A stretch of DNA of 64,000 nucleotides from Bacteroidales bacterium (GCA_003851245.1 BHEP01000005.1:1-64000); one strand, 5' to 3'; counted from the first letter of the stretch, positions 1 through 64,000 are shown. A program made the numbers and translations. Notes: generated from the letters alone by a model not told the origin.

Positions 1-10
1 ACTTTAGGAT

Positions 11-50
11 ACAAATAAATAAGGCATCATTTTATTTATTTGTTTTTTTA
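11..50 (+). terminator. AT-rich terminator hairpin
   Basis: A perfect 12-bp inverted repeat (arms 11-22 and 32-43, ACAAATAAATAA and its complement) with a 9-base loop is followed by a run of T at 44-50. This is the form of a Rho-independent terminator for a plus-strand gene ending before the window. The stem is nearly all A-T, so it would be weak. Confidence 0.5.
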
Positions 51-85
51 ACATTTCAATATACATAAAATACATGTATAATGAG

Positions 86-93
86 TATCTTTG
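86..93 (+). promoter_or_regulatory. -7 box upstream of the Rrf2 gene
   Basis: TATCTTTG matches the Bacteroidota sigma-ABfr -7 consensus TAnnTTTG. It lies 26 bases before the Rrf2 start codon, giving a short leader. No clear -33 TTG is seen. Confidence 0.5.
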
Positions 94-119
94 CAAGGTA
101 TTTCAAAACAAAGGACTAA

Positions 120-539
120 ATGATTTTATCAGAACGAACAAATATTGCTATTCAGTCGCTGCTTATCTTAGATACTGCGAGCATAAATAGCTACAATTTG
201 AATGAGATAGCCAAGATTGGGAATACCTCTAAACGTGTTTTGGAAGTATTATTTAATGAACTTAGAAAAAACGGACTCGTTGCCAGTCGTTTGGGAAAGC
301 ATGGAGGCTATTATTTGACTCGCGATCCAGAATTAATTTCATTGAAAGAAGTTGTTCAGATTTTTGAGCCTACCAATCCCATTTTTCAAGTAGCTTTGGA
401 GAGTTCAAAAAAGGGCAAGCAGCAAGCAATTATTGAGGATATTTGTAAGGATATACAGACCTATGCTCTTGAGAAGTTTGCTGCCATTAGTCTGGCAGAC
501 TTAAAAGAAGAGAATACTATTTTTAATTATACAATTTAA
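120..539 (+). CDS. Rrf2-family transcriptional regulator
   Basis: A 139-residue protein of Rrf2 size. The N-terminal winged helix covers about residues 1-70 and includes the typical N-E-I-A-K-I helix and the wing region G-K-H-G-G-Y-Y-L. The [2Fe-2S] cysteine triplet of IscR/NsrR is absent: the only Cys is near residue 108. This makes it closer in type to CymR, the cysteine-metabolism repressor of Firmicutes. It lies 25 bases before cysK on the same strand and probably shares its promoter, so control of cysteine synthesis is a reasonable inference. Any signal ligand is unknown. Confidence 0.85.
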
Positions 540-564
540 TTACACATTTTTAAGATTTATAGAC

Positions 565-1515
565 ATGAGCAAAATTGCAAAAAATTTAACAGACTTGGTT
601 GGCAATACGCCACTTTTATCTTTAGGTAATTACAGTAAGCATTTGGGTTTGAAAACCAATTTGTTGGCTAAACTAGAATATTTCAATCCCGGAGGAAGTG
701 TAAAAGACCGCATTGCCAAGTCAATGATTGAGGATGCCGAGAAAACAGGAGTATTAAAACCTGGCGGCACAATTATTGAGCCTACGAGTGGCAATGCGGG
801 CGTTGGTTTGGCGTGGGTCGGTGCTGCCAAGTCTTACAAAGTGGTGCTAACTATGCCCGAGACAATGAGTGTGGAGCGTCGCAACTTACTAAAAGCGTTG
901 GGAGCTCAGCTGGTATTGACTCCTGGTGCTGAGGGGATGAAGGGAGCTATTGCTAAGGCAATAGAATTGCGGGCAGAGACTCCCGACTCGGTAATCTTGC
1001 AGCAGTTTGAAAATCCTTCAAACCCCTTGGTCCACATCCATACTACTGGAGAAGAGGTTTGGGCAGATACCGATGGTAAAATTGATATTTTCGTGGCTGG
1101 AGTAGGCACTGGGGGCACTATAAGCGGGGTGGGAGCCTTGTTGAAGAGTAAAAATGCAGACATACAAATTGTGGCTGTAGAACCTAGCGACTCTCCTGTT
1201 TTGTCGGGAGGAAATCCTGGGCCCCACAAGATACAGGGTATCGGTGCAGGATTCATTCCTACAAATTACGATAGCAAGGTGGTAGACCAAATAATTCAAG
1301 TAACAAATGACGAGGCAATCAAGGCAAGCCGAGAGCTTGCTCAGACGGAGGGTTTATTGGTTGGAATTTCTTCGGGCGCTGCCATTGTTGCGGCTGTAAA
1401 GTTGGCGCAAGTGCAAGGCAATGAGGAGAAGACTATCGTAGTACTGCTTCCCGACACTGGCGAGCGTTATCTTTCGACTGTTTTGTATGCCTTTGAAGAA
1501 TATCCTATCGCGTAA
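565..1515 (+). CDS. cysK: Cysteine synthase A (O-acetylserine thiol-lyase)
   Basis: PLP enzyme joining O-acetylserine and sulfide to form cysteine. Its 316 residues match the CysK length. Visible motifs are the PLP lysine in N-P-G-G-S-V-K-D-R (Lys47), the T-S-G-N-A-G substrate loop, the G-T-G-G-T phosphate-binding loop and the S-S-G-A segment near the C-terminus. The Rrf2 gene just upstream is a likely regulator. The 3' end overlaps the convergent sprA 3' end by 11 bases. The serine acetyltransferase that supplies its substrate is encoded far away, at 47.5 kb. Confidence 0.96.
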
Positions 1516-4500
1516 GACTAATATTTAGGCTTACACCAAAACTTGATTTAGAAGTCGGATACGATGTAGATACAACTATGGGCTTGCTAATTTGTTTATC
1601 ATAAAAAGCCTCTAGCATTAAAAGACGGCTGAGGTTGTATTTGGCAGCAAATTTTAGCATCACTTGTGCCTCTCCATTTGTAGCTTGCGTAAATCCGTCT
1701 TCTATTTTTCGGATGAGGGTTTGTAGTTTTTGGTACGACACATCTCCCGTCACAGTGAGGTCATTGCTAAAATTACTGCCTCCGGAAGCTTTCATTTTTA
1801 AAGTTTTATTGAACTCTGTGAGTTTATATCCCAGTCCCACAACATATTCGTTGCGTGATGTTTCCACCACCTGATACGACGATACATTGAGGTTTAGCAT
1901 CCTTGTGTTTTTAAGTTCCATCTTTATCATAGTATTGTTTTTGAAGGAGGCATTGACTCCAACAAGGGGGTTGAAACCTTCGGTTAGATTGACCGACGAA
2001 ACCTCGTAAGGCGAGGAAGGCACTGGAAATCCGGAACTTATGTTTTGTATGTACCCAATACCATCAGATTCTCCCGCCCAATTGGCATAAGAGGCATAAT
2101 TGCCCACCGAATAATTGCAGGAGTAGGCATGGCTGATAACAAAGCTCTTGAAGATATTATTTACAGCATCCAGCTGCATAAATCCGTCGTATGTAACCTT
2201 CCAATTGGGCAGCAGTTTTAGCAGGGAAGGAAAGCTTGATAGTCCTACCTTCCTAGAGTTTGTGCCAGTATAAGCAGCCAAAAATGCAGGTATCAATACG
2301 TCGGAAGAATTTTCGTCGTAGCTTCCGTACTGAGAGTCGTAGGCTTGATTTGCAAATTGCGAATCTTCAATAAATCCTACATTGGGATAGTTTCGCCCCG
2401 TATAACTTTCTTGCAGGCGTGCTTTGATTGTTTTTCTATTGTCTAGGAATTGATCAAAGGTTTTGGATCTATAATTGTTTGATGCCTTGCTGCTTTCAAA
2501 AGCCGTTCTGATGGCTATGGTCGACATGGTGAATGTGCCTCCACGCTTGTTGGGAAGGTTGGTAACAAAATCTATTCCTTCGGATTGCGTATGTGTATGG
2601 AGTGCATTGAGATCTATTCTGCAACCTACGAATGGTTCGAGGGCGGCCCTGAAGGTAAAGTTTTTTGTGTAATTGAACATCGCCAGGGTATTGGAATATT
2701 CTTCGTTTCTTACCAGCCATTCGCGACTAAGAGCCTTGTCTATATAGCTTTTGTCGGCCATTCCAAAGGCAAAATCTAGCCCTGGAGAGTTGCCATAATT
2801 GCTGCTTCCTTGGCCAAAAAAATCACCAATATCCTGTCTGAAATTTGGCACCATCAAGCCCTGCGTTTCGGTGTAGGAGAATCCAACATTTCGCACCGAC
2901 ATTAAGCCCCTAGTGCTCACTTGTGCAATTTTATATAGTAGGGTCTCTTCCATTTTGGGAAGTTGGTATACAACTAGCTTCAGATTGATGGAGTCTAGGT
3001 TATCTATTTTCAAAGAATTATTGTCGATGGCTTTAAATTCTACTGGATATAGCTTGCCGTTCTCCCTTCGGGCAGAAATTCTCAGTCGCTTGTTATCTAG
3101 CTGATGGCTTACAATTGTGGCGGAATCCATATTTAGTACCACATCGCCTTCATATTTCTTTTTTTTCTTTTCTTTTTCCAGTTGTTGTGGTGTTTTTTCT
3201 CCTACTACAAGAGGATTTTTTGCTTGCTCGTTAGCTGCCGCTGTTGTGCGACTGTTGGTAGTTCTAGTATTTTTGATGGCAGGTCTTTTGAAGACATATT
3301 TTTGATTCACACTTTTTAGGAATGGCGATTTGTTGTAAAGAAGCATCAGGTTAAAATTTACATTATTGAATCCCATGGTGCGTGTGCTGCTTATGGTGTT
3401 ACCTAGCTGTGTGTAGTCAGCAAGTCTGGCACCTCTATCCCAATTGTAGTTGGCTGTATAGTTGTAGCTAGCAGTTATCCATTCGAGGTGAGGAATATAC
3501 CTCAGCGGAATGGCATAGCTTGCGCTAAAAGACTGGGCATAAGCCAAGGGAGTTCCAAGGTCGCGTATGCTTTGCAGCACCGAATCTTTCCATAGCTTGT
3601 ATTCATCGGGATTTATTTTCTTATTTACCTGCACGTTGGGCGATTCTATTCGGGCTTGGGTTCCCGTTTGTAGCGAGAGGTTGAGGTTTTTTGTTAAGTT
3701 CCATTGAATTGCCGACCCCCTATTCCACAAAAAATCTTCTCTTATAGATACAGGAATCATGTTTTGCCCCCCCATATTATTTAGGTCGCGCAATTGCACC
3801 TCATAATAATCGCGCATCATCTCTGTAAAAAATGATATGCTGTTGGGCAGGTAGGTGAAGCTAAGTTCTTTGGCAAATTTGAGACCCTCGGACTTACTTT
3901 CCATATTTTTGAAAGGCTCGAAAGGCTTCACAAATGGAGAGTAGCTATAATTGATATTACCTCTTTGATTGGTATTTCTTTCGTATTCGGTGGTAGCCTC
4001 CTGCCTCCTATTTTCCAAGAAAGAATAGCCAAAGCTAAAATTTATAGGGTCGTATGGCATGGGCTTCTTACTCTTTATGCCTACCCTCATATTATTGAAA
4101 TTGATGCCGCGGGTAATAATTTTGTCTTGGGCATATTTTTTTACAGAATCTTTCTCTGCCTGTGTTTCTAAATTATTTAGAGCGTCTTTGAGGAGTATAT
4201 CTTGATTTAGGGGGTCGTATTTGGGACTTGTAATTTGCTCTGAATAGGTATAATACATTGGCAAAGTGATATTTGCTTTTTCAGGAAATAGCTTGCCAAG
4301 TTCCAAATTTGTAGACACATTGTATTGGTAATGATCATCCAAATTCCTTTCCATGATACCCTGCTCCAGGCCTCCAAATCCTGCTGTTTCTATCCTTCCC
4401 GCAAAGTTTACAGCTCCTAGATCCGATAGATTGATATTGAGATTGGCATTGCCAGCCCATCCACCATCTTCATTGAAGTCGGTAAGACGAAGTTCGTTGA

Positions 4501-7500
4501 CCCATATCTCTCCAGACTTAATATCCCTAGAGTTGTTGCGCACACCAATCATGATAACCTTTACTTCCGATAGGCTTGGATTGCCAATGATGTGCATGGA
4601 GTTGAGAGGCGTGTAGGGGTCTTGTTCTGAATATCGGGTATGGTAGGTGATATTTGAGCCAGATTGTCTTTTGAGTTTATTGCGCTTGAGTTTGAGGTTT
4701 GTTAATATCTCAAATGGAAAATCAAACATATTTGCCTTAGGCCATACAGCTTCCCTGTCAGTAGAGTTGTCGAGGTAGTCCCCAGGCGCAGTCATTTTTA
4801 GGGGTATTTCGTATTCGTAATAATTATTTTTGTAGTCAGATCCCAGACGCATAAATACCGATAGCTGGTTGTCATTTAAGTTTGTTAGGTCGTCGATAAA
4901 CCTTTCGGCGTGCACAAACATTTGCAACCTTCGATATTGACGGGCATCAAGTCCTGAGCTTTTATATACAGCCGCGGCATCGCCGGGAGCCATTTCGGTG
5001 ATTCTCAGAGATAGTGATTGTTCGTTTTCGTGGCGTATCTGCGTTTGTCCAGGGTCTATTATTCTGTTTACTCCTGGAGGCAGCACATAATTGACGGGGA
5101 CTCTACGATTATTTTCTTCCAAATTTACTGCAGAAACGCTGATACCAGCTTTTTTGCTTACAGGCAGGTTGGGGTTTGACAAGTCTTGGGCATATATCCT
5201 CCAGTCTCCCCTTACGAGTTCCAGTGTTGCAAAACGCAATTTTATGGGTTCGCTAAAATCATGCAAGAACATACGCATAAAACGGATATTTTTGAAATCA
5301 CTTATTTCTCCAACTTTTTTCGTGTGTTTTTGAACTGGTATTTTGAACTGATACCATTTGACAACAGGTTTTTCTCCATTTCTTAGGGTAACAGCAACCT
5401 CTCTTATATCGCTTATAAAATTCTCGCCGACAATAAGTTTTTCGGGGGCTAGAGATATTTTATACTGAAAATATTTTTCGTTTTCGTTAAGGGTGTTGTC
5501 TTGGTTGATGTCTTCTACATCGGGAGTTCTTTTTGCCGATACATCATATTTTTCTGGAGAATCTCCGGAAGCTCTGGAATTGCCTTCAGTACCATTATAC
5601 CTCCTATACCTATCGATTATCGATACCTCATCGCGGTCGTAATCACTTCCTCTGTAGTGATGAAAATTATCGCCTCCAGGGTCGTTGAAAGGAGAAAATT
5701 GATCCTCTTTCATCCTTGCTATCACCTCAGGATTGAGCCTATCCTCCAATTTGGCGATGTATTCTACATAGCTAGGGTGCTGCGTAAGCTCTTCTTGGGT
5801 GCTTAAGCCATTTAATCCTACATCTTGTATAGCTCTAGACCCAGGGGCCGCATCAAAAGCATAGGTTAGCGACTGTCTTGTAGGCACTTTACCCCATACG
5901 GTAGTCGTTACAGCTGTAGGATCTCCATCAATAGGCAGTCCGTTTTCAAAGAATTTTTTTTCATCCTTTAGTACGTCTTCCGAAATATCACCCAGATTAA
6001 AATATAAGTTGCCGCCTCTTGAATTGGGCTGATCAATAAAGGGGTCGAGCATCCAAAATTCAATATATTCGATGTTGGCAGATTCAAAGTCGGTATATCC
6101 CTTATCTAATTTCCTCATTATTCCTCCCCAGCGTTTTTGAGGATTTAGCAGCATGCCCGTAGTGGGGTCTATACCTTCCGCATCAAGGTTGTAAGGTCCT
6201 CTTTCGAGGGGGTCAAATGCCAGATTGAGGGTAGATATGGTGCTTGCTTCGGTATAATTTTGGTCTTTATTTGAGAGTTCCGACACATGCACCTCGCGCA
6301 CATAATGGTTTGACAGCTGTGTGAGGTCGTTTTTTATGTGGTTTGGAGTCATAGAACTTCTTTTTCTTGTAAACATAGGCTCTATGTAGAACCATGCTAG
6401 ATGCGCCCTATTTTTACCATAATTTATATCGTTTACCAAGCTACCTTCAGGAAAAAGAGCATCCGCCGACGCATCAGCAGGGGTGCTTGCCAGGGTCCAC
6501 GAATAAGGCGAACGTATATCGAGGCTCATTTTTGTTTTTTCAAAATCGTCGATATAGGAATAGTTACCCCCATATTTACTTTCGTAATGCCCCGGTAGCA
6601 GTTGTGCAAATTCGGCACTAAAATTGATCTGCGAAGGAGCTGAAATATTAATAAATGGAAGCTTATCTACCAGGTTGGTAAGCCACTGCGATTCCGTTTT
6701 ATAATTGGTATTGAAGCCATAGAGGGTATTATTTACCGACTCTTCGCCCAATCCTGTTTTCATGGTGATGGGCATTTCTTTAAGGTTCATTATGGTTGCT
6801 CCCACATTGAATTTGGGGGTAAAGGCATATTGCATATCCATTCCCATCATTGTTTTGCGCTGCATGCCAAAGCTTGAGGAGTTTTCGGTAGATATTGAAT
6901 AAGGAGCTCCCGATGCCAAGATGGCCTCGTCGGTGATAATGACGTTGCCCGAGGCATAATCGACGGTATAATGCACATTCTCTGTGAGTAATACTCCATT
7001 GGAAACAACTCTTACGGATCCTCGGGCTATATTGGCACCACCAAGATCTATACCTGCCCCAGAAGAGCCTTTGTACTCGCCTCGCATTATATACTTATTT
7101 TTTTCGGCTATTTGTTTGGCTATGGTTAGCGTAGAATCATAGAGCTCTTGAAATACATATTTGTCGGCAATAGCGTCGTCGGCTATCATTGTTCGCAGGT
7201 GGTTGCCAAAGGGTTCTTTTACAGGAAACATAATTCTCCCAGTTTGGGAGCTTACAGTATAATTTTCTATGTAGTCAAAAAAACCATCGCTGTATGGGTC
7301 TTGTCGGGAGTTTAGCCTATCAAGATTCATTACCTGCAGCAAAATTTTATTGGCTATGGCACCTTCGGAGATATAGTTGAGATAGGTTCCGGTAGTATCA
7401 TTTTGAAAGAGTATATCCAGCTTGAATTTTTCTTGTTGAAGCGAATAGGTATTTAGGGAGTATACGTTTTTCATCATCAAATTCCAGAAAGGGGTGCGTG

Positions 7501-9052
7501 GCGAGAGCGTTGTACCTCTAATCAATTTGAGATAAATATTTTCTGTAGAACTTCCAGGCTTATCGGTAGAAAACTCCCCTAGCTGATAGGTTTTGCCGGC
7601 ATAGTTGTATTCGAAGGCAACAGCCAATACCTCGTCCGACTGCAGGTTTCTTTTCAGAGATATGTATCCCAATTGAGTATTGAGGGTATAGTCAGAAGCG
7701 GATAGCTTACTAGCATTCTCCACCTTTTCGTAGTCTATGCCATTGTTTAAGCCGGCTGCCGTAAGTGTTTTATTTACTGCACTAATATCTCTAACATCAG
7801 GATAGTTCTGCACCATATTGCTGTATAGGTTGTTTGCCTTATTGTCGGGAATGGAATAAGGCAGGCCCGGAGTTTGTTGCACAAAAGAAGGATTGCTTAT
7901 GTGGTCGTATTCTCCAAGGTCGGCAAAGGCTACAAAATTGCGGGCCTCGTTGAAATTATTTTTTGTGTTGGTTACCCACACCTCCACTCTTCCAATGGTG
8001 ATACCCGATTTAATGTGTGGCAGGGTTTTCATCGCATCATCGTAGTTGTCCCAGAAATAATGTGCTAAGAAGAAGTGCCTATTTTCTTCGTAAGCGTCGG
8101 CAGAGATTTCAAAGGGCGTTGTTTGTACTCCTCCTTTTGAGGCAATAGTCCGCGACTCAGATTCTTGCTGAGAGAATACGGCACCTACCTTAAGTTTTCC
8201 AAATTGCAGTTCTGTTTTTATGCCAAAAAGTGCCGATCCTCCTCTTATGAGCGAGTTGGAGGTGTTCATACTAACGTTTCCAGCCTCCAGATGTTTTATT
8301 ATTTCGTCTTCCTTTCCTTCGTAGCCCAGTTTTATTTTTTTTGTGTCGAAGTCGAAGCTAGCCTCTGTGTTGTAGTTTAGACCAAAATTTACCTTGTCGC
8401 CTACCTTGGCATTTACATTGGCTTGTATTTGCGAGTCGAAGTCGAAGGAGGTACGTGTCTGTTGGCTTGAAGTCATTGTGGGGTCGCCCGTATAATTTCT
8501 GTTGATAGCCATTTTTATGTTGGTGCTTCCCTGTGTTTGTAGCTGCACTCCACCGGGGCCGAATATTTTTTCGGCTGGGCCGAGATCAAACTTCATGTCA
8601 AACATCGAGAAGGCATCCTTATCTTTCTCTTCTTTGGCTATTAGCTCATCCGTATTTTTTTTACGGTAGTAGTTTTGCATGCTTTTTTTCATGCTGTATT
8701 CAAAATACTCTTCTTGACTAAGTCGTATCGGCGTGCTTACTTGTTCATTTCCAATGGGCGAGTACATGATATAGGAATTGCTTTGGGCATCATATTCAAA
8801 CTCACGGTTTATGTTTTCGGGCTGGCGCAGGTCTATGGGGTGTACTTTGTCGAGTTCTTTAAATTCGTTTATTTCGGTTTTAGCTACAGGAAAGCGCGGT
8901 GCTTGGTGGCTACTATCCTTCACTGCTGGCTGAGAATCCTGCTGACTGGGGTTTTGCATCTCTATAAACGCCTGATCGGCACTAAGAGTAAATATACTGC
9001 CAATAAAAACCGTTAGAAGGCAAGCTAAGCTGTATTTTTTTACATTCCTCAT
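1505..9052 (-). CDS. sprA: Type IX secretion outer-membrane translocon SprA/Sov
   Basis: A giant protein of 2515 residues, as expected for SprA (Sov in Porphyromonas), the very large outer-membrane beta-barrel that forms the T9SS export channel. An N-terminal signal peptide covers about residues 1-25, followed by long barrel-type repeats rich in aromatic residues alternating with polar ones, ending in a C-terminal strand that closes on a hydrophobic/aromatic pattern. A lysine-rich patch (K-E-K-K-K-K-K) lies near residues 1915-1925. Its ATG overlaps the ruvA stop by one base (TAATG), so translation is probably coupled; ruvA-sprA adjacency is common in Bacteroidota. A likely cargo protein with a T9SS sorting domain is encoded at 48.8-50.1 kb. 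Confidence 0.95.
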
Positions 9053-9633
9053 TAAAGCATTTTTAGTGCAAGCTTGATGATTTCTTCTACCCTAAGGTGT
9101 GCCTTGTCTTTGACTATTTTGTCTACTGTTTTTTGTGAGGCTATCTGGTTGAAACCAAGCATAACGAGGGCTGAAACAGATTCTTTGGCATCCTGGCTGG
9201 GCTCAACATGTATGGCAATATTTATATTGCCTGTTGTTTTTATCTTGTCTTTTAGGTCAATTATAATACGCTCAGCTGTTTTTGTGCCTATTCCTTTTAC
9301 GGCTTTTAGAGCGTTGGAATTTTCCGAGGCTATTATTTGCTCTAATTCATTGCAATTGAGCGACGAAAGCATCACTCTAGCAGTATTGGCTCCCACTCCT
9401 GAGACGGATATGAGCAGCAAAAAAAGAGCGCGCTCTCTCTTGTCGATAAATCCATACAAAATATGTGCATCTTCGCGTATGGACTCATAAACATGTAATT
9501 TGACATCTTTTTTTTCGCCAATTGCGGTATAGGTGTTTATAGATATATGGCAAATATACCCCAATCCCCCTACTTCAATCACTGCCGAGGTAGGATTAAT
9601 CTCAATCAATTGTCCTTTAATATAATCTAACAT
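9052..9633 (-). CDS. ruvA: Holliday junction DNA helicase subunit RuvA
   Basis: 193 residues, standard for RuvA. The N-terminal OB-fold starts M-L-D-Y-I-K-G, the tandem helix-hairpin-helix region contains V-S-G-V-G and V-K-G-I-G-T-K-T-A-E-R, and the flexible C-terminal domain III that contacts RuvB follows. RuvA binds four-way junctions and loads the RuvB motor during recombination repair. It is the first gene of a likely two-gene unit with sprA, which starts within its stop codon. The promoter was not pinned down. Confidence 0.96.
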   Translation of the reverse strand: MLDYIKGQLIEINPTSAVIEVGGLGYICHISINTYTAIGEKKDVKLHVYESIREDAHILYGFIDKRERALFLLLISVSGVGANTARVMLSSLNCNELEQIIASENSNALKAVKGIGTKTAERIIIDLKDKIKTTGNINIAIHVEPSQDAKESVSALVMLGFNQIASQKTVDKIVKDKAHLRVEEIIKLALKML

Positions 9634-10008
9634 AATTTTATTTGCGCTTAGCTAATGCGTATGAAGCATTAACGAAAAAAATAGGTAAAAAGTATATTAG
9701 GAGCTGTAAAGTTTTACAAGTTTGTTGATAGTATTTTATTAATCTATCCAAATGCTATCTCTAACAGCCATAGATTTTGAAGCTCTATAAAAAGGCGATG
9801 CTATAGGCTCTAAAAATAAAAAATATACTATTTGCGATACCTAATTTACAAATTCCCCATAGGACAAACAATGCCCCGATTGAAAGGACAAATGGCGCAG
9901 GTAAGTGAATAGGTTCTTCTCATACCTTTTCGTGTGAGTTTGTGACGATTATTGCATTTTTTTAGACTTACTATCATTTGTGACTTCACAAATAATTATT
10001 AAATGGCT
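9634..10008. other. Intergenic spacer, 375 bp
   Basis: No gene can be supported here. The stretch should hold the ruvA promoter, but no clear TAnnTTTG box was found on the minus strand. A few reading frames shorter than 35 codons occur at 9870-9960, none recognisable. An 18-bp palindrome lies at 9976-9993. Confidence 0.5.
9976..9993. repeat. 18-bp palindrome past the ThrE-like gene
   Basis: ATTTGTGACTTCACAAAT has 8-bp arms around two central bases. It lies 16 bases past the ThrE-like stop codon. It could be a small hairpin end for that transcript, though no T-run follows on the minus strand, or a regulator site. The half-site TTTGTGAC appears again at about 9933-9940. Confidence 0.35.
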
Positions 10009-11298
10009 TTATTGTTCAGAGGGGCGTGCAAGCTTAGAGAAATACCTTCGGGTAATTACGTTGGGAATGGCAATACCTAGTGAAATTGCCAATACGGTCA
10101 TTCCTGCGGTCATTCCTGCATTTATTGTTTGCAATAAAATGGATATTTGTTGCTCTTCTGGGGCATCATTTAGTCCCATAAGTCCTATTATCGTTTTATA
10201 CATTAAAACCCCTGGTATCATGGGTATTACAGGAGGTATGGAGATTACTTTGGCGGGAACTTTTAGTGGTCCTATAAGGAAAACAGAGGCAAAACCCACG
10301 AGAAGCGCCGCAAAGAAAGAACTTAGGGGTAGGTTTAATCCAAATTCGTATAGCAGAATATTTCTGCTCACAATGGCTATCGCTCCCCCAATGGCGCATA
10401 CTAATAGGGTGCTTATAGGCACATTAAATATTATGGCAAAGCCTGTAGAGGCAATTGCTGCAACTAGTGCGATGATAATAATGCCGTGCTGGGGTGCCAA
10501 AATCACTGCCGGCTCTCCTATGTCAAGAAGTTGCAGCGCCAACACCATTCCGAAGGAGATGGCGCCCAAGGTAATAAAAACTATAAGTGCTCTGGTAATC
10601 CCCACAATGGAAAATCCATCAATCATATCATCTAAAGAGTTGATTATGGGTATTCCTGGTATTAAAAATAGAACAGAGGCAAAAATTGGGTGATTGGGGG
10701 TCTCGCTTATATTTAGAAAGGTCGATAATCCAGCAATAAAGGCAGCAATAAAGGCAGCAATGGCTACAGTGAGGTACATATTAAAATTTCTATGGTGCAT
10801 CTCTTGTCTGCAAAATATTGCTACACAAGTAGCTACCAGGGTAATCCCTGCGGCCGCCCAATCGCAACCAAAGAGTTTGCAAAATGCCGCACAAGCCAGG
10901 CCTGCGCTCAATACTACCAAGGCTCGAGGGTAGTTGCGCTTAGCGACACCAATTTTTTGTAAGGCCAATCGATAGCCCTCCAGGGTATAATTTTCTTTAA
11001 TAGCCAAATACGATAGCTTGCTTATGTCGGCAAGGGCACTCATATTGGGAACATGGTGGCTACATTTGCGAAAGCGGGTGATTGATTTTTGTCCATCACT
11101 TATATTAATCATCAAGGTAGTATAGCTAATATGCATCTGAAAGCGTTCTTGAGGGATGTTCATAAACTGCACCACCCTCCTCATATTTCTTTCAATGCGG
11201 TTGCTATCTGCCAAGCACTCTATCAGCATCTGACCTGTGGTGAGCAGCAGATCTATTTTTTGTCCTAAAATGAAATCATCTTCTTTTGCCAATTGCAT
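10009..11298 (-). CDS. Threonine/serine exporter family (ThrE-like) membrane protein
   Basis: 429 residues with the two-part ThrE layout. A soluble N-terminal half (about 1-120) starts with the L-L-x-T-G-x-x-L-x-E helix typical of the family. Ten or so hydrophobic segments follow (about 125-425), including the P-G-I-P-I-I-N-S and P-G-V-L-M-Y turns seen in the DUF1212 and DUF3815 halves. Corynebacterium ThrE exports threonine and serine; the substrate here is inferred only. Its start lies inside the end of the upstream AsmA-like gene (23-base overlap), so the two are probably co-translated. Confidence 0.85.
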   Translation of the reverse strand: MQLAKEDDFILGQKIDLLLTTGQMLIECLADSNRIERNMRRVVQFMNIPQERFQMHISYTTLMINISDGQKSITRFRKCSHHVPNMSALADISKLSYLAIKENYTLEGYRLALQKIGVAKRNYPRALVVLSAGLACAAFCKLFGCDWAAAGITLVATCVAIFCRQEMHHRNFNMYLTVAIAAFIAAFIAGLSTFLNISETPNHPIFASVLFLIPGIPIINSLDDMIDGFSIVGITRALIVFITLGAISFGMVLALQLLDIGEPAVILAPQHGIIIIALVAAIASTGFAIIFNVPISTLLVCAIGGAIAIVSRNILLYEFGLNLPLSSFFAALLVGFASVFLIGPLKVPAKVISIPPVIPMIPGVLMYKTIIGLMGLNDAPEEQQISILLQTINAGMTAGMTVLAISLGIAIPNVITRRYFSKLARPSEQ

Positions 11299-12988
11299 TC
11301 TTTTTTTGTTTTATTTTTTCTGTATTTTCTTTTATTTCCTTCACTTCTTTTGCCAAATTCTGCAGGTACTGCTGCTTTTGCTCACTCAGGCCAATGGTTT
11401 CACACAGACCTCCAAATACTATTTTCCATAAGTAATTGAAAGTCGAGCTATACTTATTTCTGTATGTAACACGACGTACTGTTTGTATAGAACAGCCTTC
11501 TGTGGGATTGTCTTGAGGAAGCAAAAGCTTATTGAGAAATCCAGACACAAATCTTTGTGGGTAGTTTTTGTTATTTATGCTTTTCAACAAAACGACTTCT
11601 AATTTAGAATACAAGACCAGCATATCTATGTATGCACTGTCGTCACTGCCCACTATGTCGAAGTCTACACGGTGTAGTTGCCCATTTTCTATGCGGCATG
11701 ATACAAGGGGTTCTATTATATCGTTTATTCCAATGAGATTCATCCCTCCGAGAGTGCCTTTTATAGAAAATATATCGGTAAGAGAGTTGGTGGGAAAGTT
11801 AAATTCAGCATCTATTAAGCCCATATCCATAAATTTTCCTTGAGCCAGTATGTTGATAGTATTTTCACTGGCAATATTGGTAAGATTACTTATATTGGCA
11901 TTTATATCTGTAAACTTTATTATTCCAGCCTCATTTTTAGCTCTTGGCAGCTCTTCATAAACTACAGACGAATTGTCTACCCTTATCCTGTCAATACCCA
12001 TTTTTACAGGAGCTCTTTGCAGGGATTTATATAATATGGAAGACAATTTGCGTATGGAGGCAACATTTTGATTCTTGAAATTCTGGTATTCCAAGCGGTT
12101 TATATAAACACTGTCGGCAAAGAATACGGATTCTATGATATTTTTATGGTAATGAATACCTATAAGCTTTATTTCTTCGAGTTTCAACTCCGACCAATCA
12201 GAATTTTTAGACGACAGCCGGGCAAAGTCCATCTTGCTATGTACGGGCTCAATGTGTAGACCTTCAATACGGAGGCTGGAGTCGCTGGTGTTGATACTTG
12301 CAGACTCACAATGGAAAGTATAATCCTCATCTGGCAAGGAGTGGGAGAATTTTTCAAGTTCCAGTTTTATATTGTCGCACAATAAAGTTTTTTTTATGCC
12401 TCTTTGCCAGTCCTTATTTATAGAAAATCTATCTGCCTGCAAGCTCAAATTATTTAATGTAAACTGCATGGTATCAGATTTTTCAAATCTAAAGTACTGT
12501 AATTGGCCATTACTGGTCTTGAGCTTTTTAACATTCAACTCTTCCAAATATGGCTCAATTAAATGATAGGGATTAGTTTCGATTTTCTTTGTAGAGGTAT
12601 CTTCTTTATCTTTTGGGTAGTGCTTAATTTCGCAGCAAATCCCATCAATATTTAATCCATCGCATGTCACTTTTTTTTGGGATAAAAAATGGTATCTAAG
12701 ACCCGTAAATTTAACAGAAGAAATGGTAATATCCAATATATAGGCTGCTGTATCATCATTAAGGGCACTGTGGCTTATGGTTTTAAGGGGCTTGAGGCTA
12801 ATGTTTTTTGCTTGCAAATTCCCCCTTACAAGATCTATATTCCAATCCTCAATTTCTAATGAGTATGTAATGCCTGAGAGACTTGGATTTTTAGTCTCTA
12901 AATTTTCTTTTATAATATTTTCTAGGTAGAAAGATGCAAATTTATTTACAATAAAAAGCAGGGCTAGGATAGAGAGTATTCCTACCAA
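11276..12988 (-). CDS. AsmA-like single-pass membrane protein
   Basis: The open frame from the TTG at 12986-12988 gives 570 residues: an N-terminal membrane anchor (about 3-25), then a long soluble region with repeated amphipathic beta patterns and phrases such as N-L-Q-A-K-N-I-S-L and G-L-N-I-D-G-I, as in AsmA/DUF748-type envelope proteins. These are thought to act in lipid or outer-membrane transport; the exact subfamily is not recognised. The start is uncertain. A GGAGG lies before the TTG, but the only good ATG (13018-13020) is out of frame by one base across an A9 tract. With one more A, the N-terminus would be M-S-L-R-K-K-K-W-R-K-A followed by the anchor. It overlaps the ThrE-like gene by 23 bases. 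Confidence 0.7.
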   Translation of the reverse strand: MVGILSILALLFIVNKFASFYLENIIKENLETKNPSLSGITYSLEIEDWNIDLVRGNLQAKNISLKPLKTISHSALNDDTAAYILDITISSVKFTGLRYHFLSQKKVTCDGLNIDGICCEIKHYPKDKEDTSTKKIETNPYHLIEPYLEELNVKKLKTSNGQLQYFRFEKSDTMQFTLNNLSLQADRFSINKDWQRGIKKTLLCDNIKLELEKFSHSLPDEDYTFHCESASINTSDSSLRIEGLHIEPVHSKMDFARLSSKNSDWSELKLEEIKLIGIHYHKNIIESVFFADSVYINRLEYQNFKNQNVASIRKLSSILYKSLQRAPVKMGIDRIRVDNSSVVYEELPRAKNEAGIIKFTDINANISNLTNIASENTINILAQGKFMDMGLIDAEFNFPTNSLTDIFSIKGTLGGMNLIGINDIIEPLVSCRIENGQLHRVDFDIVGSDDSAYIDMLVLYSKLEVVLLKSINNKNYPQRFVSGFLNKLLLPQDNPTEGCSIQTVRRVTYRNKYSSTFNYLWKIVFGGLCETIGLSEQKQQYLQNLAKEVKEIKENTEKIKQKKNAIGKRR

Positions 12989-12997
12989 GGCCTTCCT

Positions 12998-13020
12998 CCA
13001 TTTTTTTTTCGTAGGCTCAT
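12998..13020 (-). other. A9 homopolymer splitting the AsmA-like start from its frame
   Basis: On the minus strand, ATGAGCCTACG is followed by nine A and TGGAGG. From this ATG the frame ends at a TAG after 12 codons. One added A would join it to the 570-codon frame. This could be a sequencing error, a phase-variable tract, or a site of polymerase slippage. Confidence 0.6.
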
Positions 13021-13024
13021 AAAA

Positions 13025-13162
13025 TTATTGTTCATATTTTGGGGCAAATAAGTCAAAGTAGAACTCCGATGAGTGCCATAGCGTGCGCAAAGATACTGTT
13101 TTTTGGTCGAAATCACCCCAGTTTTCTTGAACTAATGCCCATCCGGCATTATTCTTTGCCAT
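13025..13162 (-). CDS. Possible 45-residue small protein
   Basis: An ATG frame of 45 codons whose TAA ends 4 bases before the ATG of the AsmA-like gene. The translation (starting M-A-K-N-N-A-G-W-A-L and ending F-A-P-K-Y-E-Q) is rich in Trp and acidic residues and looks protein-like, but I do not recognise it. An in-frame TAG lies 12 bases before the ATG. It may be a real small gene coupled to the AsmA-like gene or the tail of a decayed one. The -7-like TATCTTTG at 13088-13095 lies inside it. Confidence 0.3.
   Translation of the reverse strand: MAKNNAGWALVQENWGDFDQKTVSLRTLWHSSEFYFDLFAPKYEQ
13088..13095 (-). promoter_or_regulatory. -7-like box upstream of the AsmA-like gene
   Basis: Minus-strand TATCTTTG fits TAnnTTTG and lies about 70 bases before the ATG at 13020. 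It also falls inside a 45-codon open frame, so it could be chance coding sequence. No -33 element is evident. Confidence 0.35.
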
Positions 13163-13338
13163 AAATCTATCCTAAGGGTTCACACCCCTAGTAATATGAC
13201 GACTTCATTGAGGGGTATGGGCATGATACCGAAAACAAACGTTGGCAACATCTGATTTTTTTACAACATCGTTGCTACCTTTATGCTCGGATGCCACGGA
13301 TAAAAGATAAAGATGGTAAAATTAATAGGGTTGAGTAC

Positions 13339-13476
13339 TTAAAATGTTCCTTTTTTCATAGAGCTTTTATTGGGTTTAATTACTGAATTGAACACACGTT
13401 GATCGAACCCTTCACGATTCTTTTTTGCTTGTGATAGAGCCTCTTCGACGGATTTTGGAGTCCAAATATAATACAA
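13339..13476 (-). other. Open frame of 45 codons directly after mnmE
   Basis: This frame begins right after the mnmE stop codon and continues in the same phase to a TAA at 13339-13341. The middle (V-E-E-A-L-S-Q-A-K-K-N-R-E-G-F) looks like real helical protein, but the only start is a TTG touching the mnmE stop. It may be a decayed gene end or chance. Apart from this and the small frame at 13025-13162, the 488-base spacer 12989-13476 shows no gene. Confidence 0.2.
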
Positions 13477-14880
13477 TCACTTCCCGATACAGAACTTCCC
13501 AAAAATATTTGCTAGCACCTCATCCGTACTTATTTGACCTGTTATTTCCTCCAGATGGTGCATACATTCGCGAATATCCTGCGAAAGAAAATCCCCAGAA
13601 ATATTGGCATTCAAACCCTCAATAAGTCTATCTATGGCAAGAAGAGATTTTGAGAGAGCCTCATAATGGCGCATATTGGTTATCACAACCTCATTTTGGT
13701 TGATTTCGGGCAAGTCGGCAGCCTGAAGAAGGGCTTTTTCTAAGCTTGCGGTATTGGTTTTGTACTTTGCCGAAAGATAAATGCGAGTGGCTTTGACATA
13801 CGAAAGAAATTCCTCTTCTAGCACAGCCTGCTCTTCCATATTTATTTTATCAATCTTGTTGAAGGCTATAATAAGTTTTTTACCATCGGTGATAGGAACT
13901 ATTTTGTCGGCTACGGACTCTATTTTTTCACTAAACTGGGTAGCATCTATCATCCAAATAATGATGGCAGCCTTCTTTATTTGCTGAAAGGTACGCTCTA
14001 TACCCATAGTTTCTATCTCATCTACGGTATCCCTTATGCCTGCTGTATCTATAAATCTGAAAGATATACCCTTTATATTCACTACATCTTCTATAACATC
14101 GCGGGTGGTGCCGTGAATATCCGACACTATTGCCTTATCTTCCTTGAGCAGGTGATTGAGCAGGGTAGATTTTCCGGCATTGGTTTCGCCAACAATAACT
14201 ACGGGAATCCCATTTTTTATGGCATTACCCAAGCTAAAAGAACTTACGAGATTGGCAATTACCAAACGCATGGCGTGGGCAAGAGCCAGGAGCTGGCTGC
14301 GATCAGCAAATTCTACATCTTCCTCACTAAAATCAAGTTCCAATTCTATCATAGAAACAAAATTTAGAAGCTGTTCGCGAAGTTTTTTAAGCTCGGTGCT
14401 AAACCCTCCGCGCATCTGCGACATTGCCAAGCGATGAGAAGCTGACGATGACGATGCTATAAGATCGGCTACCGCTTCGGCCTGCGACAAATCGAGTTTC
14501 CCATTCATAAAGGCTCTTTGTGTAAACTCGCCAGCTGTGGCTAACCTACAAGCATTGGCAATCAACAACTTAAGGATCTCTTTCTGTATAAAACTCGAGG
14601 CATGGCAATTTATTTCTACCGTATCTTCGCCCGTAAAAGAATTAGGTGATTTAAAAACGGATATCAAGACCTCATCGAGAATCTCATTTTCTGATCGTAT
14701 CTGTCCAAAACTCATACTATAAGGAGCCTGATAAACTAAGAGATTTCCTTTTTTTGCTGGAAAATAAATGCTGTCGCAAATTGCATGAGCATCTGGCCCC
14801 GACACCCTGATAATCGCTACTCCACCCACTCCTGCGGGAGTAGCAATGGCACAAATTGTTTCTTGGTTCATCATAATCAT
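13477..14880 (-). CDS. mnmE: tRNA uridine-5-carboxymethylaminomethyl modification GTPase MnmE
   Basis: 467 residues, the usual MnmE length. It works with MnmG to modify U34 of several tRNAs. The N-terminal folate-binding domain starts I-C-A-I-A-T-P-A-G-V-G-G; the central G domain shows G-E-T-N-A-G-K-S-T (P-loop), D-T-A-G and N-K-I-D; the C-terminus is F-G-K-F-C-I-G-K, the conserved C-I-G-K end. Four methionine codons near the start (ATG ATT ATG ATG) leave the first residue uncertain by up to three codons. Four 13-bp tandem repeats begin at its start codon on the upstream side. Confidence 0.97.
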   Translation of the reverse strand: MIMMNQETICAIATPAGVGGVAIIRVSGPDAHAICDSIYFPAKKGNLLVYQAPYSMSFGQIRSENEILDEVLISVFKSPNSFTGEDTVEINCHASSFIQKEILKLLIANACRLATAGEFTQRAFMNGKLDLSQAEAVADLIASSSSASHRLAMSQMRGGFSTELKKLREQLLNFVSMIELELDFSEEDVEFADRSQLLALAHAMRLVIANLVSSFSLGNAIKNGIPVVIVGETNAGKSTLLNHLLKEDKAIVSDIHGTTRDVIEDVVNIKGISFRFIDTAGIRDTVDEIETMGIERTFQQIKKAAIIIWMIDATQFSEKIESVADKIVPITDGKKLIIAFNKIDKINMEEQAVLEEEFLSYVKATRIYLSAKYKTNTASLEKALLQAADLPEINQNEVVITNMRHYEALSKSLLAIDRLIEGLNANISGDFLSQDIRECMHHLEEITGQISTDEVLANIFGKFCIGK

Positions 14881-14930
14881 AAATTATTAGCATAAATTAT
14901 TAGCATAAATTATTAACATAAATTATCAAC
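14879..14930. repeat. 4 x 13-bp tandem repeat in the mnmE leader
   Basis: Four copies of ATAAATTATTAGC, the last two with small changes, stand head to tail between the mnmE start and the phosphorylase stop codon (14944). The core AATTATTAGC recurs in the two 13-bp units before nadC. Confidence 0.85.
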
Positions 14931-14943
14931 AAGAGTTATGAAG

Positions 14944-15810
14944 CTATATCCTGTCTAACACCTTGATTATCAAGTCGTTAAGCGAGTCTTTATAATCTGT
15001 ATTCATATCATTTGAATGCCTATTGGCAATGATTAGGCAAACGGTAGTTGCACTATGTCCCATCATAGCTGCAAGTCCTGCCAAGGCTGCACCCTCCATC
15101 TCATAATTGAGGAATTGTAAGCCATCGAAAACAAAGGATTCTAACTTCTCATTTTGCTCTGGATCTGCCAAAGCCAGACGCAGGTGGCGACCCTGAGGGC
15201 CATAAAAACCACTCGCCGAGCAGGTAATACCTTGCTGCATATCAAAACCTATTTGCTGACAAAGATCTTTGTCGGAATGCACAAAATAGGGCTTTGCCAA
15301 GGAGGTATTCCAATCTGTATGTAAGATAAATTGGTCTTGCATATTGCGGTCTTCAAAGTCTGCACTATTAGCATAAAAATACAATAGTCCATCAATGCCC
15401 ATGCTCACCTTAGAAACCACAAAAGAACCTATAGGGCACGAAGGCTGTAGGCCTCCCGAGCTGCCAATACGCACAATAGTTAACTTGCACGTATCGCTTT
15501 TGAGTGTCCTATTTTTTAAGTCAATATTGACCAAGGCATCCAGCTCATTGAGCACAATATCAATATTATCGCATCCAATACCATGAGAAAGGGCTGTAAT
15601 TCGCTTTCCCCTGTAGGTGCCGGTAATGGAACGAAACTCCCGATTTTGCAGGTCAAATTCTATATTATCGAAAAATGAAGCGACCACAGGAACACGTCCT
15701 GGGTCGCCCATCATCACAATTTTTGTTGCCAACTGTGAGGGTTTGAGATGCAAATGAAAAACAGAGCCATCCGCATTGATGGGCAGCTGATCTGCTGGTA
15801 TTATTCGCAT
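14944..15810 (-). CDS. Nucleoside phosphorylase (uridine phosphorylase-like)
   Basis: 288 residues of the PNP/UDP phosphorylase (type I) family. Visible are the early G-D-P-G-R phosphate-binding motif, the S-H-G-I-G segment, R-I-G-S-S-G-G phosphate loop and, near the C-terminus, N-Y-E-M-E-G-A-A, the ribose-binding Met-Glu motif. It would cleave a nucleoside to base and ribose-1-phosphate for salvage. Uridine is the likely substrate from the overall pattern, but this subgroup is not assigned with certainty. It lies upstream of mnmE on the same strand. Confidence 0.88.
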   Translation of the reverse strand: MRIIPADQLPINADGSVFHLHLKPSQLATKIVMMGDPGRVPVVASFFDNIEFDLQNREFRSITGTYRGKRITALSHGIGCDNIDIVLNELDALVNIDLKNRTLKSDTCKLTIVRIGSSGGLQPSCPIGSFVVSKVSMGIDGLLYFYANSADFEDRNMQDQFILHTDWNTSLAKPYFVHSDKDLCQQIGFDMQQGITCSASGFYGPQGRHLRLALADPEQNEKLESFVFDGLQFLNYEMEGAALAGLAAMMGHSATTVCLIIANRHSNDMNTDYKDSLNDLIIKVLDRI

Positions 15811-15962
15811 AATTTATTTTTTTTATCGTATTTATTATACGGGATTCCTATAAATTGCTTTTTATCCCTTGCCTACGGGATTCTAATTTGGTCATTTGCA
15901 AGGGCAAACTCCCTTCATTATCACCCTTGACAGCGTCTAAAAGTCTAATTTTTAGAACCCCT

Positions 15963-16946
15963 TTATAGTGAATTATTACCCGTCGAAGATGGCTTTGCTA
16001 TTGATTCACGCATGTCGGTATCGGCCTGAATATTCTTCATCTTATAATAATCCATAATACCTAAATTGCCTGATTTGAAAGCATGAGCCATAGCCAATGG
16101 TATTTCTACCTCTGCCTCTATAACCTTGGCGCGAGCTTCTTGTGCCTTGGCCTTCATTTCCTGCTCCAATGCAACAGCCATGGCGCGACGCTCTTCGGCC
16201 TTTGCCTGAGCTATATTTTTATCTGCCTGTGCCTGATCCATTTGCAATACGGCTCCAATATTTTTACCTATGTCAATATCGGCAATATCAATGGATAAGA
16301 TTTCAAAAGCAGTACCGGCATCAAGACCTTTGCGAAGCACTAATTTGGAGATAGAATCGGGGTTTTCGAGTACCGTTTTGTGTGATTCTGCCGAACCTAT
16401 CGAAGATACTATACCCTCACCTACCCTTGCCAATATGGTCTCTTCGCCAGCTCCCCCAACCAATTGTTGAATATTGGTGCGAACCGTTACCCTTGCCTTT
16501 GCTATGAGCTGAATACCGTCTTTAGACACGGCAGCAACTGGAGGAGTGTCAATAACCTTTGGATTAACTGACATCTGTACAGCCAAAAGCACATCTCTAC
16601 CAGCTAAATCAATAGCCGTTGCCATATTGTAGGTAAGTTCTATATTGGCCTTAGAGGCCGACACCAAAGCATGCACCACCTTTTCTACATGACCGCCCGA
16701 AAGGAATAAGGCTTCAAGCTCGTTGCGAGTAATGCCCTGCAATCCAGCCTTCTGAGCCTCAATAAGAGCACGCACAATAATTTGAGGCGGCACCTTACGG
16801 ATACGCATTAAAAACAACTGTATTAGGGAGATATTAACTCCTGAAACACGAGCCGACATCCATAATAGGAAGGGCACGTAGTAAAAAAAGAGGCTAAACA
16901 GGATGATTCCTGCCACAACCATGAAAATTAAAAGTAACTCGTTCAT
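15963..16946 (-). CDS. floA: Flotillin-like protein FloA
   Basis: 327 residues of the YqfA/FloA type. An N-terminal membrane hairpin (about 4-30) is followed by a PHB/SPFH region and then an Ala/Glu/Lys-rich coiled segment (about 230-290, K-A-E-E-R-R-A-M-A and E-A-R-A-K-V). Bacterial flotillins organise membrane microdomains and influence fluidity. The nfeD-like gene directly upstream is the usual partner, with about 160 bases between them that hold five 14-bp tandem repeats. Confidence 0.93.
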
Positions 16947-16962
16947 TTTTTATATATTAATT

Positions 16963-17032
16963 TATATTTTACAATTTGTATTTTACAATTTATATATCAC
17001 AATTTATATGTCACAACTTATATATCTCAAAA
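16963..17032. repeat. 5 x 14-bp tandem repeat in the floA leader
   Basis: Five diverged head-to-tail units of 14 bp (TATATTTTACAATT, TGTATTTTACAATT, TATATATCACAATT, TATATGTCACAACT, TATATATCTCAAAA) lie 16-86 bases upstream of the floA start codon, between nfeD and floA. Confidence 0.8.
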
Positions 17033-17105
17033 CTAAATTTTGAGTTGTTAGATCAAAATATTAAGGCCTTGCCTTGCAATGACAAAATTTTGCTTAATTC
17101 AATTT

Positions 17106-17570
17106 TCAAATGGGTATAACTACAATTTGTTTCCCATGTATTTTAACCACAACTATTGGTATATCTTCATCAATAAAGCCATCCTCACTTTTCACCTCCA
17201 CTATTGTTTGCTTTATCATTGCCTTACCCATAGGATTGAGTCGCGAAATACTTAAGCCCTCATCACCCACACAAATAACTTGCTCTACATCTGTCGAAAC
17301 CGTAGCATCCGCCATGGTTTTAAGAGCCAAAGCATCAAGCGCTTTTGATTTTACTAGCCAATAAAAAACTATAACAAAAACTACAATAGAAGATACTAAA
17401 CTTATATTGCCTGCCACCAGTCCTATATTACTATAGGCATAAACAACGCCGCCTACTCCAAACAAGGCTCCGCCAACAGCTGCAAAAGTAATTCCTGGCA
17501 GCAAAAATATTTCTAAGAGAATAAGAATAATTCCCAAGGAGCATAGTACAACAACAAAAAAAATATCCAT
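17106..17570 (-). CDS. NfeD-like membrane protein
   Basis: 154 residues. Three hydrophobic segments (about 3-25, 28-48 and 52-74) are followed by a C-terminal OB-fold-like beta region (about 95-154, including R-L-N-P-M-G-K-A), the NfeD layout without the ClpP-type protease domain. Such short NfeD proteins are encoded with flotillins and are thought to act with them at membrane microdomains. It precedes floA in the direction of transcription and follows the TPR gene by 24 bases. Confidence 0.88.
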   Translation of the reverse strand: MDIFFVVVLCSLGIILILLEIFLLPGITFAAVGGALFGVGGVVYAYSNIGLVAGNISLVSSIVVFVIVFYWLVKSKALDALALKTMADATVSTDVEQVICVGDEGLSISRLNPMGKAMIKQTIVEVKSEDGFIDEDIPIVVVKIHGKQIVVIPI

Positions 17571-17594
17571 GATAAGTAATTTATATATAGTACA

Positions 17595-19004
17595 TTATTT
17601 ATTCTGCCGCAAATATTTTATTTCTGCATTTCTAGCCTTTATTTCCATTTTCTTAAAATTGTCTTGTAAGCCTTCCAATTTATTTTCCTTAGATATGATT
17701 GAGGCCTGCATTGCATTTTTTGTGCTCGTATTTCCTTTTGAATATAGCAGTCTTTCGTTTTCAAGATCATCGTGCAGGAAAGAAATATCCTTTCGTAGCG
17801 ATTGTGATTGTGTGTAGAATCCTTTGGCAGTCTCATTTTCAAATTCGTCAAAAAAACGGTAGACTATATTGTCATTTATCACAAAAATAAATTCGTGTTT
17901 CTGTAAATTTGTTTTCTTCGTATTATTAGTATTTCGCTGCTCTAATAAACTTGCATACGAATCTTTTTTCCATGTATCTTTTATTGAACGAACCTCTGAT
18001 CTGGCAAGCAAGACATTCATATCCTCAGAGCCTACAAGTGTAATTTCTTCGTTAGGAATAAAGGTGTAAATAACAAGTTTATCTTCAGGAAGAAATCTAT
18101 CGCTCACAAAATAGCCCAAACCATTGTATTCATCAATAGCCAAGAAATAGTCGTTATAGATGGAATTGAAAGGCATACCCAGTTGCTTTGGGCTTAGATA
18201 GGAATCACTGTTAAGATTGTAGGCTGTCACAAACAAGTCGTAGCCCCCAATAGAGCCATGTCCTTGCGATGCGAAATAGAGAGTCAAACCATCAGAGAGA
18301 ACGAATGGATAATTATTTTGGTCTAAAGAATCTGTGGGGAGCTTCAGTGCTAGGTCTTCCGACCAATTGTTTTGTAGTTTATTTTGATAGAATAGAGAGA
18401 GATTGCCATCCTTGTCGGCCTTGGAAAAATAACGCTTGTCTTGCAATTGATTTTCATATACCACTGTCTCTTTGTCGCCACTATAGCTGAATTGCCCACT
18501 TTCTTCACTTAAAAAAATATGATCTAAGAAAGTTTTCTTATCTACAATAAGACTATCGATAATCTGTATATCTTCGCAATTTGCCAGCATTCTAGCAGCA
18601 TTTCTAGCCTGATACCAGTGTTTTCTTATTTCCATCGCCTTTTCTTCTTCATGCTTACTCATCAAAAAATCATAGTATGTCCCAAAGGAATCTACAGACT
18701 CTTCAAAGCGGTTTTGCTTATAGAATAGGCGACCAAGAGAATAATAGGCTTCGGGTATTTCTTTGGATGATGCAAAACGCAAATATTTTTCAGCCTTGGC
18801 AAGTTCCCCCGTTTCTAACAAACAATTTCCATACCACTGATTGAAAGAGGCATTTCGTGGCGCTGCCTGCACTTGTTTTTCAAAAAAATCTTTCGTTTCT
18901 GCATATTTACCCTCTAGGTACATTTTTCTTGCCTCATCCAAGCTTTGTCCTTGAAGCAGAATGCAGAAAAATAGACCTATAAATATGAATTGTAAGTGTT
19001 TCAT
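17595..19004 (-). CDS. Exported TPR / beta-propeller-like protein
   Basis: About 469 residues from the ATG at 19002-19004. This start gives a clear signal peptide (M-K-H-L-Q-F-I-F-I-G-L-F-F), and a longer frame to 19064 would overlap a -7 box at 19052-19059. TPR-type helices follow (about 25-140), then a region with propeller-like blades (Y-S-G-D-K-E-T-V; L-Y-F-A-S-Q-G-H-G-S-I-G-G-Y-D-L-F, the PD40 pattern common in Bacteroidota OmpA-linked proteins), and a C-terminal coiled coil (about 410-465). The peptidoglycan-binding OmpA domain usually found in this group is absent. Function unknown. Confidence 0.75.
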   Translation of the reverse strand: MKHLQFIFIGLFFCILLQGQSLDEARKMYLEGKYAETKDFFEKQVQAAPRNASFNQWYGNCLLETGELAKAEKYLRFASSKEIPEAYYSLGRLFYKQNRFEESVDSFGTYYDFLMSKHEEEKAMEIRKHWYQARNAARMLANCEDIQIIDSLIVDKKTFLDHIFLSEESGQFSYSGDKETVVYENQLQDKRYFSKADKDGNLSLFYQNKLQNNWSEDLALKLPTDSLDQNNYPFVLSDGLTLYFASQGHGSIGGYDLFVTAYNLNSDSYLSPKQLGMPFNSIYNDYFLAIDEYNGLGYFVSDRFLPEDKLVIYTFIPNEEITLVGSEDMNVLLARSEVRSIKDTWKKDSYASLLEQRNTNNTKKTNLQKHEFIFVINDNIVYRFFDEFENETAKGFYTQSQSLRKDISFLHDDLENERLLYSKGNTSTKNAMQASIISKENKLEGLQDNFKKMEIKARNAEIKYLRQNK

Positions 19005-19051
19005 CTGAAAAATTGCTAATGAGATTACTTGTTTTGAATTTATTAACATTT

Positions 19052-19059
19052 CAAAGATA
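19052..19059 (-). promoter_or_regulatory. -7 box for the TPR gene
   Basis: Minus-strand TATCTTTG, 47 bases before the ATG at 19004. It fits TAnnTTTG and argues for the shorter start of that gene. Confidence 0.55.
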
Positions 19060-19065
19060 GGCATA

Positions 19066-19097
19066 TTTTTTTATATTTTATATGAAATATAAAAAAA
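19066..19097. terminator. AT-rich hairpin between the glycan cluster and the TPR gene
   Basis: Perfect 13-bp arms (TTTTTTTATATTT and its complement) around a 6-base loop. It lies 66 bases past the GT2 stop codon and just upstream of the TPR gene's -7 box. A/T tracts on both sides fit a weak bidirectional terminator, or an AT-rich promoter element. Confidence 0.4.
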
Positions 19098-19162
19098 ACG
19101 CATCAAAATAAAAAATTAAGATATCACTAAAAAACAAAGGATTTACAAGCAATAGCGCTGCC

Positions 19163-19915
19163 TTACTTTCTCAATAGGAATATCAATTGCAAATATTTGC
19201 CAAAGAAGAAATTTCTCCAAGCAATTTTGAATCTATAGCACAGGGGTGATTTGTTTTTTCTAAAAACATCCAAAATTTCCTTTGTCTGAAGTTTAATTTG
19301 TTTTCCCGAGGTTTTTTGATCGGCATGTATCCTAAAATATGCCATATTTCTATCTATCATCAAGGGCTCTGATAGACTTAAAAGCCTGAACCACAAATCT
19401 AAATCCATCACCATCTGGTATTTTTTATCGAAACCTCCCACATTTTGAAGTGCTCGTTTTCTGAAGAAAGTTCCCTGTTGTCTTAAAATATTGGGATCTG
19501 ATAGCAGGCTTTGTCGTGTAATTTTTGCACTCTTTTCTGGTCTAAAATACTTGTCTTTATCGAACAAAAAAGTTATATCTCCAACCAACCAATCAATATT
19601 AGCAGATTCAAAGGAATCCACAACTTGAGAGAGCACATCGGGTTCTAAATAATCATCCGAATTAATCCATCCAACAATATCGCCAGTACTCATTTCTAAG
19701 CCTTTTTGTAGGGCGTCTGCCTGTCCTTCGTCTTTTTCCGACAAGTATTTGAGGTGTGGATATTTTTTCAATATCGCTAGTGTGCCATCGGTAGATCCAC
19801 CATCAATCACAATATGCTCTACTTCCACCTTTGCTTGCGCTTGGACTGATATAATATTTTCTTCTATAAACTGTGCCTGATTGTAAGATGGAGTCAGAAT
19901 GGTGATTTTTGTCAT
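19163..19915 (-). CDS. Family 2 glycosyltransferase
   Basis: 250 residues with the GT-A fold of GT2. The N-terminus is T-I-L-T-P-S-Y-N-Q-A-Q-F-I; V-I-D-G-G-S-T-D-G-T and G-W-I-N-S-D-D-Y (the D-x-D nucleotide-sugar/metal site near residue 86) are present. No membrane segment is seen. Last of three co-oriented genes (GT4, acyltransferase, GT2), with 4 bases separating it from the acyltransferase. The set probably builds or decorates a surface glycan; sugar donor and acceptor are unknown. Confidence 0.93.
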   Translation of the reverse strand: MTKITILTPSYNQAQFIEENIISVQAQAKVEVEHIVIDGGSTDGTLAILKKYPHLKYLSEKDEGQADALQKGLEMSTGDIVGWINSDDYLEPDVLSQVVDSFESANIDWLVGDITFLFDKDKYFRPEKSAKITRQSLLSDPNILRQQGTFFRKRALQNVGGFDKKYQMVMDLDLWFRLLSLSEPLMIDRNMAYFRIHADQKTSGKQIKLQTKEILDVFRKNKSPLCYRFKIAWRNFFFGKYLQLIFLLRK

Positions 19916-19919
19916 TTTT

Positions 19920-20624
19920 TTATTCCTGAGTTCTGAATTTAATTAATTTTGCCGGAACCCCACCAACTATGGAATAAGGAGCTACATCTTTATTGACAAG
20001 GCTACCTGCAGCAATAATGCTCCCCTTTCCTATGCGCACCCCATCCAAAACGGTACTGCCTGCACCAAGCCAAACATTGTCCTCAATAACAAGACCCTTC
20101 TTGGTAGATGGCTGATTCATAATAGGAATGTCTAGGGATTCAAATCCATGGTTTTCGGAGAAAATAGAAACATTAGGGCCAAAAATAACATACGAACCTA
20201 TTTCTACCATTCCCCTTACCTGAATAAAACAAGATTGTGAGATACCTACATTATTGCCTATTTTTAAGCCCTCGCCCAAATCACGTAAGACTCCGGTGCA
20301 ATCGATAATTGTATTTTTTTTTATAGTCACATTATTACCAATCTCTACGCCTTGCCTAGACAGGGCATTTATTTCTACACAATCCTCAATATTGACCGTT
20401 GCCCCTAGGCTGATTTTATGCTTGTGTGTTATTTTGCAATTTTTGCCTACAAAAAGAAGCCCCTTAGATTTTCGCAAAAAAGGCTTGTAGAAAAATAAAG
20501 CTCGTAGAAAGGCGATAAATTTTTCTCTGAAAATGAGGAATAGATCGAAGACACTTACGGCATCATCAATTTTATATCCCTCCTTACCCATGCGGCGGAT
20601 AAGGAAGTTAAAATATTTTTTCAT
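19920..20624 (-). CDS. Hexapeptide-repeat acyltransferase
   Basis: 234 residues. The second half (about 75-225) is a left-handed beta helix of hexapeptide repeats ([29 protein letters not shown]), ending in [13 protein letters not shown], the usual end of WcaF/maltose-type O-acetyltransferases. It probably acetylates a sugar in the same glycan made by the flanking glycosyltransferases. It overlaps the upstream GT4 gene by 17 bases. Confidence 0.9.
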
Positions 20625-21816
20625 AAATAGACATTAATGAGTTATAATATAAGTCGGCCGAAAACCGCTGTTTTGCCCTATCTGATATTGCTGAATAATC
20701 AAAAGAAGAAACTCCTTTTTCGGATTCAAAAAAGGCAGTGATTTTTTCTTTTAAATCTCTTGCATCTCCAGACTCAAAAAGCATTCCATTGATTCCCGGC
20801 TCTATAAGTTCGGGGATACCCCCTATCCTAGCCCCCAAAATGGGAGTGCCCAAACAAAGGGACTCGATTACACTAAAGGGGTTGTTTTCGTACCATTCTG
20901 AGGGTATCACAAGAAATCTTGCCTTAGATAATATATTTTGTATGCTGTCCCAGTTTTGAAATCCCAAAAACTCAATATTATCTTGCGTGTATTTTTTCTG
21001 TAGATCCTCTAATAATGGTCCACTTCCTATAACTTTCAAGGTATAAGGAAGTTTTGAGGCCTCCTCTAGCAAGGTTTCGACACCTTTTTCTGCAGAAATG
21101 CGACCTAAATAACAATAATAATCATCCCGCAATTCCTTTGCTGGAGGTATGTTGATGATGTCGATAAAATTATTCAACACCGTCAATTTTTCTTCTGCAA
21201 ACCCGCCTTGCATCATCTTTTTTTTCATAAATGCACTAGGACAAATAAAACAATCTGTAAAAGATGACAGTACCTTGCAATTCCATTTTTTAGCCTCTAC
21301 AAAAGCTAGGAAACTTGCCAGTATGCTATTTTTGGTGCAAGAGTATTTTAATACATTAAACTTCGACTTATAGCAAAGTTCGCAAATATCAATGCCTTGT
21401 CGCAAGCTATCTGATCGCGGACAAAGCAGCTTGTAGTCATGAAGCGTCCACACAAGTTTTATATTTCTTTCATGAGCAAGCTTGGCAATGATAGGCGACA
21501 ATTGGCTGTGAATATTATTCAAATGCACAATATCTGGTCTGAAAGCATCCAGAATAGCATTAAACTTACGCTTTACCTCCGATGATCCTAGAGGGCGAAT
21601 AATAGATTTTAAGATTTTATTCTTGCTAGTTGTAGAATAATTAATCTCGCTGGGGAAATATTTCTCACATGAAGAAAAATTATTTGAGGGATGCTGCATG
21701 CTAAAAAAAGCTACCTCATGTCCTTTTTCTCTCAATAGCTTCTCCATAGCGAGTGAATAGACACAATCGCCTCCATGTGGATGATAGAATTTATTGGCTA
21801 TAAGGACTCGTTTCAT
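20608..21816 (-). CDS. Family 4 glycosyltransferase
   Basis: 402 residues with the GT-B fold. The N-terminal domain starts [16 protein letters not shown]. The C-terminal domain has the GT4 signature [23 protein letters not shown], with the E-x7-E pair near residues 307-315. First gene of the glycan cluster. The nrdJ terminator lies just upstream, so it needs its own promoter in a short spacer, or else depends on read-through. Confidence 0.92.
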
Positions 21817-21825
21817 ATTACTATG

Positions 21826-21860
21826 AAAAACGAAAAAGCGGGGCTATTATTGCCCCACTT
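21826..21860 (-). terminator. Rho-independent terminator after nrdJ
   Basis: On the minus strand a 9-bp stem (AAGTGGGGC / GCCCCGCTT, one G-T pair) with a 7-base loop is followed by TTTTTCGTTTTT. It starts 10 bases past the nrdJ stop. Confidence 0.8.
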
Positions 21861-21869
21861 TAATATTCT

Positions 21870-24404
21870 TTAACCACATTTAGAATTACCGCAGTTTTTG
21901 CACATCAGGCAGCCCTCTTGATACAACAGGGTTTCGAGACCACAGCTATTGCATTTCAAACCCTTGGCGGCACCGTCGGGAAGGTATTTTTTTAATGCAC
22001 GCTCAACCCCATTTTTCCATGTGTTGATAGATTCGCTATTTAATTCCAAATCTTGTACCAATTTGAGTACCTGGTCTATGGGCATTCCATAGCGCAAGAC
22101 CCCAGAAATAAGTTTTGCATAATTCCAAAACTCAGGATTAAACTTGTCTTGCAAGCCCTCCATGGTTGTTTTGTATCCTTTTTTGTTGGTGTACTGAAAA
22201 TCATAACTTTTATTGCCATTTTCATCAACATTCTTTATCAGCGAACCTGTAAGTACCGATTTGGGGAGAAAAATACCCTCTTCTTCATCGTTTATTCCTG
22301 TAAATATCTCGTATGGACGACCATTCAAAAGTCCAACAAAGGCTATCCATTTTTCCTTATTATTTTGAAATTTAACAACATCGGCATCCAATTCGCGAGG
22401 GCGCTTGGTCACAACAACGGGCTGCTCTATACAGTTGCAATCCTTCCTTTTCTTTTCTTCTGCCGACAATAAAACTCCATTTCTTGATCCATCTCTATAA
22501 ACGGTACAGCCCTTGCAGCCTGCTTTCCAAGCTTCTACATACAATTTGTCGACCAGTGCCTCATCCACATCATTGGGCAAATTGATGGTTACCGAAATGG
22601 AATGATCTACCCATTTTTGTATGCGCCCTTGCATCTTTACTTTTTGCAGCCAATCGACATCGTTGGAGGTAGCCTTATAATATGGTGATTTAGCAACAAT
22701 ATCATCGACTTCCGCCTGTGTATATTTTTTTGTGGTAGAATAATTATTGACTTTCATCCACTCAACAAATTTATGATGAAAAACGATAAACTCCTCGAAA
22801 GCGTCGCCCATTTCATCGACGAAATCGACTTTTACGTCCATATCATTGGGATTAACCTTGCGGCGACGCTTATAAACAGGGAGAAAAACAGGCTCTATGC
22901 CCGAACTTGTTTGTGTCATAAGGCTGGTTGTGCCAGTAGGAGCAATGGTAAGGCAAGCAATATTTCTGCGCCCATATTTCTGCATATCCTCTCCTAATAG
23001 AGGGTCTGCAGCTATAAGTCTTTGTATAAAAGGATTGTTTATTTCCCTCTGAAAGTCAAAGATTTCAAATGCACCCCTATCTTTGGCTAGTTCTATTGAA
23101 GATTTATAAGCAGCTAAAGCCAAAGCTTTTTGAACCTTTTCAGCAAAATCGCTAGCTTCTTCAGTGCCATAACGAAAATTAAGTGCGGCAAGCATATCTC
23201 CCTCAGCAGTGATGCCAACACCAGTACGCCTACCTTGCAAGGTCTTTTTTTGTATCTTCTCCCAAAGCCTACGCTCTGCGTCTTTTACTTCTTTATTTTC
23301 TGGATCTGCATCTATTTTTTTCAAGATAGCATCAATTTTTTCTGACTCTAAGTCTATAATATCATCCATTATGCGCTGAGCCATAGCGGCGTGAGATTTA
23401 AACAAGTCAAAATCAAAATAGGCTTCTTTGGTATACGGATTCACCACATAGCTATAGAGATTTATTGCCAACAAGCGGCAACTATCGTAAGGACAAAGGG
23501 GTATCTCGCCGCAAGGGTTGGTTGATACCGTATTAAACCCAAGATCTGCATAACAGTCTGGAACGGATTCTCTAATAATGGTATCCCAAAATAATATGCC
23601 AGGTTCGGCAGACTTCCAAGCATTGTGAACAATTTTTTTCCACAAAGTAGTGGCTTCAATACTTTTAGTAAAACTAGGCTCATCAGAATCTATTGGGTAT
23701 TGTTGGGTATATTGAGTATTTTCGGTTGCAGCCTTCATAAAGGCATCGTCTATCCTCACCGAAACATTAGCTCCCGTAACCTTGCCCTCCGTCATTTTGG
23801 CATCTATAAAAGACTCTGAATCGGGATGCTTTATAGAAACACTAAGCATAAGAGCTCCTCTACGCCCATCTTGAGCAACCTCGCGTGTAGAATTTGAATA
23901 ACGCTCCATAAAAGGAACTAAGCCTGTGGAGGTGAGTGCCGAATTTTTTACTGGCGAACTCTTGGGGCGTATGTGCGATAAATCGTGCCCAACTCCTCCC
24001 CTACGCTTCATAAGCTGCACCTGCTCCTCGTCAATTTTAATGATAGCACCATAAGAATCGGCGGCTCCATCCATGCCTATCACAAAGCAATTGGAAAGAG
24101 AGGCTATCTGGAAATTATTGCCTATACCGGTCATCGGACTGCCCTGAGGTACTATATATTTGAACCTATCAAACACCGCAAAAAGAGCCTCTTCGGTGAG
24201 CGGATTTTTGTACTTAGACTCCACTCGGGCTATTTCTCTAGCCAAGCGACGGTGTAAATCAACTGGAGATTTTTCATAAATATTACCAAAAGCATCCTTC
24301 AAGGCATATTTATTGACAAATACCTTAGCAGCTAATTCGTCGCCCTTAAAGTAATCAAGGGAGGCTTTGTATGCCTGCGCAAATGTGTATTTTTGTTCCT
24401 GCAT
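21870..24404 (-). CDS. nrdJ: Adenosylcobalamin-dependent (class II) ribonucleotide reductase
   Basis: 844 residues, typical of the long NrdJ group. Motifs: L-S-N-C-F-V-I-G (redox Cys in the barrel), N-P-C-G-E-I-P-L (active-site Asn/Cys/Glu), A-P-T-G-T-T-S and, at the C-terminus, a zinc-ribbon-like C-N-S-C-G ... C-L-M-C-K-N-C-G with the end Cys pair. It reduces ribonucleotides using coenzyme B12 and does not need oxygen, fitting an anaerobic or low-oxygen life. No N-terminal ATP-cone is obvious. No cobalamin riboswitch is recognisable in the 255-base upstream spacer. Confidence 0.94.
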   Translation of the reverse strand: MQEQKYTFAQAYKASLDYFKGDELAAKVFVNKYALKDAFGNIYEKSPVDLHRRLAREIARVESKYKNPLTEEALFAVFDRFKYIVPQGSPMTGIGNNFQIASLSNCFVIGMDGAADSYGAIIKIDEEQVQLMKRRGGVGHDLSHIRPKSSPVKNSALTSTGLVPFMERYSNSTREVAQDGRRGALMLSVSIKHPDSESFIDAKMTEGKVTGANVSVRIDDAFMKAATENTQYTQQYPIDSDEPSFTKSIEATTLWKKIVHNAWKSAEPGILFWDTIIRESVPDCYADLGFNTVSTNPCGEIPLCPYDSCRLLAINLYSYVVNPYTKEAYFDFDLFKSHAAMAQRIMDDIIDLESEKIDAILKKIDADPENKEVKDAERRLWEKIQKKTLQGRRTGVGITAEGDMLAALNFRYGTEEASDFAEKVQKALALAAYKSSIELAKDRGAFEIFDFQREINNPFIQRLIAADPLLGEDMQKYGRRNIACLTIAPTGTTSLMTQTSSGIEPVFLPVYKRRRKVNPNDMDVKVDFVDEMGDAFEEFIVFHHKFVEWMKVNNYSTTKKYTQAEVDDIVAKSPYYKATSNDVDWLQKVKMQGRIQKWVDHSISVTINLPNDVDEALVDKLYVEAWKAGCKGCTVYRDGSRNGVLLSAEEKKRKDCNCIEQPVVVTKRPRELDADVVKFQNNKEKWIAFVGLLNGRPYEIFTGINDEEEGIFLPKSVLTGSLIKNVDENGNKSYDFQYTNKKGYKTTMEGLQDKFNPEFWNYAKLISGVLRYGMPIDQVLKLVQDLELNSESINTWKNGVERALKKYLPDGAAKGLKCNSCGLETLLYQEGCLMCKNCGNSKCG

Positions 24405-24540
24405 GATAAAATTACTTATTCCTTTTATAATAATGTTGAAATTCTTAACCCTGTAAATAATATAGAAATGAAATAGACTGCAATATTAAGCATTCTAACT
24501 TAATTCACCAAAAAAAATAACAATCTAAAAATTATAATTT

Positions 24541-24548
24541 CAAAAATA
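24541..24548 (-). promoter_or_regulatory. Possible nrdJ promoter
   Basis: Minus-strand TATTTTTG with a TTG about 16 bases upstream, a fair Bacteroidota promoter pair. It lies about 137 bases before the nrdJ ATG. The rest of the spacer 24405-24659 shows no other feature. Confidence 0.4.
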
Positions 24549-24659
24549 TTTCTATTTAAATCATCAACTACCTACTATACAGCGATATGATTTTTTAAAA
24601 AATGTCAGTAATTTTCTTAAATAAAAACTTTAATGTTATTTAAAATTCCAAAATAAATA

Positions 24660-26105
24660 TTAACGGCGTGTGCGCCCTGCATCCAAGCGCAAGAAAATGA
24701 ACAAAAGAATAGTAAAGCCCCATAAAGAAGAGCCGCCATAACTAAAAAATGGTAGGGGAATACCAATCACTGGCGTAAGGCCAATAACCATACCAATATT
24801 GATGACTACATGAAAAAATAGTACCGAGATAAGACTATAAGCATAAACCCTATTGAAGGTGTGCTTCTGTCGCTCTGCCAAAAAAATCAGTCGTAAGAGA
24901 AAAACTAAAAAAACAATGAGTATTAATGATGTGCCTACAAATCCTCTCTCCTCGCCTACCGTACAGAAAATAAAATCTGTATCCTGCTCTGGCACATATT
25001 TCAACTTTGTTTGCGTGCCATTCAAAAAACCCTTTCCCCAAAAACCTCCCGAACCAATGGCAATCTTGGACTGATTCACATTGTAGCCCGCTCCATTGAG
25101 ATCATCAATCATCCCTAAAGAAACCTCAATCCTCCTCTTTTGGTGTGGCTCTAAAATATGATCGAAAACATAATCCACCGAATAGAGAAATGAAACAAGA
25201 AAAATAATTAGCACAACAATCAAAGAATAAGTCTTTGGAGAGGACTTGATTGCCAAATAAATTGAATATACACAGATCAAGCCCAAAACTAATAATGCTA
25301 CATAAGTAACATCAAAAGGGAAAAAAAATGATGCCAAAATCGATGGCACAAATATGCCCAATATGACTATTAATAAGTACTTAATACTTTTGAAGCCCTT
25401 GCTATAATAAGCAATCAAAGACAGTCCTATAATAATGACCAAGGACAATACCATGATTTCTCCCAAGGGAGTTGCATAAAAGAAACTTTCAGCATATTTT
25501 ATGCTAATAATAAAAATAAGAACAGTAGAAAACCCAAATAAAAGAACGGAACCCGTCATTCCCTCCCTATATAAAACGATGAAAAAGGCTAGGTAGACCA
25601 AGGCTGAGCCTGTCTCTTTTTGTAAGATTATTAAAAGAATAGGGAGCAAAAATAAGCCTGCGGCTAGGCTTAAATTTTTGAAAGTAAGCAATTTAAACTT
25701 ATACCCACTTAACAATCTAGCCAATGCCAAGGAAGTAGCAAATTTTGAAAATTCTGCGGGCTGAATACTTACGGGACCTATAACCAACCACGAGCGAGAG
25801 CCCTTAATCTCCGGAGCTATAAATATTGTTAGAATAAGCACCAATATAACGAAGGCGTAGAGCCAATAGGAAAACACCTTATACCAATCGTCATCTACCA
25901 AAAGAATCAAAAATCCTAAGATAAAAGACGAGCCTATCCAAACCAACTGCATGCCCGAACGGGTAGATAAATCTAATATATTAGAGTGCTGATAATCATA
26001 ACTGGCAGCATAAATACAAACCCAGCCACATACCACCAAGATAAGGTAGAGCAGCACAGTCCACCAATCCAGAGAGTGCCATAAACTAATTCGTTTGTAT
26101 TCCAT
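24660..26105 (-). CDS. rodA: Rod-shape SEDS glycosyltransferase RodA
   Basis: 481 residues with about ten membrane helices of the FtsW/RodA/SpoVE family. Near the C-terminus G-L-T-P-V-I-G-I-P-L-P-F-F-S-Y-G-G-S-S is the family signature. RodA polymerises peptidoglycan strands during side-wall growth together with PBP2. It overlaps the upstream mrdA by 20 bases. The long loop around residues 310-340 (H-Q-K-R-R-I-E-V) is the expected periplasmic loop. Last gene of the rod-complex run. Confidence 0.95.
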   Translation of the reverse strand: MEYKRISLWHSLDWWTVLLYLILVVCGWVCIYAASYDYQHSNILDLSTRSGMQLVWIGSSFILGFLILLVDDDWYKVFSYWLYAFVILVLILTIFIAPEIKGSRSWLVIGPVSIQPAEFSKFATSLALARLLSGYKFKLLTFKNLSLAAGLFLLPILLIILQKETGSALVYLAFFIVLYREGMTGSVLLFGFSTVLIFIISIKYAESFFYATPLGEIMVLSLVIIIGLSLIAYYSKGFKSIKYLLIVILGIFVPSILASFFFPFDVTYVALLVLGLICVYSIYLAIKSSPKTYSLIVVLIIFLVSFLYSVDYVFDHILEPHQKRRIEVSLGMIDDLNGAGYNVNQSKIAIGSGGFWGKGFLNGTQTKLKYVPEQDTDFIFCTVGEERGFVGTSLILIVFLVFLLRLIFLAERQKHTFNRVYAYSLISVLFFHVVINIGMVIGLTPVIGIPLPFFSYGGSSLWGFTILLFIFLRLDAGRTRR

Positions 26106-27942
26106 AAGGCAAAATTATTGCGCTTCTAATTCGTTCTTCCACCCATTGGCTAGACTCGGAAATTTTTCCATTAAGATATTTCTCAATCATTAAGCGACCT
26201 ATGGGCACTGCATAAGTAGCACCAAACCCGCCGTTTTCTATATAAACAGAGATGGCAAGCTTGGGATCGTCCATTGGAGCAAAACCCATAAAAATAGAGT
26301 GGTCTTTTCCTATATTTTCGGCCGTTCCAGTTTTTCCACAAACGGCAATATCTGGAATATTAGCTGCCCGGCATGTGCCGCCTGTCACTGCCCTATGCAT
26401 TCCCTCCACTATAGGGTCGTAATGCCTTGAGCTTATTCCTGTATAATGAGGCCGGGTGTACAAGGTATCTAAGTCGTTGTCCTGAATTTCCTTAACAACA
26501 TGGGGCACATAATAATGTCCTCTATTGGCAATGCCTGCTGCCAGATTGCAAAGCTGAATAGGGGTGCTTAAAATCTCTCCCTGCCCAATGGATATAGAAA
26601 TTACTGTATGCGCATTCCACCGGTGTTTGTACATATTATTATATGACTGACTGTTGGGTATAAATCCGCGCTTTTCCCCAGGGAGATCTATGCCTAACTT
26701 ATAACCAAAGCCTTGAAGCACCATAAGATCCTTCCATCTATCGAAGGCCTCATCAATAGTAGAATATTTTTTGCGATTTTCTAGCATAGCCTTCATCCCC
26801 CAACAAAAATAGGCGTTGCATGAGGTTGCCACGGCAGCCACCAAAGCTAGGGGCGATGCGTGAGGATGGCATTTGGGCCTACCTCCCCCAGCAGGGAAAC
26901 CCATATTGCAGGTGTAATGCGTACTCGGTTCTATAATACCCTCTTCCAGAAAAACCAAGCCCTGAGCTACCTTAAATGTAGAGCCCGGAGGATACCTAGC
27001 ATTCATTGTCCTATCAATTAGCGGCTTATTGGGATGATTGAGTAGCAGCTTATAATTATCGCCAAATTTTCTTCCCACCAATAGCGATGGGTCGTAGGTA
27101 GGACTAGCTACCATGCAAAGAACCTCGCCTGTAGAAGGCTCTATAATTATTATACTGCCCGTTTTATTACGCATCAATTCTTCGCCATAGGCTTGTAAGT
27201 CCATATCTATGGAAAGCTTAAGATTCTTTCCCGAAGCAGGTGCTTGGTCATATAATCCATCCTCATATTTTCCCTTGATTCGTCCATGGGCATCCCTCAA
27301 CAAAATCTCTACGCCTTTTTTTCCTCGCAGGTATTGCTCATAAGATCGCTCTATTCCCGACTTCCCGACATAGTCGCCTTGAACATAATATTCGTCTTGC
27401 TTTATATCGCGCTTATCTGCTTCGGCAATATATCCAAGAACGTGTCCTGCATTGGCAAAAGCATAATCTCGGGCCGTACGATTCTGAATATAAAATCCAT
27501 AAAACTTATATAGACTCTCTTGCAAAACACCATATTCCTTATTTCCCAACTGGGTGAGAAATATTTGAGGGGTGTAAGGAGAGTAGCCCGGATTAAGCCT
27601 CCTATCCTTCATGTCATCAAGTCGCTTTTTGAATTGAGGATAAGGAATATTTAAAATCTGACAAAATTCCAATGTGTCGAAAGTACTGGTTTCTTTCATC
27701 ACAACCATCACGTCATAGGCTGGCTGGTTATAAACCAAGAGCTTATCATTCCTATCATATAATAATCCCCTAGATGGATAAAGTGTTTTTTTCAAAAAAG
27801 CATTATTATCGGCTGAAATCTTGTAGGAATCACTGAAGATTTGCAAGTTTACTAGCTGCAATATATATATGAAGACGATAAGGCAAATAAAACCTATTAT
27901 AATTTGCCTACGAGTGCCACCTGCTAAATTAGAATTATTCAC
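26086..27942 (-). CDS. mrdA: Penicillin-binding protein 2 (transpeptidase)
   Basis: 618 residues: a membrane anchor near 12-32, a PBP dimerisation domain, then the transpeptidase domain with Y-P-P-G-S-T-F-K (active-site Ser in S-x-x-K), S-C-N (S-x-N) and G-K-T-G-T-A (K-T-G). It is the class B elongation transpeptidase that cross-links peptidoglycan in the MreB/RodA complex. Its end overlaps rodA, and its start overlaps the mreD stop by 4 bases, which indicates tight translational coupling. Confidence 0.96.
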   Translation of the reverse strand: MNNSNLAGGTRRQIIIGFICLIVFIYILQLVNLQIFSDSYKISADNNAFLKKTLYPSRGLLYDRNDKLLVYNQPAYDVMVVMKETSTFDTLEFCQILNIPYPQFKKRLDDMKDRRLNPGYSPYTPQIFLTQLGNKEYGVLQESLYKFYGFYIQNRTARDYAFANAGHVLGYIAEADKRDIKQDEYYVQGDYVGKSGIERSYEQYLRGKKGVEILLRDAHGRIKGKYEDGLYDQAPASGKNLKLSIDMDLQAYGEELMRNKTGSIIIIEPSTGEVLCMVASPTYDPSLLVGRKFGDNYKLLLNHPNKPLIDRTMNARYPPGSTFKVAQGLVFLEEGIIEPSTHYTCNMGFPAGGGRPKCHPHASPLALVAAVATSCNAYFCWGMKAMLENRKKYSTIDEAFDRWKDLMVLQGFGYKLGIDLPGEKRGFIPNSQSYNNMYKHRWNAHTVISISIGQGEILSTPIQLCNLAAGIANRGHYYVPHVVKEIQDNDLDTLYTRPHYTGISSRHYDPIVEGMHRAVTGGTCRAANIPDIAVCGKTGTAENIGKDHSIFMGFAPMDDPKLAISVYIENGGFGATYAVPIGRLMIEKYLNGKISESSQWVEERIRSAIILPYGIQTN

Positions 27943-28448
27943 TTCTTTATTCTCGGATTAAACTGTTCTAAACCATATATTAAAAGAAGAGTGAAAACAG
28001 AACTACCTGCAATGCGGCAAAACAAAATTAATGGATCCAACAAAGAAAATGACTCTACTGAAAACAAGACCACCTGATGCAGCAATACCACAAAACTAGC
28101 ATAACGTAAAAATAAACCTGTGCCAAAAATATTAATAGAAGGAACACAAAAATTTACCAGGTCGCGGGGCGAAAATAGTTGAAGTCCATAATAACGCACA
28201 AAACCAGCGACGGTGCTAGCCAGCATATGTACACCCAAACTATAATTGAAAAAATCTATAGAAAAACCTAGCAAAAAAGATAATAATAGAACTACATTTC
28301 TATTCATATCTGTGGGTAGCTTTATAATAAAATAAATATAAAGCAGGGGCGTAATAAAACCCAGTATGTGAATCTTATTGAAAATATAGACCTGCAAAAA
28401 CACAAGAATAATAAATAATAATACCTGCCTCCACCACTGATTTGTCAT
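27939..28448 (-). CDS. mreD: Rod-shape determining protein MreD
   Basis: 169 residues, almost wholly hydrophobic with five to six membrane helices, as in MreD. Sequence similarity in this family is low, so the call rests on size, topology and position between mreC and mrdA, with 4-base overlaps on each side. It is the membrane partner of MreC in the elongation complex. Confidence 0.88.
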   Translation of the reverse strand: MTNQWWRQVLLFIILVFLQVYIFNKIHILGFITPLLYIYFIIKLPTDMNRNVVLLLSFLLGFSIDFFNYSLGVHMLASTVAGFVRYYGLQLFSPRDLVNFCVPSINIFGTGLFLRYASFVVLLHQVVLFSVESFSLLDPLILFCRIAGSSVFTLLLIYGLEQFNPRIKK

Positions 28449-29296
28449 TGCTTAAGCCCTCCTGTTTCTAAGGTAAATTGCTCTTCCCTATGCCTGCTTT
28501 TTAGAAGCAAGACTTGATTTAAAGATGTAAAATCTGACGACAAGGAAATTTTTAGAGAATTAAAATTGTCGTCTCTCTGTTTTTTTGCTTCTAAAATATA
28601 TCCCACAACCAAACCTTCTGGGAAAATCGCAGAATAACCACTGGTCACAATCGTATCGCCAACCAAAAACTCAGCATGCCTAGGCAATTCTTCCAAATTT
28701 GCATACTTAAAACTCTTACCATCCCAACTCATAGAGCCAGTATAGGAACTATGCTTGAGCTTACAACTCATCCGGAATTTTGGATTCAAAATAGGAATCA
28801 CCAACGAATAGTTTTCTGAGGTAGACATCACAATGCCAACAAGACCCTTGGAAGAAACAACTCCCATATTGGCAAGCACTCCACTCTTACTGCCCTTGTT
28901 TAGGGTTAATATATTGTTTACTCCTCGCAAATTACTATTAATAACCCTTGCTGTAATAAACTCAAACGAATTTTGATATTCCTCATAATTAGCAGTCAAG
29001 GATGTATGTGCTAGGCTGTCTTCTTGAGACTTAAGGAGATCGTTTAACCTCAAAATCTGCTCTTCTAGCTCAATCATTCTTTCTGTCAAATCTTCATTTT
29101 CAGATCGTAGATGAATATAGGAAGTTAAATTGTCGGAAGTGGAATAAAAACTCCCCACAATCTCATTCTCTATAGTCAAATACTTACTGCCCTGATATGA
29201 GTTGTTTTTAACAAGAGCTAAACTCGACAAAAAAAGTAATAATAACAATAATAGCCAATGAACATTATTGATGATAAATCTTATAAGATTCTTCAT
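28445..29296 (-). CDS. mreC: Rod-shape determining protein MreC
   Basis: 283 residues. An N-terminal membrane helix (about 12-30) is followed by a coiled coil (about 60-95, S-E-N-E-D-L-T-E-R-M-I-E-L-E-E-Q), then the beta-rich MreC core with V-N-S-N-L-R-G-V-N-N, G-M-G-V-V-S/G-V-V-S-S-K-G-L-V-G and a D-x-I-V-T-S-G-Y segment. It links cytoplasmic MreB with the periplasmic wall-synthesis machinery. 60 bases separate it from mreB. Confidence 0.93.
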   Translation of the reverse strand: MKNLIRFIINNVHWLLLLLLLFLSSLALVKNNSYQGSKYLTIENEIVGSFYSTSDNLTSYIHLRSENEDLTERMIELEEQILRLNDLLKSQEDSLAHTSLTANYEEYQNSFEFITARVINSNLRGVNNILTLNKGSKSGVLANMGVVSSKGLVGIVMSTSENYSLVIPILNPKFRMSCKLKHSSYTGSMSWDGKSFKYANLEELPRHAEFLVGDTIVTSGYSAIFPEGLVVGYILEAKKQRDDNFNSLKISLSSDFTSLNQVLLLKSRHREEQFTLETGGLKQ

Positions 29297-29356
29297 TTCC
29301 TACTTTCTATTTTTAAAACTTTTTCCACATTTAGCCAAATAAGTAATTTAGTAATG

Positions 29357-30376
29357 TTACCTAATCAAAAAATTAAATTTACCAATATTTTTCAATGCGA
29401 TTCCTGTACCCTTAGCAACAGCATGAAGTGGATCTTCTGCAATATGAAATGGGATGTTTATCTTGTCGGAAAGACGCTTATCTAAACCCTTGAGAAGGGC
29501 TCCACCTCCTGCCAAATAAATGCCATTTCTAACAATGTCGGCATAAAGTTCGGGGGGGGTTTGCTCTAAGGCACTTAAAACAGCAGTTTCTATTTTTGAA
29601 ATAGATTTGTCTAAGCAGTGTGCAACTTCTTGATAAGAAACTGGCACCTCCATGGGCAGGGCTGTCATTCTGTTGGGTCCATAAATAATATAATCTTCGG
29701 GGGGATCTGGCAAATTTACCAGAGCAGAACCTACATTGATCTTGATCAATTCTGCGGTGCGTTCGCCTACTCGCATATTATGCTGGCGACCCATATATTC
29801 TACAATATCGGCTGTCAAATCATCGCCTGCTATACGTATGGATTTATTAGAAACAATACCTCCCAAGGATATGATGGCAATCTCGGTGGTTCCCCCACCT
29901 ATATCCACAATCATATTTCCCTCTGGAGCCTCTACATCCAAGCCAATGCCAATTGCTGCTGCCATAGGCTCGTAAATCATATAAACATCCCTACCTCCAG
30001 CATGCTCCGCAGAATCTCTAACAGCGCGCAACTCAACCTCCGTACTGCCCGAAGGAATACAGATAACAATACGCAAAGAAGGTGCAAAAAGACGACTCCT
30101 AGAGCCAATCATCTTTATCATGCCCCTAATCATCTGCTCAGCTGCATAAAAATCTGCAATAACTCCATCCCTAAGTGGGCGTATAGTCTTTATATTCTCA
30201 TGCGTTTTTCCATGCATCTGCCTTGCCTTCTCACCTATAGCCAAAAGCTTGTCCGTACGCCTATCTAAAGCTACTACCGAGGGCTCGTCAACAACTATCT
30301 TCCCATTGTAGACGATGATGGTATTGGCCGTGCCAAGGTCTATCGCTATTTCTTGTGTAAAAGAAAAAAATCCCAT
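29357..30376 (-). CDS. mreB: Rod-shape determining actin homologue MreB
   Basis: 339 residues of the actin-like ATPase fold: phosphate-1 I-D-L-G-T-A-N-T, phosphate-2 V-D-I-G-G-G-T-T-E, and adenosine motif L-A-G-G-G-A-L-L-K-G. It forms membrane filaments that guide side-wall synthesis, so the cell is probably rod-shaped at some stage. It follows purH by 62 bases on the same strand; purH and mreB are neighbours in many Bacteroidota. Confidence 0.97.
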   Translation of the reverse strand: MGFFSFTQEIAIDLGTANTIIVYNGKIVVDEPSVVALDRRTDKLLAIGEKARQMHGKTHENIKTIRPLRDGVIADFYAAEQMIRGMIKMIGSRSRLFAPSLRIVICIPSGSTEVELRAVRDSAEHAGGRDVYMIYEPMAAAIGIGLDVEAPEGNMIVDIGGGTTEIAIISLGGIVSNKSIRIAGDDLTADIVEYMGRQHNMRVGERTAELIKINVGSALVNLPDPPEDYIIYGPNRMTALPMEVPVSYQEVAHCLDKSISKIETAVLSALEQTPPELYADIVRNGIYLAGGGALLKGLDKRLSDKINIPFHIAEDPLHAVAKGTGIALKNIGKFNFLIR

Positions 30377-30438
30377 TATATCATATTGTTAAGTCATAAA
30401 AATCAAATCGTAATTATCTCTTATCGCTATCTAAAATA

Positions 30439-31968
30439 TTAGTGCTTGAAATGTCGAACACCTGTCATTGCCATAGCCAAGCCATGTTGGTCGCAATAAT
30501 CTATCGACAACTGATCTTTTATTGATCCTCCTGGCTGAACAACTGCCACAATCCCTGCCTTGCATGCTATCTCTACACAGTCGGGAAAAGGGAAAAAAGC
30601 ATCCGATGCCATCACAGCTCCTTCAAGCTTGAATCCAAAATTACCAGCCTTATCTATTGCCTGATTCAAGGCATCAACTCGCGAAGTCTGTCCTACACCA
30701 CTTGCCAGCAACTGCTTGTTTTTTACCAAAATAATGGCATTAGATTTGGTGCTTTTTACCAATTTATTGGCAAAAACCAAATCTTCCAATTCAGCCTCGG
30801 TTGCTTGTTTTTTAGTAATGTTATTGAGATCAGAAACCCCCTGTACGCTAAAATCCTTATCTTGCAGCAAAACGCCATTGAGAACTGATCGAAATTGAAC
30901 TGACGATTGTTCAAATGGTTTTTGGATAAGGATTATCCTATTTTTCTTCTGCATCAAAACCTCCAAGGCATCGGTATGATAATCTGGAGCAATGATTATT
31001 TCAAAAAATATTGTGTTAATCTCCTCTGCTGCTGCCTTATCTACCACGCCATTGGTGATAAGCACGCCTCCAAAAGCAGAAATTGGATCGGCGGCCAATG
31101 CCAACTGCCAGGATTCTAAAACACTGTCGCGAGAGGCAATTCCACAAGCATTGTTGTGCTTTAGTATGGCAAATGTTGTTTCTGAGAACTCTTCTATCAA
31201 TTGGCAGGCGGCATCAATATCTAATAGATTGTTGTAGGAAATTTCTTTGCCTTGCAATTGTTCAAAAGCCTCATCAAACTTGCCAAAAAACTGTCCTTTT
31301 TGATGTGGATTTTCTCCATACCTCAGATTTTTTGTGTCATTGATAGCGGATCTAAAAACAGAGTTTTCGCCTCCATCAAAATAAGTGAAAATAGATGTGT
31401 CGTACGAAGATGTTGTGGCAAAGGCCTCTCGCGCAAACCATTTTCTCTCTTCTTTGGTGCTCCTTGCTCCTTGCTCCTTGAGCAAATCCGCTAATGCTAC
31501 ATATTGATTTTGTGATGCTACAACAAGCACATCATTAAAATTTTTAGCTGCTGCCCTAATTAGTGATATGCCTCCAATATCTATTTTTTCTATTATCTCG
31601 CTTTCTGAAGCTCCTGAGACCAAGGTCTCTTCAAAAGGATATAAATCTACAATAACGAGATCCATTTCAGGAATTTGATATTCATCCAACTGAGCAAGGT
31701 CGGAAGATATATCTCTTCGGGCAAGTATGCCACCAAATATTTTGGGATGCAAGGTTTTCACCCTTCCTCCTAAAATGGGGGGGTAAGAAGTCAGACTTTC
31801 AACAGAGGTACAATTAAAACCTAGGGATTCAATAAAATTCTGCGTACCGCCTGTGGAGAAGAAACGAACTCCTTCTTTAGCCAAAAGACTTAGTATGTCA
31901 TCAAGTCCATCTTTGTAATACACCGAAACCAAGGCGTTTTTTATCTGTTTTTGAGCAGGCATAGTCAC
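30439..31968 (-). CDS. purH: Bifunctional AICAR transformylase / IMP cyclohydrolase PurH
   Basis: 509 residues carrying out the last two steps of IMP synthesis. The N-terminal MGS-like cyclohydrolase domain (about 1-150) shows F-S-T-G-G-T and T-L-H-P-K-I-F-G-G-I-L; the C-terminal transformylase has L-R-Y-G-E-N-P-H-Q and K-H-N-N-A-C-G (catalytic Lys-His), ending G-V-R-H-F-K-H. First gene of the run into mreB and the rod genes; shared transcription is likely but not shown. Confidence 0.97.
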   Translation of the reverse strand: MTMPAQKQIKNALVSVYYKDGLDDILSLLAKEGVRFFSTGGTQNFIESLGFNCTSVESLTSYPPILGGRVKTLHPKIFGGILARRDISSDLAQLDEYQIPEMDLVIVDLYPFEETLVSGASESEIIEKIDIGGISLIRAAAKNFNDVLVVASQNQYVALADLLKEQGARSTKEERKWFAREAFATTSSYDTSIFTYFDGGENSVFRSAINDTKNLRYGENPHQKGQFFGKFDEAFEQLQGKEISYNNLLDIDAACQLIEEFSETTFAILKHNNACGIASRDSVLESWQLALAADPISAFGGVLITNGVVDKAAAEEINTIFFEIIIAPDYHTDALEVLMQKKNRIILIQKPFEQSSVQFRSVLNGVLLQDKDFSVQGVSDLNNITKKQATEAELEDLVFANKLVKSTKSNAIILVKNKQLLASGVGQTSRVDALNQAIDKAGNFGFKLEGAVMASDAFFPFPDCVEIACKAGIVAVVQPGGSIKDQLSIDYCDQHGLAMAMTGVRHFKH

Positions 31969-31998
31969 TGATTAATTAAAAAAATATCATTAAGGATA

Positions 31999-32006
31999 CA
32001 AAATTA
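31999..32006 (-). promoter_or_regulatory. Probable purH -7 box
   Basis: Minus-strand TAATTTTG, 30 bases before the purH start. The spacer 31969-32253 holds this and the divergent box at 32214; nothing else is evident. Confidence 0.45.
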
Positions 32007-32213
32007 ATCAATTTTGTTTTAATTTTACTATAAAAACAAGAAATTAATAATTAATAAAGGAGGACGGAAGGAGATTAATTAGATCTAATAAGGTTTTAGG
32101 TGTGTAATCAAAAAAAACTTGCATTTGCATTATGAATAGTAGGGCTTAATATTCAATTATTTAGACTGTTCACTTTCTAATTACTATATACTGATTAAAC
32201 CATAATTTATTCT

Positions 32214-32221
32214 TATTTTTG
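32214..32221 (+). promoter_or_regulatory. Probable -7 box for the G3E GTPase
   Basis: TATTTTTG lies 32 bases before the GTPase ATG and fits TAnnTTTG. No firm -33 box is seen. Confidence 0.45.
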
Positions 32222-32253
32222 CAATATTAATTTCATCAAAAAATAGTATCTTC

Positions 32254-33258
32254 ATGATAAAAAAACAAATTCCAGTGACTATTATTACGGGTTATTTGGG
32301 CTCAGGCAAAACTACTTTAATAAACAATATCATAAGGCAGTATCCTGCCAAGAGATTTGCGATTATTGTCAACGAGTTTGGAGATATTGGCATAGATGGC
32401 GATTTGATTGCAGGCACCAAGGAGCAGATTTATGAGCTTAACAATGGCTGTATTTGCTGCTCCATCCATTCCGATTTTCGTCAAACAATAGAAGGATTAC
32501 TTAAAAACGGAAGGGTCTTTGACCATCTCTTGATAGAAACAACGGGAATTGCCGACCCCAGCACAGTATTAAGGGCGTTTATGGATGCCGAGATTAGCAA
32601 TATATTCAAAATACAGTCGCTCGTTTGTTTGGTCGATGCCATAAACTTTCAAGAAATTATATTTTCTAGTGAAGAGCTCAAGCTTCAGCTGTGTTTGGCA
32701 GACATTGTTTTGTTAAATAAATCTGGAGCTAAGACCCCTCAAGAACTGCTAAAAATGAAGGATGTGATACTATCTATTTCGCCTTTGGCTATTTTATTTG
32801 AAGTGGAGCACTCCGATATTAGCTCTTTGAACCTTCTTGACACACACAATTATGAGAGAGAAGAAATTGAAAAACAGGCATTATCATTTCGCAATATATT
32901 TTCTTCGACTTCAGCCTCGGCAGACATAAAACTTTTGCACCCACATACTACATTTAGTTTCGCCATCCCTGGAAGTTTAGACTTAGAAAAATTTAATGTG
33001 TGGATTGAAAATTTCATCTATCAAAATAGTCAAAACATATACCGTATAAAAGGAATTTTAAGTTTTAAGGAATTTGATTATAAGATTGTTTTTCAGTCCG
33101 TTAGAGACTCTTTTTCCTTAGAGCAAGGCGGAGCTTGGAATGAGGAGTCTCGATTTTGCAAACTTGTATTTATAGGTAAAAATATTGATAAAGAGAATAT
33201 CGAACATGGTTTTTATGGACTACTTACATCTCAAATACAAAATATTAGCTTCTACTAG
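32254..33258 (+). CDS. G3E-family GTPase (CobW/ZNG-like metallochaperone)
   Basis: 334 residues. The P-loop G-Y-L-G-S-G-K-T-T is at about 11-19, Glu/Asp switch residues follow, and the metal-binding motif G-C-I-C-C is near residues 68-72. The C-terminal CobW_C-like domain is about 235-330. Family members deliver zinc or cobalt to target proteins. An oddity is the guanine-recognition motif: where the family has N-K-x-D, this protein reads N-K-S-G. No zinc-uptake or B12 genes adjoin it, so the metal cannot be told. A terminator directly follows, so it is probably a single-gene unit. Confidence 0.85.
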   Translation: MIKKQIPVTIITGYLGSGKTTLINNIIRQYPAKRFAIIVNEFGDIGIDGDLIAGTKEQIYELNNGCICCSIHSDFRQTIEGLLKNGRVFDHLLIETTGIADPSTVLRAFMDAEISNIFKIQSLVCLVDAINFQEIIFSSEELKLQLCLADIVLLNKSGAKTPQELLKMKDVILSISPLAILFEVEHSDISSLNLLDTHNYEREEIEKQALSFRNIFSSTSASADIKLLHPHTTFSFAIPGSLDLEKFNVWIENFIYQNSQNIYRIKGILSFKEFDYKIVFQSVRDSFSLEQGGAWNEESRFCKLVFIGKNIDKENIEHGFYGLLTSQIQNISFY

Positions 33259-33270
33259 CGAACAAAAAAC

Positions 33271-33305
33271 ACAAAAAAAAAGCGGGTTTGTCACTTTTTT
33301 TTTGT
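33271..33305. terminator. Hairpin with A9/T9 arms after the GTPase gene
   Basis: Perfect 12-bp arms (33271-33282 and 33294-33305: A-C-A9-G and its complement) with an 11-base loop. Transcribed in the plus direction, it gives a stem whose 3' side is a U9 run. Its last base is the first base of the next -7 box. Confidence 0.6.
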
Positions 33306-33312
33306 AATTTTG
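33305..33312 (+). promoter_or_regulatory. -7 box for the KamA-like gene
   Basis: TAATTTTG, about 86 bases before the KamA-like ATG and touching the terminator arm. Confidence 0.45.
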
Positions 33313-33397
33313 CTAGTCGTCTGGGATTGTCGTTCAATGGCATATTTCATTGCCCACTTGCAAACCTTGAATAATTAATCCTTCTAAACAAAGCAAT

Positions 33398-34738
33398 ATG
33401 GTTAAAACAAATTATCAATCATTCACACTTTTCAATTATAAAAATATTCCGCAAATTGCGAATCTTAATAATGCCGACAAGGAAGCCATAGAAGTTGTGG
33501 GGCGTGTGTTACCTTTCAAAACAAACAACTATGTAATCAACGAACTAATCAATTGGAACAACATTCCCAATGACCCTATTTTTACGCTCACCTTTCCTAG
33601 GAAAGAAATGCTGAACAAGAAACACTACAAAGAAATATTAGAATTGCTTGCTAATAATACACCTGCGGATATTCTCAAGGAAAGCATCAATAAAATACGC
33701 TTGAAACTAAACCCCAACCCTGCAGGGCAAGAGCACAACGTTCCATATTTGGACGATATAAAACTGCACGGTATTCAGCACAAATACAGGGAAACAGTAC
33801 TTTTTTTTCCCAGCCAAGGACAAACTTGCCATGCCTACTGTTCTTTTTGTTTTCGCTGGCCACAGTTTTCGGGTATGAGCGGTCTAAAATTCTCCATGAA
33901 AGAATCCAACCTTCTATATAAATATCTGGTAAAACACCCCAAAGTTACCGACATCCTATTTACTGGAGGAGATCCGCTAACTATGAGCACTAAAATACTT
34001 AGCAAATATATAGAGCCCCTACTGGACAAGAGTCTGGCACATATACGCACCATACGCTTGGGCACAAAATCTTTGGCATATTGGCCATATCGTTTTTTGA
34101 GCGACCCCGATGCCGACGATTTGATTACACTTTTTGAAAAAGTTGTGAAAGCGGGTAAAAATATTACCATACAAGCGCATTTCAATCATCCTGTAGAGCT
34201 AAGCACGGATGCCGTAAAAGATGCCATAGCACGCATTAGAAATACGGGAGTACAGATAAGAACGCAGTCGCCTCTTTTACGCAATATAAATGACCATCCC
34301 GATATATGGGCCGATATGTGGCGCAAGCAAGTAGACCTAAACTGCATACCATACTACATGTTTATTGCCAGAGACACTGGCTCTAAAGCCTTTTTTGAAC
34401 TTCCCCTAGAGCGCTGTTGGGATATTTTCAGAAAGGCATATTCGCAAGTTAGTGGCATTTGTCGCACAGTAAGAGGCCCCAGCATGAGTTCCGACCCAGG
34501 GAAAGTACAGGTATTGGGTATTGCCAAAATAAAAGAAGAGAAAGTATTTGTTCTTAGCTTTATTCAAGCTCGTAATGCACATTGGGTAGACATTCCCTTT
34601 TTTGCTCAATATGATGCCAAAGCCACTTGGATAGATCAGCTTAAACCAGCTTTTGGAGAAGAGAAATTCTTTTTTGAATACGACGAAAGAGGCTATAAAT
34701 ACCTCAATTCCAATAAAAATACTATTGCACTGGAATAA
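33398..34738 (+). CDS. KamA-family radical SAM protein (aminomutase-like)
   Basis: 446 residues. The [4Fe-4S] motif C-x3-C-x2-C is at Cys144, 148 and 151 (C-H-A-Y-C-S-F-C-F-R-W). Next come F-T-G-G-D-P-L and A-H-F-N-H-P-x-E, then Q-S-P-L-L-R-N-I-N-D, all as in lysine 2,3-aminomutase. The PLP lysine motif P-G-G-G-G-K is not present; in its place is R-G-P-S-M-S-S-D-P-G-K with Lys369 as the possible PLP residue. Known members move an amino group from C2 to C3 of lysine or a related amino acid; the substrate here is uncertain. No lysine-fermentation genes adjoin it, so a role in osmolyte or modified-amino-acid synthesis is equally possible. Confidence 0.8.
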   Translation: MVKTNYQSFTLFNYKNIPQIANLNNADKEAIEVVGRVLPFKTNNYVINELINWNNIPNDPIFTLTFPRKEMLNKKHYKEILELLANNTPADILKESINKIRLKLNPNPAGQEHNVPYLDDIKLHGIQHKYRETVLFFPSQGQTCHAYCSFCFRWPQFSGMSGLKFSMKESNLLYKYLVKHPKVTDILFTGGDPLTMSTKILSKYIEPLLDKSLAHIRTIRLGTKSLAYWPYRFLSDPDADDLITLFEKVVKAGKNITIQAHFNHPVELSTDAVKDAIARIRNTGVQIRTQSPLLRNINDHPDIWADMWRKQVDLNCIPYYMFIARDTGSKAFFELPLERCWDIFRKAYSQVSGICRTVRGPSMSSDPGKVQVLGIAKIKEEKVFVLSFIQARNAHWVDIPFFAQYDAKATWIDQLKPAFGEEKFFFEYDERGYKYLNSNKNTIALE

Positions 34739-34794
34739 AGTGTAATATATCTCTTTTTTATCTGCCCATTGCTCGGTAATAAATTTAAATAGTA

Positions 34795-34802
34795 TAACTT
34801 TG
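34795..34802 (+). promoter_or_regulatory. -7 box for metA
   Basis: TAACTTTG, 19 bases before the metA ATG, giving a very short leader. A TTG lies 23 bases upstream, a little far for a -33 box. Confidence 0.5.
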
Positions 34803-34821
34803 TAGTTCTAAAATTAATAAT

Positions 34822-35760
34822 ATGCCATTAAACCTGCCTCAGGATTTGCCTGCAATTGATTTGCTGAAGAAAGAAAACATCTTCGTAATAGATACTTTGA
34901 GAGCGTCTAGCCAGGATATACGCCCACTAAAAGTTGTTGTTCTCAACTTAATGCCTCTCAAGATAGCTACCGAAACAGATCTTATTCGCCTACTCTCTAA
35001 CAGCCCCTTGCAAATAGAGCTTGATTTTCTTAAGATAAAAGGCCATGTATCCAAAAATACTCCCGCAGAGCATATGGATGCTTTTTACAAGACCTTTGAT
35101 GTAATAAAAAATCAAAATTACGACGGCATGATTGTAACTGGGGCTCCCATAGAACTAATGGATTTTGAACAAGTTTCGTATTGGAATGAGCTGAAAGAAA
35201 TATTTGACTGGGCACGCATTCATGTCACCTCTAGTCTATATATATGCTGGGCTGCACAGGCAAGCCTCAACTATTTTTATGGAATAAAAAAATACCCGCT
35301 TAAGAAAAAAATATTTGGCATATTTGAACACGAACTTGTAATGAAAAACTCCCCTCTTTTTAGGGGCTACGACGATGTTTTTTTTGCCCCACATAGCAGG
35401 CACACCGAATTTAGAAAAGAAGATATATTGAAAATTGCTGAATTACAGATACTCTCAGAATCTAAAGATGCAGGTGTATATGCAGTTGTATCACGTGGAG
35501 GTAGAGAGTTCTATGTATCTGGCCACTCGGAGTACTCGCCAAAAAGTCTCCATGAAGAATATATGAGAGACCTGCAACTAAACTTGCCCATAGAGATGCC
35601 CTGCAATTATTACTTAGACAACGAAGTAGAAAAAGGTATCGTGGTAAAATGGCGATCGCATGCCAATCTTTTATTTTCAAACTGGCTCAATTATTTTGTT
35701 TATCAACAAACACCTTATGATGCCAAACTTATTTCCTCCTTAGAGGAATTAAATTCATAA
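34822..35760 (+). CDS. metA: Homoserine O-acyltransferase MetA (acetyl type predicted)
   Basis: 312 residues, MetA family. It activates homoserine for methionine synthesis. The catalytic Cys is residue 142 (Y-I-C-W-A-A-Q), and the His of the triad lies in F-A-P-H-S-R-H. Residue 111, which sets acyl-CoA choice in characterised MetA enzymes (Gly in the E. coli succinyltransferase, Glu in the Bacillus cereus acetyltransferase), is Glu here (G-A-P-I-E-L). O-acetylhomoserine is therefore the expected product despite the usual family name. The next gene follows after 3 bases. Confidence 0.95.
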   Translation: MPLNLPQDLPAIDLLKKENIFVIDTLRASSQDIRPLKVVVLNLMPLKIATETDLIRLLSNSPLQIELDFLKIKGHVSKNTPAEHMDAFYKTFDVIKNQNYDGMIVTGAPIELMDFEQVSYWNELKEIFDWARIHVTSSLYICWAAQASLNYFYGIKKYPLKKKIFGIFEHELVMKNSPLFRGYDDVFFAPHSRHTEFRKEDILKIAELQILSESKDAGVYAVVSRGGREFYVSGHSEYSPKSLHEEYMRDLQLNLPIEMPCNYYLDNEVEKGIVVKWRSHANLLFSNWLNYFVYQQTPYDAKLISSLEELNS

Positions 35761-35763
35761 AAC

Positions 35764-36168
35764 ATGCCCGAATTAACTCTCATAACCCCGACCCTGCTTT
35801 TTTCGGCTGTATCATTAATATTATTGGCATACACCAACCGATTTCTATCGTATGCTCAACTGATAAGGATATTAAAAGAGCAATACACCTTGAAGCACGA
35901 TTCAGTAACGGCAGCACAAATAAAAAATTTGCGTAAGCGCTTATATCTGACAAGAAACATGCAGATATTTGGTATTGCCAGCCTTTTGTTTTGTGTAGTA
36001 AGTATGCTACTCATATACATCCGATTGCAGCTTGCTGCCGAGTATGTTTTTGTATTCGCCTTGCTCTTATTTAGCATATCCTTGTGCCTTTGTATGTGGG
36101 AATTGATAATTTCTGTCAATGCTCTTGAAATATACTTAGACGATATGGAGAAAAAAACTGAAAAATAA
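35764..36168 (+). CDS. DUF2721-type membrane protein
   Basis: 134 residues. One hydrophobic segment near the N-terminus (about 9-25, T-P-T-L-L-F-S-A-V-S-L-I-L-L), a basic middle region, then two more segments (about 70-115). The order and the opening motif fit DUF2721, small inner-membrane proteins of unknown role. It starts 3 bases after metA, and its TAA abuts the ATG of the U32 gene, so all three are probably one transcript. Confidence 0.72.
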   Translation: MPELTLITPTLLFSAVSLILLAYTNRFLSYAQLIRILKEQYTLKHDSVTAAQIKNLRKRLYLTRNMQIFGIASLLFCVVSMLLIYIRLQLAAEYVFVFALLLFSISLCLCMWELIISVNALEIYLDDMEKKTEK

Positions 36169-38010
36169 ATGCACAACAAGCGTAAAATTGAATTGCTGGC
36201 TCCTGCCAAAAATCTCCTTTCTGGTATGGAAGCAATCAAGCACGGAGCTGATGCTGTCTATATTGGAGCGCCCATGTTTGGTGCTAGAGCTTCTGCATGC
36301 AATAGCATAGAAGACATCAAGCAACTGGTAGACTATGCCCACCTCTATAGAGCGAAGGTATATATTGCGCTCAACACAATATTTAAAGATAAGGAAATTG
36401 ACCAAGTGCAGCAAGTAATCAACGATATTTATTTGACCGGTGCCGATGCGCTTATCATACAAGACATGGGTATATTGGAACTCGATTTGCCTCCCATTGC
36501 CATTCATGCAAGCACCCAAATGGACAATAGATCGGTAGAAAAAGTCCAATTTCTTGAGAAAGCAGGATTCTCCCAAGTTGTGCTAGCTAGAGAATTGTCT
36601 CTAAAAGAAATAAACAATATCTCAGACCAATGCCAAGTAAACTTAGAGGTTTTTGTACATGGAGCCATATGTGTAAGTTATAGTGGCCAATGCTATATAA
36701 GCCAAGCCTTTGCCAACAGAAGTGCCAACAGGGGGAATTGTGCACAATACTGCCGCATGCCCTATACCCTTGAGGATGCCGACGGAAAAATAATAGTAAA
36801 CCACCAACATTTGCTATCTCCCAAAGATATGAACCGATCGGCACATCTCGAAAAATTGATAGATGCTGGTGTATGCTCACTAAAAATTGAGGGGCGATTA
36901 AAAGACCTTTCGTATGTAAAAAATATCACAGCCTACTATAGAAGCTTGCTGGACGAGATATTTGCCCGAAGAGACGAATATACTGCCGCCTCGGATGGTA
37001 AATGTAGTTTAAACTTTATGCCAAAGCCTGAAAAAAGTTTTAATAGGGGTTTTACTGACTATTTCATGACAGAAAGAAATAGATCCATCATATCGCCCGC
37101 AACACCCAAATCAATGGGTGAAGAAGTAGGGATTGTAAGTGAAATAAAAAACAATGAGTATTTTGAAGTCGCTGGAACAGAAATATTAAGAACAAAAATA
37201 TTAAGTAATGGCGATGGCTTATGCTTTATCAATAAGCAAAACTTACTAGAAGGCTTTAGGGTAAACAGGGTAGACAACAAAAAAATATACCCCATAAAAA
37301 TGCCTAATATCAACAAAGGCGACCTCTTGTATAGAAACTATGACCATCAATTTGAAAAACTCTTAGCACAGAACACCGCCGAAAGGAAAATAAAAATAAA
37401 ACTCTCTCTGAAGGAAGATAATACAGGTTTTATCTTGCTATTGGACGACGAAACCAATATTGAAACAAGCATTACACAGGTTTGCGAGAAGGTTCTTTCG
37501 GAAAAATCTCAGGAAGAAAATATACACAAACAATTGTCTAAATTGGGGAATACCATCTTTTGCCTTGACACATTAAGCATCAACCTTAGTCAAAACTGGT
37601 TCATCCCTTCGTCTATCTTAAGCTTGATGAAGCGAAATATCATCCAAGCGCACTTGTCAAACAGAAAAAAACACTTGCCAATCAATGATACCAAAATAAA
37701 ATCGACCAATCACCCATTCATATACACCAATATAAGCTACTTAGGCAATGTTTCAAACCATTTGGCAAGGAAATTTTACACCCAACATGGTGCACTAAAA
37801 ATAGACAAAGCTTTTGAAATAGAAGCCCCCAAAGACGCAAAGCTTATGTTGTCCAAACATTGCATTCGCTACGATTTGGGCTATTGCAAAAAATTGCAAG
37901 AAGCTAAGGAAAGTGATCTTAAAGAGCCTTTATTTCTTTGCAGCGATCAAATAAGACTAAAACTTTCCTTCGATTGTAAAAATTGTATGATGATTGTCTC
38001 AAATGCCTAA
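36169..38010 (+). CDS. Peptidase U32-family protein (RlhA/TrhP-like RNA hydroxylation)
   Basis: 613 residues. The N-terminal U32 domain begins I-E-L-L-A-P-A-K-N and contains G-A-D-A-V-Y-I-G and the Cys-bearing signature S-G-Q-C-Y-I-S ... N-R-G-N-C-A-Q-Y-C-R, which in characterised members holds an Fe-S cluster. The C-terminal extension resembles the DUF3656 region of RlhA-type proteins. E. coli relatives hydroxylate 23S rRNA C2501 (RlhA) or tRNA U34 (TrhP) rather than act as proteases. Which RNA is the target here is open. Confidence 0.87.
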   Translation: MHNKRKIELLAPAKNLLSGMEAIKHGADAVYIGAPMFGARASACNSIEDIKQLVDYAHLYRAKVYIALNTIFKDKEIDQVQQVINDIYLTGADALIIQDMGILELDLPPIAIHASTQMDNRSVEKVQFLEKAGFSQVVLARELSLKEINNISDQCQVNLEVFVHGAICVSYSGQCYISQAFANRSANRGNCAQYCRMPYTLEDADGKIIVNHQHLLSPKDMNRSAHLEKLIDAGVCSLKIEGRLKDLSYVKNITAYYRSLLDEIFARRDEYTAASDGKCSLNFMPKPEKSFNRGFTDYFMTERNRSIISPATPKSMGEEVGIVSEIKNNEYFEVAGTEILRTKILSNGDGLCFINKQNLLEGFRVNRVDNKKIYPIKMPNINKGDLLYRNYDHQFEKLLAQNTAERKIKIKLSLKEDNTGFILLLDDETNIETSITQVCEKVLSEKSQEENIHKQLSKLGNTIFCLDTLSINLSQNWFIPSSILSLMKRNIIQAHLSNRKKHLPINDTKIKSTNHPFIYTNISYLGNVSNHLARKFYTQHGALKIDKAFEIEAPKDAKLMLSKHCIRYDLGYCKKLQEAKESDLKEPLFLCSDQIRLKLSFDCKNCMMIVSNA

Positions 38011-38041
38011 GTTTAACTCTCTATAAAATCGACTTGCTTTT

Positions 38042-39823
38042 TCAAAACTGCAACTTCACCAAATATTGATACAAACCATGGTCAATTTGTAGGAGTTCGT
38101 TGTGTGTACCTTTTTCGGCAACAACACCTTTTTTAAGAACAATAATTTGGTCGGCATTCTTAATCGTTGAAAGTCGATGTGCAATGATTATGCAAGTACG
38201 CTTACTCATAAGATTGTTGAGAGCATCTTGTACCAAACGTTCGGATTCGCTATCTAGGGAACTCGTTGCCTCATCCAAAATCAATATCGAAGGGTTCTTC
38301 AATAAAGCACGGGCTATGGCTATCCGTTGGCGCTGTCCTCCAGAAAGTTTTACCCCTCGCTCGCCAACCATAGTTGCATAAGCCTCTGGAAAAGAAGAGA
38401 TAAAATCATGGGCATTTGCCTGCTTGGCAGCTTCAACGATTGCCTCTTGTGGAGCTAAAGGATTACCGAAGCCAATATTTTCAGCAATAGAACCCCCAAA
38501 AAGAAGAACGTCTTGTGGAACAATGGCTATCTGAGAACGCAAATCATAGAGTGAAATGGATCGGATATCTATCCCATCAATAAAAATGTGCCCGCGGTTA
38601 ATGTCATAAAATCGGAGCATCAAGGAAGCAATGGTTGTTTTTCCTGCACCACTCTCTCCCACCAATGCAAGTTTTTTTCCTGCGGCAACTTCAAAACTCA
38701 CTCCTTTTAATATCTCCATATCGGCGCGGGAAGTATAGTGAAAATGAACATCCTCAAACACCAAGTTCCCCGCAAAGCGTGGTGGTGCCTGCGAGGGATG
38801 GGCACTCATCAATATATCTTCGCCAGTACCTTGCAATAATTCCAATACCCGCTCGGTGGCTCCAAGTGTTTTTTGTATCTGCGCAAACAAGTCGGCAAAT
38901 CCTCCCATAGCTCCCACCACAAAGCCAGAGTAAAGAACATAGGAAGTCAAATCGCCTATCGACATACTGCCCTCAGAGACCAATTTTGCGCCAAACCAAA
39001 CCACCGAAATAATGGCGCCAAACATGCCTATAGAAATAAAAACTATGAAAACAGCCCTAAATTTAGCTCCCCTAAGAGCCAGACTCACAACCCTATCAAT
39101 GCTCTTGCTATAACGCAGACTTTCGTAGTATTCGTTGACAAAGGATTTTACATCAGCTATGCCCTGCAAATTTTCTTCCACAATAACATTGGAATCGGCT
39201 AGTTGATCTTGAGCACTCTTGGCTATCTTGCGAATATATTTGGAAAATATCACCGCAAATAAAATCAAAAAAGGAAAAGCCACAAGAAGAGCCAGTGTAA
39301 GCCGCCAGGAGGTGAGAGCCAAAAAAGTAATACCAACAATGAGGATAAGTCCCTGACGCAAAATCTCAGCAAAACTTGTGCTTAGCGTATCTTGTATCTG
39401 CGACAAGTCGGTAGAAACCCTACTGTGCAACTCCCCTACCCTACGCTGTGCAAAAAAATCCATAGACATAGACAAAAGTTTCTTAAAGGTATCCTTGCGC
39501 AATCCTGCCAAGCTTAGTTCTGAAACCTGTGCAAACCAAATAACTCTAAAAAAAGAAAATAAGGCTTGAATAACCAAAATAATACCCAAAACAAAGGCAA
39601 TCTCATTGATGGAGTTAAATTGCATAGACGGCTTTCCTGTAGCTACATCTATCAAACTACCCATCAATTTGGGAATTGCCATGTAGGCAAGAGTAGAAAT
39701 CATCAGAAAGACTAGCCCTCCCACAAACTTATCCAAATAGGGGCGAACATATTTTAATAATATAAGAGCCTTAGAAAGTGATGCCTTACTAATTTTTAGG
39801 GGTGGGCTATCTTTTTCTTGCAT
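38042..39823 (-). CDS. MsbA-like ABC exporter (half-transporter)
   Basis: 593 residues: a six-helix membrane domain (about 25-330), then the ATPase with Walker A G-E-S-G-A-G-K-T-T, signature L-S-G-G-Q-R-Q-R, and Walker B I-L-I-L-D-E-A-T-S-S-L-D, with the H-loop in I-I-A-H-R-L-S-T. The fused layout fits lipid or drug exporters of the MsbA group; the substrate is not known. It starts 2 bases after the DUF3943 gene, so the two probably share a transcript. The 3' end faces the U32 gene with 31 bases between. Confidence 0.93.
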   Translation of the reverse strand: MQEKDSPPLKISKASLSKALILLKYVRPYLDKFVGGLVFLMISTLAYMAIPKLMGSLIDVATGKPSMQFNSINEIAFVLGIILVIQALFSFFRVIWFAQVSELSLAGLRKDTFKKLLSMSMDFFAQRRVGELHSRVSTDLSQIQDTLSTSFAEILRQGLILIVGITFLALTSWRLTLALLVAFPFLILFAVIFSKYIRKIAKSAQDQLADSNVIVEENLQGIADVKSFVNEYYESLRYSKSIDRVVSLALRGAKFRAVFIVFISIGMFGAIISVVWFGAKLVSEGSMSIGDLTSYVLYSGFVVGAMGGFADLFAQIQKTLGATERVLELLQGTGEDILMSAHPSQAPPRFAGNLVFEDVHFHYTSRADMEILKGVSFEVAAGKKLALVGESGAGKTTIASLMLRFYDINRGHIFIDGIDIRSISLYDLRSQIAIVPQDVLLFGGSIAENIGFGNPLAPQEAIVEAAKQANAHDFISSFPEAYATMVGERGVKLSGGQRQRIAIARALLKNPSILILDEATSSLDSESERLVQDALNNLMSKRTCIIIAHRLSTIKNADQIIVLKKGVVAEKGTHNELLQIDHGLYQYLVKLQF

Positions 39824-39825
39824 GT

Positions 39826-41304
39826 TTAAAATTTATAGGTGTACATAAAACGCAACTCGCCGGTTAGTGATTCAATATCGGCGTAATAAGCATAATTGGT
39901 GCGGCGTGAATAGAGAGTAGAAAGTATGGAAAAATAATTATGCTGATATATCTTTATATCAGACCTAAAAGTAGTGGCATGTAGAATAGCATTAGACTTA
40001 TCGCCCTGCACATTGAGGGTACGAAAATCTACCGACGACAAGTCTTCCAAATCTTCGGGATAGCCCTCCCAGGTAAATATTCTATATCCCTCATGAAGCC
40101 AAGAAAATCCTATCTTATCCTTAAAAGAAATATTGACTCCTGCCTTCCATCCAAAACCACTACCCCAGTTGTAATTGCGCTCGTCGAGGGCATAATAATC
40201 ACTAAGAGTGGCTCCCAGGAGTATGGCTGAGAGGTGGGCATGTCCATCCATATGCCATTCCTGATGGCGCCTGTCCTTATACAACAATGCCAAGCCAAAG
40301 GAAGCGGGAGTACCAAATTCATAGGGCTTTTTATTGGAAACACTGGAAATGGTGTCGGAATCATAGAAATCAAAATATTGAAAGGCTGCCAATCCCAGGT
40401 AATCTTTCTTAGAATCTACCAAGTCGCTGCCCCATAGCCTCCCCATGGCGTTTATTTGACCTATCAGAGGCTGCGAGCTATGTATATTGATGTTGCCAAC
40501 GATATTGAAATAATCGTAAGGAGTAACCGATTCGTTGTCGAACTTATCGCCATATTCTATGCTAATAGAACTAGTAAATCCGCTACCTTTATCAAAAATT
40601 TTATCCTTAAGTTCCAAAAAACGAACTCCCGCCGAGAGCTCCACACTCAATTCTGGACTCCCAAACTGACTTCCCGAACTAGGACGCACCCTCCAAGCAT
40701 CGCCACTCACTATGCGTGAGAGCCCTCGCATGGGCGAAATAACCAAACCCGCCAATTCCCTACCAAAGCGATCACCGCCCCTTGCCCTATCATCGAGTAC
40801 GAGGTCGGAAGTTCGATAAAAAATTTCACCCAAGGCCATTCCTCCAATAGGAGTAGCTATAACATCGTTGGTAGAGGGAAATTCTCTCTCCATAAACATC
40901 TCCCACATAAGACTGCCCCCAAGAGCAAAACCCCCAGATTGCCAGTAATTAAAGCCACTGCTACGAGCCGAATTATAAAATAAATTGCCATTGTAAGGAT
41001 GATTAAACAGATTGGTTGGGAGCTTATCGTTGTCCCAAACAAAGCCCTTCTTAAAATTGTCTTTTATAGTATTCAAGCTAATGTAGGCAAAATCGCCTTT
41101 CAATATATAGCGATCAAAAGACCAAACGCCAAGGTTGAGGGCAACAATCTCCCCTACTGCCTGCAAGGGCTTTTTTTTTGAATAATAATCCAAATCTATA
41201 GAGTCGGGCGCAACTCTATTGTACAAATTATTGCGCATAACAAATTGCGCCGAAGCCTCTGAAAACATAAAAATGAGAAGTAGGATATAAAATATTCTCT
41301 GCAT
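39826..41304 (-). CDS. DUF3943 outer-membrane protein
   Basis: 492 residues with a signal peptide (about 1-19, ending S-E-A-S-A-Q). The middle has N-L-F-N-H-P-Y-N-G-N-L-F-Y-N-S-A-R and G-G-x-A-L-G-E-I-F-Y-R, the pattern of the DUF3943 family. The rest alternates aromatic and polar residues as in a beta-barrel, ending in a short Y-T-Y-K-F strand with a C-terminal aromatic. Role unknown; co-transcription with the lipid-type ABC exporter hints at envelope maintenance. Confidence 0.82.
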   Translation of the reverse strand: MQRIFYILLLIFMFSEASAQFVMRNNLYNRVAPDSIDLDYYSKKKPLQAVGEIVALNLGVWSFDRYILKGDFAYISLNTIKDNFKKGFVWDNDKLPTNLFNHPYNGNLFYNSARSSGFNYWQSGGFALGGSLMWEMFMEREFPSTNDVIATPIGGMALGEIFYRTSDLVLDDRARGGDRFGRELAGLVISPMRGLSRIVSGDAWRVRPSSGSQFGSPELSVELSAGVRFLELKDKIFDKGSGFTSSISIEYGDKFDNESVTPYDYFNIVGNINIHSSQPLIGQINAMGRLWGSDLVDSKKDYLGLAAFQYFDFYDSDTISSVSNKKPYEFGTPASFGLALLYKDRRHQEWHMDGHAHLSAILLGATLSDYYALDERNYNWGSGFGWKAGVNISFKDKIGFSWLHEGYRIFTWEGYPEDLEDLSSVDFRTLNVQGDKSNAILHATTFRSDIKIYQHNYFSILSTLYSRRTNYAYYADIESLTGELRFMYTYKF

Positions 41305-41351
41305 AAGTGATTTGTTAATTATAAATTCCTAATTAGTATTTCTTTTTGGTG

Positions 41352-41359
41352 CAAAGATA
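41352..41359 (-). promoter_or_regulatory. -7 box for the DUF3943 gene
   Basis: Minus-strand TATCTTTG about 48 bases before the DUF3943 start. Confidence 0.55.
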
Positions 41360-41443
41360 CAAAAAACTAAGAGTTTCATACATTATTATCACTATTTTGA
41401 AAACACTCAAGGGGTCTACAACAATTATTTAATAAATTATTGT

Positions 41444-41451
41444 AGCTTTGT
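41444..41451 (+). promoter_or_regulatory. -7 box for the acidic-protein/FHA operon
   Basis: TAGCTTTG fits TAnnTTTG and lies about 100 bases before the acidic-protein ATG. It sits at the right edge of an imperfect palindrome (41418-41447, CTACAA...TTGTAG), a possible operator. Confidence 0.5.
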
Positions 41452-41459
41452 AAAATAGT

Positions 41460-41545
41460 AAAGTTTCAGAGTAAAAGTTTCAGAGTAAAAGTTTCAGAAT
41501 AAAAGTTTAATAGTAAAAGTTTAATAGTAAAGTTTAAAAATAAAA
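41460..41545 (+). repeat. 14-bp tandem repeats in the leader of the signalling operon
   Basis: About six units close to TAAAAGTTTCAGAG (later ones TAAAAGTTTAATAG) run head to tail between the -7 box and the ATG at 41553, so they would be in the 5' untranslated leader. Confidence 0.8.
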
Positions 41546-41552
41546 ATAGATT

Positions 41553-41846
41553 ATGATAACTAGCGATGCCGATATTTTTGTTTTCGTAGACACGGAAGAT
41601 CAAGCCTTTGATTTTGTTACAATTGATGAGTCCGACAATTTTGCATCTCAAGCGGTGTTCATAGACATGACTGCCGACAATTATTTTGATGCCATAGATT
41701 TTGAATTAGAACAAGATTCCTTTGTTTATCTTGATGCAGATGTATCGACAGACAATTTCTCGCAAGATCAACTTGCCGAAGACATTTCCTTTATCGATGG
41801 CGACATTATCGATTTAGACCCCTCAAACGACATCTTCATATTATGA
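41553..41846 (+). CDS. Strongly acidic small protein without basic residues
   Basis: 97 residues with 22 Asp, 5 Glu and no Lys, Arg, His, Cys or Trp, so its net charge is about -27. Short hydrophobic/aromatic patches recur (F-V-F-V-D, F-D-F-V-T-I-D, V-F-I-D-M, F-V-Y-L-D, S-F-I-D-G), each ending in Asp, like repeated beta strands. No signal peptide. It ends by overlapping the FHA gene start by 4 bases (ATGA), which argues for a real, co-translated gene. Its Thr residues at 14, 23, 40 and 66 are each followed by acidic residues, possible kinase sites. I know no family for it; a substrate or scaffold for the following kinase/FHA set is inference. Confidence 0.72.
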   Translation: MITSDADIFVFVDTEDQAFDFVTIDESDNFASQAVFIDMTADNYFDAIDFELEQDSFVYLDADVSTDNFSQDQLAEDISFIDGDIIDLDPSNDIFIL

Positions 41847-42364
41847 TCTCCATCCGATGCCCCAATTGTGCAATAGGTCTAAAGGTCGACGAATCCAAAC
41901 TACCCTCTCATTTGGAATCCTTCAACTGCCCCAAGTGCAAGAAACCAATTCCTGTATCTTTATTGTCCTCCTCCGACAGTTCGGTACAAAATGACCCCGA
42001 CACAGTCCTCCTGTCTGCTGCAAGCATGCCCCAAAAAACAGGGCGCTTACTTGTGCTCGATGGCGCAACGAGCCAAGCCCAGACTATAAATCTGCGAGAA
42101 GGCATCAATATTATTGGGCGCCAAACGGCAACAAGCGACAACCCAACAGCAATAAACACCAGCGATAAATTAATGAGTAGAGAGCATCTTTTGATAGAAA
42201 TAAAGAAAGATGGAAAAGACAATTTTATTCATCAACTTTCGGACAATAAAAGCAAAAACAAGACGTTATACAAGGGTACATATCTTGACTCCGAAGAAGT
42301 AGTAGTTCTACAAGATGGAGATCAGATTCAGATAGGTCAGACTGCATTGAGATTTAATATATAA
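41843..42364 (+). CDS. Zinc-ribbon / FHA-domain protein
   Basis: 173 residues. The N-terminal zinc ribbon has C6-x2-C9 and C29-x2-C32. A linker with D-P-D-T-V-L-L (Thr54) follows. The C-terminal FHA domain (about 68-173) has the phosphothreonine-binding residues G92-R93 and S112-R-E-H115. FHA domains bind phosphothreonine peptides, often on or made by a cognate kinase. The same D-x-D-T-V-L motif occurs in the kinase three genes on, before its membrane helix (Thr334). It overlaps the acidic-protein gene by 4 bases and lies 31 bases before the PP2C gene. Confidence 0.9.
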   Translation: MISIRCPNCAIGLKVDESKLPSHLESFNCPKCKKPIPVSLLSSSDSSVQNDPDTVLLSAASMPQKTGRLLVLDGATSQAQTINLREGINIIGRQTATSDNPTAINTSDKLMSREHLLIEIKKDGKDNFIHQLSDNKSKNKTLYKGTYLDSEEVVVLQDGDQIQIGQTALRFNI

Positions 42365-42383
42365 ATTTATCGTGTTAACGTTT

Positions 42384-42391
42384 TAATTTTG
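42384..42391 (+). promoter_or_regulatory. -7-like box right before the PP2C start
   Basis: TAATTTTG ends 4 bases before the PP2C ATG. If used, transcription would start at or next to the start codon, giving a leaderless mRNA. No -33 box is clear. Confidence 0.35.
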
Positions 42392-42395
42392 TAGT

Positions 42396-43205
42396 ATGCC
42401 TATTAACCTAGATAAGTCGTACTCTATCAATGAGATAGGGGCACGAAGCAACAACGAAGATACAACTCAACCCAAACATGAATACATAACAGCAGAGAGT
42501 CGACTTTTTATGGTTTGCGATGGTGTTGGAGGTTCTAAAAAAGGGGAAATAGCCAGTGCCTTGGCCTGCGAATCTATACAAGACTACTTCGATAATTTTA
42601 TCCAGCCCGAACAGGTATTCTCAAAAGAATTTATAGACAAATCTGTTCGCTATGCCGAAATTAGATTTGACGACTACATAAAAGAAAACCCTTCGGCACA
42701 AGGAATGGCCACCACCCTCTGCCTTGTTTATTTTTCTTCCACGGGAGTATATCTTGCCCATGCAGGAGATAGCAGAATCTATCAGATACGAGATGGGGAA
42801 GTTCTGTATAAAACAGAAGATCACTCACTTGTAAATACCCTACTACTAAGCGGACAAATAACAAAGGAAGACGCTAAGAATCATCCTCAAAAAAATGTAA
42901 TACTAAGAGCAATTCAAGGAAGTCAATTCCCCGTAGAGATGGAAGTCAACAAGATTGAAGACGTATTATCTGGAGACCAGTTTTTTATCTGTACCGATGG
43001 CATACTCGAAGCCTTATCTGAGGAGGAAATATGCAGCATACTCAATCAAAAAAAAGGAGCTGAAACAAAACTCAAACAGATAAAAGAAATTTGCAGCGCT
43101 AAATCTAAGGATAATTTCTCGGCATATTTAATACCTGTGCAAAATGTTAGCCAATCAAAAACTGACAAGCATCTTTTTGCAACATTTCTTTCAGCATTCA
43201 TGTAA
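42396..43205 (+). CDS. PP2C-family Ser/Thr phosphatase
   Basis: 269 residues, cytoplasmic, with the full set of PP2C metal-binding motifs: R-S-N-N-E-D (17-22), V-C-D-G-V-G-G (Asp42), A-H-A-G-D-S-R-I, a late C-T-D-G and the final S-K-D-N. It should remove phosphate from Ser/Thr, opposing the kinase encoded next. Such phosphatase/kinase/FHA sets are found in Ter-type and type VI secretion regulation, but no secretion or vWA gene adjoins here. Confidence 0.94.
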   Translation: MPINLDKSYSINEIGARSNNEDTTQPKHEYITAESRLFMVCDGVGGSKKGEIASALACESIQDYFDNFIQPEQVFSKEFIDKSVRYAEIRFDDYIKENPSAQGMATTLCLVYFSSTGVYLAHAGDSRIYQIRDGEVLYKTEDHSLVNTLLLSGQITKEDAKNHPQKNVILRAIQGSQFPVEMEVNKIEDVLSGDQFFICTDGILEALSEEEICSILNQKKGAETKLKQIKEICSAKSKDNFSAYLIPVQNVSQSKTDKHLFATFLSAFM

Positions 43206-43211
43206 AATAAG

Positions 43212-43219
43212 TACCTTTG
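43212..43219 (+). promoter_or_regulatory. -7 box for the kinase gene
   Basis: TACCTTTG lies 27 bases before the ATG at 43247 and covers the upstream TTG (43217) of the same frame. It therefore supports the ATG as the start. Confidence 0.4.
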
Positions 43220-43246
43220 GTGCTAAAATATTCTTTAAGAATTCAA

Positions 43247-44926
43247 ATGCAGTTAAAACAAGGATATAAACTACACCAGGGAAAATACCAATTACTAAAC
43301 GTAATAGGTAATGGAGGATTCAGTCTGACCTATAAAGGCATATGGAATACTGAGATTAGAGGCAATCTAGGAAAGATCCCCGCAAAGGTTCCTGTATGTA
43401 TCAAGGAATATTTTTTAAAAGACTACTGTCGCCGAGACAGCAATTCTCCCAATGTAGTGGCAAGCTCTCCCAATGGAAAGGAGGTTTTCAAGAAAAATAA
43501 AGATGGATTGATCAAAGAAGCAAAAATTCTTTCCGAAGTGCATCACCCCAATATTGTAAGCGTATTGGAGGTGTTTAGACAAAACAATACGGTATACATC
43601 GTTATGGAATTTATTGCTGGGCAATCACTAAAACAAGAAGTGGTAGAAAAAGGCATGCTCAAGGAAGACTATCTCCTAAAAATTGTACAAAAAATAGGCT
43701 CTGCTCTTTCTTTCATTCACAAAAAAAATATACTACATCTCGACATCAAGCCAAGCAACATACTCATCAATCAGGGGCACAATCCTAAGCTAATAGATTT
43801 TGGAATTAGCAAGCGCTACGGGCTTACCGATCAACAAGAAACAAGCACCAGCATGCTAGCCGTATCTAAAGGATATGCCTCTATAGAGCAATACGATATT
43901 GAAGGCATGCAAGTATTTTCCCCCTGCCCCGATATTTACTCACTGGGAGCTAGCATGTACCATTTGCTTACAGGACAGGTGCCAACAGAATCTATTCTAA
44001 TATCTACCAAGGGACTTGCAAAACCAAGAACACTCAATCCTCTTATATCCGAAAAAACGGAAAATGTAATTCTAAAAGCCATGTCTATCAATTCAATCGA
44101 TAGATACCAGTGCGTAGAAGATATGCTACTAGAATTGGGTCTGAGCTTAGACCCTTGCGAAAACTCAAGTAAGGATGAAGAAGACAGCACCCACCTCATA
44201 ACTCCATCACTCAAAGAACCCATTTTTACAGACAATGACGATGATACAGTCTTGTTTGTTGCAAACAAAAATAGCAAGAAAAAAATTATCTATGCAGCTA
44301 TTATTATTACCATAATAATACCCTTAAGCATTTTTATTTTTAAAGGCAGTAAAATTATTGAAGAACAAGGACTTAATTCGACCTACACAAATGACAGCAC
44401 CACTCAAATACTTGCCAAGGATGATAAACAAACAAAAAAAGAGGAAGCTGAAAATAATGCTGCCGCAGAAAAAGCAATAGAAAGGATTGAACAAAAAAAA
44501 CTAGAAGAACAAGAACTTACAAACAAAAAATATGAAGATTTGCTTATAAATGCAAAAAGATATTTGGCAAACGAAGAGTACGAATTGACCAAATCGAAGT
44601 TTCAAGAAGCCAATAGCATAAGCAGTTCAAAAGAAATAGAAGAGTATATAAAATTGTGCAACAATGAATTATATAAAGAAGAGAAAGATAAAAGGTACGA
44701 AAGGTATGAATTAAAAATGAAATTTGGTAACTTTGTCGTTGCAAGAAACAAAACAACGGGCTTCTTTGGTGCTATTGATAGCGAGGGGCATGAAATAATT
44801 GCTTGCAAATATCTTAGCACTTCGAGAAATGGAGCCAACCGGTCTTTTTTAGACAAGAATGATCTTTACGATATTTATGGGCCCGACGGCTCATTAATAC
44901 AGGAGGGTGCTAGTTCATACAAATAG
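43247..44926 (+). CDS. Transmembrane Ser/Thr protein kinase with WG-repeat-like tail
   Basis: 559 residues from the ATG at 43247. Kinase domain about 14-305: glycine loop G21-N-G-G-F25, Lys53 (V-C-I-K-E-Y), H164-L-D-I-K-P-S-N and D184-F-G. The Arg before the catalytic Asp of classical RD kinases is Leu, so it is a non-RD kinase. A juxtamembrane D-D-D-T-V-L-F (Thr334) precedes a membrane helix (about 347-365). Outside the kinase lie a coiled coil (about 385-440), a helical segment and a C-terminal WG-repeat-like unit (T-G-F-F-G-A-I-D-S-E-G-H-E-I-I). This looks like an envelope sensor that signals inward, with the PP2C and FHA genes as partners. The next gene starts 5 bases on. Confidence 0.92.
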   Translation: MQLKQGYKLHQGKYQLLNVIGNGGFSLTYKGIWNTEIRGNLGKIPAKVPVCIKEYFLKDYCRRDSNSPNVVASSPNGKEVFKKNKDGLIKEAKILSEVHHPNIVSVLEVFRQNNTVYIVMEFIAGQSLKQEVVEKGMLKEDYLLKIVQKIGSALSFIHKKNILHLDIKPSNILINQGHNPKLIDFGISKRYGLTDQQETSTSMLAVSKGYASIEQYDIEGMQVFSPCPDIYSLGASMYHLLTGQVPTESILISTKGLAKPRTLNPLISEKTENVILKAMSINSIDRYQCVEDMLLELGLSLDPCENSSKDEEDSTHLITPSLKEPIFTDNDDDTVLFVANKNSKKKIIYAAIIITIIIPLSIFIFKGSKIIEEQGLNSTYTNDSTTQILAKDDKQTKKEEAENNAAAEKAIERIEQKKLEEQELTNKKYEDLLINAKRYLANEEYELTKSKFQEANSISSSKEIEEYIKLCNNELYKEEKDKRYERYELKMKFGNFVVARNKTTGFFGAIDSEGHEIIACKYLSTSRNGANRSFLDKNDLYDIYGPDGSLIQEGASSYK

Positions 44927-44931
44927 TTTTA

Positions 44932-45915
44932 ATGAAAAAATTTCTTATTTTAATTTTAATTTTAACGTCTTCTCAAAGTCTTTTTGCACAAATAAGTAAG
45001 GACTACAACCTCAAAGGAGATATGGCATTGCGCCAAGAAGACTACTACGATGCCCTCGCTTGGTATGGGGAGGGCTTGGATTCCTGTGATATATATAGCA
45101 TAAAGAAGCTAAATCTTATCTGGGATCTCAAGGAATCTATGCGATATGGCATGCGCATATCTATGGATAAATGTTTTCAATGTTTGACCCAAAAAGCCGA
45201 AAAAAATGATGCTGAAGCCATGAAGCTCTTGTCTAATTATTTTCTTAGGGGTATGGGCACAAAAATAGACCTAAGTCTTTCAGAACAATGGATGGAGAAA
45301 GCCACAAATATTCTATCGCCTCAAAAAACTACAGAAAACAATACGTCTTCAATCTCAGTTATTCCCTCTACTACAATAAATTACAGTCTTGAAAGCCCCT
45401 CAAAAACAAGCAAGCCAATATTTGCAGCATATACTGCCTCGCCCACCATGCCCTTTGGATTTATGCTGGGAGGCTACCATAAAAACAAGAAATTGGGTGC
45501 TTACGCAAAAGTGCTAAGCAATTTGAGATCCAAAACCTCCGAGCTAACTTGCAACAACAGAGATATAGAGGGGCTCATAGACGAAAGCTTGTTTAGCCAC
45601 TTCACAAAAAAAACTAGAAGAAACAATCTGGCAATAAGTGCAGGCCTACTATACCCTCTAAATGACAGGCTCTCACTATCGGGCGGCCTAGGCTATGGAA
45701 AAAGAGAAGTCTATTGGGAGGTAGCCCATTACCATATGGACACAGAAAAGCTCTACAAAAAACTATGGGCACACAATATAGAAAGTTCGTATAGAGGAGT
45801 GGTAGCCGAAATTGGTGCCGTATATAAGTTCGATAAATTTATATTTTTAGCAGGTCTATCCACACTAAAATTAAAAGACTTGGATATGTATGCTGGCATA
45901 GGATATTCATTTTAA
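44932..45915 (+). CDS. Exported TPR/Sel1-like protein with barrel-like C-terminus
   Basis: 327 residues. Signal peptide about 1-20 (M-K-K-F-L-I-L-I-L-I-L-T). Residues 25-125 form TPR/Sel1-like helices (A-L-R-Q-E-D-Y-Y-D-A-L-A-W-Y-G-E-G; A-E-A-M-K-L-L-S-N-Y). The second half (about 165-327) has alternating strands with G-x-L-Y-P-L-N-D-R-L-S-L-S-G-G-L-G-Y-G and ends Y-A-G-I-G-Y-S-F with a terminal Phe, as in small outer-membrane barrels. It follows the kinase by 5 bases, so it is likely the kinase's envelope partner. No known family was recognised. Confidence 0.7.
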   Translation: MKKFLILILILTSSQSLFAQISKDYNLKGDMALRQEDYYDALAWYGEGLDSCDIYSIKKLNLIWDLKESMRYGMRISMDKCFQCLTQKAEKNDAEAMKLLSNYFLRGMGTKIDLSLSEQWMEKATNILSPQKTTENNTSSISVIPSTTINYSLESPSKTSKPIFAAYTASPTMPFGFMLGGYHKNKKLGAYAKVLSNLRSKTSELTCNNRDIEGLIDESLFSHFTKKTRRNNLAISAGLLYPLNDRLSLSGGLGYGKREVYWEVAHYHMDTEKLYKKLWAHNIESSYRGVVAEIGAVYKFDKFIFLAGLSTLKLKDLDMYAGIGYSF

Positions 45916-45927
45916 TTGACAACAATC

Positions 45928-47529
45928 ATGAAACAAATAATTTTTTTACTGTCCATTATTACCTTCCTCCTTCTGTGCAGCTCATGCCTAGAAACGGTGG
46001 AAGTGCCAGATACAGTATTTAATGGAAGAGTGCCAGAGATAATCACAAAAACACCAGAAGAGATACACTACTTTGATGCCATCATTTCTGCCGAGGTAGT
46101 TTCGGGCAAGGGATACGAGGTCAGAGAAAGAGGGTTTTTTATGTCTTTAGATAGTTTGCAAGATTTTGAAACCCCCGACAACAAAATTATATGTGGCAGT
46201 GGAAAGGGTGTATATTCAAAGAAAATAGAAAATCTAAAGGCGGATAAGCAATATTTCTATAAGGCATACGCCATAAATGAGGCTGGGATTAATTGTGGAA
46301 ACACCAAATTTTTTAATACTCTTAGCACCATTCCCACCCTATCTACAGGCTTGGCAAATAATATAGTAGATGGGCAGGCCTCTTGCTATGGGCACATCAT
46401 TCTGCAGGGAGATAATGAGATTGAGACTTTGGGAATTGTTTGGGGAAAGTCGCCAAACATAGATGAAATGGAAAATGTTGCCATATACGTCGACCCCAAG
46501 GCTAAGGACTTTAAAATTACATTGGAAAACCTAAGTGGCGACGTCCAATATTTTTTCTCTGCCTTTGCCAAAAATAATATAGGCACTGGATATGGGGAGG
46601 TGCAAAATTTCTTTGCAGGCAGTATTTGGACAGAAGAAAGTTCCTTTATCAGTCAGGCCAGAGAAGATGCAGCCACCTTTGTATTAAAGAAAGACCTTTA
46701 CATATCGTGTGGGGTGCTACAAAATTCCATGCCACTAAAGAGCACTTTTCAATATTCTATACAGAACAAAAGATGGCACTCAATAGCCGAAATAGATACC
46801 AACCTCACTAGGAAAGGCCCATTCTCCTTCGTATTGGGTGATTATGCTTTTTTAGGTCATGGCAAATCCTTAGGAGGACACAGGCCCGACGATTTTTACC
46901 GATACGACAGATTCGACAACACCTGGCAGGAAATGTTTTTCCCAAAAATACTCAACGGGCAGGCAATGGAAGGAAGGTATATGGCAACAGGTTTTTCCTT
47001 GGGCAACAATGCCTACGTAGTGGGCGGTGAAGTGTCGGCAAGATATCTCAACGAGGTGCTGAGGCTGAATGTAAATGAGACCTCAGGAGTTTACTCCTGG
47101 TACAAGATGTCTGATTTTCCAAGCAGAATATATGAGGCTGTGAGCTTTGTTTGCAATGGAGAGGCATATGCGGGACTGGGAAGGGAAAAAGTGGCCGATA
47201 GCAGCATAGAACTACCCATAGTCAACAAAACCATTTGGAAATATAATGAGGCTGGCGACAGCTGGGAGGAATTTATCACCTATGCTCCTAAAGTATTCAC
47301 AAACATGGTGGTTGTCAAAAATAAGGCCTATGGCATAGCCTACAACGACAATCAGATTTGGGAACTCGATATAGACACAAAAAAATGGAAGGCTAAGTCT
47401 AAAATACCTCTTAAAAATACAGCTTCTATAGGCAAGCAATTTATGCTTGCTGTCGATAATATTGTATATATAGGAATTGATAGGTTTGCCACCGATGTTT
47501 ATGCCTACCACCCTCTTTGGGATAATTGA
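45928..47529 (+). CDS. Kelch-like surface lipoprotein
   Basis: About 533 residues from the ATG at 45928; a TTG 12 bases earlier is a poorer start. The signal ends in L-L-L-C-S-S-C with Cys20 the likely lipidated residue, though the -3 position is an unusual Cys. Two beta-sandwich modules (about 30-225) read V-R-E-R-G-F-F-M-S and I-E-T-L-G-I-V-W-G, the repeated form common in Bacteroidota lipoproteins. Kelch-type blades follow (about 230-533; W-H-S-I-A-E, F-Y-R-Y-D-R-F-D-N-T-W, A-Y-V-V-G-G-E, I-W-K-Y-N-E-A-G-D-S-W). It probably binds a ligand at the cell surface. Last gene of the run before cysE. Confidence 0.75.
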   Translation: MKQIIFLLSIITFLLLCSSCLETVEVPDTVFNGRVPEIITKTPEEIHYFDAIISAEVVSGKGYEVRERGFFMSLDSLQDFETPDNKIICGSGKGVYSKKIENLKADKQYFYKAYAINEAGINCGNTKFFNTLSTIPTLSTGLANNIVDGQASCYGHIILQGDNEIETLGIVWGKSPNIDEMENVAIYVDPKAKDFKITLENLSGDVQYFFSAFAKNNIGTGYGEVQNFFAGSIWTEESSFISQAREDAATFVLKKDLYISCGVLQNSMPLKSTFQYSIQNKRWHSIAEIDTNLTRKGPFSFVLGDYAFLGHGKSLGGHRPDDFYRYDRFDNTWQEMFFPKILNGQAMEGRYMATGFSLGNNAYVVGGEVSARYLNEVLRLNVNETSGVYSWYKMSDFPSRIYEAVSFVCNGEAYAGLGREKVADSSIELPIVNKTIWKYNEAGDSWEEFITYAPKVFTNMVVVKNKAYGIAYNDNQIWELDIDTKKWKAKSKIPLKNTASIGKQFMLAVDNIVYIGIDRFATDVYAYHPLWDN

Positions 47530-47564
47530 TAAAACATGGCTTGCGTACAATTATTTTAAAAAAA

Positions 47565-48479
47565 ATGGAAAATAAAAATATTCACGACTGCATAAAAGCT
47601 AATATAGCAGCGCTCACCAAGGAGCATTCTGAGAGATTTCCTCAAATTCCTCTTTACGACAAAACGATGCCCTCTACAGATCATCTAAGACGAGTGATTG
47701 ATGAAATTAAGAACATAGTTTTTCCAAGCTATTTTGGACCATCCGTCAACGTCCACAGTCTGAAATACCATACAGAAGTAAGCTTAGAAAGGCTATACAA
47801 ACTTCTGCAAGAGCAAATATACAGGGCACTTAGTTTCGATTTTATTGAAGAAGAGACTCACTCCTGCGATACTCAAAAACGAGCATCTATCCTCTGCATA
47901 CACTTTATAGACAAGCTGTCGCAGATAAAATATATGCTCTCTACCGACGTAAAAGCCATTTTTGAGGGAGACCCAGCAGCAAAAAATTATGCGGAAATTA
48001 TTTTTTGCTATCCTGCCATCAAGGCTATATTAAATTATAGGGTGGCCTCAGAATTATTTTTGCTCAAGATACCGCTTATACCAAGAATAATTTCTGAAAT
48101 GGCACATGCCGACACGGGTATAGATATTCATCCAGGGGCAAAAATAGGCAGCCACTTTAGCATTGATCATGGCACAGGTGTAGTAGTAGGGCAAACGGCA
48201 ATTATAGGCAAGCATGTACGACTTTACCAAGGAGTGACCCTGGGAGCCAAGAGCTTCTCTTTCGATACCGACGGCAAGGCCATAGACAAACCGCGCCATC
48301 CAATATTGGAAGATCATGTAACCATTTACTCCAATGCCTCCATATTGGGGCGTATCACCATTGGTGCAGGAAGTATTGTAGGTGGAAACTTATGGCTAAC
48401 AAACTCAGTACCTGCCAATTCAAGGGTATTACAAACCAAAGCCATAGAGAGTGCTTTCTCTGATGGCTCTGGAATATAG
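47565..48479 (+). CDS. cysE: Serine O-acetyltransferase (EpsC-type)
   Basis: About 304 residues from the ATG at 47565; the open frame reaches back to a TTG at 47526 that overlaps the lipoprotein gene. The N-terminal helical domain is long, as in EpsC-type enzymes. The C-terminal left-handed beta helix has D-I-H-P-G-A-K-I-G, the catalytic I-D-H-G-T-G-V-V-V-G-Q-T and V-T-L-G-A-K. It makes O-acetylserine for CysK (0.6 kb). It lies 35 bases past the kelch gene and may be read with it, but has no clear functional link. Confidence 0.93.
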   Translation: MENKNIHDCIKANIAALTKEHSERFPQIPLYDKTMPSTDHLRRVIDEIKNIVFPSYFGPSVNVHSLKYHTEVSLERLYKLLQEQIYRALSFDFIEEETHSCDTQKRASILCIHFIDKLSQIKYMLSTDVKAIFEGDPAAKNYAEIIFCYPAIKAILNYRVASELFLLKIPLIPRIISEMAHADTGIDIHPGAKIGSHFSIDHGTGVVVGQTAIIGKHVRLYQGVTLGAKSFSFDTDGKAIDKPRHPILEDHVTIYSNASILGRITIGAGSIVGGNLWLTNSVPANSRVLQTKAIESAFSDGSGI

Positions 48480-48519
48480 TTTTGCTCTAGCTCCATGCCT
48501 TTTAGATTTCTGAATTCCT

Positions 48520-48801
48520 CTACTTTAATCTGTGATAATGATGAAAGAGCTTTAAGGTATCCTCTGGATACCTAATCTGTATCAATGTGTCACTTCTATT
48601 GAGCATCAATGTATCAGTTATGAATATATTTTCTTTATAAGAATCGCCAAAATGTTCTCTTGCATACAATATGACAATATACTGGCAACCGTCATAATTT
48701 CCTGTAGTGCTTATTCTTAAAGAGTGTATATCAGGACTTCCTCCATTTGGTTTATTCCATGTCGATAAAATATCACTTGCAATTAGCCTTTTATATCGCA
48801 A
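48520..48801 (-). pseudogene. Possible 5'-truncated gene fragment
   Basis: A 93-codon frame with only a TTG start; reading further upstream gives eleven more sense codons and no ATG before a TAG at 48835-48837. The translation looks real (F-G-D-S-Y-K-E-N-I-F-I-T-D-T-L). It lies downstream of the T9SS cargo gene, 41 bases past its stop, on the same strand. It may be the tail of a secreted protein whose start was lost, or a small gene with a rare start. The family is not recognised. The remainder of 48480-48842 shows nothing. Confidence 0.35.
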
Positions 48802-48842
48802 GGGGTAAAATTTTACTGGATAGAATATTCCTATCTAATCCT

Positions 48843-50051
48843 TTATTTTATTACCAATTTAGTGGTGTGTACATTACCAGCAACTTCGGTAACTTTGGCA
48901 ATATAGATTCCTTTAGTCACATTTGGGATACTGGTATGATCCTGCATATTGCTGTTTCTATAAACAAGTTGTCCTTGGGTAGAATATAGTTCGATGGAAG
49001 CAATTTGAATCTCTCCATCTACTTTGATTTGAGCTCCATCTGTCCATATTTTTAGATTGCTTGCTTGTTTTGATTCTATCCCTAATACGGTATCTCCATA
49101 GAATAAGATCATATATTGAGAGAATATGGTCGACCAATTATTAGTCGTTTCATCCCATTCAAAAAATTCTACACGTCTTAGTTTATCATTTTCGTAAGTC
49201 ATTACTACTCTTTCTACACCAAACAGGGTCTCTCCATCTTCTGAGATATAATATTCTTGGGCAATAATTTTGTTTTCATTGTTAAAAAAATTCAGTTCTT
49301 TATCAAAAATAATCCACGCCATATTGTCATCAGATCTAAAATACTCTTTCTCAGTACAATTGCCTTGTGCATCATATTTGTATTCTTTTTTGGTATGTAG
49401 AACAGGATTTACATCGTCTGGATAGACGTAAGAAGTAAGTGTTTGCAGCAGACCCTTTGCTGTGTATGTCAATCGATACATTCTATAAAGTACCTCTGAA
49501 GACGTTTCCCCCATGTGTGTCCGTAGAGTGATGGTATACGATTCCAGTTGCCCTGTAGGATTGTAAGTGTTTTCATAAATACTTTCGTCATCTATATCCC
49601 ATTCCATAGCTGACGAGTCGAAGTTGTACAATATAATGTTGCTTATATTTGCCTGTTGGTCGTAAATTGTTACCCATTTACTCTCATAAACCCATACATT
49701 ATTATAAAAACTAGAAGAAATTCTTACTATTTCTTTGCCAACTTCATTGTAAGTCGTTTCCTCTTTTTCTCCAAACCAGCTATTATCGCTGTCAGACCAA
49801 TACTGCTCTTCTGAATATATTTCATTGCCATTGGCATCATATTTAGAGTAGTATTTAGTCAAAATTTGATTGCTGTCAGAATACAGATATAAGCTATCAG
49901 CTTGAATAGAAACATCCTTGGTCTGTGAGGCAGATTTCAGAACTTCCAGTTGAGATTTTTGGGAAAATTTCTTCTTCAAATCATACTTGCCTTGTGCCTG
50001 AATGCCGATGCTGAATGCGATTAAAAAAATACATGTAAAAAATGTTTTCAT
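48843..50051 (-). CDS. Secreted protein with T9SS sorting domain
   Basis: 402 residues. A signal peptide is at about 1-19 (ending I-G-I-Q-A-Q). YD/RHS-like short repeats follow (Y-D-A-N-G-N-E-I; Y-N-P-T-G-Q-L-E-S-Y; Y-T-A-K-G-L-L-Q-T; Y-D-A-Q-G-N-C-T-E-K). The C-terminal 75 residues are a type A T9SS sorting domain: S-I-E-L-Y-S-T-Q-G-Q-L-V-Y, G-I-Y-I-A-K-V, and final T-T-K-L-V-I-K. The protein should be exported by the SprA machinery and anchored or released at the cell surface. Target unknown. Confidence 0.88.
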   Translation of the reverse strand: MKTFFTCIFLIAFSIGIQAQGKYDLKKKFSQKSQLEVLKSASQTKDVSIQADSLYLYSDSNQILTKYYSKYDANGNEIYSEEQYWSDSDNSWFGEKEETTYNEVGKEIVRISSSFYNNVWVYESKWVTIYDQQANISNIILYNFDSSAMEWDIDDESIYENTYNPTGQLESYTITLRTHMGETSSEVLYRMYRLTYTAKGLLQTLTSYVYPDDVNPVLHTKKEYKYDAQGNCTEKEYFRSDDNMAWIIFDKELNFFNNENKIIAQEYYISEDGETLFGVERVVMTYENDKLRRVEFFEWDETTNNWSTIFSQYMILFYGDTVLGIESKQASNLKIWTDGAQIKVDGEIQIASIELYSTQGQLVYRNSNMQDHTSIPNVTKGIYIAKVTEVAGNVHTTKLVIK

Positions 50052-50096
50052 AAAAAAAATAAATTTAATTAAATTAGATAGATTATAAACAAATAC

Positions 50097-50957
50097 TCAC
50101 TTACAAGCTTTTAAGCTCATATCCAGACTCATTACGGAATGCGTTAATGCACCCACAGAAATATAGTCGACACCACAAAGGGCGTAATTGCGCAGGGTAT
50201 CAAAAGTGATGCCGCCCGAAGATTCTGTCTCGAAGCGATGGGCTATCATTTCTACAGCTTTTTTGGTATCTTCAGTACTGAAATTATCAAGCATAATACG
50301 ATGCACCCCTCCTATTTCCAATACTTCTTGGAGTTCGGCGAAATTACGCACTTCAATTTCTATTTTGAGATTTTTAGCTTTTTCCCTACAATATTGTTGG
50401 GCATTGGTAATGGCATTTTTTATGCCCCCAGCAAAATCTACATGGTTATCTTTGAGCAAAATCATGTCGAATAGCCCTATTCTATGATTGACTCCACCTC
50501 CAATTCTGACGGCTTCTTTTTCCAACACACGCATCCCTGGAGTTGTTTTGCGTGTGTCTAAAACTCTTGTATTGGTGCCTTCGAGGAGCTCCACATATTT
50601 GGCGGTAGCGGTGGCAATGCCACTCATTCGCTGCATCACATTGAGCACCAGCCTTTCTGTTTGTAATAGAGAGCGTGTACTTCCCTCAACAGAAAACACA
50701 ATATCTCCCTTTTTTACTTTAGATCCATCCTCTAAAAGTGATTTTATTTGAAGATTTTTGTCAAAAATATTAAAGATTTTTTTTGCCATTTCTACGCCAG
50801 CCAGTATTCCGTCTTGCTTGATGATGAGCTGCATCTTGCCTTGAGCAGATTCTGGAATTGTGCACAGGGTAGTATGATCGCCGTCACCTATATCTTCGGC
50901 GAATGCCAGTTTTATGAGATCGTTTATTAATTCTTCCTTAGTAAGCAGATAGTTCAT
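50097..50957 (-). CDS. nadC: Quinolinate phosphoribosyltransferase (carboxylating)
   Basis: 286 residues. It turns quinolinate and PRPP into nicotinate mononucleotide for NAD synthesis. Motifs: R-M-S-G-I-A-T-A-T, the substrate site T-R-K-T-T-P-G-M-R and N-H-R-I-G-L-F-D-M-I-L-L-K-D-N-H, and late S-G-G-I-T. It lies between the T9SS cargo gene (45 bases downstream) and the C1 aminopeptidase gene (28 bases upstream). No other de novo NAD gene lies in this window. Confidence 0.96.
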   Translation of the reverse strand: MNYLLTKEELINDLIKLAFAEDIGDGDHTTLCTIPESAQGKMQLIIKQDGILAGVEMAKKIFNIFDKNLQIKSLLEDGSKVKKGDIVFSVEGSTRSLLQTERLVLNVMQRMSGIATATAKYVELLEGTNTRVLDTRKTTPGMRVLEKEAVRIGGGVNHRIGLFDMILLKDNHVDFAGGIKNAITNAQQYCREKAKNLKIEIEVRNFAELQEVLEIGGVHRIMLDNFSTEDTKKAVEMIAHRFETESSGGITFDTLRNYALCGVDYISVGALTHSVMSLDMSLKACK

Positions 50958-50970
50958 TCTCAGTTGTTAA

Positions 50971-50996
50971 TCTTAATTATTAGCCTTAATTATTAA
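50971..50996. repeat. 2 x 13-bp repeat before nadC
   Basis: TCTTAATTATTAG followed by CCTTAATTATTAA, between nadC and the aminopeptidase stop. The core AATTATTAGC is the same as in the mnmE leader repeats. Confidence 0.5.
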
Positions 50997-52179
50997 GCTT
51001 CAATTTTTTCCTAAGTTCTTTGCTTAGAGCGTCTTTGTGTAGCATAATACTTATTGTCTTGTATTTCACAAAGGTATCGGAAGCATACCAGGTACCCCTA
51101 TAAGTATTTTCTATTCCCCAAGAATTTTTAACCATGAAATAGGGGCTTCCATTTTGGTCTTTTGCCTTTCCATAAATCAACATGCCATGATCGTCAGTTG
51201 TTTGGTAGTTGTCAAAACCATCTTGACGCATTTGCTGGCTTATTTTTAGTTCCGGCATGGGCTGATTGAGATCGCTGAGCATATTTTCTCTTTCTTTTTT
51301 ATTCAAACCCAACCAATGAGCCTGGTCTGATCCTGGAGTTTCTTGGGCCTCTATGTCAGGAACAATGGCTATACCTTTTCTGGTAAAGCCTTTTTCGCTA
51401 ACATCGCTTGCCCAAGCAATGGTATATCCCTTTTCTACTGCCTGATTCATTAGTTCTAGCATCTCGTCCATAGGAAGGTTGTACGACAGTGCCCACCTCC
51501 AATTGTCGGGCACTTCGATAGGAAATGCCTCATAAAAAGGATGATGCGTAAAAGATGTAATGGATATATAATTTTCGGGAACAATGCCTATGGCAGCAGC
51601 ATACGATTGTGGGCTGTGAGTTTTGCCTTTGTAGGTGATACTTGTAGGACACTGTCCTAGGTAGGCATCAACAATACCATTGTAGCCCGCAAACCAAGCG
51701 GTGGATAATTTTTTGTTTGGGTTCTTTGTAATTACTGATACATAGGCACTTGTAAGCGCGTCTAACTCTCCATGTATGTGGTTTTCCTCACCATATTGCA
51801 ATCCTCTCATCAAGGAGTCTGGCACAATTCCGTAGTCTCTGATGGCATCAAAAACATCGGCAAAGGATCCGCCTGGAGAGAAATGCGAGCTACCATTGAG
51901 GCGAATAAATTTTCTTGCCTTATCTAGGTAATTTTTATGCACAATATACATTGCCGAAAGATTGAAATCGCCCTCTCCCAAGCGAAGTAGTTCGGATTCT
52001 ACCAGTGCCAAACCAGAATACGACCAACAAGTGCCCGAACTTGCTTGATTTTTTATCACGGTAATGGGATTTTCTTTTATCGTGGTAAATACAAAAGACT
52101 TAGCTTCTTTTGCCTCATCCTGAGCGTGGATATTTAGAGCAAAAAAAGAGGATATAAAAAATAAAAAAAAATGTTTCAT
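50986..52179 (-). CDS. Exported C1-family aminopeptidase (bleomycin hydrolase-like)
   Basis: 397 residues with a signal peptide (about 1-19, ending N-I-H-A-Q). The papain-type catalytic residues are Cys in S-S-G-T-C-W-S-Y, His in D-D-H-G-M-L-I-Y-G and Asn in V-K-N-S-W-G. The family (PepC/bleomycin hydrolase) is usually cytoplasmic in other phyla; the signal peptide places this one in the periplasm, as often in Bacteroidota. It may trim peptides taken up from protein digestion. It follows glgP by 18 bases. Confidence 0.9.
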   Translation of the reverse strand: MKHFFLFFISSFFALNIHAQDEAKEAKSFVFTTIKENPITVIKNQASSGTCWSYSGLALVESELLRLGEGDFNLSAMYIVHKNYLDKARKFIRLNGSSHFSPGGSFADVFDAIRDYGIVPDSLMRGLQYGEENHIHGELDALTSAYVSVITKNPNKKLSTAWFAGYNGIVDAYLGQCPTSITYKGKTHSPQSYAAAIGIVPENYISITSFTHHPFYEAFPIEVPDNWRWALSYNLPMDEMLELMNQAVEKGYTIAWASDVSEKGFTRKGIAIVPDIEAQETPGSDQAHWLGLNKKERENMLSDLNQPMPELKISQQMRQDGFDNYQTTDDHGMLIYGKAKDQNGSPYFMVKNSWGIENTYRGTWYASDTFVKYKTISIMLHKDALSKELRKKLKLNN

Positions 52180-52197
52180 AAGTATATTTTTTAGCTG

Positions 52198-54771
52198 CTA
52201 GTTTCTATTAGCCCATTTAACGAATGCAAAATCCATACGGTGAGGAATATCTGCATTTTTAGGGAATATGCGATAACTAAATCTAACATGCCCCGTTTCG
52301 GCAGCAATAACATTGATATTGAAATACATCAACGACCCCTCGGTTTTTTCTAATTGCATTTCATGAACCGCTAGAATTTGTGGTTCATCTTCAACTACAT
52401 CTCGCTTGATTACAACTATCTCTACACCAATATCTCCTTTGAGATTTTTTCTGTCCACTACCATTGTCGTGACCAGGGCATCACCAATTTCTACGCCATT
52501 GACCATTGTTTTTTCATCATAGCCAATAGATACAACTTCTATTTGATTCCAGTTTGTAGCTACCTCTTCTTTCCAAGCGGCAATTTCTTTTGCCTTAGCA
52601 AAACCATTGGCTTTCAATATTTTAGATCGTTTTTCCAATTTTGTGTAAAAACGATCAACATAATCATCAAACATTCGTTTGGTGGTATAGTGAGGCGCTA
52701 TCTGTGCTATAGAATTTTTGATGTACTGCACCCATTCAGGAGAATAACCCTTACTATTTTTTGCGTAATATAGAGGTATTATCTCGTTTTCGAAGATTGA
52801 ATAAATCGTGGTTGCGTCCAACTGATCTTGGTATTCTTGGTTGTCGTAGGTTGTTTTGTCGGTGAGGCACCATCCAGCACCTTCGCGATAACCCTCATAC
52901 CACCATCCGTCGAGCACCGAAAAGTTTAGTACTCCATTCATCTCAGCCTTCTCTCCAGAAGTTCCTGACGCTTCCAATGGTCGTGTTGGCGTATTTAGCC
53001 ACACATCCACTCCCGACACCAATCTCTTGGCAAGTCGCATGTCGTAGTTTTCTAAGAAAATAATTTTCCCTAAAAATTCTGGGCGGCGCGATATTTCAAC
53101 AATCTGCTTTATCAGTCCCTGACCTCCCCCATCGGCGGGGTGAGCCTTGCCTGTAAAAATAAATTGCACAGGCTGCCTAGGGTTATTTACAATTTTAGAT
53201 AATCTTTCCAAATCAGTAAATAATAGATGTGCACGTTTGTAGGTAGCAAAACGACGACCAAAACCTACAAGAAGGGCATTGGGGTCAATTTTTTCCATTA
53301 CCGACATTACTTTCGACGGATCGCCCTGATTTTTCAACCAGTTGTCTCTAAACTGATCTTTTATGTAATTTACCAAGCGTTTTTTGAGAGTTAGTCGCAC
53401 ATTCCATATCTCTTCGTCGGCAACATTGTATATCTGTTCCCATATCTTGGGGTTGGATTGGTCGTTGTAGAAGTTCTTGTCGAAGTGAGTTTCGTAAAAT
53501 TTGCGCCACTCCGAAGTTGTCCAAGTAGGTAGATGCACACCATTGGTAACATACCCTACATGCAGCTCTTCAGGGAAATATCCCTTCCATATGGGGGCAA
53601 ACATTTTTTGCGACACCTTGCCATGCAAGAGGCTTACTCCATTGGCTTCCTGAGAGGAGTTGAGGGCGAAGACACTCATAGAAAATTTTTCGTTAGAGCC
53701 TGGATGCTCCCTACCCATATCCATAAATTCTTGCCAAGAGATGCCTAATTTTTCAGGATATTGATTCATGTATTTGTTGAAAAGCCCTTCCTCAAAATAG
53801 TCATGACCAGCAGGAACTGGAGTGTGGCAGGTATATAATGTAGAAGATTTCACAACTTCAAGAGCCTCATTGAAGCTTAGTTTGTCTTTCTCAATATAAT
53901 CGCACAAGCGCTGTACGTTGATTAATGCGGCATGGCCCTCATTGCAATGGTACACATCTTTTTTTATGCCCAGAGCATTCAGCAACTGAATACCACCAAT
54001 GCCTAGCAAGTATTCTTGCTTAATACGATTCTCCCAATCTCCACCATAAAGTTGATGTGTGATAGATCTATCCCATTCGCTATTTTTTTCCAAATCGGTA
54101 TCCAGAAGATAAAGACTAACCCTACCTACGTTTACCTTCCATACACTGGCATACACTATGTGGTTGCTAAAAGAAATTTCTATTGTCATCAAATTTCCAT
54201 TAGCATCTAAGACATGCTCTACAGGAAGTTGCTCAAAAAGTTGCGCCTCATAGTTTGCAATTTGCTGACCCTCCATTGAAAGGGATTGTGTAAAATATCC
54301 ATAGCGATAGAGGAATCCTACGGCGCATAGATCTATGTTTATATCGCTGGCTTCTTTTATATAATCGCCAGCCAATACTCCCAATCCTCCAGAATATATC
54401 TTTAATATATTGGCAAGGCCATATTCCATACTAAAATATGCTACCGATGGCTTGCTGGCATCGGGTTTTACATCAATATAAGCCCTAAACTTAGCATAAA
54501 CAAGTTCTATCTGACCCATCAATTCTTTGTCGGCAAGAATCCTCTCCATACTCTTAGACGAAAGGCGTTGCAGAAGCAATACAGGATTACCTTCGGTTTC
54601 TAACCACAAATCGCTATCCAAAGACATAAAAAGATCCGTTGCCTCATAATTCCATACCCACCACAGGTTATGGGCAATTTCATTCAATACTTTAAGTTCC
54701 TTAGGCAGTCTTGATTTTACATTAGAATCCTTCCATAGAGGTTCGTTTGCATTATTTGCTTGTATTTTCAT
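52198..54771 (-). CDS. glgP: Alpha-glucan (glycogen) phosphorylase
   Basis: 857 residues of the short GT35 type with the N-terminal DUF3417 region ([13 protein letters not shown]). The nucleotide/PLP end has [13 protein letters not shown], with the PLP Lys in the last motif, and E-N-Y-D-M-R-L-A. It releases glucose-1-phosphate from stored glycogen. It lies 19 bases past the glycogen synthase gene, so synthesis and breakdown genes share a transcript. Confidence 0.94.
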
Positions 54772-54790
54772 AATTATAAAAAAATTAAAT

Positions 54791-56449
54791 TTATCTTTTT
54801 TCTACTTCTCTTAAAGCAATATTGTATGCAGTATAATAGTGCTCTATAAAATTTTTCCAGGAAGCTTTTTCGGCAAGTTTGCGTGCTGCTTTTCGCGCTG
54901 CATTCTTGTCTTTAGCTGCACAATTAGCATATCCAATGATGGAGTCTTTGATAGATTCTGCAACATGGAAATAATTTTCGTCGGTTCTTTCTTCCACACT
55001 CACTCCCTGCGACAATTGCGTGGACACCCCATTTTGCATGGCCCATATTCCAAAGCCTGCCAAATTTGTGGTGATGCTAGGAATGCCAAAGGCAATGCTT
55101 TCTAAGGGAGTATAACCCCAGGGCTCGTAATACGAGGGGAAAATTGTCAAGTCTATGCCTGCAAGTACGTCATAATACGAGAGGTTTAAAATTCCGTCTG
55201 ATTCATTGATATATGAGGGCACAAAAAATATTTTAACCTTGTCGGATTTATTATTTATAAAATCCAAATACTTTATATAATTACATACATGATCACTTTC
55301 TTGCTCATGTAGTTCATGCGTAATATAAGGATTTATAAGGGGTGTAGAATATTTTTCCTTAGATTCTAGGCGGGCTTGCAAATCAAGTCGCGGCCCTATG
55401 CTCCATGCAGGAACGATGATGAAGGCTATAATCGTTTGATCCAAATCATTGGATTTTCTCACCCTATCCAATGCTTCTATATATACATCTATTCCCTTAT
55501 TCTTGTATTCGTAGCGGCCACTTGTGGCTACTATCAAAGAGTCTGAGTGAATATCTTCTCCAGTAAGGCACTTTGCAACATTAAGTAAGGATTTTCTGGC
55601 ATTTTCTCTTACTCTTGTAAATTTTGCTCCCTTGGGCACAAAATCATCCTCAAATCCATTGGGGGTAACCACATCGGGCAATTTTTTTAGCAGCTGTCCG
55701 CATTCGCAGGCGGTGAGCTCGCTCACCGTTGTAAAGCAGTCGGCATGCCAAGCCGCTTGTTTCTCTAGCGAGTGCTTGGCTTCCATATTTAGCTCTTGCG
55801 CCATAATATCGCCATCGTATTGGTCAAAATAGGCATATAACTTCTTGCCATTGCCTGCAATAGATCGCCCTATGGAAGTGGCATGTGTTGTAAATATGGT
55901 GGCTATGCCTGGCAGTTTGTTCTTAATATATAGGGCTCCCATCCCTAGCATCCATTCGTTGAAATGGGCTACAACTTTTTTGTCCTGCAGTTTGTGAAAT
56001 TTATAGAAACTTTCAATCAAGAGGCCTGTGGCATAAGCAAACATACAAGATTCGTCGTAGTCGCCATAGGCATTCATAGACTTTACACCAAATTTATCCC
56101 ACATAAGAAAATATAGCTCGTCTTTTTCAGCAAAAAAATCCTGAAAGTCTATAAGTATTACTACAGGTTTACTGGGAATATCCCATCGACCGATTCTGAT
56201 TTTTAATCCTTCCGATTGGGTGGCAAAAGATTTCCACGAGTCAAACAATCCATTTTCTATGGGCAAGAAATCTGAATTGCCAATATCAGCACCCAAGTCG
56301 GGCCCAATAAATATCAGATTATCATGAATTTTTTCTTGAATTGTATTGGCTCTGGTGGATAAAACAGTGTAGATGCCACCTACCTTATTACAGACTTCCC
56401 AGCTAGTTTCAAAAATGTAATCTGGAGCCAATAGTTTTTCTATAGCCAT
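54791..56449 (-). CDS. Glycogen synthase, GT3 (eukaryote-like) type
   Basis: 552 residues. The N-terminus [17 protein letters not shown] and the late [19 protein letters not shown] match the GT3 family found in fungi, animals and Bacteroidota, not the GlgA (GT5) type. It extends glycogen from a UDP- or ADP-glucose donor. First of the run with glgP, the C1 aminopeptidase and nadC. A -7 box lies 34 bases upstream. Confidence 0.92.
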
Positions 56450-56482
56450 AAAAAATAATTTTGTTTTTATCGAATATCTCTA

Positions 56483-56490
56483 CAAAGATA
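56483..56490 (-). promoter_or_regulatory. -7 box for the glycogen synthase gene
   Basis: Minus-strand TATCTTTG, 34 bases before the glycogen synthase ATG. Confidence 0.55.
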
Positions 56491-56543
56491 CTATTTTTTA
56501 GTAAATTCGCTCATTATTTGTGGGCATATTCACTTTTCTTTAG

Positions 56544-56551
56544 TAGTTTTG
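56544..56551 (+). promoter_or_regulatory. -7 box for the acyltransferase gene
   Basis: TAGTTTTG with a TTTG 23 bases upstream. It lies about 115 bases before the acyltransferase start and diverges from the glycogen promoter. Confidence 0.35.
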
Positions 56552-56665
56552 CCCCTAGTTGTACGAAATAGTAGCTCAAGAAACATTCTAAATGAAATAA
56601 GATGTTGCTATACAGACTATTATTATTGTAGCAGATATAATTTATAGAGATTAATAAAGATATTG

Positions 56666-57205
56666 ATGAAGAGATTCAGTCAGCTTGTTCTAAAATGTAT
56701 GGGGTGGAAAACCATTCTCAGTGTTGATATTCCTCAAAAAAGTGTAGTGTGCGTTGCCCCACATACCAGCAATTGGGATTTTTTATATGCCAAACTTTAT
56801 TACTCTGCCATAGGTGGCAAGCCTCATTTTTTGATGAAAAAAGAACTGTTTTTTTTTCCTATGGGTTATCTAATAAAAGCCATGGGGGGCATACCTGTAG
56901 ATAGAAAGAATAAGAAATCCTTGACTGCACAAATGATTGAGATGTTCAATAGTAAAAAGAATTTTCATCTTGCCGTTGCTCCCGAAGGAACAAGAAAAAA
57001 GACTAGCAACTGGAGAACAGGATTTTATTATATTGCTATAGGAGCAAAAGTGCCCATATCATTGGCACATATAGATTTTAGAAAAAAAGAATTGGGCGTA
57101 TCCGAAAATTTTTATCCTACAGGAAATGAAATAAGCGATATGGATTATATTAAAAAAAAATATAAGGATTTTATAGGAAAAATACCAGGTAATTTCTCAA
57201 TATAG
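56666..57205 (+). CDS. Short PlsC-family acyltransferase
   Basis: 179 residues from the ATG at 56666; a TTG one codon before is less likely. The acyltransferase motifs are A-P-H-T-S-N-W-D (H-x4-D, about 31-38) and A-P-E-G-T-R (about 111-116), as in 1-acylglycerol-3-phosphate acyltransferases. It has no clear membrane helix and is shorter than E. coli PlsC, a size common in Bacteroidota. It probably acylates lysophosphatidate or a related lipid. It ends 14 bases before the decayed genes. Confidence 0.9.
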   Translation: MKRFSQLVLKCMGWKTILSVDIPQKSVVCVAPHTSNWDFLYAKLYYSAIGGKPHFLMKKELFFFPMGYLIKAMGGIPVDRKNKKSLTAQMIEMFNSKKNFHLAVAPEGTRKKTSNWRTGFYYIAIGAKVPISLAHIDFRKKELGVSENFYPTGNEISDMDYIKKKYKDFIGKIPGNFSI

Positions 57206-57219
57206 AAGTTTGCCAACAA

Positions 57220-57504
57220 CTATTTTTCTATCTTATAAACCTTGCCCAATCCTATGCTTGACACCTCCTTGCGCTTGGGATTGTTCAAATATCCTATACT
57301 GCCTACACCCTTCGTTAGCGCCGTCAACTGCTCTATGGGATTGCAGTTTATAGAACCAATGCCATCCAATTCTGCAAGTACAAATTGAGATTCTAAGTTC
57401 GTACTACTTATCTTTACTACACCTTTCAACTCAAATAATAAGTGTAGAAATAATAATGCGAACAGGGGTAGGCTCTGAATCATTGTCTGAAAAATCCTCT
57501 CCAA
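57220..57504 (-). pseudogene. GIN-domain (DUF2807) gene remnant
   Basis: A 94-codon frame. A possible signal-like start (M-I-Q-S-L-P-L-F-A-L-L-F-L) is joined to what looks like the last third of a DUF2807 protein: V-V-K-I-S-S-T-N, A-E-L-D-G-I-G-S-I-N-C-N, T-K-G-V-G-S-I-G-Y, E-V-S-S-I-G-L-G-K-V. The normal domain has about 180 residues, so more than half seems deleted. It follows a PspC fragment and a PadR gene, the order of a common Bacteroidota three-gene operon. Confidence 0.55.
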
Positions 57505-57512
57505 ATTTCTGC

Positions 57513-57635
57513 CTAATCTTGCCCTTTCTCAAAATAATAACGCAAATTATTCAAATAATTTCGTGAAAGCTCGTAGGCATCTTCATCAATATTGAAAACC
57601 CTCCCATTTAAATTTATTGTCAATGTATTGTTCAT
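57513..57635 (-). pseudogene. PspC-domain protein, N-terminal fragment
   Basis: A 40-codon frame starting M-N-N-T-L-T-I-N-L-N-G and continuing F-N-I-D-E-D-A-Y-E-L-S-R-N-Y-L-N-N-L to a TAG. This is the typical start of Bacteroidota PspC-domain proteins linked with PadR regulators, but the PspC transmembrane part is missing altogether. Its start lies inside the end of the PadR frame, suggesting that the PadR stop was lost by a small indel in the A7 tract near 57650. Confidence 0.6.
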
Positions 57636-57906
57636 AAGTATTATATTTTTTTAGATGATTGATGGTATTATTTATATCGCTCCAAGCTTCCTCCAAGGAA
57701 ATCAGAAAATCCTGACCTCCTGCTGTCAAGGAATAATACTTGCGAGGAGGGCCCTGCTCCGACTCTATCCATTGATATGCCAAAAAACCTGCATTTTTTA
57801 ACCTTGTCAGTAAGGGATATAAAGTGCCCTCCACAACAATTAACTTAGCCTCCTTCGGCTGTGAAATAATATCTGAGGCATAAGCCGGCAATCGCGAAAA
57901 AATCAA
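57586..57906 (-). pseudogene. PadR-family regulator, damaged at both ends
   Basis: 106 codons from a TTG. Residues 7-80 (P-A-Y-A-S-D-I-I, E-A-K-L-I-V-V-E-G-T-L-Y-P-L-L-T-R-L, G-P-P-R-K-Y-Y) are a standard PadR winged helix. The first helix, which normally begins about 20 residues earlier, is only partly readable upstream and is cut by an in-frame TAG near 57955. The C-terminal tail runs past the expected stop into the PspC start. The gene is probably inactive, unless the TTG form still folds. Confidence 0.65.
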
Positions 57907-58003
57907 TAGGGTGCTAGTATAGCCTCGAAAGGATATTGCAATACCCCCAAACTAGACAGCTCATTAAGATAATAATCGCACATTTACGTTTAAAATTTTT
58001 ATT

Positions 58004-58130
58004 ATGCCAATAAGAAGAAAATTAAGCACCGATTTAAATAGCAAAGTAGTATTAGAATTATTAAGAGAGCGATAGAGTTTGGAGAATATCATCAACAAGG
58101 ACAAAAAGTGGACTCAGGGCAAAAGGCAAT
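58004..58130 (+). mobile_element. IS3-family orfA remnant
   Basis: An ATG frame reads M-P-I-R-R-K-L-S-T-D-L-N-S-K-V-V-L-E-L-L-R-E-R, then TAG (58073-58075), then in the same frame S-L-E-N-I-I-N-K-D-K-K. The first part is like the start of IS3-type OrfA proteins, where R-R-K-F-x-x-E-F-K-x-K-V-V-L-E-A-L is usual. A single C-to-T change would explain the stop. No orfB and no terminal repeats are seen. Confidence 0.5.
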
Positions 58131-58162
58131 ATAATAAGGCAATCTTATAAGGCAATCTTATA
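58124..58162. repeat. 3 x 13-bp tandem repeat
   Basis: AGGCAATATAATA, AGGCAATCTTATA, AGGCAATCTTATA head to tail, directly after the IS3 remnant. Confidence 0.85.
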
Positions 58163-58187
58163 AAGATACGAATTTAAAAGCATATAA

Positions 58188-58325
58188 AAAAATGTCGCAA
58201 TCAAAAAATTCGGCACTCGATGGTCTAGGAGCACATTCTACACCTTCTATGCAACACGCCTAATAAACCAAGACAAGGAAATAAACGAACAACTAAGCTA
58301 CGCTACAAGCAAGGATGGAATCTAA
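58188..58325 (+). other. Unidentified short open frame in the decayed region
   Basis: About 45 sense codons without a good start (from K-N-V-A-I-K-K-F-G-T-R-W to a TAA), and a second frame to 58393 ending G-V-A-Y-D-L-Y-K-K-A-V. They read like protein but match nothing I know. They may be one gene broken by a frameshift. Apart from this, the IS3 remnant, the repeats, the hairpin and the tRNA, the spacer 57907-58452 holds nothing recognisable. Confidence 0.25.
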
Positions 58326-58364
58326 TAGGAATATACATCGGAACAAGTTCCATTTGTGGTGTAG

Positions 58365-58432
58365 CATACGACTTATACAAGAAAGCCGTCTAAATAATTA
58401 ATTTAGACGGCTTTGTTGTATTAAGTCGTATG
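58365..58432. terminator. Long near-perfect hairpin
   Basis: Arms of 31 and 32 bases (58365-58395 and 58401-58432) pair with one mismatch and one bulged base around a 5-base loop AATTA. The inner 14 bp (AAAGCCGTCTAAAT) are perfect. It lies between the decayed genes and the tRNA-Lys 3' end, so it could terminate transcription from both sides. It is much longer than needed for that. Confidence 0.65.
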
Positions 58433-58452
58433 GAAGTATTTTTATTCCTTTG

Positions 58453-58525
58453 TGATCCACCTGGGGTTCGAACCCAGGACCCCATCCTTAAAAGGGATGT
58501 GCTCTACCAACTGAGCTAGTAAATC
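58453..58525 (-). tRNA. tRNA-Lys (UUU)
   Basis: Minus-strand 73-base cloverleaf. Acceptor arms GATTTAC/GTGGATC pair fully (with two G-U), D arm GCTC/GAGC, anticodon stem CATCC/GGATG with loop CTTTTAA (anticodon TTT), T arm CTGGG/CCCAG with TTCGAAC loop. The discriminator is A; CCA is not encoded. A -7 box lies 30 bases upstream. The 3' end faces the decayed region. Confidence 0.96.
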
Positions 58526-58554
58526 AAGATGTAATTGCCTTTCCAAAGCGAGTG

Positions 58555-58562
58555 CAAAGGTA
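58555..58562 (-). promoter_or_regulatory. -7 box for tRNA-Lys
   Basis: Minus-strand TACCTTTG, 30 bases before the tRNA 5' end. Confidence 0.5.
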
Positions 58563-58691
58563 ATCTTATTTTTTAAACTTCCAAAAAAAAATGAAGTTTT
58601 TATCGCTTCATAACTAAATTATTTAAAACCAAGTCTCTTACACAAGTGTATTAATCATTGTTAATGATACCATTTTCTTTGATTTTATTTG

Positions 58692-58699
58692 TAACTTTG
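58692..58699 (+). promoter_or_regulatory. -7 box for ettA
   Basis: TAACTTTG, 53 bases before the ettA ATG. Confidence 0.5.
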
Positions 58700-58752
58700 C
58701 GTCCCGTAAAGAATATAATGATATAACAAAACAAGGAAAGAAATTTACAAGA

Positions 58753-60441
58753 ATGGCAGACGACAAAAAAGTTATTTTTTCAATGGTAGGACTTAGCAAG
58801 ATCTATCCCCCACAAAAACAAGTACTTAAAAATATATACTTGTCCTTTTATTATGGGGCAAAGATTGGTATCATTGGCTTGAACGGCTCAGGAAAATCAA
58901 CCTTGCTTAAAATAATTGCAGGCTTAGAAAAAGAATTTCAGGGAGATGTAGTGTTTTCTCCAGGATATAAAGTTGGATACTTGGAGCAAGAACCCAAACT
59001 TGATGAAAACAAAACAGTAAAAGATATAGTACAAGAAGGCGTTCAAGACATAGTTGATACGCTCAAGGCTTATGAAGAAATCAACGAAAAATTTGGACTT
59101 CCCGAATATTATGAAGATGCCGACAAAATGGATCAGCTATTTACACAGCAAGGGCTATTGCAAGATAAGATAGATGCTACCGACGCATGGAACTTAGACA
59201 GCAAGCTAGAAAGAGCAATGGATGCACTCAGATGTCCTCCCGAAGAACAAGTCATCAAAACCCTCTCTGGAGGAGAAAAAAGACGGGTGGCTCTCTGTAG
59301 ATTGCTACTCCAACAACCCGAAATACTACTCCTTGACGAACCAACTAACCACCTTGATGCTGAGTCCATTGATTGGTTGGAGCAACATCTGCAGCAATAT
59401 GCTGGAACTGTTATTTGTATCACTCACGACAGGTATTTTCTCGACCATGTAGCCGGATGGATACTCGAACTTGATAGGGGAGAAGGCATTCCGTGGAAGG
59501 GAAATTACACCTCATGGCTAGACCAAAAAACAACACGAATGGCGCAAGAGGAAAAACAAGTAAGCAAGAGAAGAAAAACTTTGGAAAGAGAATTAGAATG
59601 GTCTAAAATGGCACCCAAGGCTAGGCATGCCAAAGGAAAGGCACGCTTGAACTCTTACGAACAACTGCTCAACCAAGACGAAAAAGAAAGAGAAGAGAAA
59701 CTAGAAATATTCATTCCCAATGGCCCACGCCTAGGAAATAAAGTTATCGAAGCCCAAAAGGTAGCAAAGGCTTATGATGAAAAACTCTTGTTCGACGACC
59801 TTAACTTCATGCTCCCACCCAACGGAATTGTTGGTATTATTGGTCCCAATGGGGCTGGAAAAACAACGCTATTTCGCCTCATCATGGAACTTGAAAAAGC
59901 CGACAAAGGTATTTTTGAAGTTGGCGAAACTGTTGCCATAGGATATGTAGATCAAACGCATGCAGACATTGACCCCACAAAAACCGTATATCAGGTTGTG
60001 TCGGGTGGCACCGAACACATCAAAGTAGCTGGAAAAGACTTGAATGCAAGAGCATACTTGTCGCGATTCAACTTTGCAGGAGGAGACCAAGAAAAACTTT
60101 GTGGCGTTCTCTCTGGAGGTGAACGAAATAGACTGCACCTGGCAATGACTCTCAAAACTGAAGCCAATGTATTACTACTTGATGAGCCCACAAATGATAT
60201 AGACATCAACACACTAAGAGCCCTAGAAGAGGGTTTGGAAAATTTTGCTGGCTGTGCCGTTGTAATTTCTCACGACCGATGGTTTTTAGACAGGATTTGT
60301 ACCCATATATTGGCTTTTGAAGGAAACTCCCAAGTCTTCTATTTTGAAGGCTCGTACTCTGATTATGAAGAAAATAAAAAACTCAGAATGGGTAATGTAG
60401 AACCCAAAAGGGTAAGGTATCGCAAGCTAATAGCAGACTAA
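58753..60441 (+). CDS. ettA: ABC-F translation factor EttA
   Basis: 562 residues, the EttA length. Two ATPase domains: Walker A G-L-N-G-S-G-K-S-T and G-P-N-G-A-G-K-T-T; signatures L-S-G-G-E-K-R-R and L-S-G-G-E-R-N-R; Walker B L-L-L-D-E-P-T-N-H-L-D and L-L-L-D-E-P-T-N-D-I-D. The arm insertion and P-site linker fall in the expected places (linker about 245-325 with K-A-R-H-A-K-G-K-A-R). EttA binds the ribosomal E site and gates translation according to energy state. The DUF5686 gene starts 10 bases downstream. Confidence 0.95.
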   Translation: MADDKKVIFSMVGLSKIYPPQKQVLKNIYLSFYYGAKIGIIGLNGSGKSTLLKIIAGLEKEFQGDVVFSPGYKVGYLEQEPKLDENKTVKDIVQEGVQDIVDTLKAYEEINEKFGLPEYYEDADKMDQLFTQQGLLQDKIDATDAWNLDSKLERAMDALRCPPEEQVIKTLSGGEKRRVALCRLLLQQPEILLLDEPTNHLDAESIDWLEQHLQQYAGTVICITHDRYFLDHVAGWILELDRGEGIPWKGNYTSWLDQKTTRMAQEEKQVSKRRKTLERELEWSKMAPKARHAKGKARLNSYEQLLNQDEKEREEKLEIFIPNGPRLGNKVIEAQKVAKAYDEKLLFDDLNFMLPPNGIVGIIGPNGAGKTTLFRLIMELEKADKGIFEVGETVAIGYVDQTHADIDPTKTVYQVVSGGTEHIKVAGKDLNARAYLSRFNFAGGDQEKLCGVLSGGERNRLHLAMTLKTEANVLLLDEPTNDIDINTLRALEEGLENFAGCAVVISHDRWFLDRICTHILAFEGNSQVFYFEGSYSDYEENKKLRMGNVEPKRVRYRKLIAD

Positions 60442-60451
60442 GAAAAAGTCC

Positions 60452-63025
60452 ATGAGACGCATACTCCTGTTTTTATTACTCATTGTCTCCTTTCCAATTC
60501 TTGCGCTTGACTCGTTTCCTGCAATTTCTACTCAAAACATAGCAAGCACCATACAAGGCCATGTAAAGGATGCCACTACCTTGGAGTCCCTGCCTTTTGT
60601 GAGCCTACGCTTTGAAAATGAAGACAAGGGTATTGCCTCCAATCAGGATGGAAGCTTTACCCTTCGCAACAACAAAGATCAAGAATACATCATTGCCTCA
60701 ATTGTAGGCTATGAAAGTCAGAGAATAAAAATTGATGAGACGCAAGGCAGTATTCTAGAGATACTCCTGGAGCCAATAAGCTACCACGTACAAGAGGTAG
60801 TAGTACAAGCTCGAAAAGAAAAATATTCCAAAAAAAACAACCCCGCAGTAGAGCTTATAGAAAAAGTTATTGCCAATAAGAACAAAAACAAGATAGAATC
60901 AAACGACAACTATCAATACGAAAGATATGAAAAGCTAAGCCTTTCGCTTATAGATTTTGCAGGGGATATAAAAGGAAAAAAATGGATGAACCGATTTGAT
61001 TTTATATTTAACCATCTCGACACATCGGAGTTCAGCGCAAAACCAATACTCACTATCTCTGTAAGGGAAAGCCTCTCCGACGAATATAGACGGAAGAAAC
61101 CCTCTGCAAGCAAAAGCATCATCAAAGCTGAGAGGCATGAAGGACTAGACAAAACAATAGAAGCCCAGGGAATTACTGCATTCTGGGCAGAGGCTTTCAG
61201 GGAGGTCAATCTTTCCGACAACAATATTGACCTTCTGCTCACACAATTTGTTAGCCCTTTATCATCAACATCGGCCATAAGTTTTTATAGATTCTATATT
61301 GCCGACACCATACTATTGGAAGATATGCCCTATGTGGAAATACAATTCACCCCTCAAAACAATCAAGACATGGGTTTTGTTGGCTCTATCTGGGTATCCT
61401 TAGACAGTTCTTACGCCCTAAAAAAAGCTGTTCTTAACACCCCAAGAAACACGAACCTAAATTTTGTTAAAGCCTTTAGAATAGAACAGAAATTTCAACA
61501 AGCAACGAATGGAACCTGGGGTAAATCGGAAGAAAACACTAGCTTAGAAATTTATTTGGCAGGGAACAAAAATGGGTTTTACGCTAGAAAAAATAGCTCT
61601 TTTATAAACTACTCCATTGATAAAGTACCGAGTATGGTATTTGATTTCAAGGAGGATTTAATCACCCTAGAGGATGCCAAAGACAAATCTTCCTCCTTTT
61701 GGGCACAAGAAAGACATAAGCCCCTAAATTCAAAAGAAGATTCTATGAAGCTTATGATAGACCAACTACGAGAGATTCCCATAATTAAAATATTGCTCAA
61801 GACAACAGAAATAGTGACTTCTGGATATGTAAACACAAGTGGCTCTAAAGAAAATAGCCCCTTCGATTTTGGGCCTATAAGTACTTTTTTAAGTGTCAAT
61901 GACGTGGAGGGCCTAAGACTTAGGATGAGCGGAACTAGCACCGCCAACTTACATAAAAACCTGTTCTTTAAGGGCTATGCGGCATATGGCTTCAAAGATG
62001 AAAAGTGGAAATACTCTTCCACCCTCACCTGGTCGTTCATAGAAAAAGAATACCACGAAAATGAAGCCCCTAAGAATAAAATTTCCTTGCAACACTCCTT
62101 CGACATAAGTAGCCCCGGACAGCAATTTCTAAATACCTATGGCGATAATATTTTCCTTTCTATAAAAAGTGGTGTGGAAAATAAAATGACCTATATCACC
62201 AAAACAAATATTTCTTTTGAGAAAGAAAATAGAAAAGGTTTTTCGTATATGCTATGGGCAAATACACAAAAAGAAACCGCTACTGGAAGTCTGCACTTTT
62301 TAATACCCGACCAGAACGAACTGCAGAAAGAAATCCTAGGATTCAGAACTTCTGAGCTGGGTATACAGCTAAGATATGCCTGGAAAGAAACATTTTATCA
62401 ACAAAGAACCCGCAGGATTACCTTAAACAAGAACGCCCCTGTTTTTGAAATAGGATATATAAGGGGCATAAAGGATGTTTTTAAAAGTGACTACGACTAC
62501 CATAGATCGCATTTTTCTGCGTCTAAAAGAATTTGGCTTTCTGGATATGGATACATTGAAGGAAAAACCAAGGTGGAAAAAATATGGGGCGCACTCCCCT
62601 ACCCCATATTGCTATTGCCCAATGCAAACTCCTCGTATGTAATGCTCCCTGAGGCATTTAGCCTAATGAAAACCATGGAATTTATAAATGATCAATATGC
62701 TTTCCTCGATATTAACTACCACCTAAACGGATGGCTTTTAAATAGGATACCCATACTCAAAAAGGCCAGATTTCGAGAAGTTGTCACATTCAAAGCAATT
62801 AAAGGAAGCCTCTCCGAGAAAAATATGCCCGAAAAAAATCCACAATTATTCATCTTTCCAGAGGATTCGGGAGCCATGGGAAAGACTCCCTACATGGAAG
62901 CAAGCATAGGCTTAGAAAATATTCTCAAAATTATAAGGGTGGACTATATACGCAGGCTATCCTATATTGATGAACCCGACATCAAAAAACATGGCTTTCG
63001 CATAGCTGTAGAATATAAATTTTGA
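60452..63025 (+). CDS. DUF5686 outer-membrane protein with CarboxypepD_reg-like domain
   Basis: 857 residues. A signal peptide (about 1-18) precedes a CarboxypepD_reg-like beta domain (about 30-115; I-Q-G-H-V-K-D-A-T-T-L-E-S-L-P-F-V-S). The long DUF5686 region follows, with Y-x-E-K-L-S-L-S-L, V-S-L-D-S-S-Y-A-L-K and barrel-like strands to the C-terminal V-E-Y-K-F. The family is common in Bacteroidota; the N-terminal domain is the same type seen in TonB-dependent receptors. Function unknown; it may form a channel or enzyme platform in the outer membrane. Probably co-transcribed with ettA. Confidence 0.88.
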   Translation: MRRILLFLLLIVSFPILALDSFPAISTQNIASTIQGHVKDATTLESLPFVSLRFENEDKGIASNQDGSFTLRNNKDQEYIIASIVGYESQRIKIDETQGSILEILLEPISYHVQEVVVQARKEKYSKKNNPAVELIEKVIANKNKNKIESNDNYQYERYEKLSLSLIDFAGDIKGKKWMNRFDFIFNHLDTSEFSAKPILTISVRESLSDEYRRKKPSASKSIIKAERHEGLDKTIEAQGITAFWAEAFREVNLSDNNIDLLLTQFVSPLSSTSAISFYRFYIADTILLEDMPYVEIQFTPQNNQDMGFVGSIWVSLDSSYALKKAVLNTPRNTNLNFVKAFRIEQKFQQATNGTWGKSEENTSLEIYLAGNKNGFYARKNSSFINYSIDKVPSMVFDFKEDLITLEDAKDKSSSFWAQERHKPLNSKEDSMKLMIDQLREIPIIKILLKTTEIVTSGYVNTSGSKENSPFDFGPISTFLSVNDVEGLRLRMSGTSTANLHKNLFFKGYAAYGFKDEKWKYSSTLTWSFIEKEYHENEAPKNKISLQHSFDISSPGQQFLNTYGDNIFLSIKSGVENKMTYITKTNISFEKENRKGFSYMLWANTQKETATGSLHFLIPDQNELQKEILGFRTSELGIQLRYAWKETFYQQRTRRITLNKNAPVFEIGYIRGIKDVFKSDYDYHRSHFSASKRIWLSGYGYIEGKTKVEKIWGALPYPILLLPNANSSYVMLPEAFSLMKTMEFINDQYAFLDINYHLNGWLLNRIPILKKARFREVVTFKAIKGSLSEKNMPEKNPQLFIFPEDSGAMGKTPYMEASIGLENILKIIRVDYIRRLSYIDEPDIKKHGFRIAVEYKF

Positions 63026-63062
63026 GGCAGGGCTTATTTCCTTTGAGGAGTGCAGGACCCTA

Positions 63063-64000
63063 TCAGCCTTGAGTCTCTAAATATACAACATGGGTTTGTA
63101 GGTATTCCTCCAATCCGTGTTTGCCATCCGCTCCACCTATGCCCGACTTGCGCCATCCTGCATGAAAACCTTGCATGGCCTCAAAATTTTCTCTGTTGAT
63201 GTAGGTTTCTCCAAATTTGAGTCCCCTAATTGCCTTGAATGCAGTGTTCAAATTTTGCGTAAATATGGACGATGTCAAGCCAAATTCTGAATCATTTGCT
63301 AAAGCTATTGCCTCCTCTAAGGAAGAAAACTCTCCCACAGGCAAAACTGGGCCAAAGGTCTCTTCTTGCATTATGTCCATAGCATTGGTGGCATCCGACA
63401 GAACTGTGGGTTCAAAGAAGTAACCTACATCACCATGGCGATGCCCACCACACAAGAGCCTTGCGCCCTGACTAATTGCTTTTGCAACTTTCTCTTCCAT
63501 TGCTTTCAAAGAAGATGCCTCAATAAGTGGTCCCATATCTAAATCGTGGGTCACATTGGGATCACCAAATTTTACTTGCTTCATCCCTTCTACCAGCTTT
63601 TTAAGAAATACGTCCTTTACTTTTGTATGCACATATACTCTTTCTGCACAATTACAAACTTGGCCAGTATTAATAACGCGAGAAGCTATAATGGAGCGAA
63701 CAGCCAAATCCAAATCGGCATCGTCCATCACTATAGCGGGAGCTTTCCCCCCCAACTCCAATGATACCTTTGTTAAGTTGCCTGCTGCCGACACCATGGT
63801 TTGCTGACCTGCCGACACGCTGCCCGTAAGACTCACCATGCCAACCTTAGGATTGGACGCCAATTCATGACCTATAACCGAGCCTCTGCCATTGACCAAA
63901 TTAAACACGCCCTTAGGCAAACCTACCTTTTCTACTAGCTGAGCAAACATATACGCATTGATGGGGGTCTGCTGGCTAGGTTTCACTACAATGGTATTGC
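63063..64000 (-). CDS. AldA-type aldehyde dehydrogenase, cut by window end
   Basis: About 312 C-terminal residues; the frame is open to base 64000, so the N-terminus lies outside. Motifs: catalytic Glu in L-E-L-G-G-K-A, catalytic Cys in G-Q-V-C-N-C-A-E-R (the double-Cys form of E. coli AldA), E-E-T-F-G-P-V and the C-terminal K-S-G-I-G-G-A-D-G-K-H-G-L. It is likely an NAD-dependent lactaldehyde or glycolaldehyde dehydrogenase used in deoxy-sugar breakdown. It faces the DUF5686 gene with 37 bases between. Confidence 0.92.
   Translation of the reverse strand, partial: NTIVVKPSQQTPINAYMFAQLVEKVGLPKGVFNLVNGRGSVIGHELASNPKVGMVSLTGSVSAGQQTMVSAAGNLTKVSLELGGKAPAIVMDDADLDLAVRSIIASRVINTGQVCNCAERVYVHTKVKDVFLKKLVEGMKQVKFGDPNVTHDLDMGPLIEASSLKAMEEKVAKAISQGARLLCGGHRHGDVGYFFEPTVLSDATNAMDIMQEETFGPVLPVGEFSSLEEAIALANDSEFGLTSSIFTQNLNTAFKAIRGLKFGETYINRENFEAMQGFHAGWRKSGIGGADGKHGLEEYLQTHVVYLETQG

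Follow-up and report, generated by a model that had tools for sequence, protein, structure and literature searches.

A Conserved Gene Set in Two Families of Bacteroidales

Six genes on the plus strand of a stretch of Bacteroidales DNA (the window, 64,000 nucleotides in all) exist at the places first described and are conserved together. As a set they are most likely a phosphothreonine/FHA switch with a LytTR output, for which we infer the mechanism set out below. The six ORFs lie at 41553–47529 and encode an acidic protein (41553–41846), a Zn-ribbon/FHA protein (Zn/FHA; 41843–42364), a PP2C phosphatase (42396–43205), a Hanks-type membrane kinase (43247–44926, ATG start), an exported TPR/barrel protein (44932–45915), and a kelch lipoprotein (45928–47529), with intergenic gaps of −4, 31, 41, 5, and 12 bases. 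The run of six same-strand genes originally predicted, spaced by −4 to 41 bases, was confirmed in both its ORFs and its coordinates. Among the products, Pfam recognizes FHA, PP2C_2, Pkinase, and kelch domains. A CysE/EpsC-like serine acetyltransferase gene (47565–48479, plus strand; EpsC 153.1 bits, cut-off 150) begins 35 bases after the kelch gene; a gene of this kind frequently closes the set in relatives, and its membership is uncertain.

Related loci within the window's own family include metagenome-assembled genomes of Dysgonamonadaceae, Candidatus Azobacteroides, and Candidatus Symbiothrix; carriers in the Tannerellaceae include Tannerella, Massilibacteroides, and Parabacteroides. The set spans termite-gut and human-associated Bacteroidales. 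A survey of 393 genomes from the order placed full-length orthologues of the barrel in these two families alone. Of 124 Tannerellaceae genomes, 102 or more carry an orthologue of Zn/FHA (E 1e-68 or better); its occurrence in the window's family is patchy (13 of 48 genomes, i.e. the window and 12 others). In a sample of 20 Tannerellaceae loci, 19 of which have a Zn/FHA orthologue and form the denominator for gene order, the full order LytTR, FHA2, acidic, Zn/FHA, PP2C, kinase, TPR/barrel, kelch was observed in 16/19, the remaining three breaking after PP2C. The window's family has the same order without FHA2. Because two families share this gene order, with proteins that are roughly 30–60% identical, the arrangement is not due to chance. 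The neighborhood is clearly conserved beyond the kinase/phosphatase pair, contrary to the condition originally named as refuting the idea. Every component tested gave a gene tree in which the two families stand apart, which argues against recent transfer between them and fits vertical descent under simple rooting.

Within the window's family, a kinase orthologue is found in 12/13 FHA-positive genomes versus 0/35 FHA-negative genomes (Fisher p 2e-10), and a kelch orthologue in 11/13 versus 0/35 (Fisher p 3e-9), p values that ignore the relatedness of the genomes. These counts bear on whether {LytTR, FHA2, acidic, Zn/FHA, PP2C} and {kinase, barrel, kelch} might be independent modules that are neighbors by descent only. 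Seven loci break after PP2C or part PP2C from the kinase (L041, L044–L046, L167, L175, and L180), and a conserved promoter box lies at the PP2C-kinase junction. However, the kinase and kelch genes are found in the same genomes as the FHA gene, including where they lie apart from it, and are jointly absent from the 35 FHA-negative genomes. Further, PP2C and the FHA pair require a threonine kinase, and the set's kinase is the only Pkinase match in the window genome (2.94 Mb, 99.7% complete; one Pkinase, one PP2C_2, and two FHA matches). We consider independent modules highly improbable. Some loci place the kinase module apart from the remaining genes.

The Kinase and Its Candidate Envelope Partners

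The kinase scores 132.5 bits against the Pkinase profile (cut-off 31.7), identifying it as a Hanks-type Ser/Thr kinase, and its K53, HLD166, N171, and D184FG are invariant, the HLD being a non-RD motif. Acidic-threonine motifs in the juxtamembrane segment are followed by a single predicted membrane helix and a periplasmic tail. The tail is conserved and shows weak TPR and WG matches in relatives; its earlier description as “WG-repeat-like” is borne out weakly, by WG_beta_rep matches to two of eight kinases, but not for the window's own kinase. The score against the PASTA kinase family (Stk1/PknB, NF033483) is 163.7 bits, below the cut-off of 450, and there is no PASTA domain among the kinase's Pfam matches.

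The protein encoded next to the kinase was confidently modeled as a TPR/Sel1 domain joined to an OmpX-like eight-stranded outer-membrane barrel. The AF2 model has a mean pLDDT of 85.6 and superimposes on OmpX (1qj9) with a Z score of 16.8 over 134 residues (rmsd 3.4); the OMP_b-brl profile gives 21.4 bits, under its cut-off of 28.7. The kelch lipoprotein combines an Ig/fn3-like part with a kelch propeller, and its lipobox cysteine (Cys20) is invariant in eight homologues. Against the NCBIfam NanM/YjhT mutarotase family it scores 47.5 bits (cut-off 416).

Distant barrel-kelch pairs without a kinase occur in other Bacteroidales (L144, L145, and L146), one of which (L145) adjoins a caspase-domain protein. 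Since such pairs exist without a kinase, the barrel and kelch protein seem to form an envelope module that predates its link to the kinase here. The same pairs would suit a role for barrel and kelch protein as outputs instead of sensors, either regulated by the kinase or simply surface proteins sharing its promoter. This is an unlikely reading given that, in the window's family, kinase and kelch genes are kept or lost jointly, even when apart from FHA-PP2C; a periplasmic TPR/Sel1 domain would also suit contact with an inner-membrane partner. As sensors, which we prefer, the kelch lipoprotein and the barrel would sense conditions at the envelope or surface and relay them to the kinase's periplasmic tail, with the barrel's TPR/Sel1 domain predicted to occupy the periplasm.

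Predicted Phosphothreonine Readers, Phosphatase, and Candidate Acceptors

Zn/FHA scores 41.6 bits against the FHA profile (cut-off 20.7). Its phosphate pocket (R93, S112, R113, H115, and N139) is invariant, as is, in 20 sequences, Thr54 of the linker (DPDTVLL). Structure comparison returned generic FHA matches only, with no close solved relative. The NCBIfam families OdhI and FhaB match the protein weakly across linker and FHA domain, at 16.9 bits (cut-off 200) and 23.1 bits (cut-off 125), respectively, too low for assignment to the GarA/OdhI or FhaB kinds. The PP2C phosphatase (Pfam PP2C_2) retains its metal-site and active-site residues.

The window's acidic protein (97 residues, 27 Asp/Glu, no Lys or Arg) has no match to any Pfam or NCBIfam family. 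Its relatives are 71–103 residues long, with about 30% Asp/Glu and almost no Lys/Arg, and evolve under purifying selection (dN/dS 0.04–0.39). A [FL][VI]T core is kept in 41/42 acidic proteins; a second motif is not invariably Thr or Ser, and the window's protein has one clear FVT motif left, within DFVTIDE. Acidic-threonine motifs of a similar kind also occur in the juxtamembrane segment of the kinase and the linker of Zn/FHA. In counts drawn from related, hence not independent, sequences, acidic-threonine motifs exceed those in composition shuffles in acidic proteins (35 versus 0.8), FHA linkers (41 versus 6.5), and kinase juxtamembrane linkers (60 versus 13.7). On this sequence evidence, the acidic protein is a new family built on FVTIDE-type motifs. 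Originally proposed as a cytoplasmic partner of a generic kind, it is better read as a candidate multi-site phosphothreonine acceptor. A folded structure was considered and set aside, the AF2 model being uninformative (pLDDT 44), which is compatible with disorder and no proof of it.

A Second Locus Encoding LytTR and FHA2

Elsewhere in the window genome, contig C14 (locus L001) carries a gene for a soluble LytTR protein (36.2 bits, cut-off 22.6) followed by one for a second FHA protein, FHA2. FHA2 exceeds the FHA profile cut-off, keeps the phosphate-binding residues, and has one clearly predicted membrane helix, perhaps another, and a Cys-rich end. It matches FHA-type families only, and none of the membrane families named for LytTR systems (PMC6193735). 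In Tannerellaceae the LytTR-FHA2 pair directly precedes the acidic gene; in the rest of the window's family that position is taken by LytTR without FHA2, and most of these genomes have no FHA2, the remaining genes being retained. A YebC-like gene stands immediately before LytTR at L001 and near LytTR in relatives, and nadC and a C1 peptidase gene lie downstream of the set in both the window and its relatives. Because LytTR and FHA2 precede the acidic gene in relatives and flanking genes are shared, the ancestral locus was probably split between FHA2 and the acidic gene in the window genome. The membership first proposed for the set therefore holds for its six genes and is incomplete, in that LytTR and FHA2 belong too.

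A rival reading is a phospho-switch without a transcriptional arm, in which Zn/FHA, acting like GarA/OdhI or FhaA, would control an enzyme of metabolism or of the envelope, and LytTR-FHA2 would do no more than regulate how the set is expressed. The linker-threonine and FHA layout resembles OdhI and FhaB, most members of the window's family keep the remaining genes without FHA2, and CysE is often attached. We regard this explanation as fairly unlikely; the OdhI and FhaB scores fall well short of their cut-offs, and the phosphate-binding residues of FHA2, together with its fixed place beside LytTR in Tannerellaceae, suggest that FHA2 reads phosphorylation.

Promoter Boxes and a Candidate LytTR Site

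A Bacteroidota-type −7 box (TAGCTTTG, 41443–41450, plus strand) precedes the acidic gene, and a second (TACCTTTG, 43212–43219, plus strand) precedes the kinase gene, 6 bp after the PP2C stop. Across both families, 25/26 loci have a TAnnTTTG box between PP2C and kinase, in most cases at this 6-bp distance, compared with about 7% of random 105-bp stretches containing one by chance. Such a box is also present in 19/19 aligned Tannerellaceae FHA2-acidic gaps. Evolutionary breakpoints coincide with the boxes before the acidic and kinase genes. These conserved boxes and breakpoints make a single transcript improbable, and the set, taken originally as one co-transcribed run, probably comprises two or three transcription units.

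Upstream of the acidic gene in Tannerellaceae are two TTTG-type 9-mers spaced by 12 bp (9-12-9), forming a bipartite element of TTTGTACA and TTTG(A/T) 21 bp apart (TTTGTACA-N13-TTTGATTA). The repeat lies 68–69 bp upstream of the acidic-gene box in 31/32 Tannerellaceae loci and 79 bp upstream in L079. A matrix built from 28 of these Tannerellaceae acidic-gene sites found no repeat of this kind before LytTR; in the window's family beyond the window, the matrix scan found the element only in L035, 68 bp before a box. In the window, a degenerate bipartite direct repeat (TTTCATACA...TTTTGAAAA, 41374–41404, plus strand) was identified by matrix score as a candidate LytTR site. Its first half-site, which starts at 41375, is exactly 68 bp before the −7 box, and it ranks 10th of 127,932 window positions, with a score of 1.2 versus 22.7–47.7 in Tannerellaceae. 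The low score at the exact 68-bp position suggests a diverged or decayed copy. LytTR systems typically have 9-bp repeats, spaced by 12 bp, ahead of their promoters, and the downstream gene encodes a membrane inhibitor (PMC6193735); by analogy, LytTR may bind the bipartite repeat. Judging from the genomes compared, the LytTR/FHA2 arm is not universal, because most other members of the window's family have no FHA2 and the repeat was found there only in L035.

A tandem array of about six copies of a 14-bp unit (41460–41545, plus strand) separates the acidic gene from its −7 box. It is the only such place in the genome and was not seen upstream of the relatives' genes; its period, unlike the 21–22 bp of a LytTR array, and its absence from relatives led us to reject it as one.

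Proposed Mechanism

The core of the original interpretation, a kinase-based envelope signaling set with outer and inner parts, fits all findings. From gene content, order, and co-occurrence, domains, conserved residues and motifs, boxes and repeats read from sequence, together with the modeled barrel fold, we propose a conserved trans-envelope threonine-phosphorylation circuit of envelope sensors, kinase, competing FHA readers, PP2C reset, and LytTR output with feedback, to which we give a little less than an even chance. Signals arriving from the envelope would lead the kinase to phosphorylate itself and two partners, at acidic-threonine motifs of its juxtamembrane segment, of the Zn/FHA linker, and of the small acidic protein. 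The resulting phosphothreonines would compete for two FHA proteins, soluble Zn/FHA and membrane-anchored FHA2, and PP2C would reset the circuit. FHA2 is encoded second in a LytTR operon of two genes, so its most likely role is to retain LytTR or let it go depending on phosphorylation. A feedback loop would then be completed by LytTR acting at the direct repeat ahead of the acidic-FHA-PP2C promoter. In a narrower version, which is possible if somewhat doubtful, the system is a phosphothreonine-gated LytTR system in which barrel and kelch protein signal to the kinase, LytTR is freed from FHA2, and the acidic protein is a competing ligand.

Comparison with Known Systems

The T6SS threonine phosphorylation pathway (PpkA-PppA-Fha1) likewise has kinase, PP2C, and FHA components. 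In contrast, the present set has other accessory genes, and the window genome has no match to VipB (the T6SS sheath gene) or to TerD; T6SS and Ter contexts were rejected on these grounds. The set resembles the PknB-FhaA and GarA/OdhI switches in its kinase juxtamembrane and FHA-linker threonines, FHA reader, and PP2C eraser; for PknB-FhaA, the FHA protein is described as docking on the phosphorylated juxtamembrane segment (cited in PMC12077195). It differs in lacking PASTA domains, in its Zn-ribbon FHA, dedicated acidic protein, and outer-membrane barrel and lipoprotein, and in its scores below the family cut-offs. As in LytTR Regulatory Systems of the HdrRM/BrsRM type, a soluble LytTR gene followed by a membrane-protein gene forms a two-gene unit, and 9-bp repeats 12 bp apart lie upstream of a promoter (PMC6193735). 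However, the membrane protein here is an FHA protein and belongs to no known LRS membrane family, the repeat stands at the promoter that follows (that of the acidic gene) instead of the LytTR promoter, and there is linkage to a Hanks kinase and PP2C. By these analogies, the set would work like an FHA phospho-switch combined with a LytTR regulatory system. We class it as a variant of these known kinds because its scores fall below the OdhI, FhaB, and PASTA cut-offs and FHA2 is of FHA type only.

Other Bacteroidales FHA/PP2C/kinase sets (L047, L135, L136, L139, L141, L148, and L149) also contain genes for an FHA2-like protein, Zn/FHA, PP2C, and a kinase, and in most cases an acidic-tailed protein is encoded beside Zn/FHA. 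Unlike the small acidic protein described here, that protein is 330–490 residues long and carries both a membrane segment and a conserved FAAAR..GxGG domain; the kinases are distant, and there is no full-length barrel orthologue. Our search for FHA/PP2C/kinase/LytTR sets in Bacteroidota found no paper on this set, subscription literature being largely outside its scope.

Implications

Signaling across the envelope from an outer-membrane barrel to an inner-membrane regulator is the principle of TonB receptor/anti-sigma systems. The proposed signaling from barrel to inner-membrane regulator is alike, but would employ a small OmpX-like barrel and a Ser/Thr kinase. If the circuit is correct, it would constitute an outer-membrane-to-DNA route parallel to that of TonB receptor/anti-sigma systems, run by Ser/Thr phosphorylation, and would add an outer-membrane-linked kinase pathway, a new gating of LytTR regulators, and a new family of phosphoacceptor proteins. 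Its near-universal presence in Tannerellaceae, including Parabacteroides and Massilibacteroides, makes it testable in cultured strains. In the window organism, where the set's kinase and PP2C are the only Pkinase and PP2C_2 matches found, threonine phosphorylation could be traced to one kinase.

Variation around the acidic gene and in related sets

A tandem array of about six copies of a 14-bp unit, AAAAGTTTCAGAGT, lies between the promoter box and the acidic gene of the window (41460-41545). A pattern search identified this array as the sole such site in the window's genome, and it is not conserved among relatives.

In the FHA/PP2C/kinase sets of other Bacteroidales, the position held by the acidic protein in the window's set is instead occupied by an acidic-tailed protein of 330-490 aa, whose gene adjoins the Zn-ribbon/FHA gene (L047:7095-8210, L149:107-1414, L141:244-1722, L135:2252-3301, L136:148-1152, L139:9772-10965, and L148:9102-10226). 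Besides its long acidic tail, this protein has a conserved FAAAR..GxGG..Y domain and a membrane segment, frequently with N-terminal DDKTLI/DEETIF motifs; its top Pfam match is marginal. A different, second FHA/kinase/PP2C set is present in one genome, G464 (L163:5655-13220), its first gene encoding a close relative of the Zn-ribbon/FHA protein. Distant barrel-kelch pairs also occur without a kinase (L144:4464-10501, L145:5293-11042, and L146:3-3852), the barrel in each being adjoined by an exported protein of ~590-610 aa, which at L145 has a caspase domain (Peptidase_C14).

The LytTR-FHA2 pair

The partners absent from the window's set, a soluble LytTR regulator and FHA2 (an FHA domain, a membrane helix, and a Cys-rich end), are encoded in immediate succession on another contig of the same genome (C14, L001:1085-2139). 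Elsewhere, the pair is tandemly duplicated upstream of the acidic gene (L169:1980-4756), the first FHA2 copy being divergent and longer. At a locus from another family, the gene immediately downstream of LytTR-FHA2 encodes a kinase that carries PEGA repeats and an FGE-sulfatase domain (L137:8915-12550), a second case of LytTR-FHA2 paired with a Hanks kinase.
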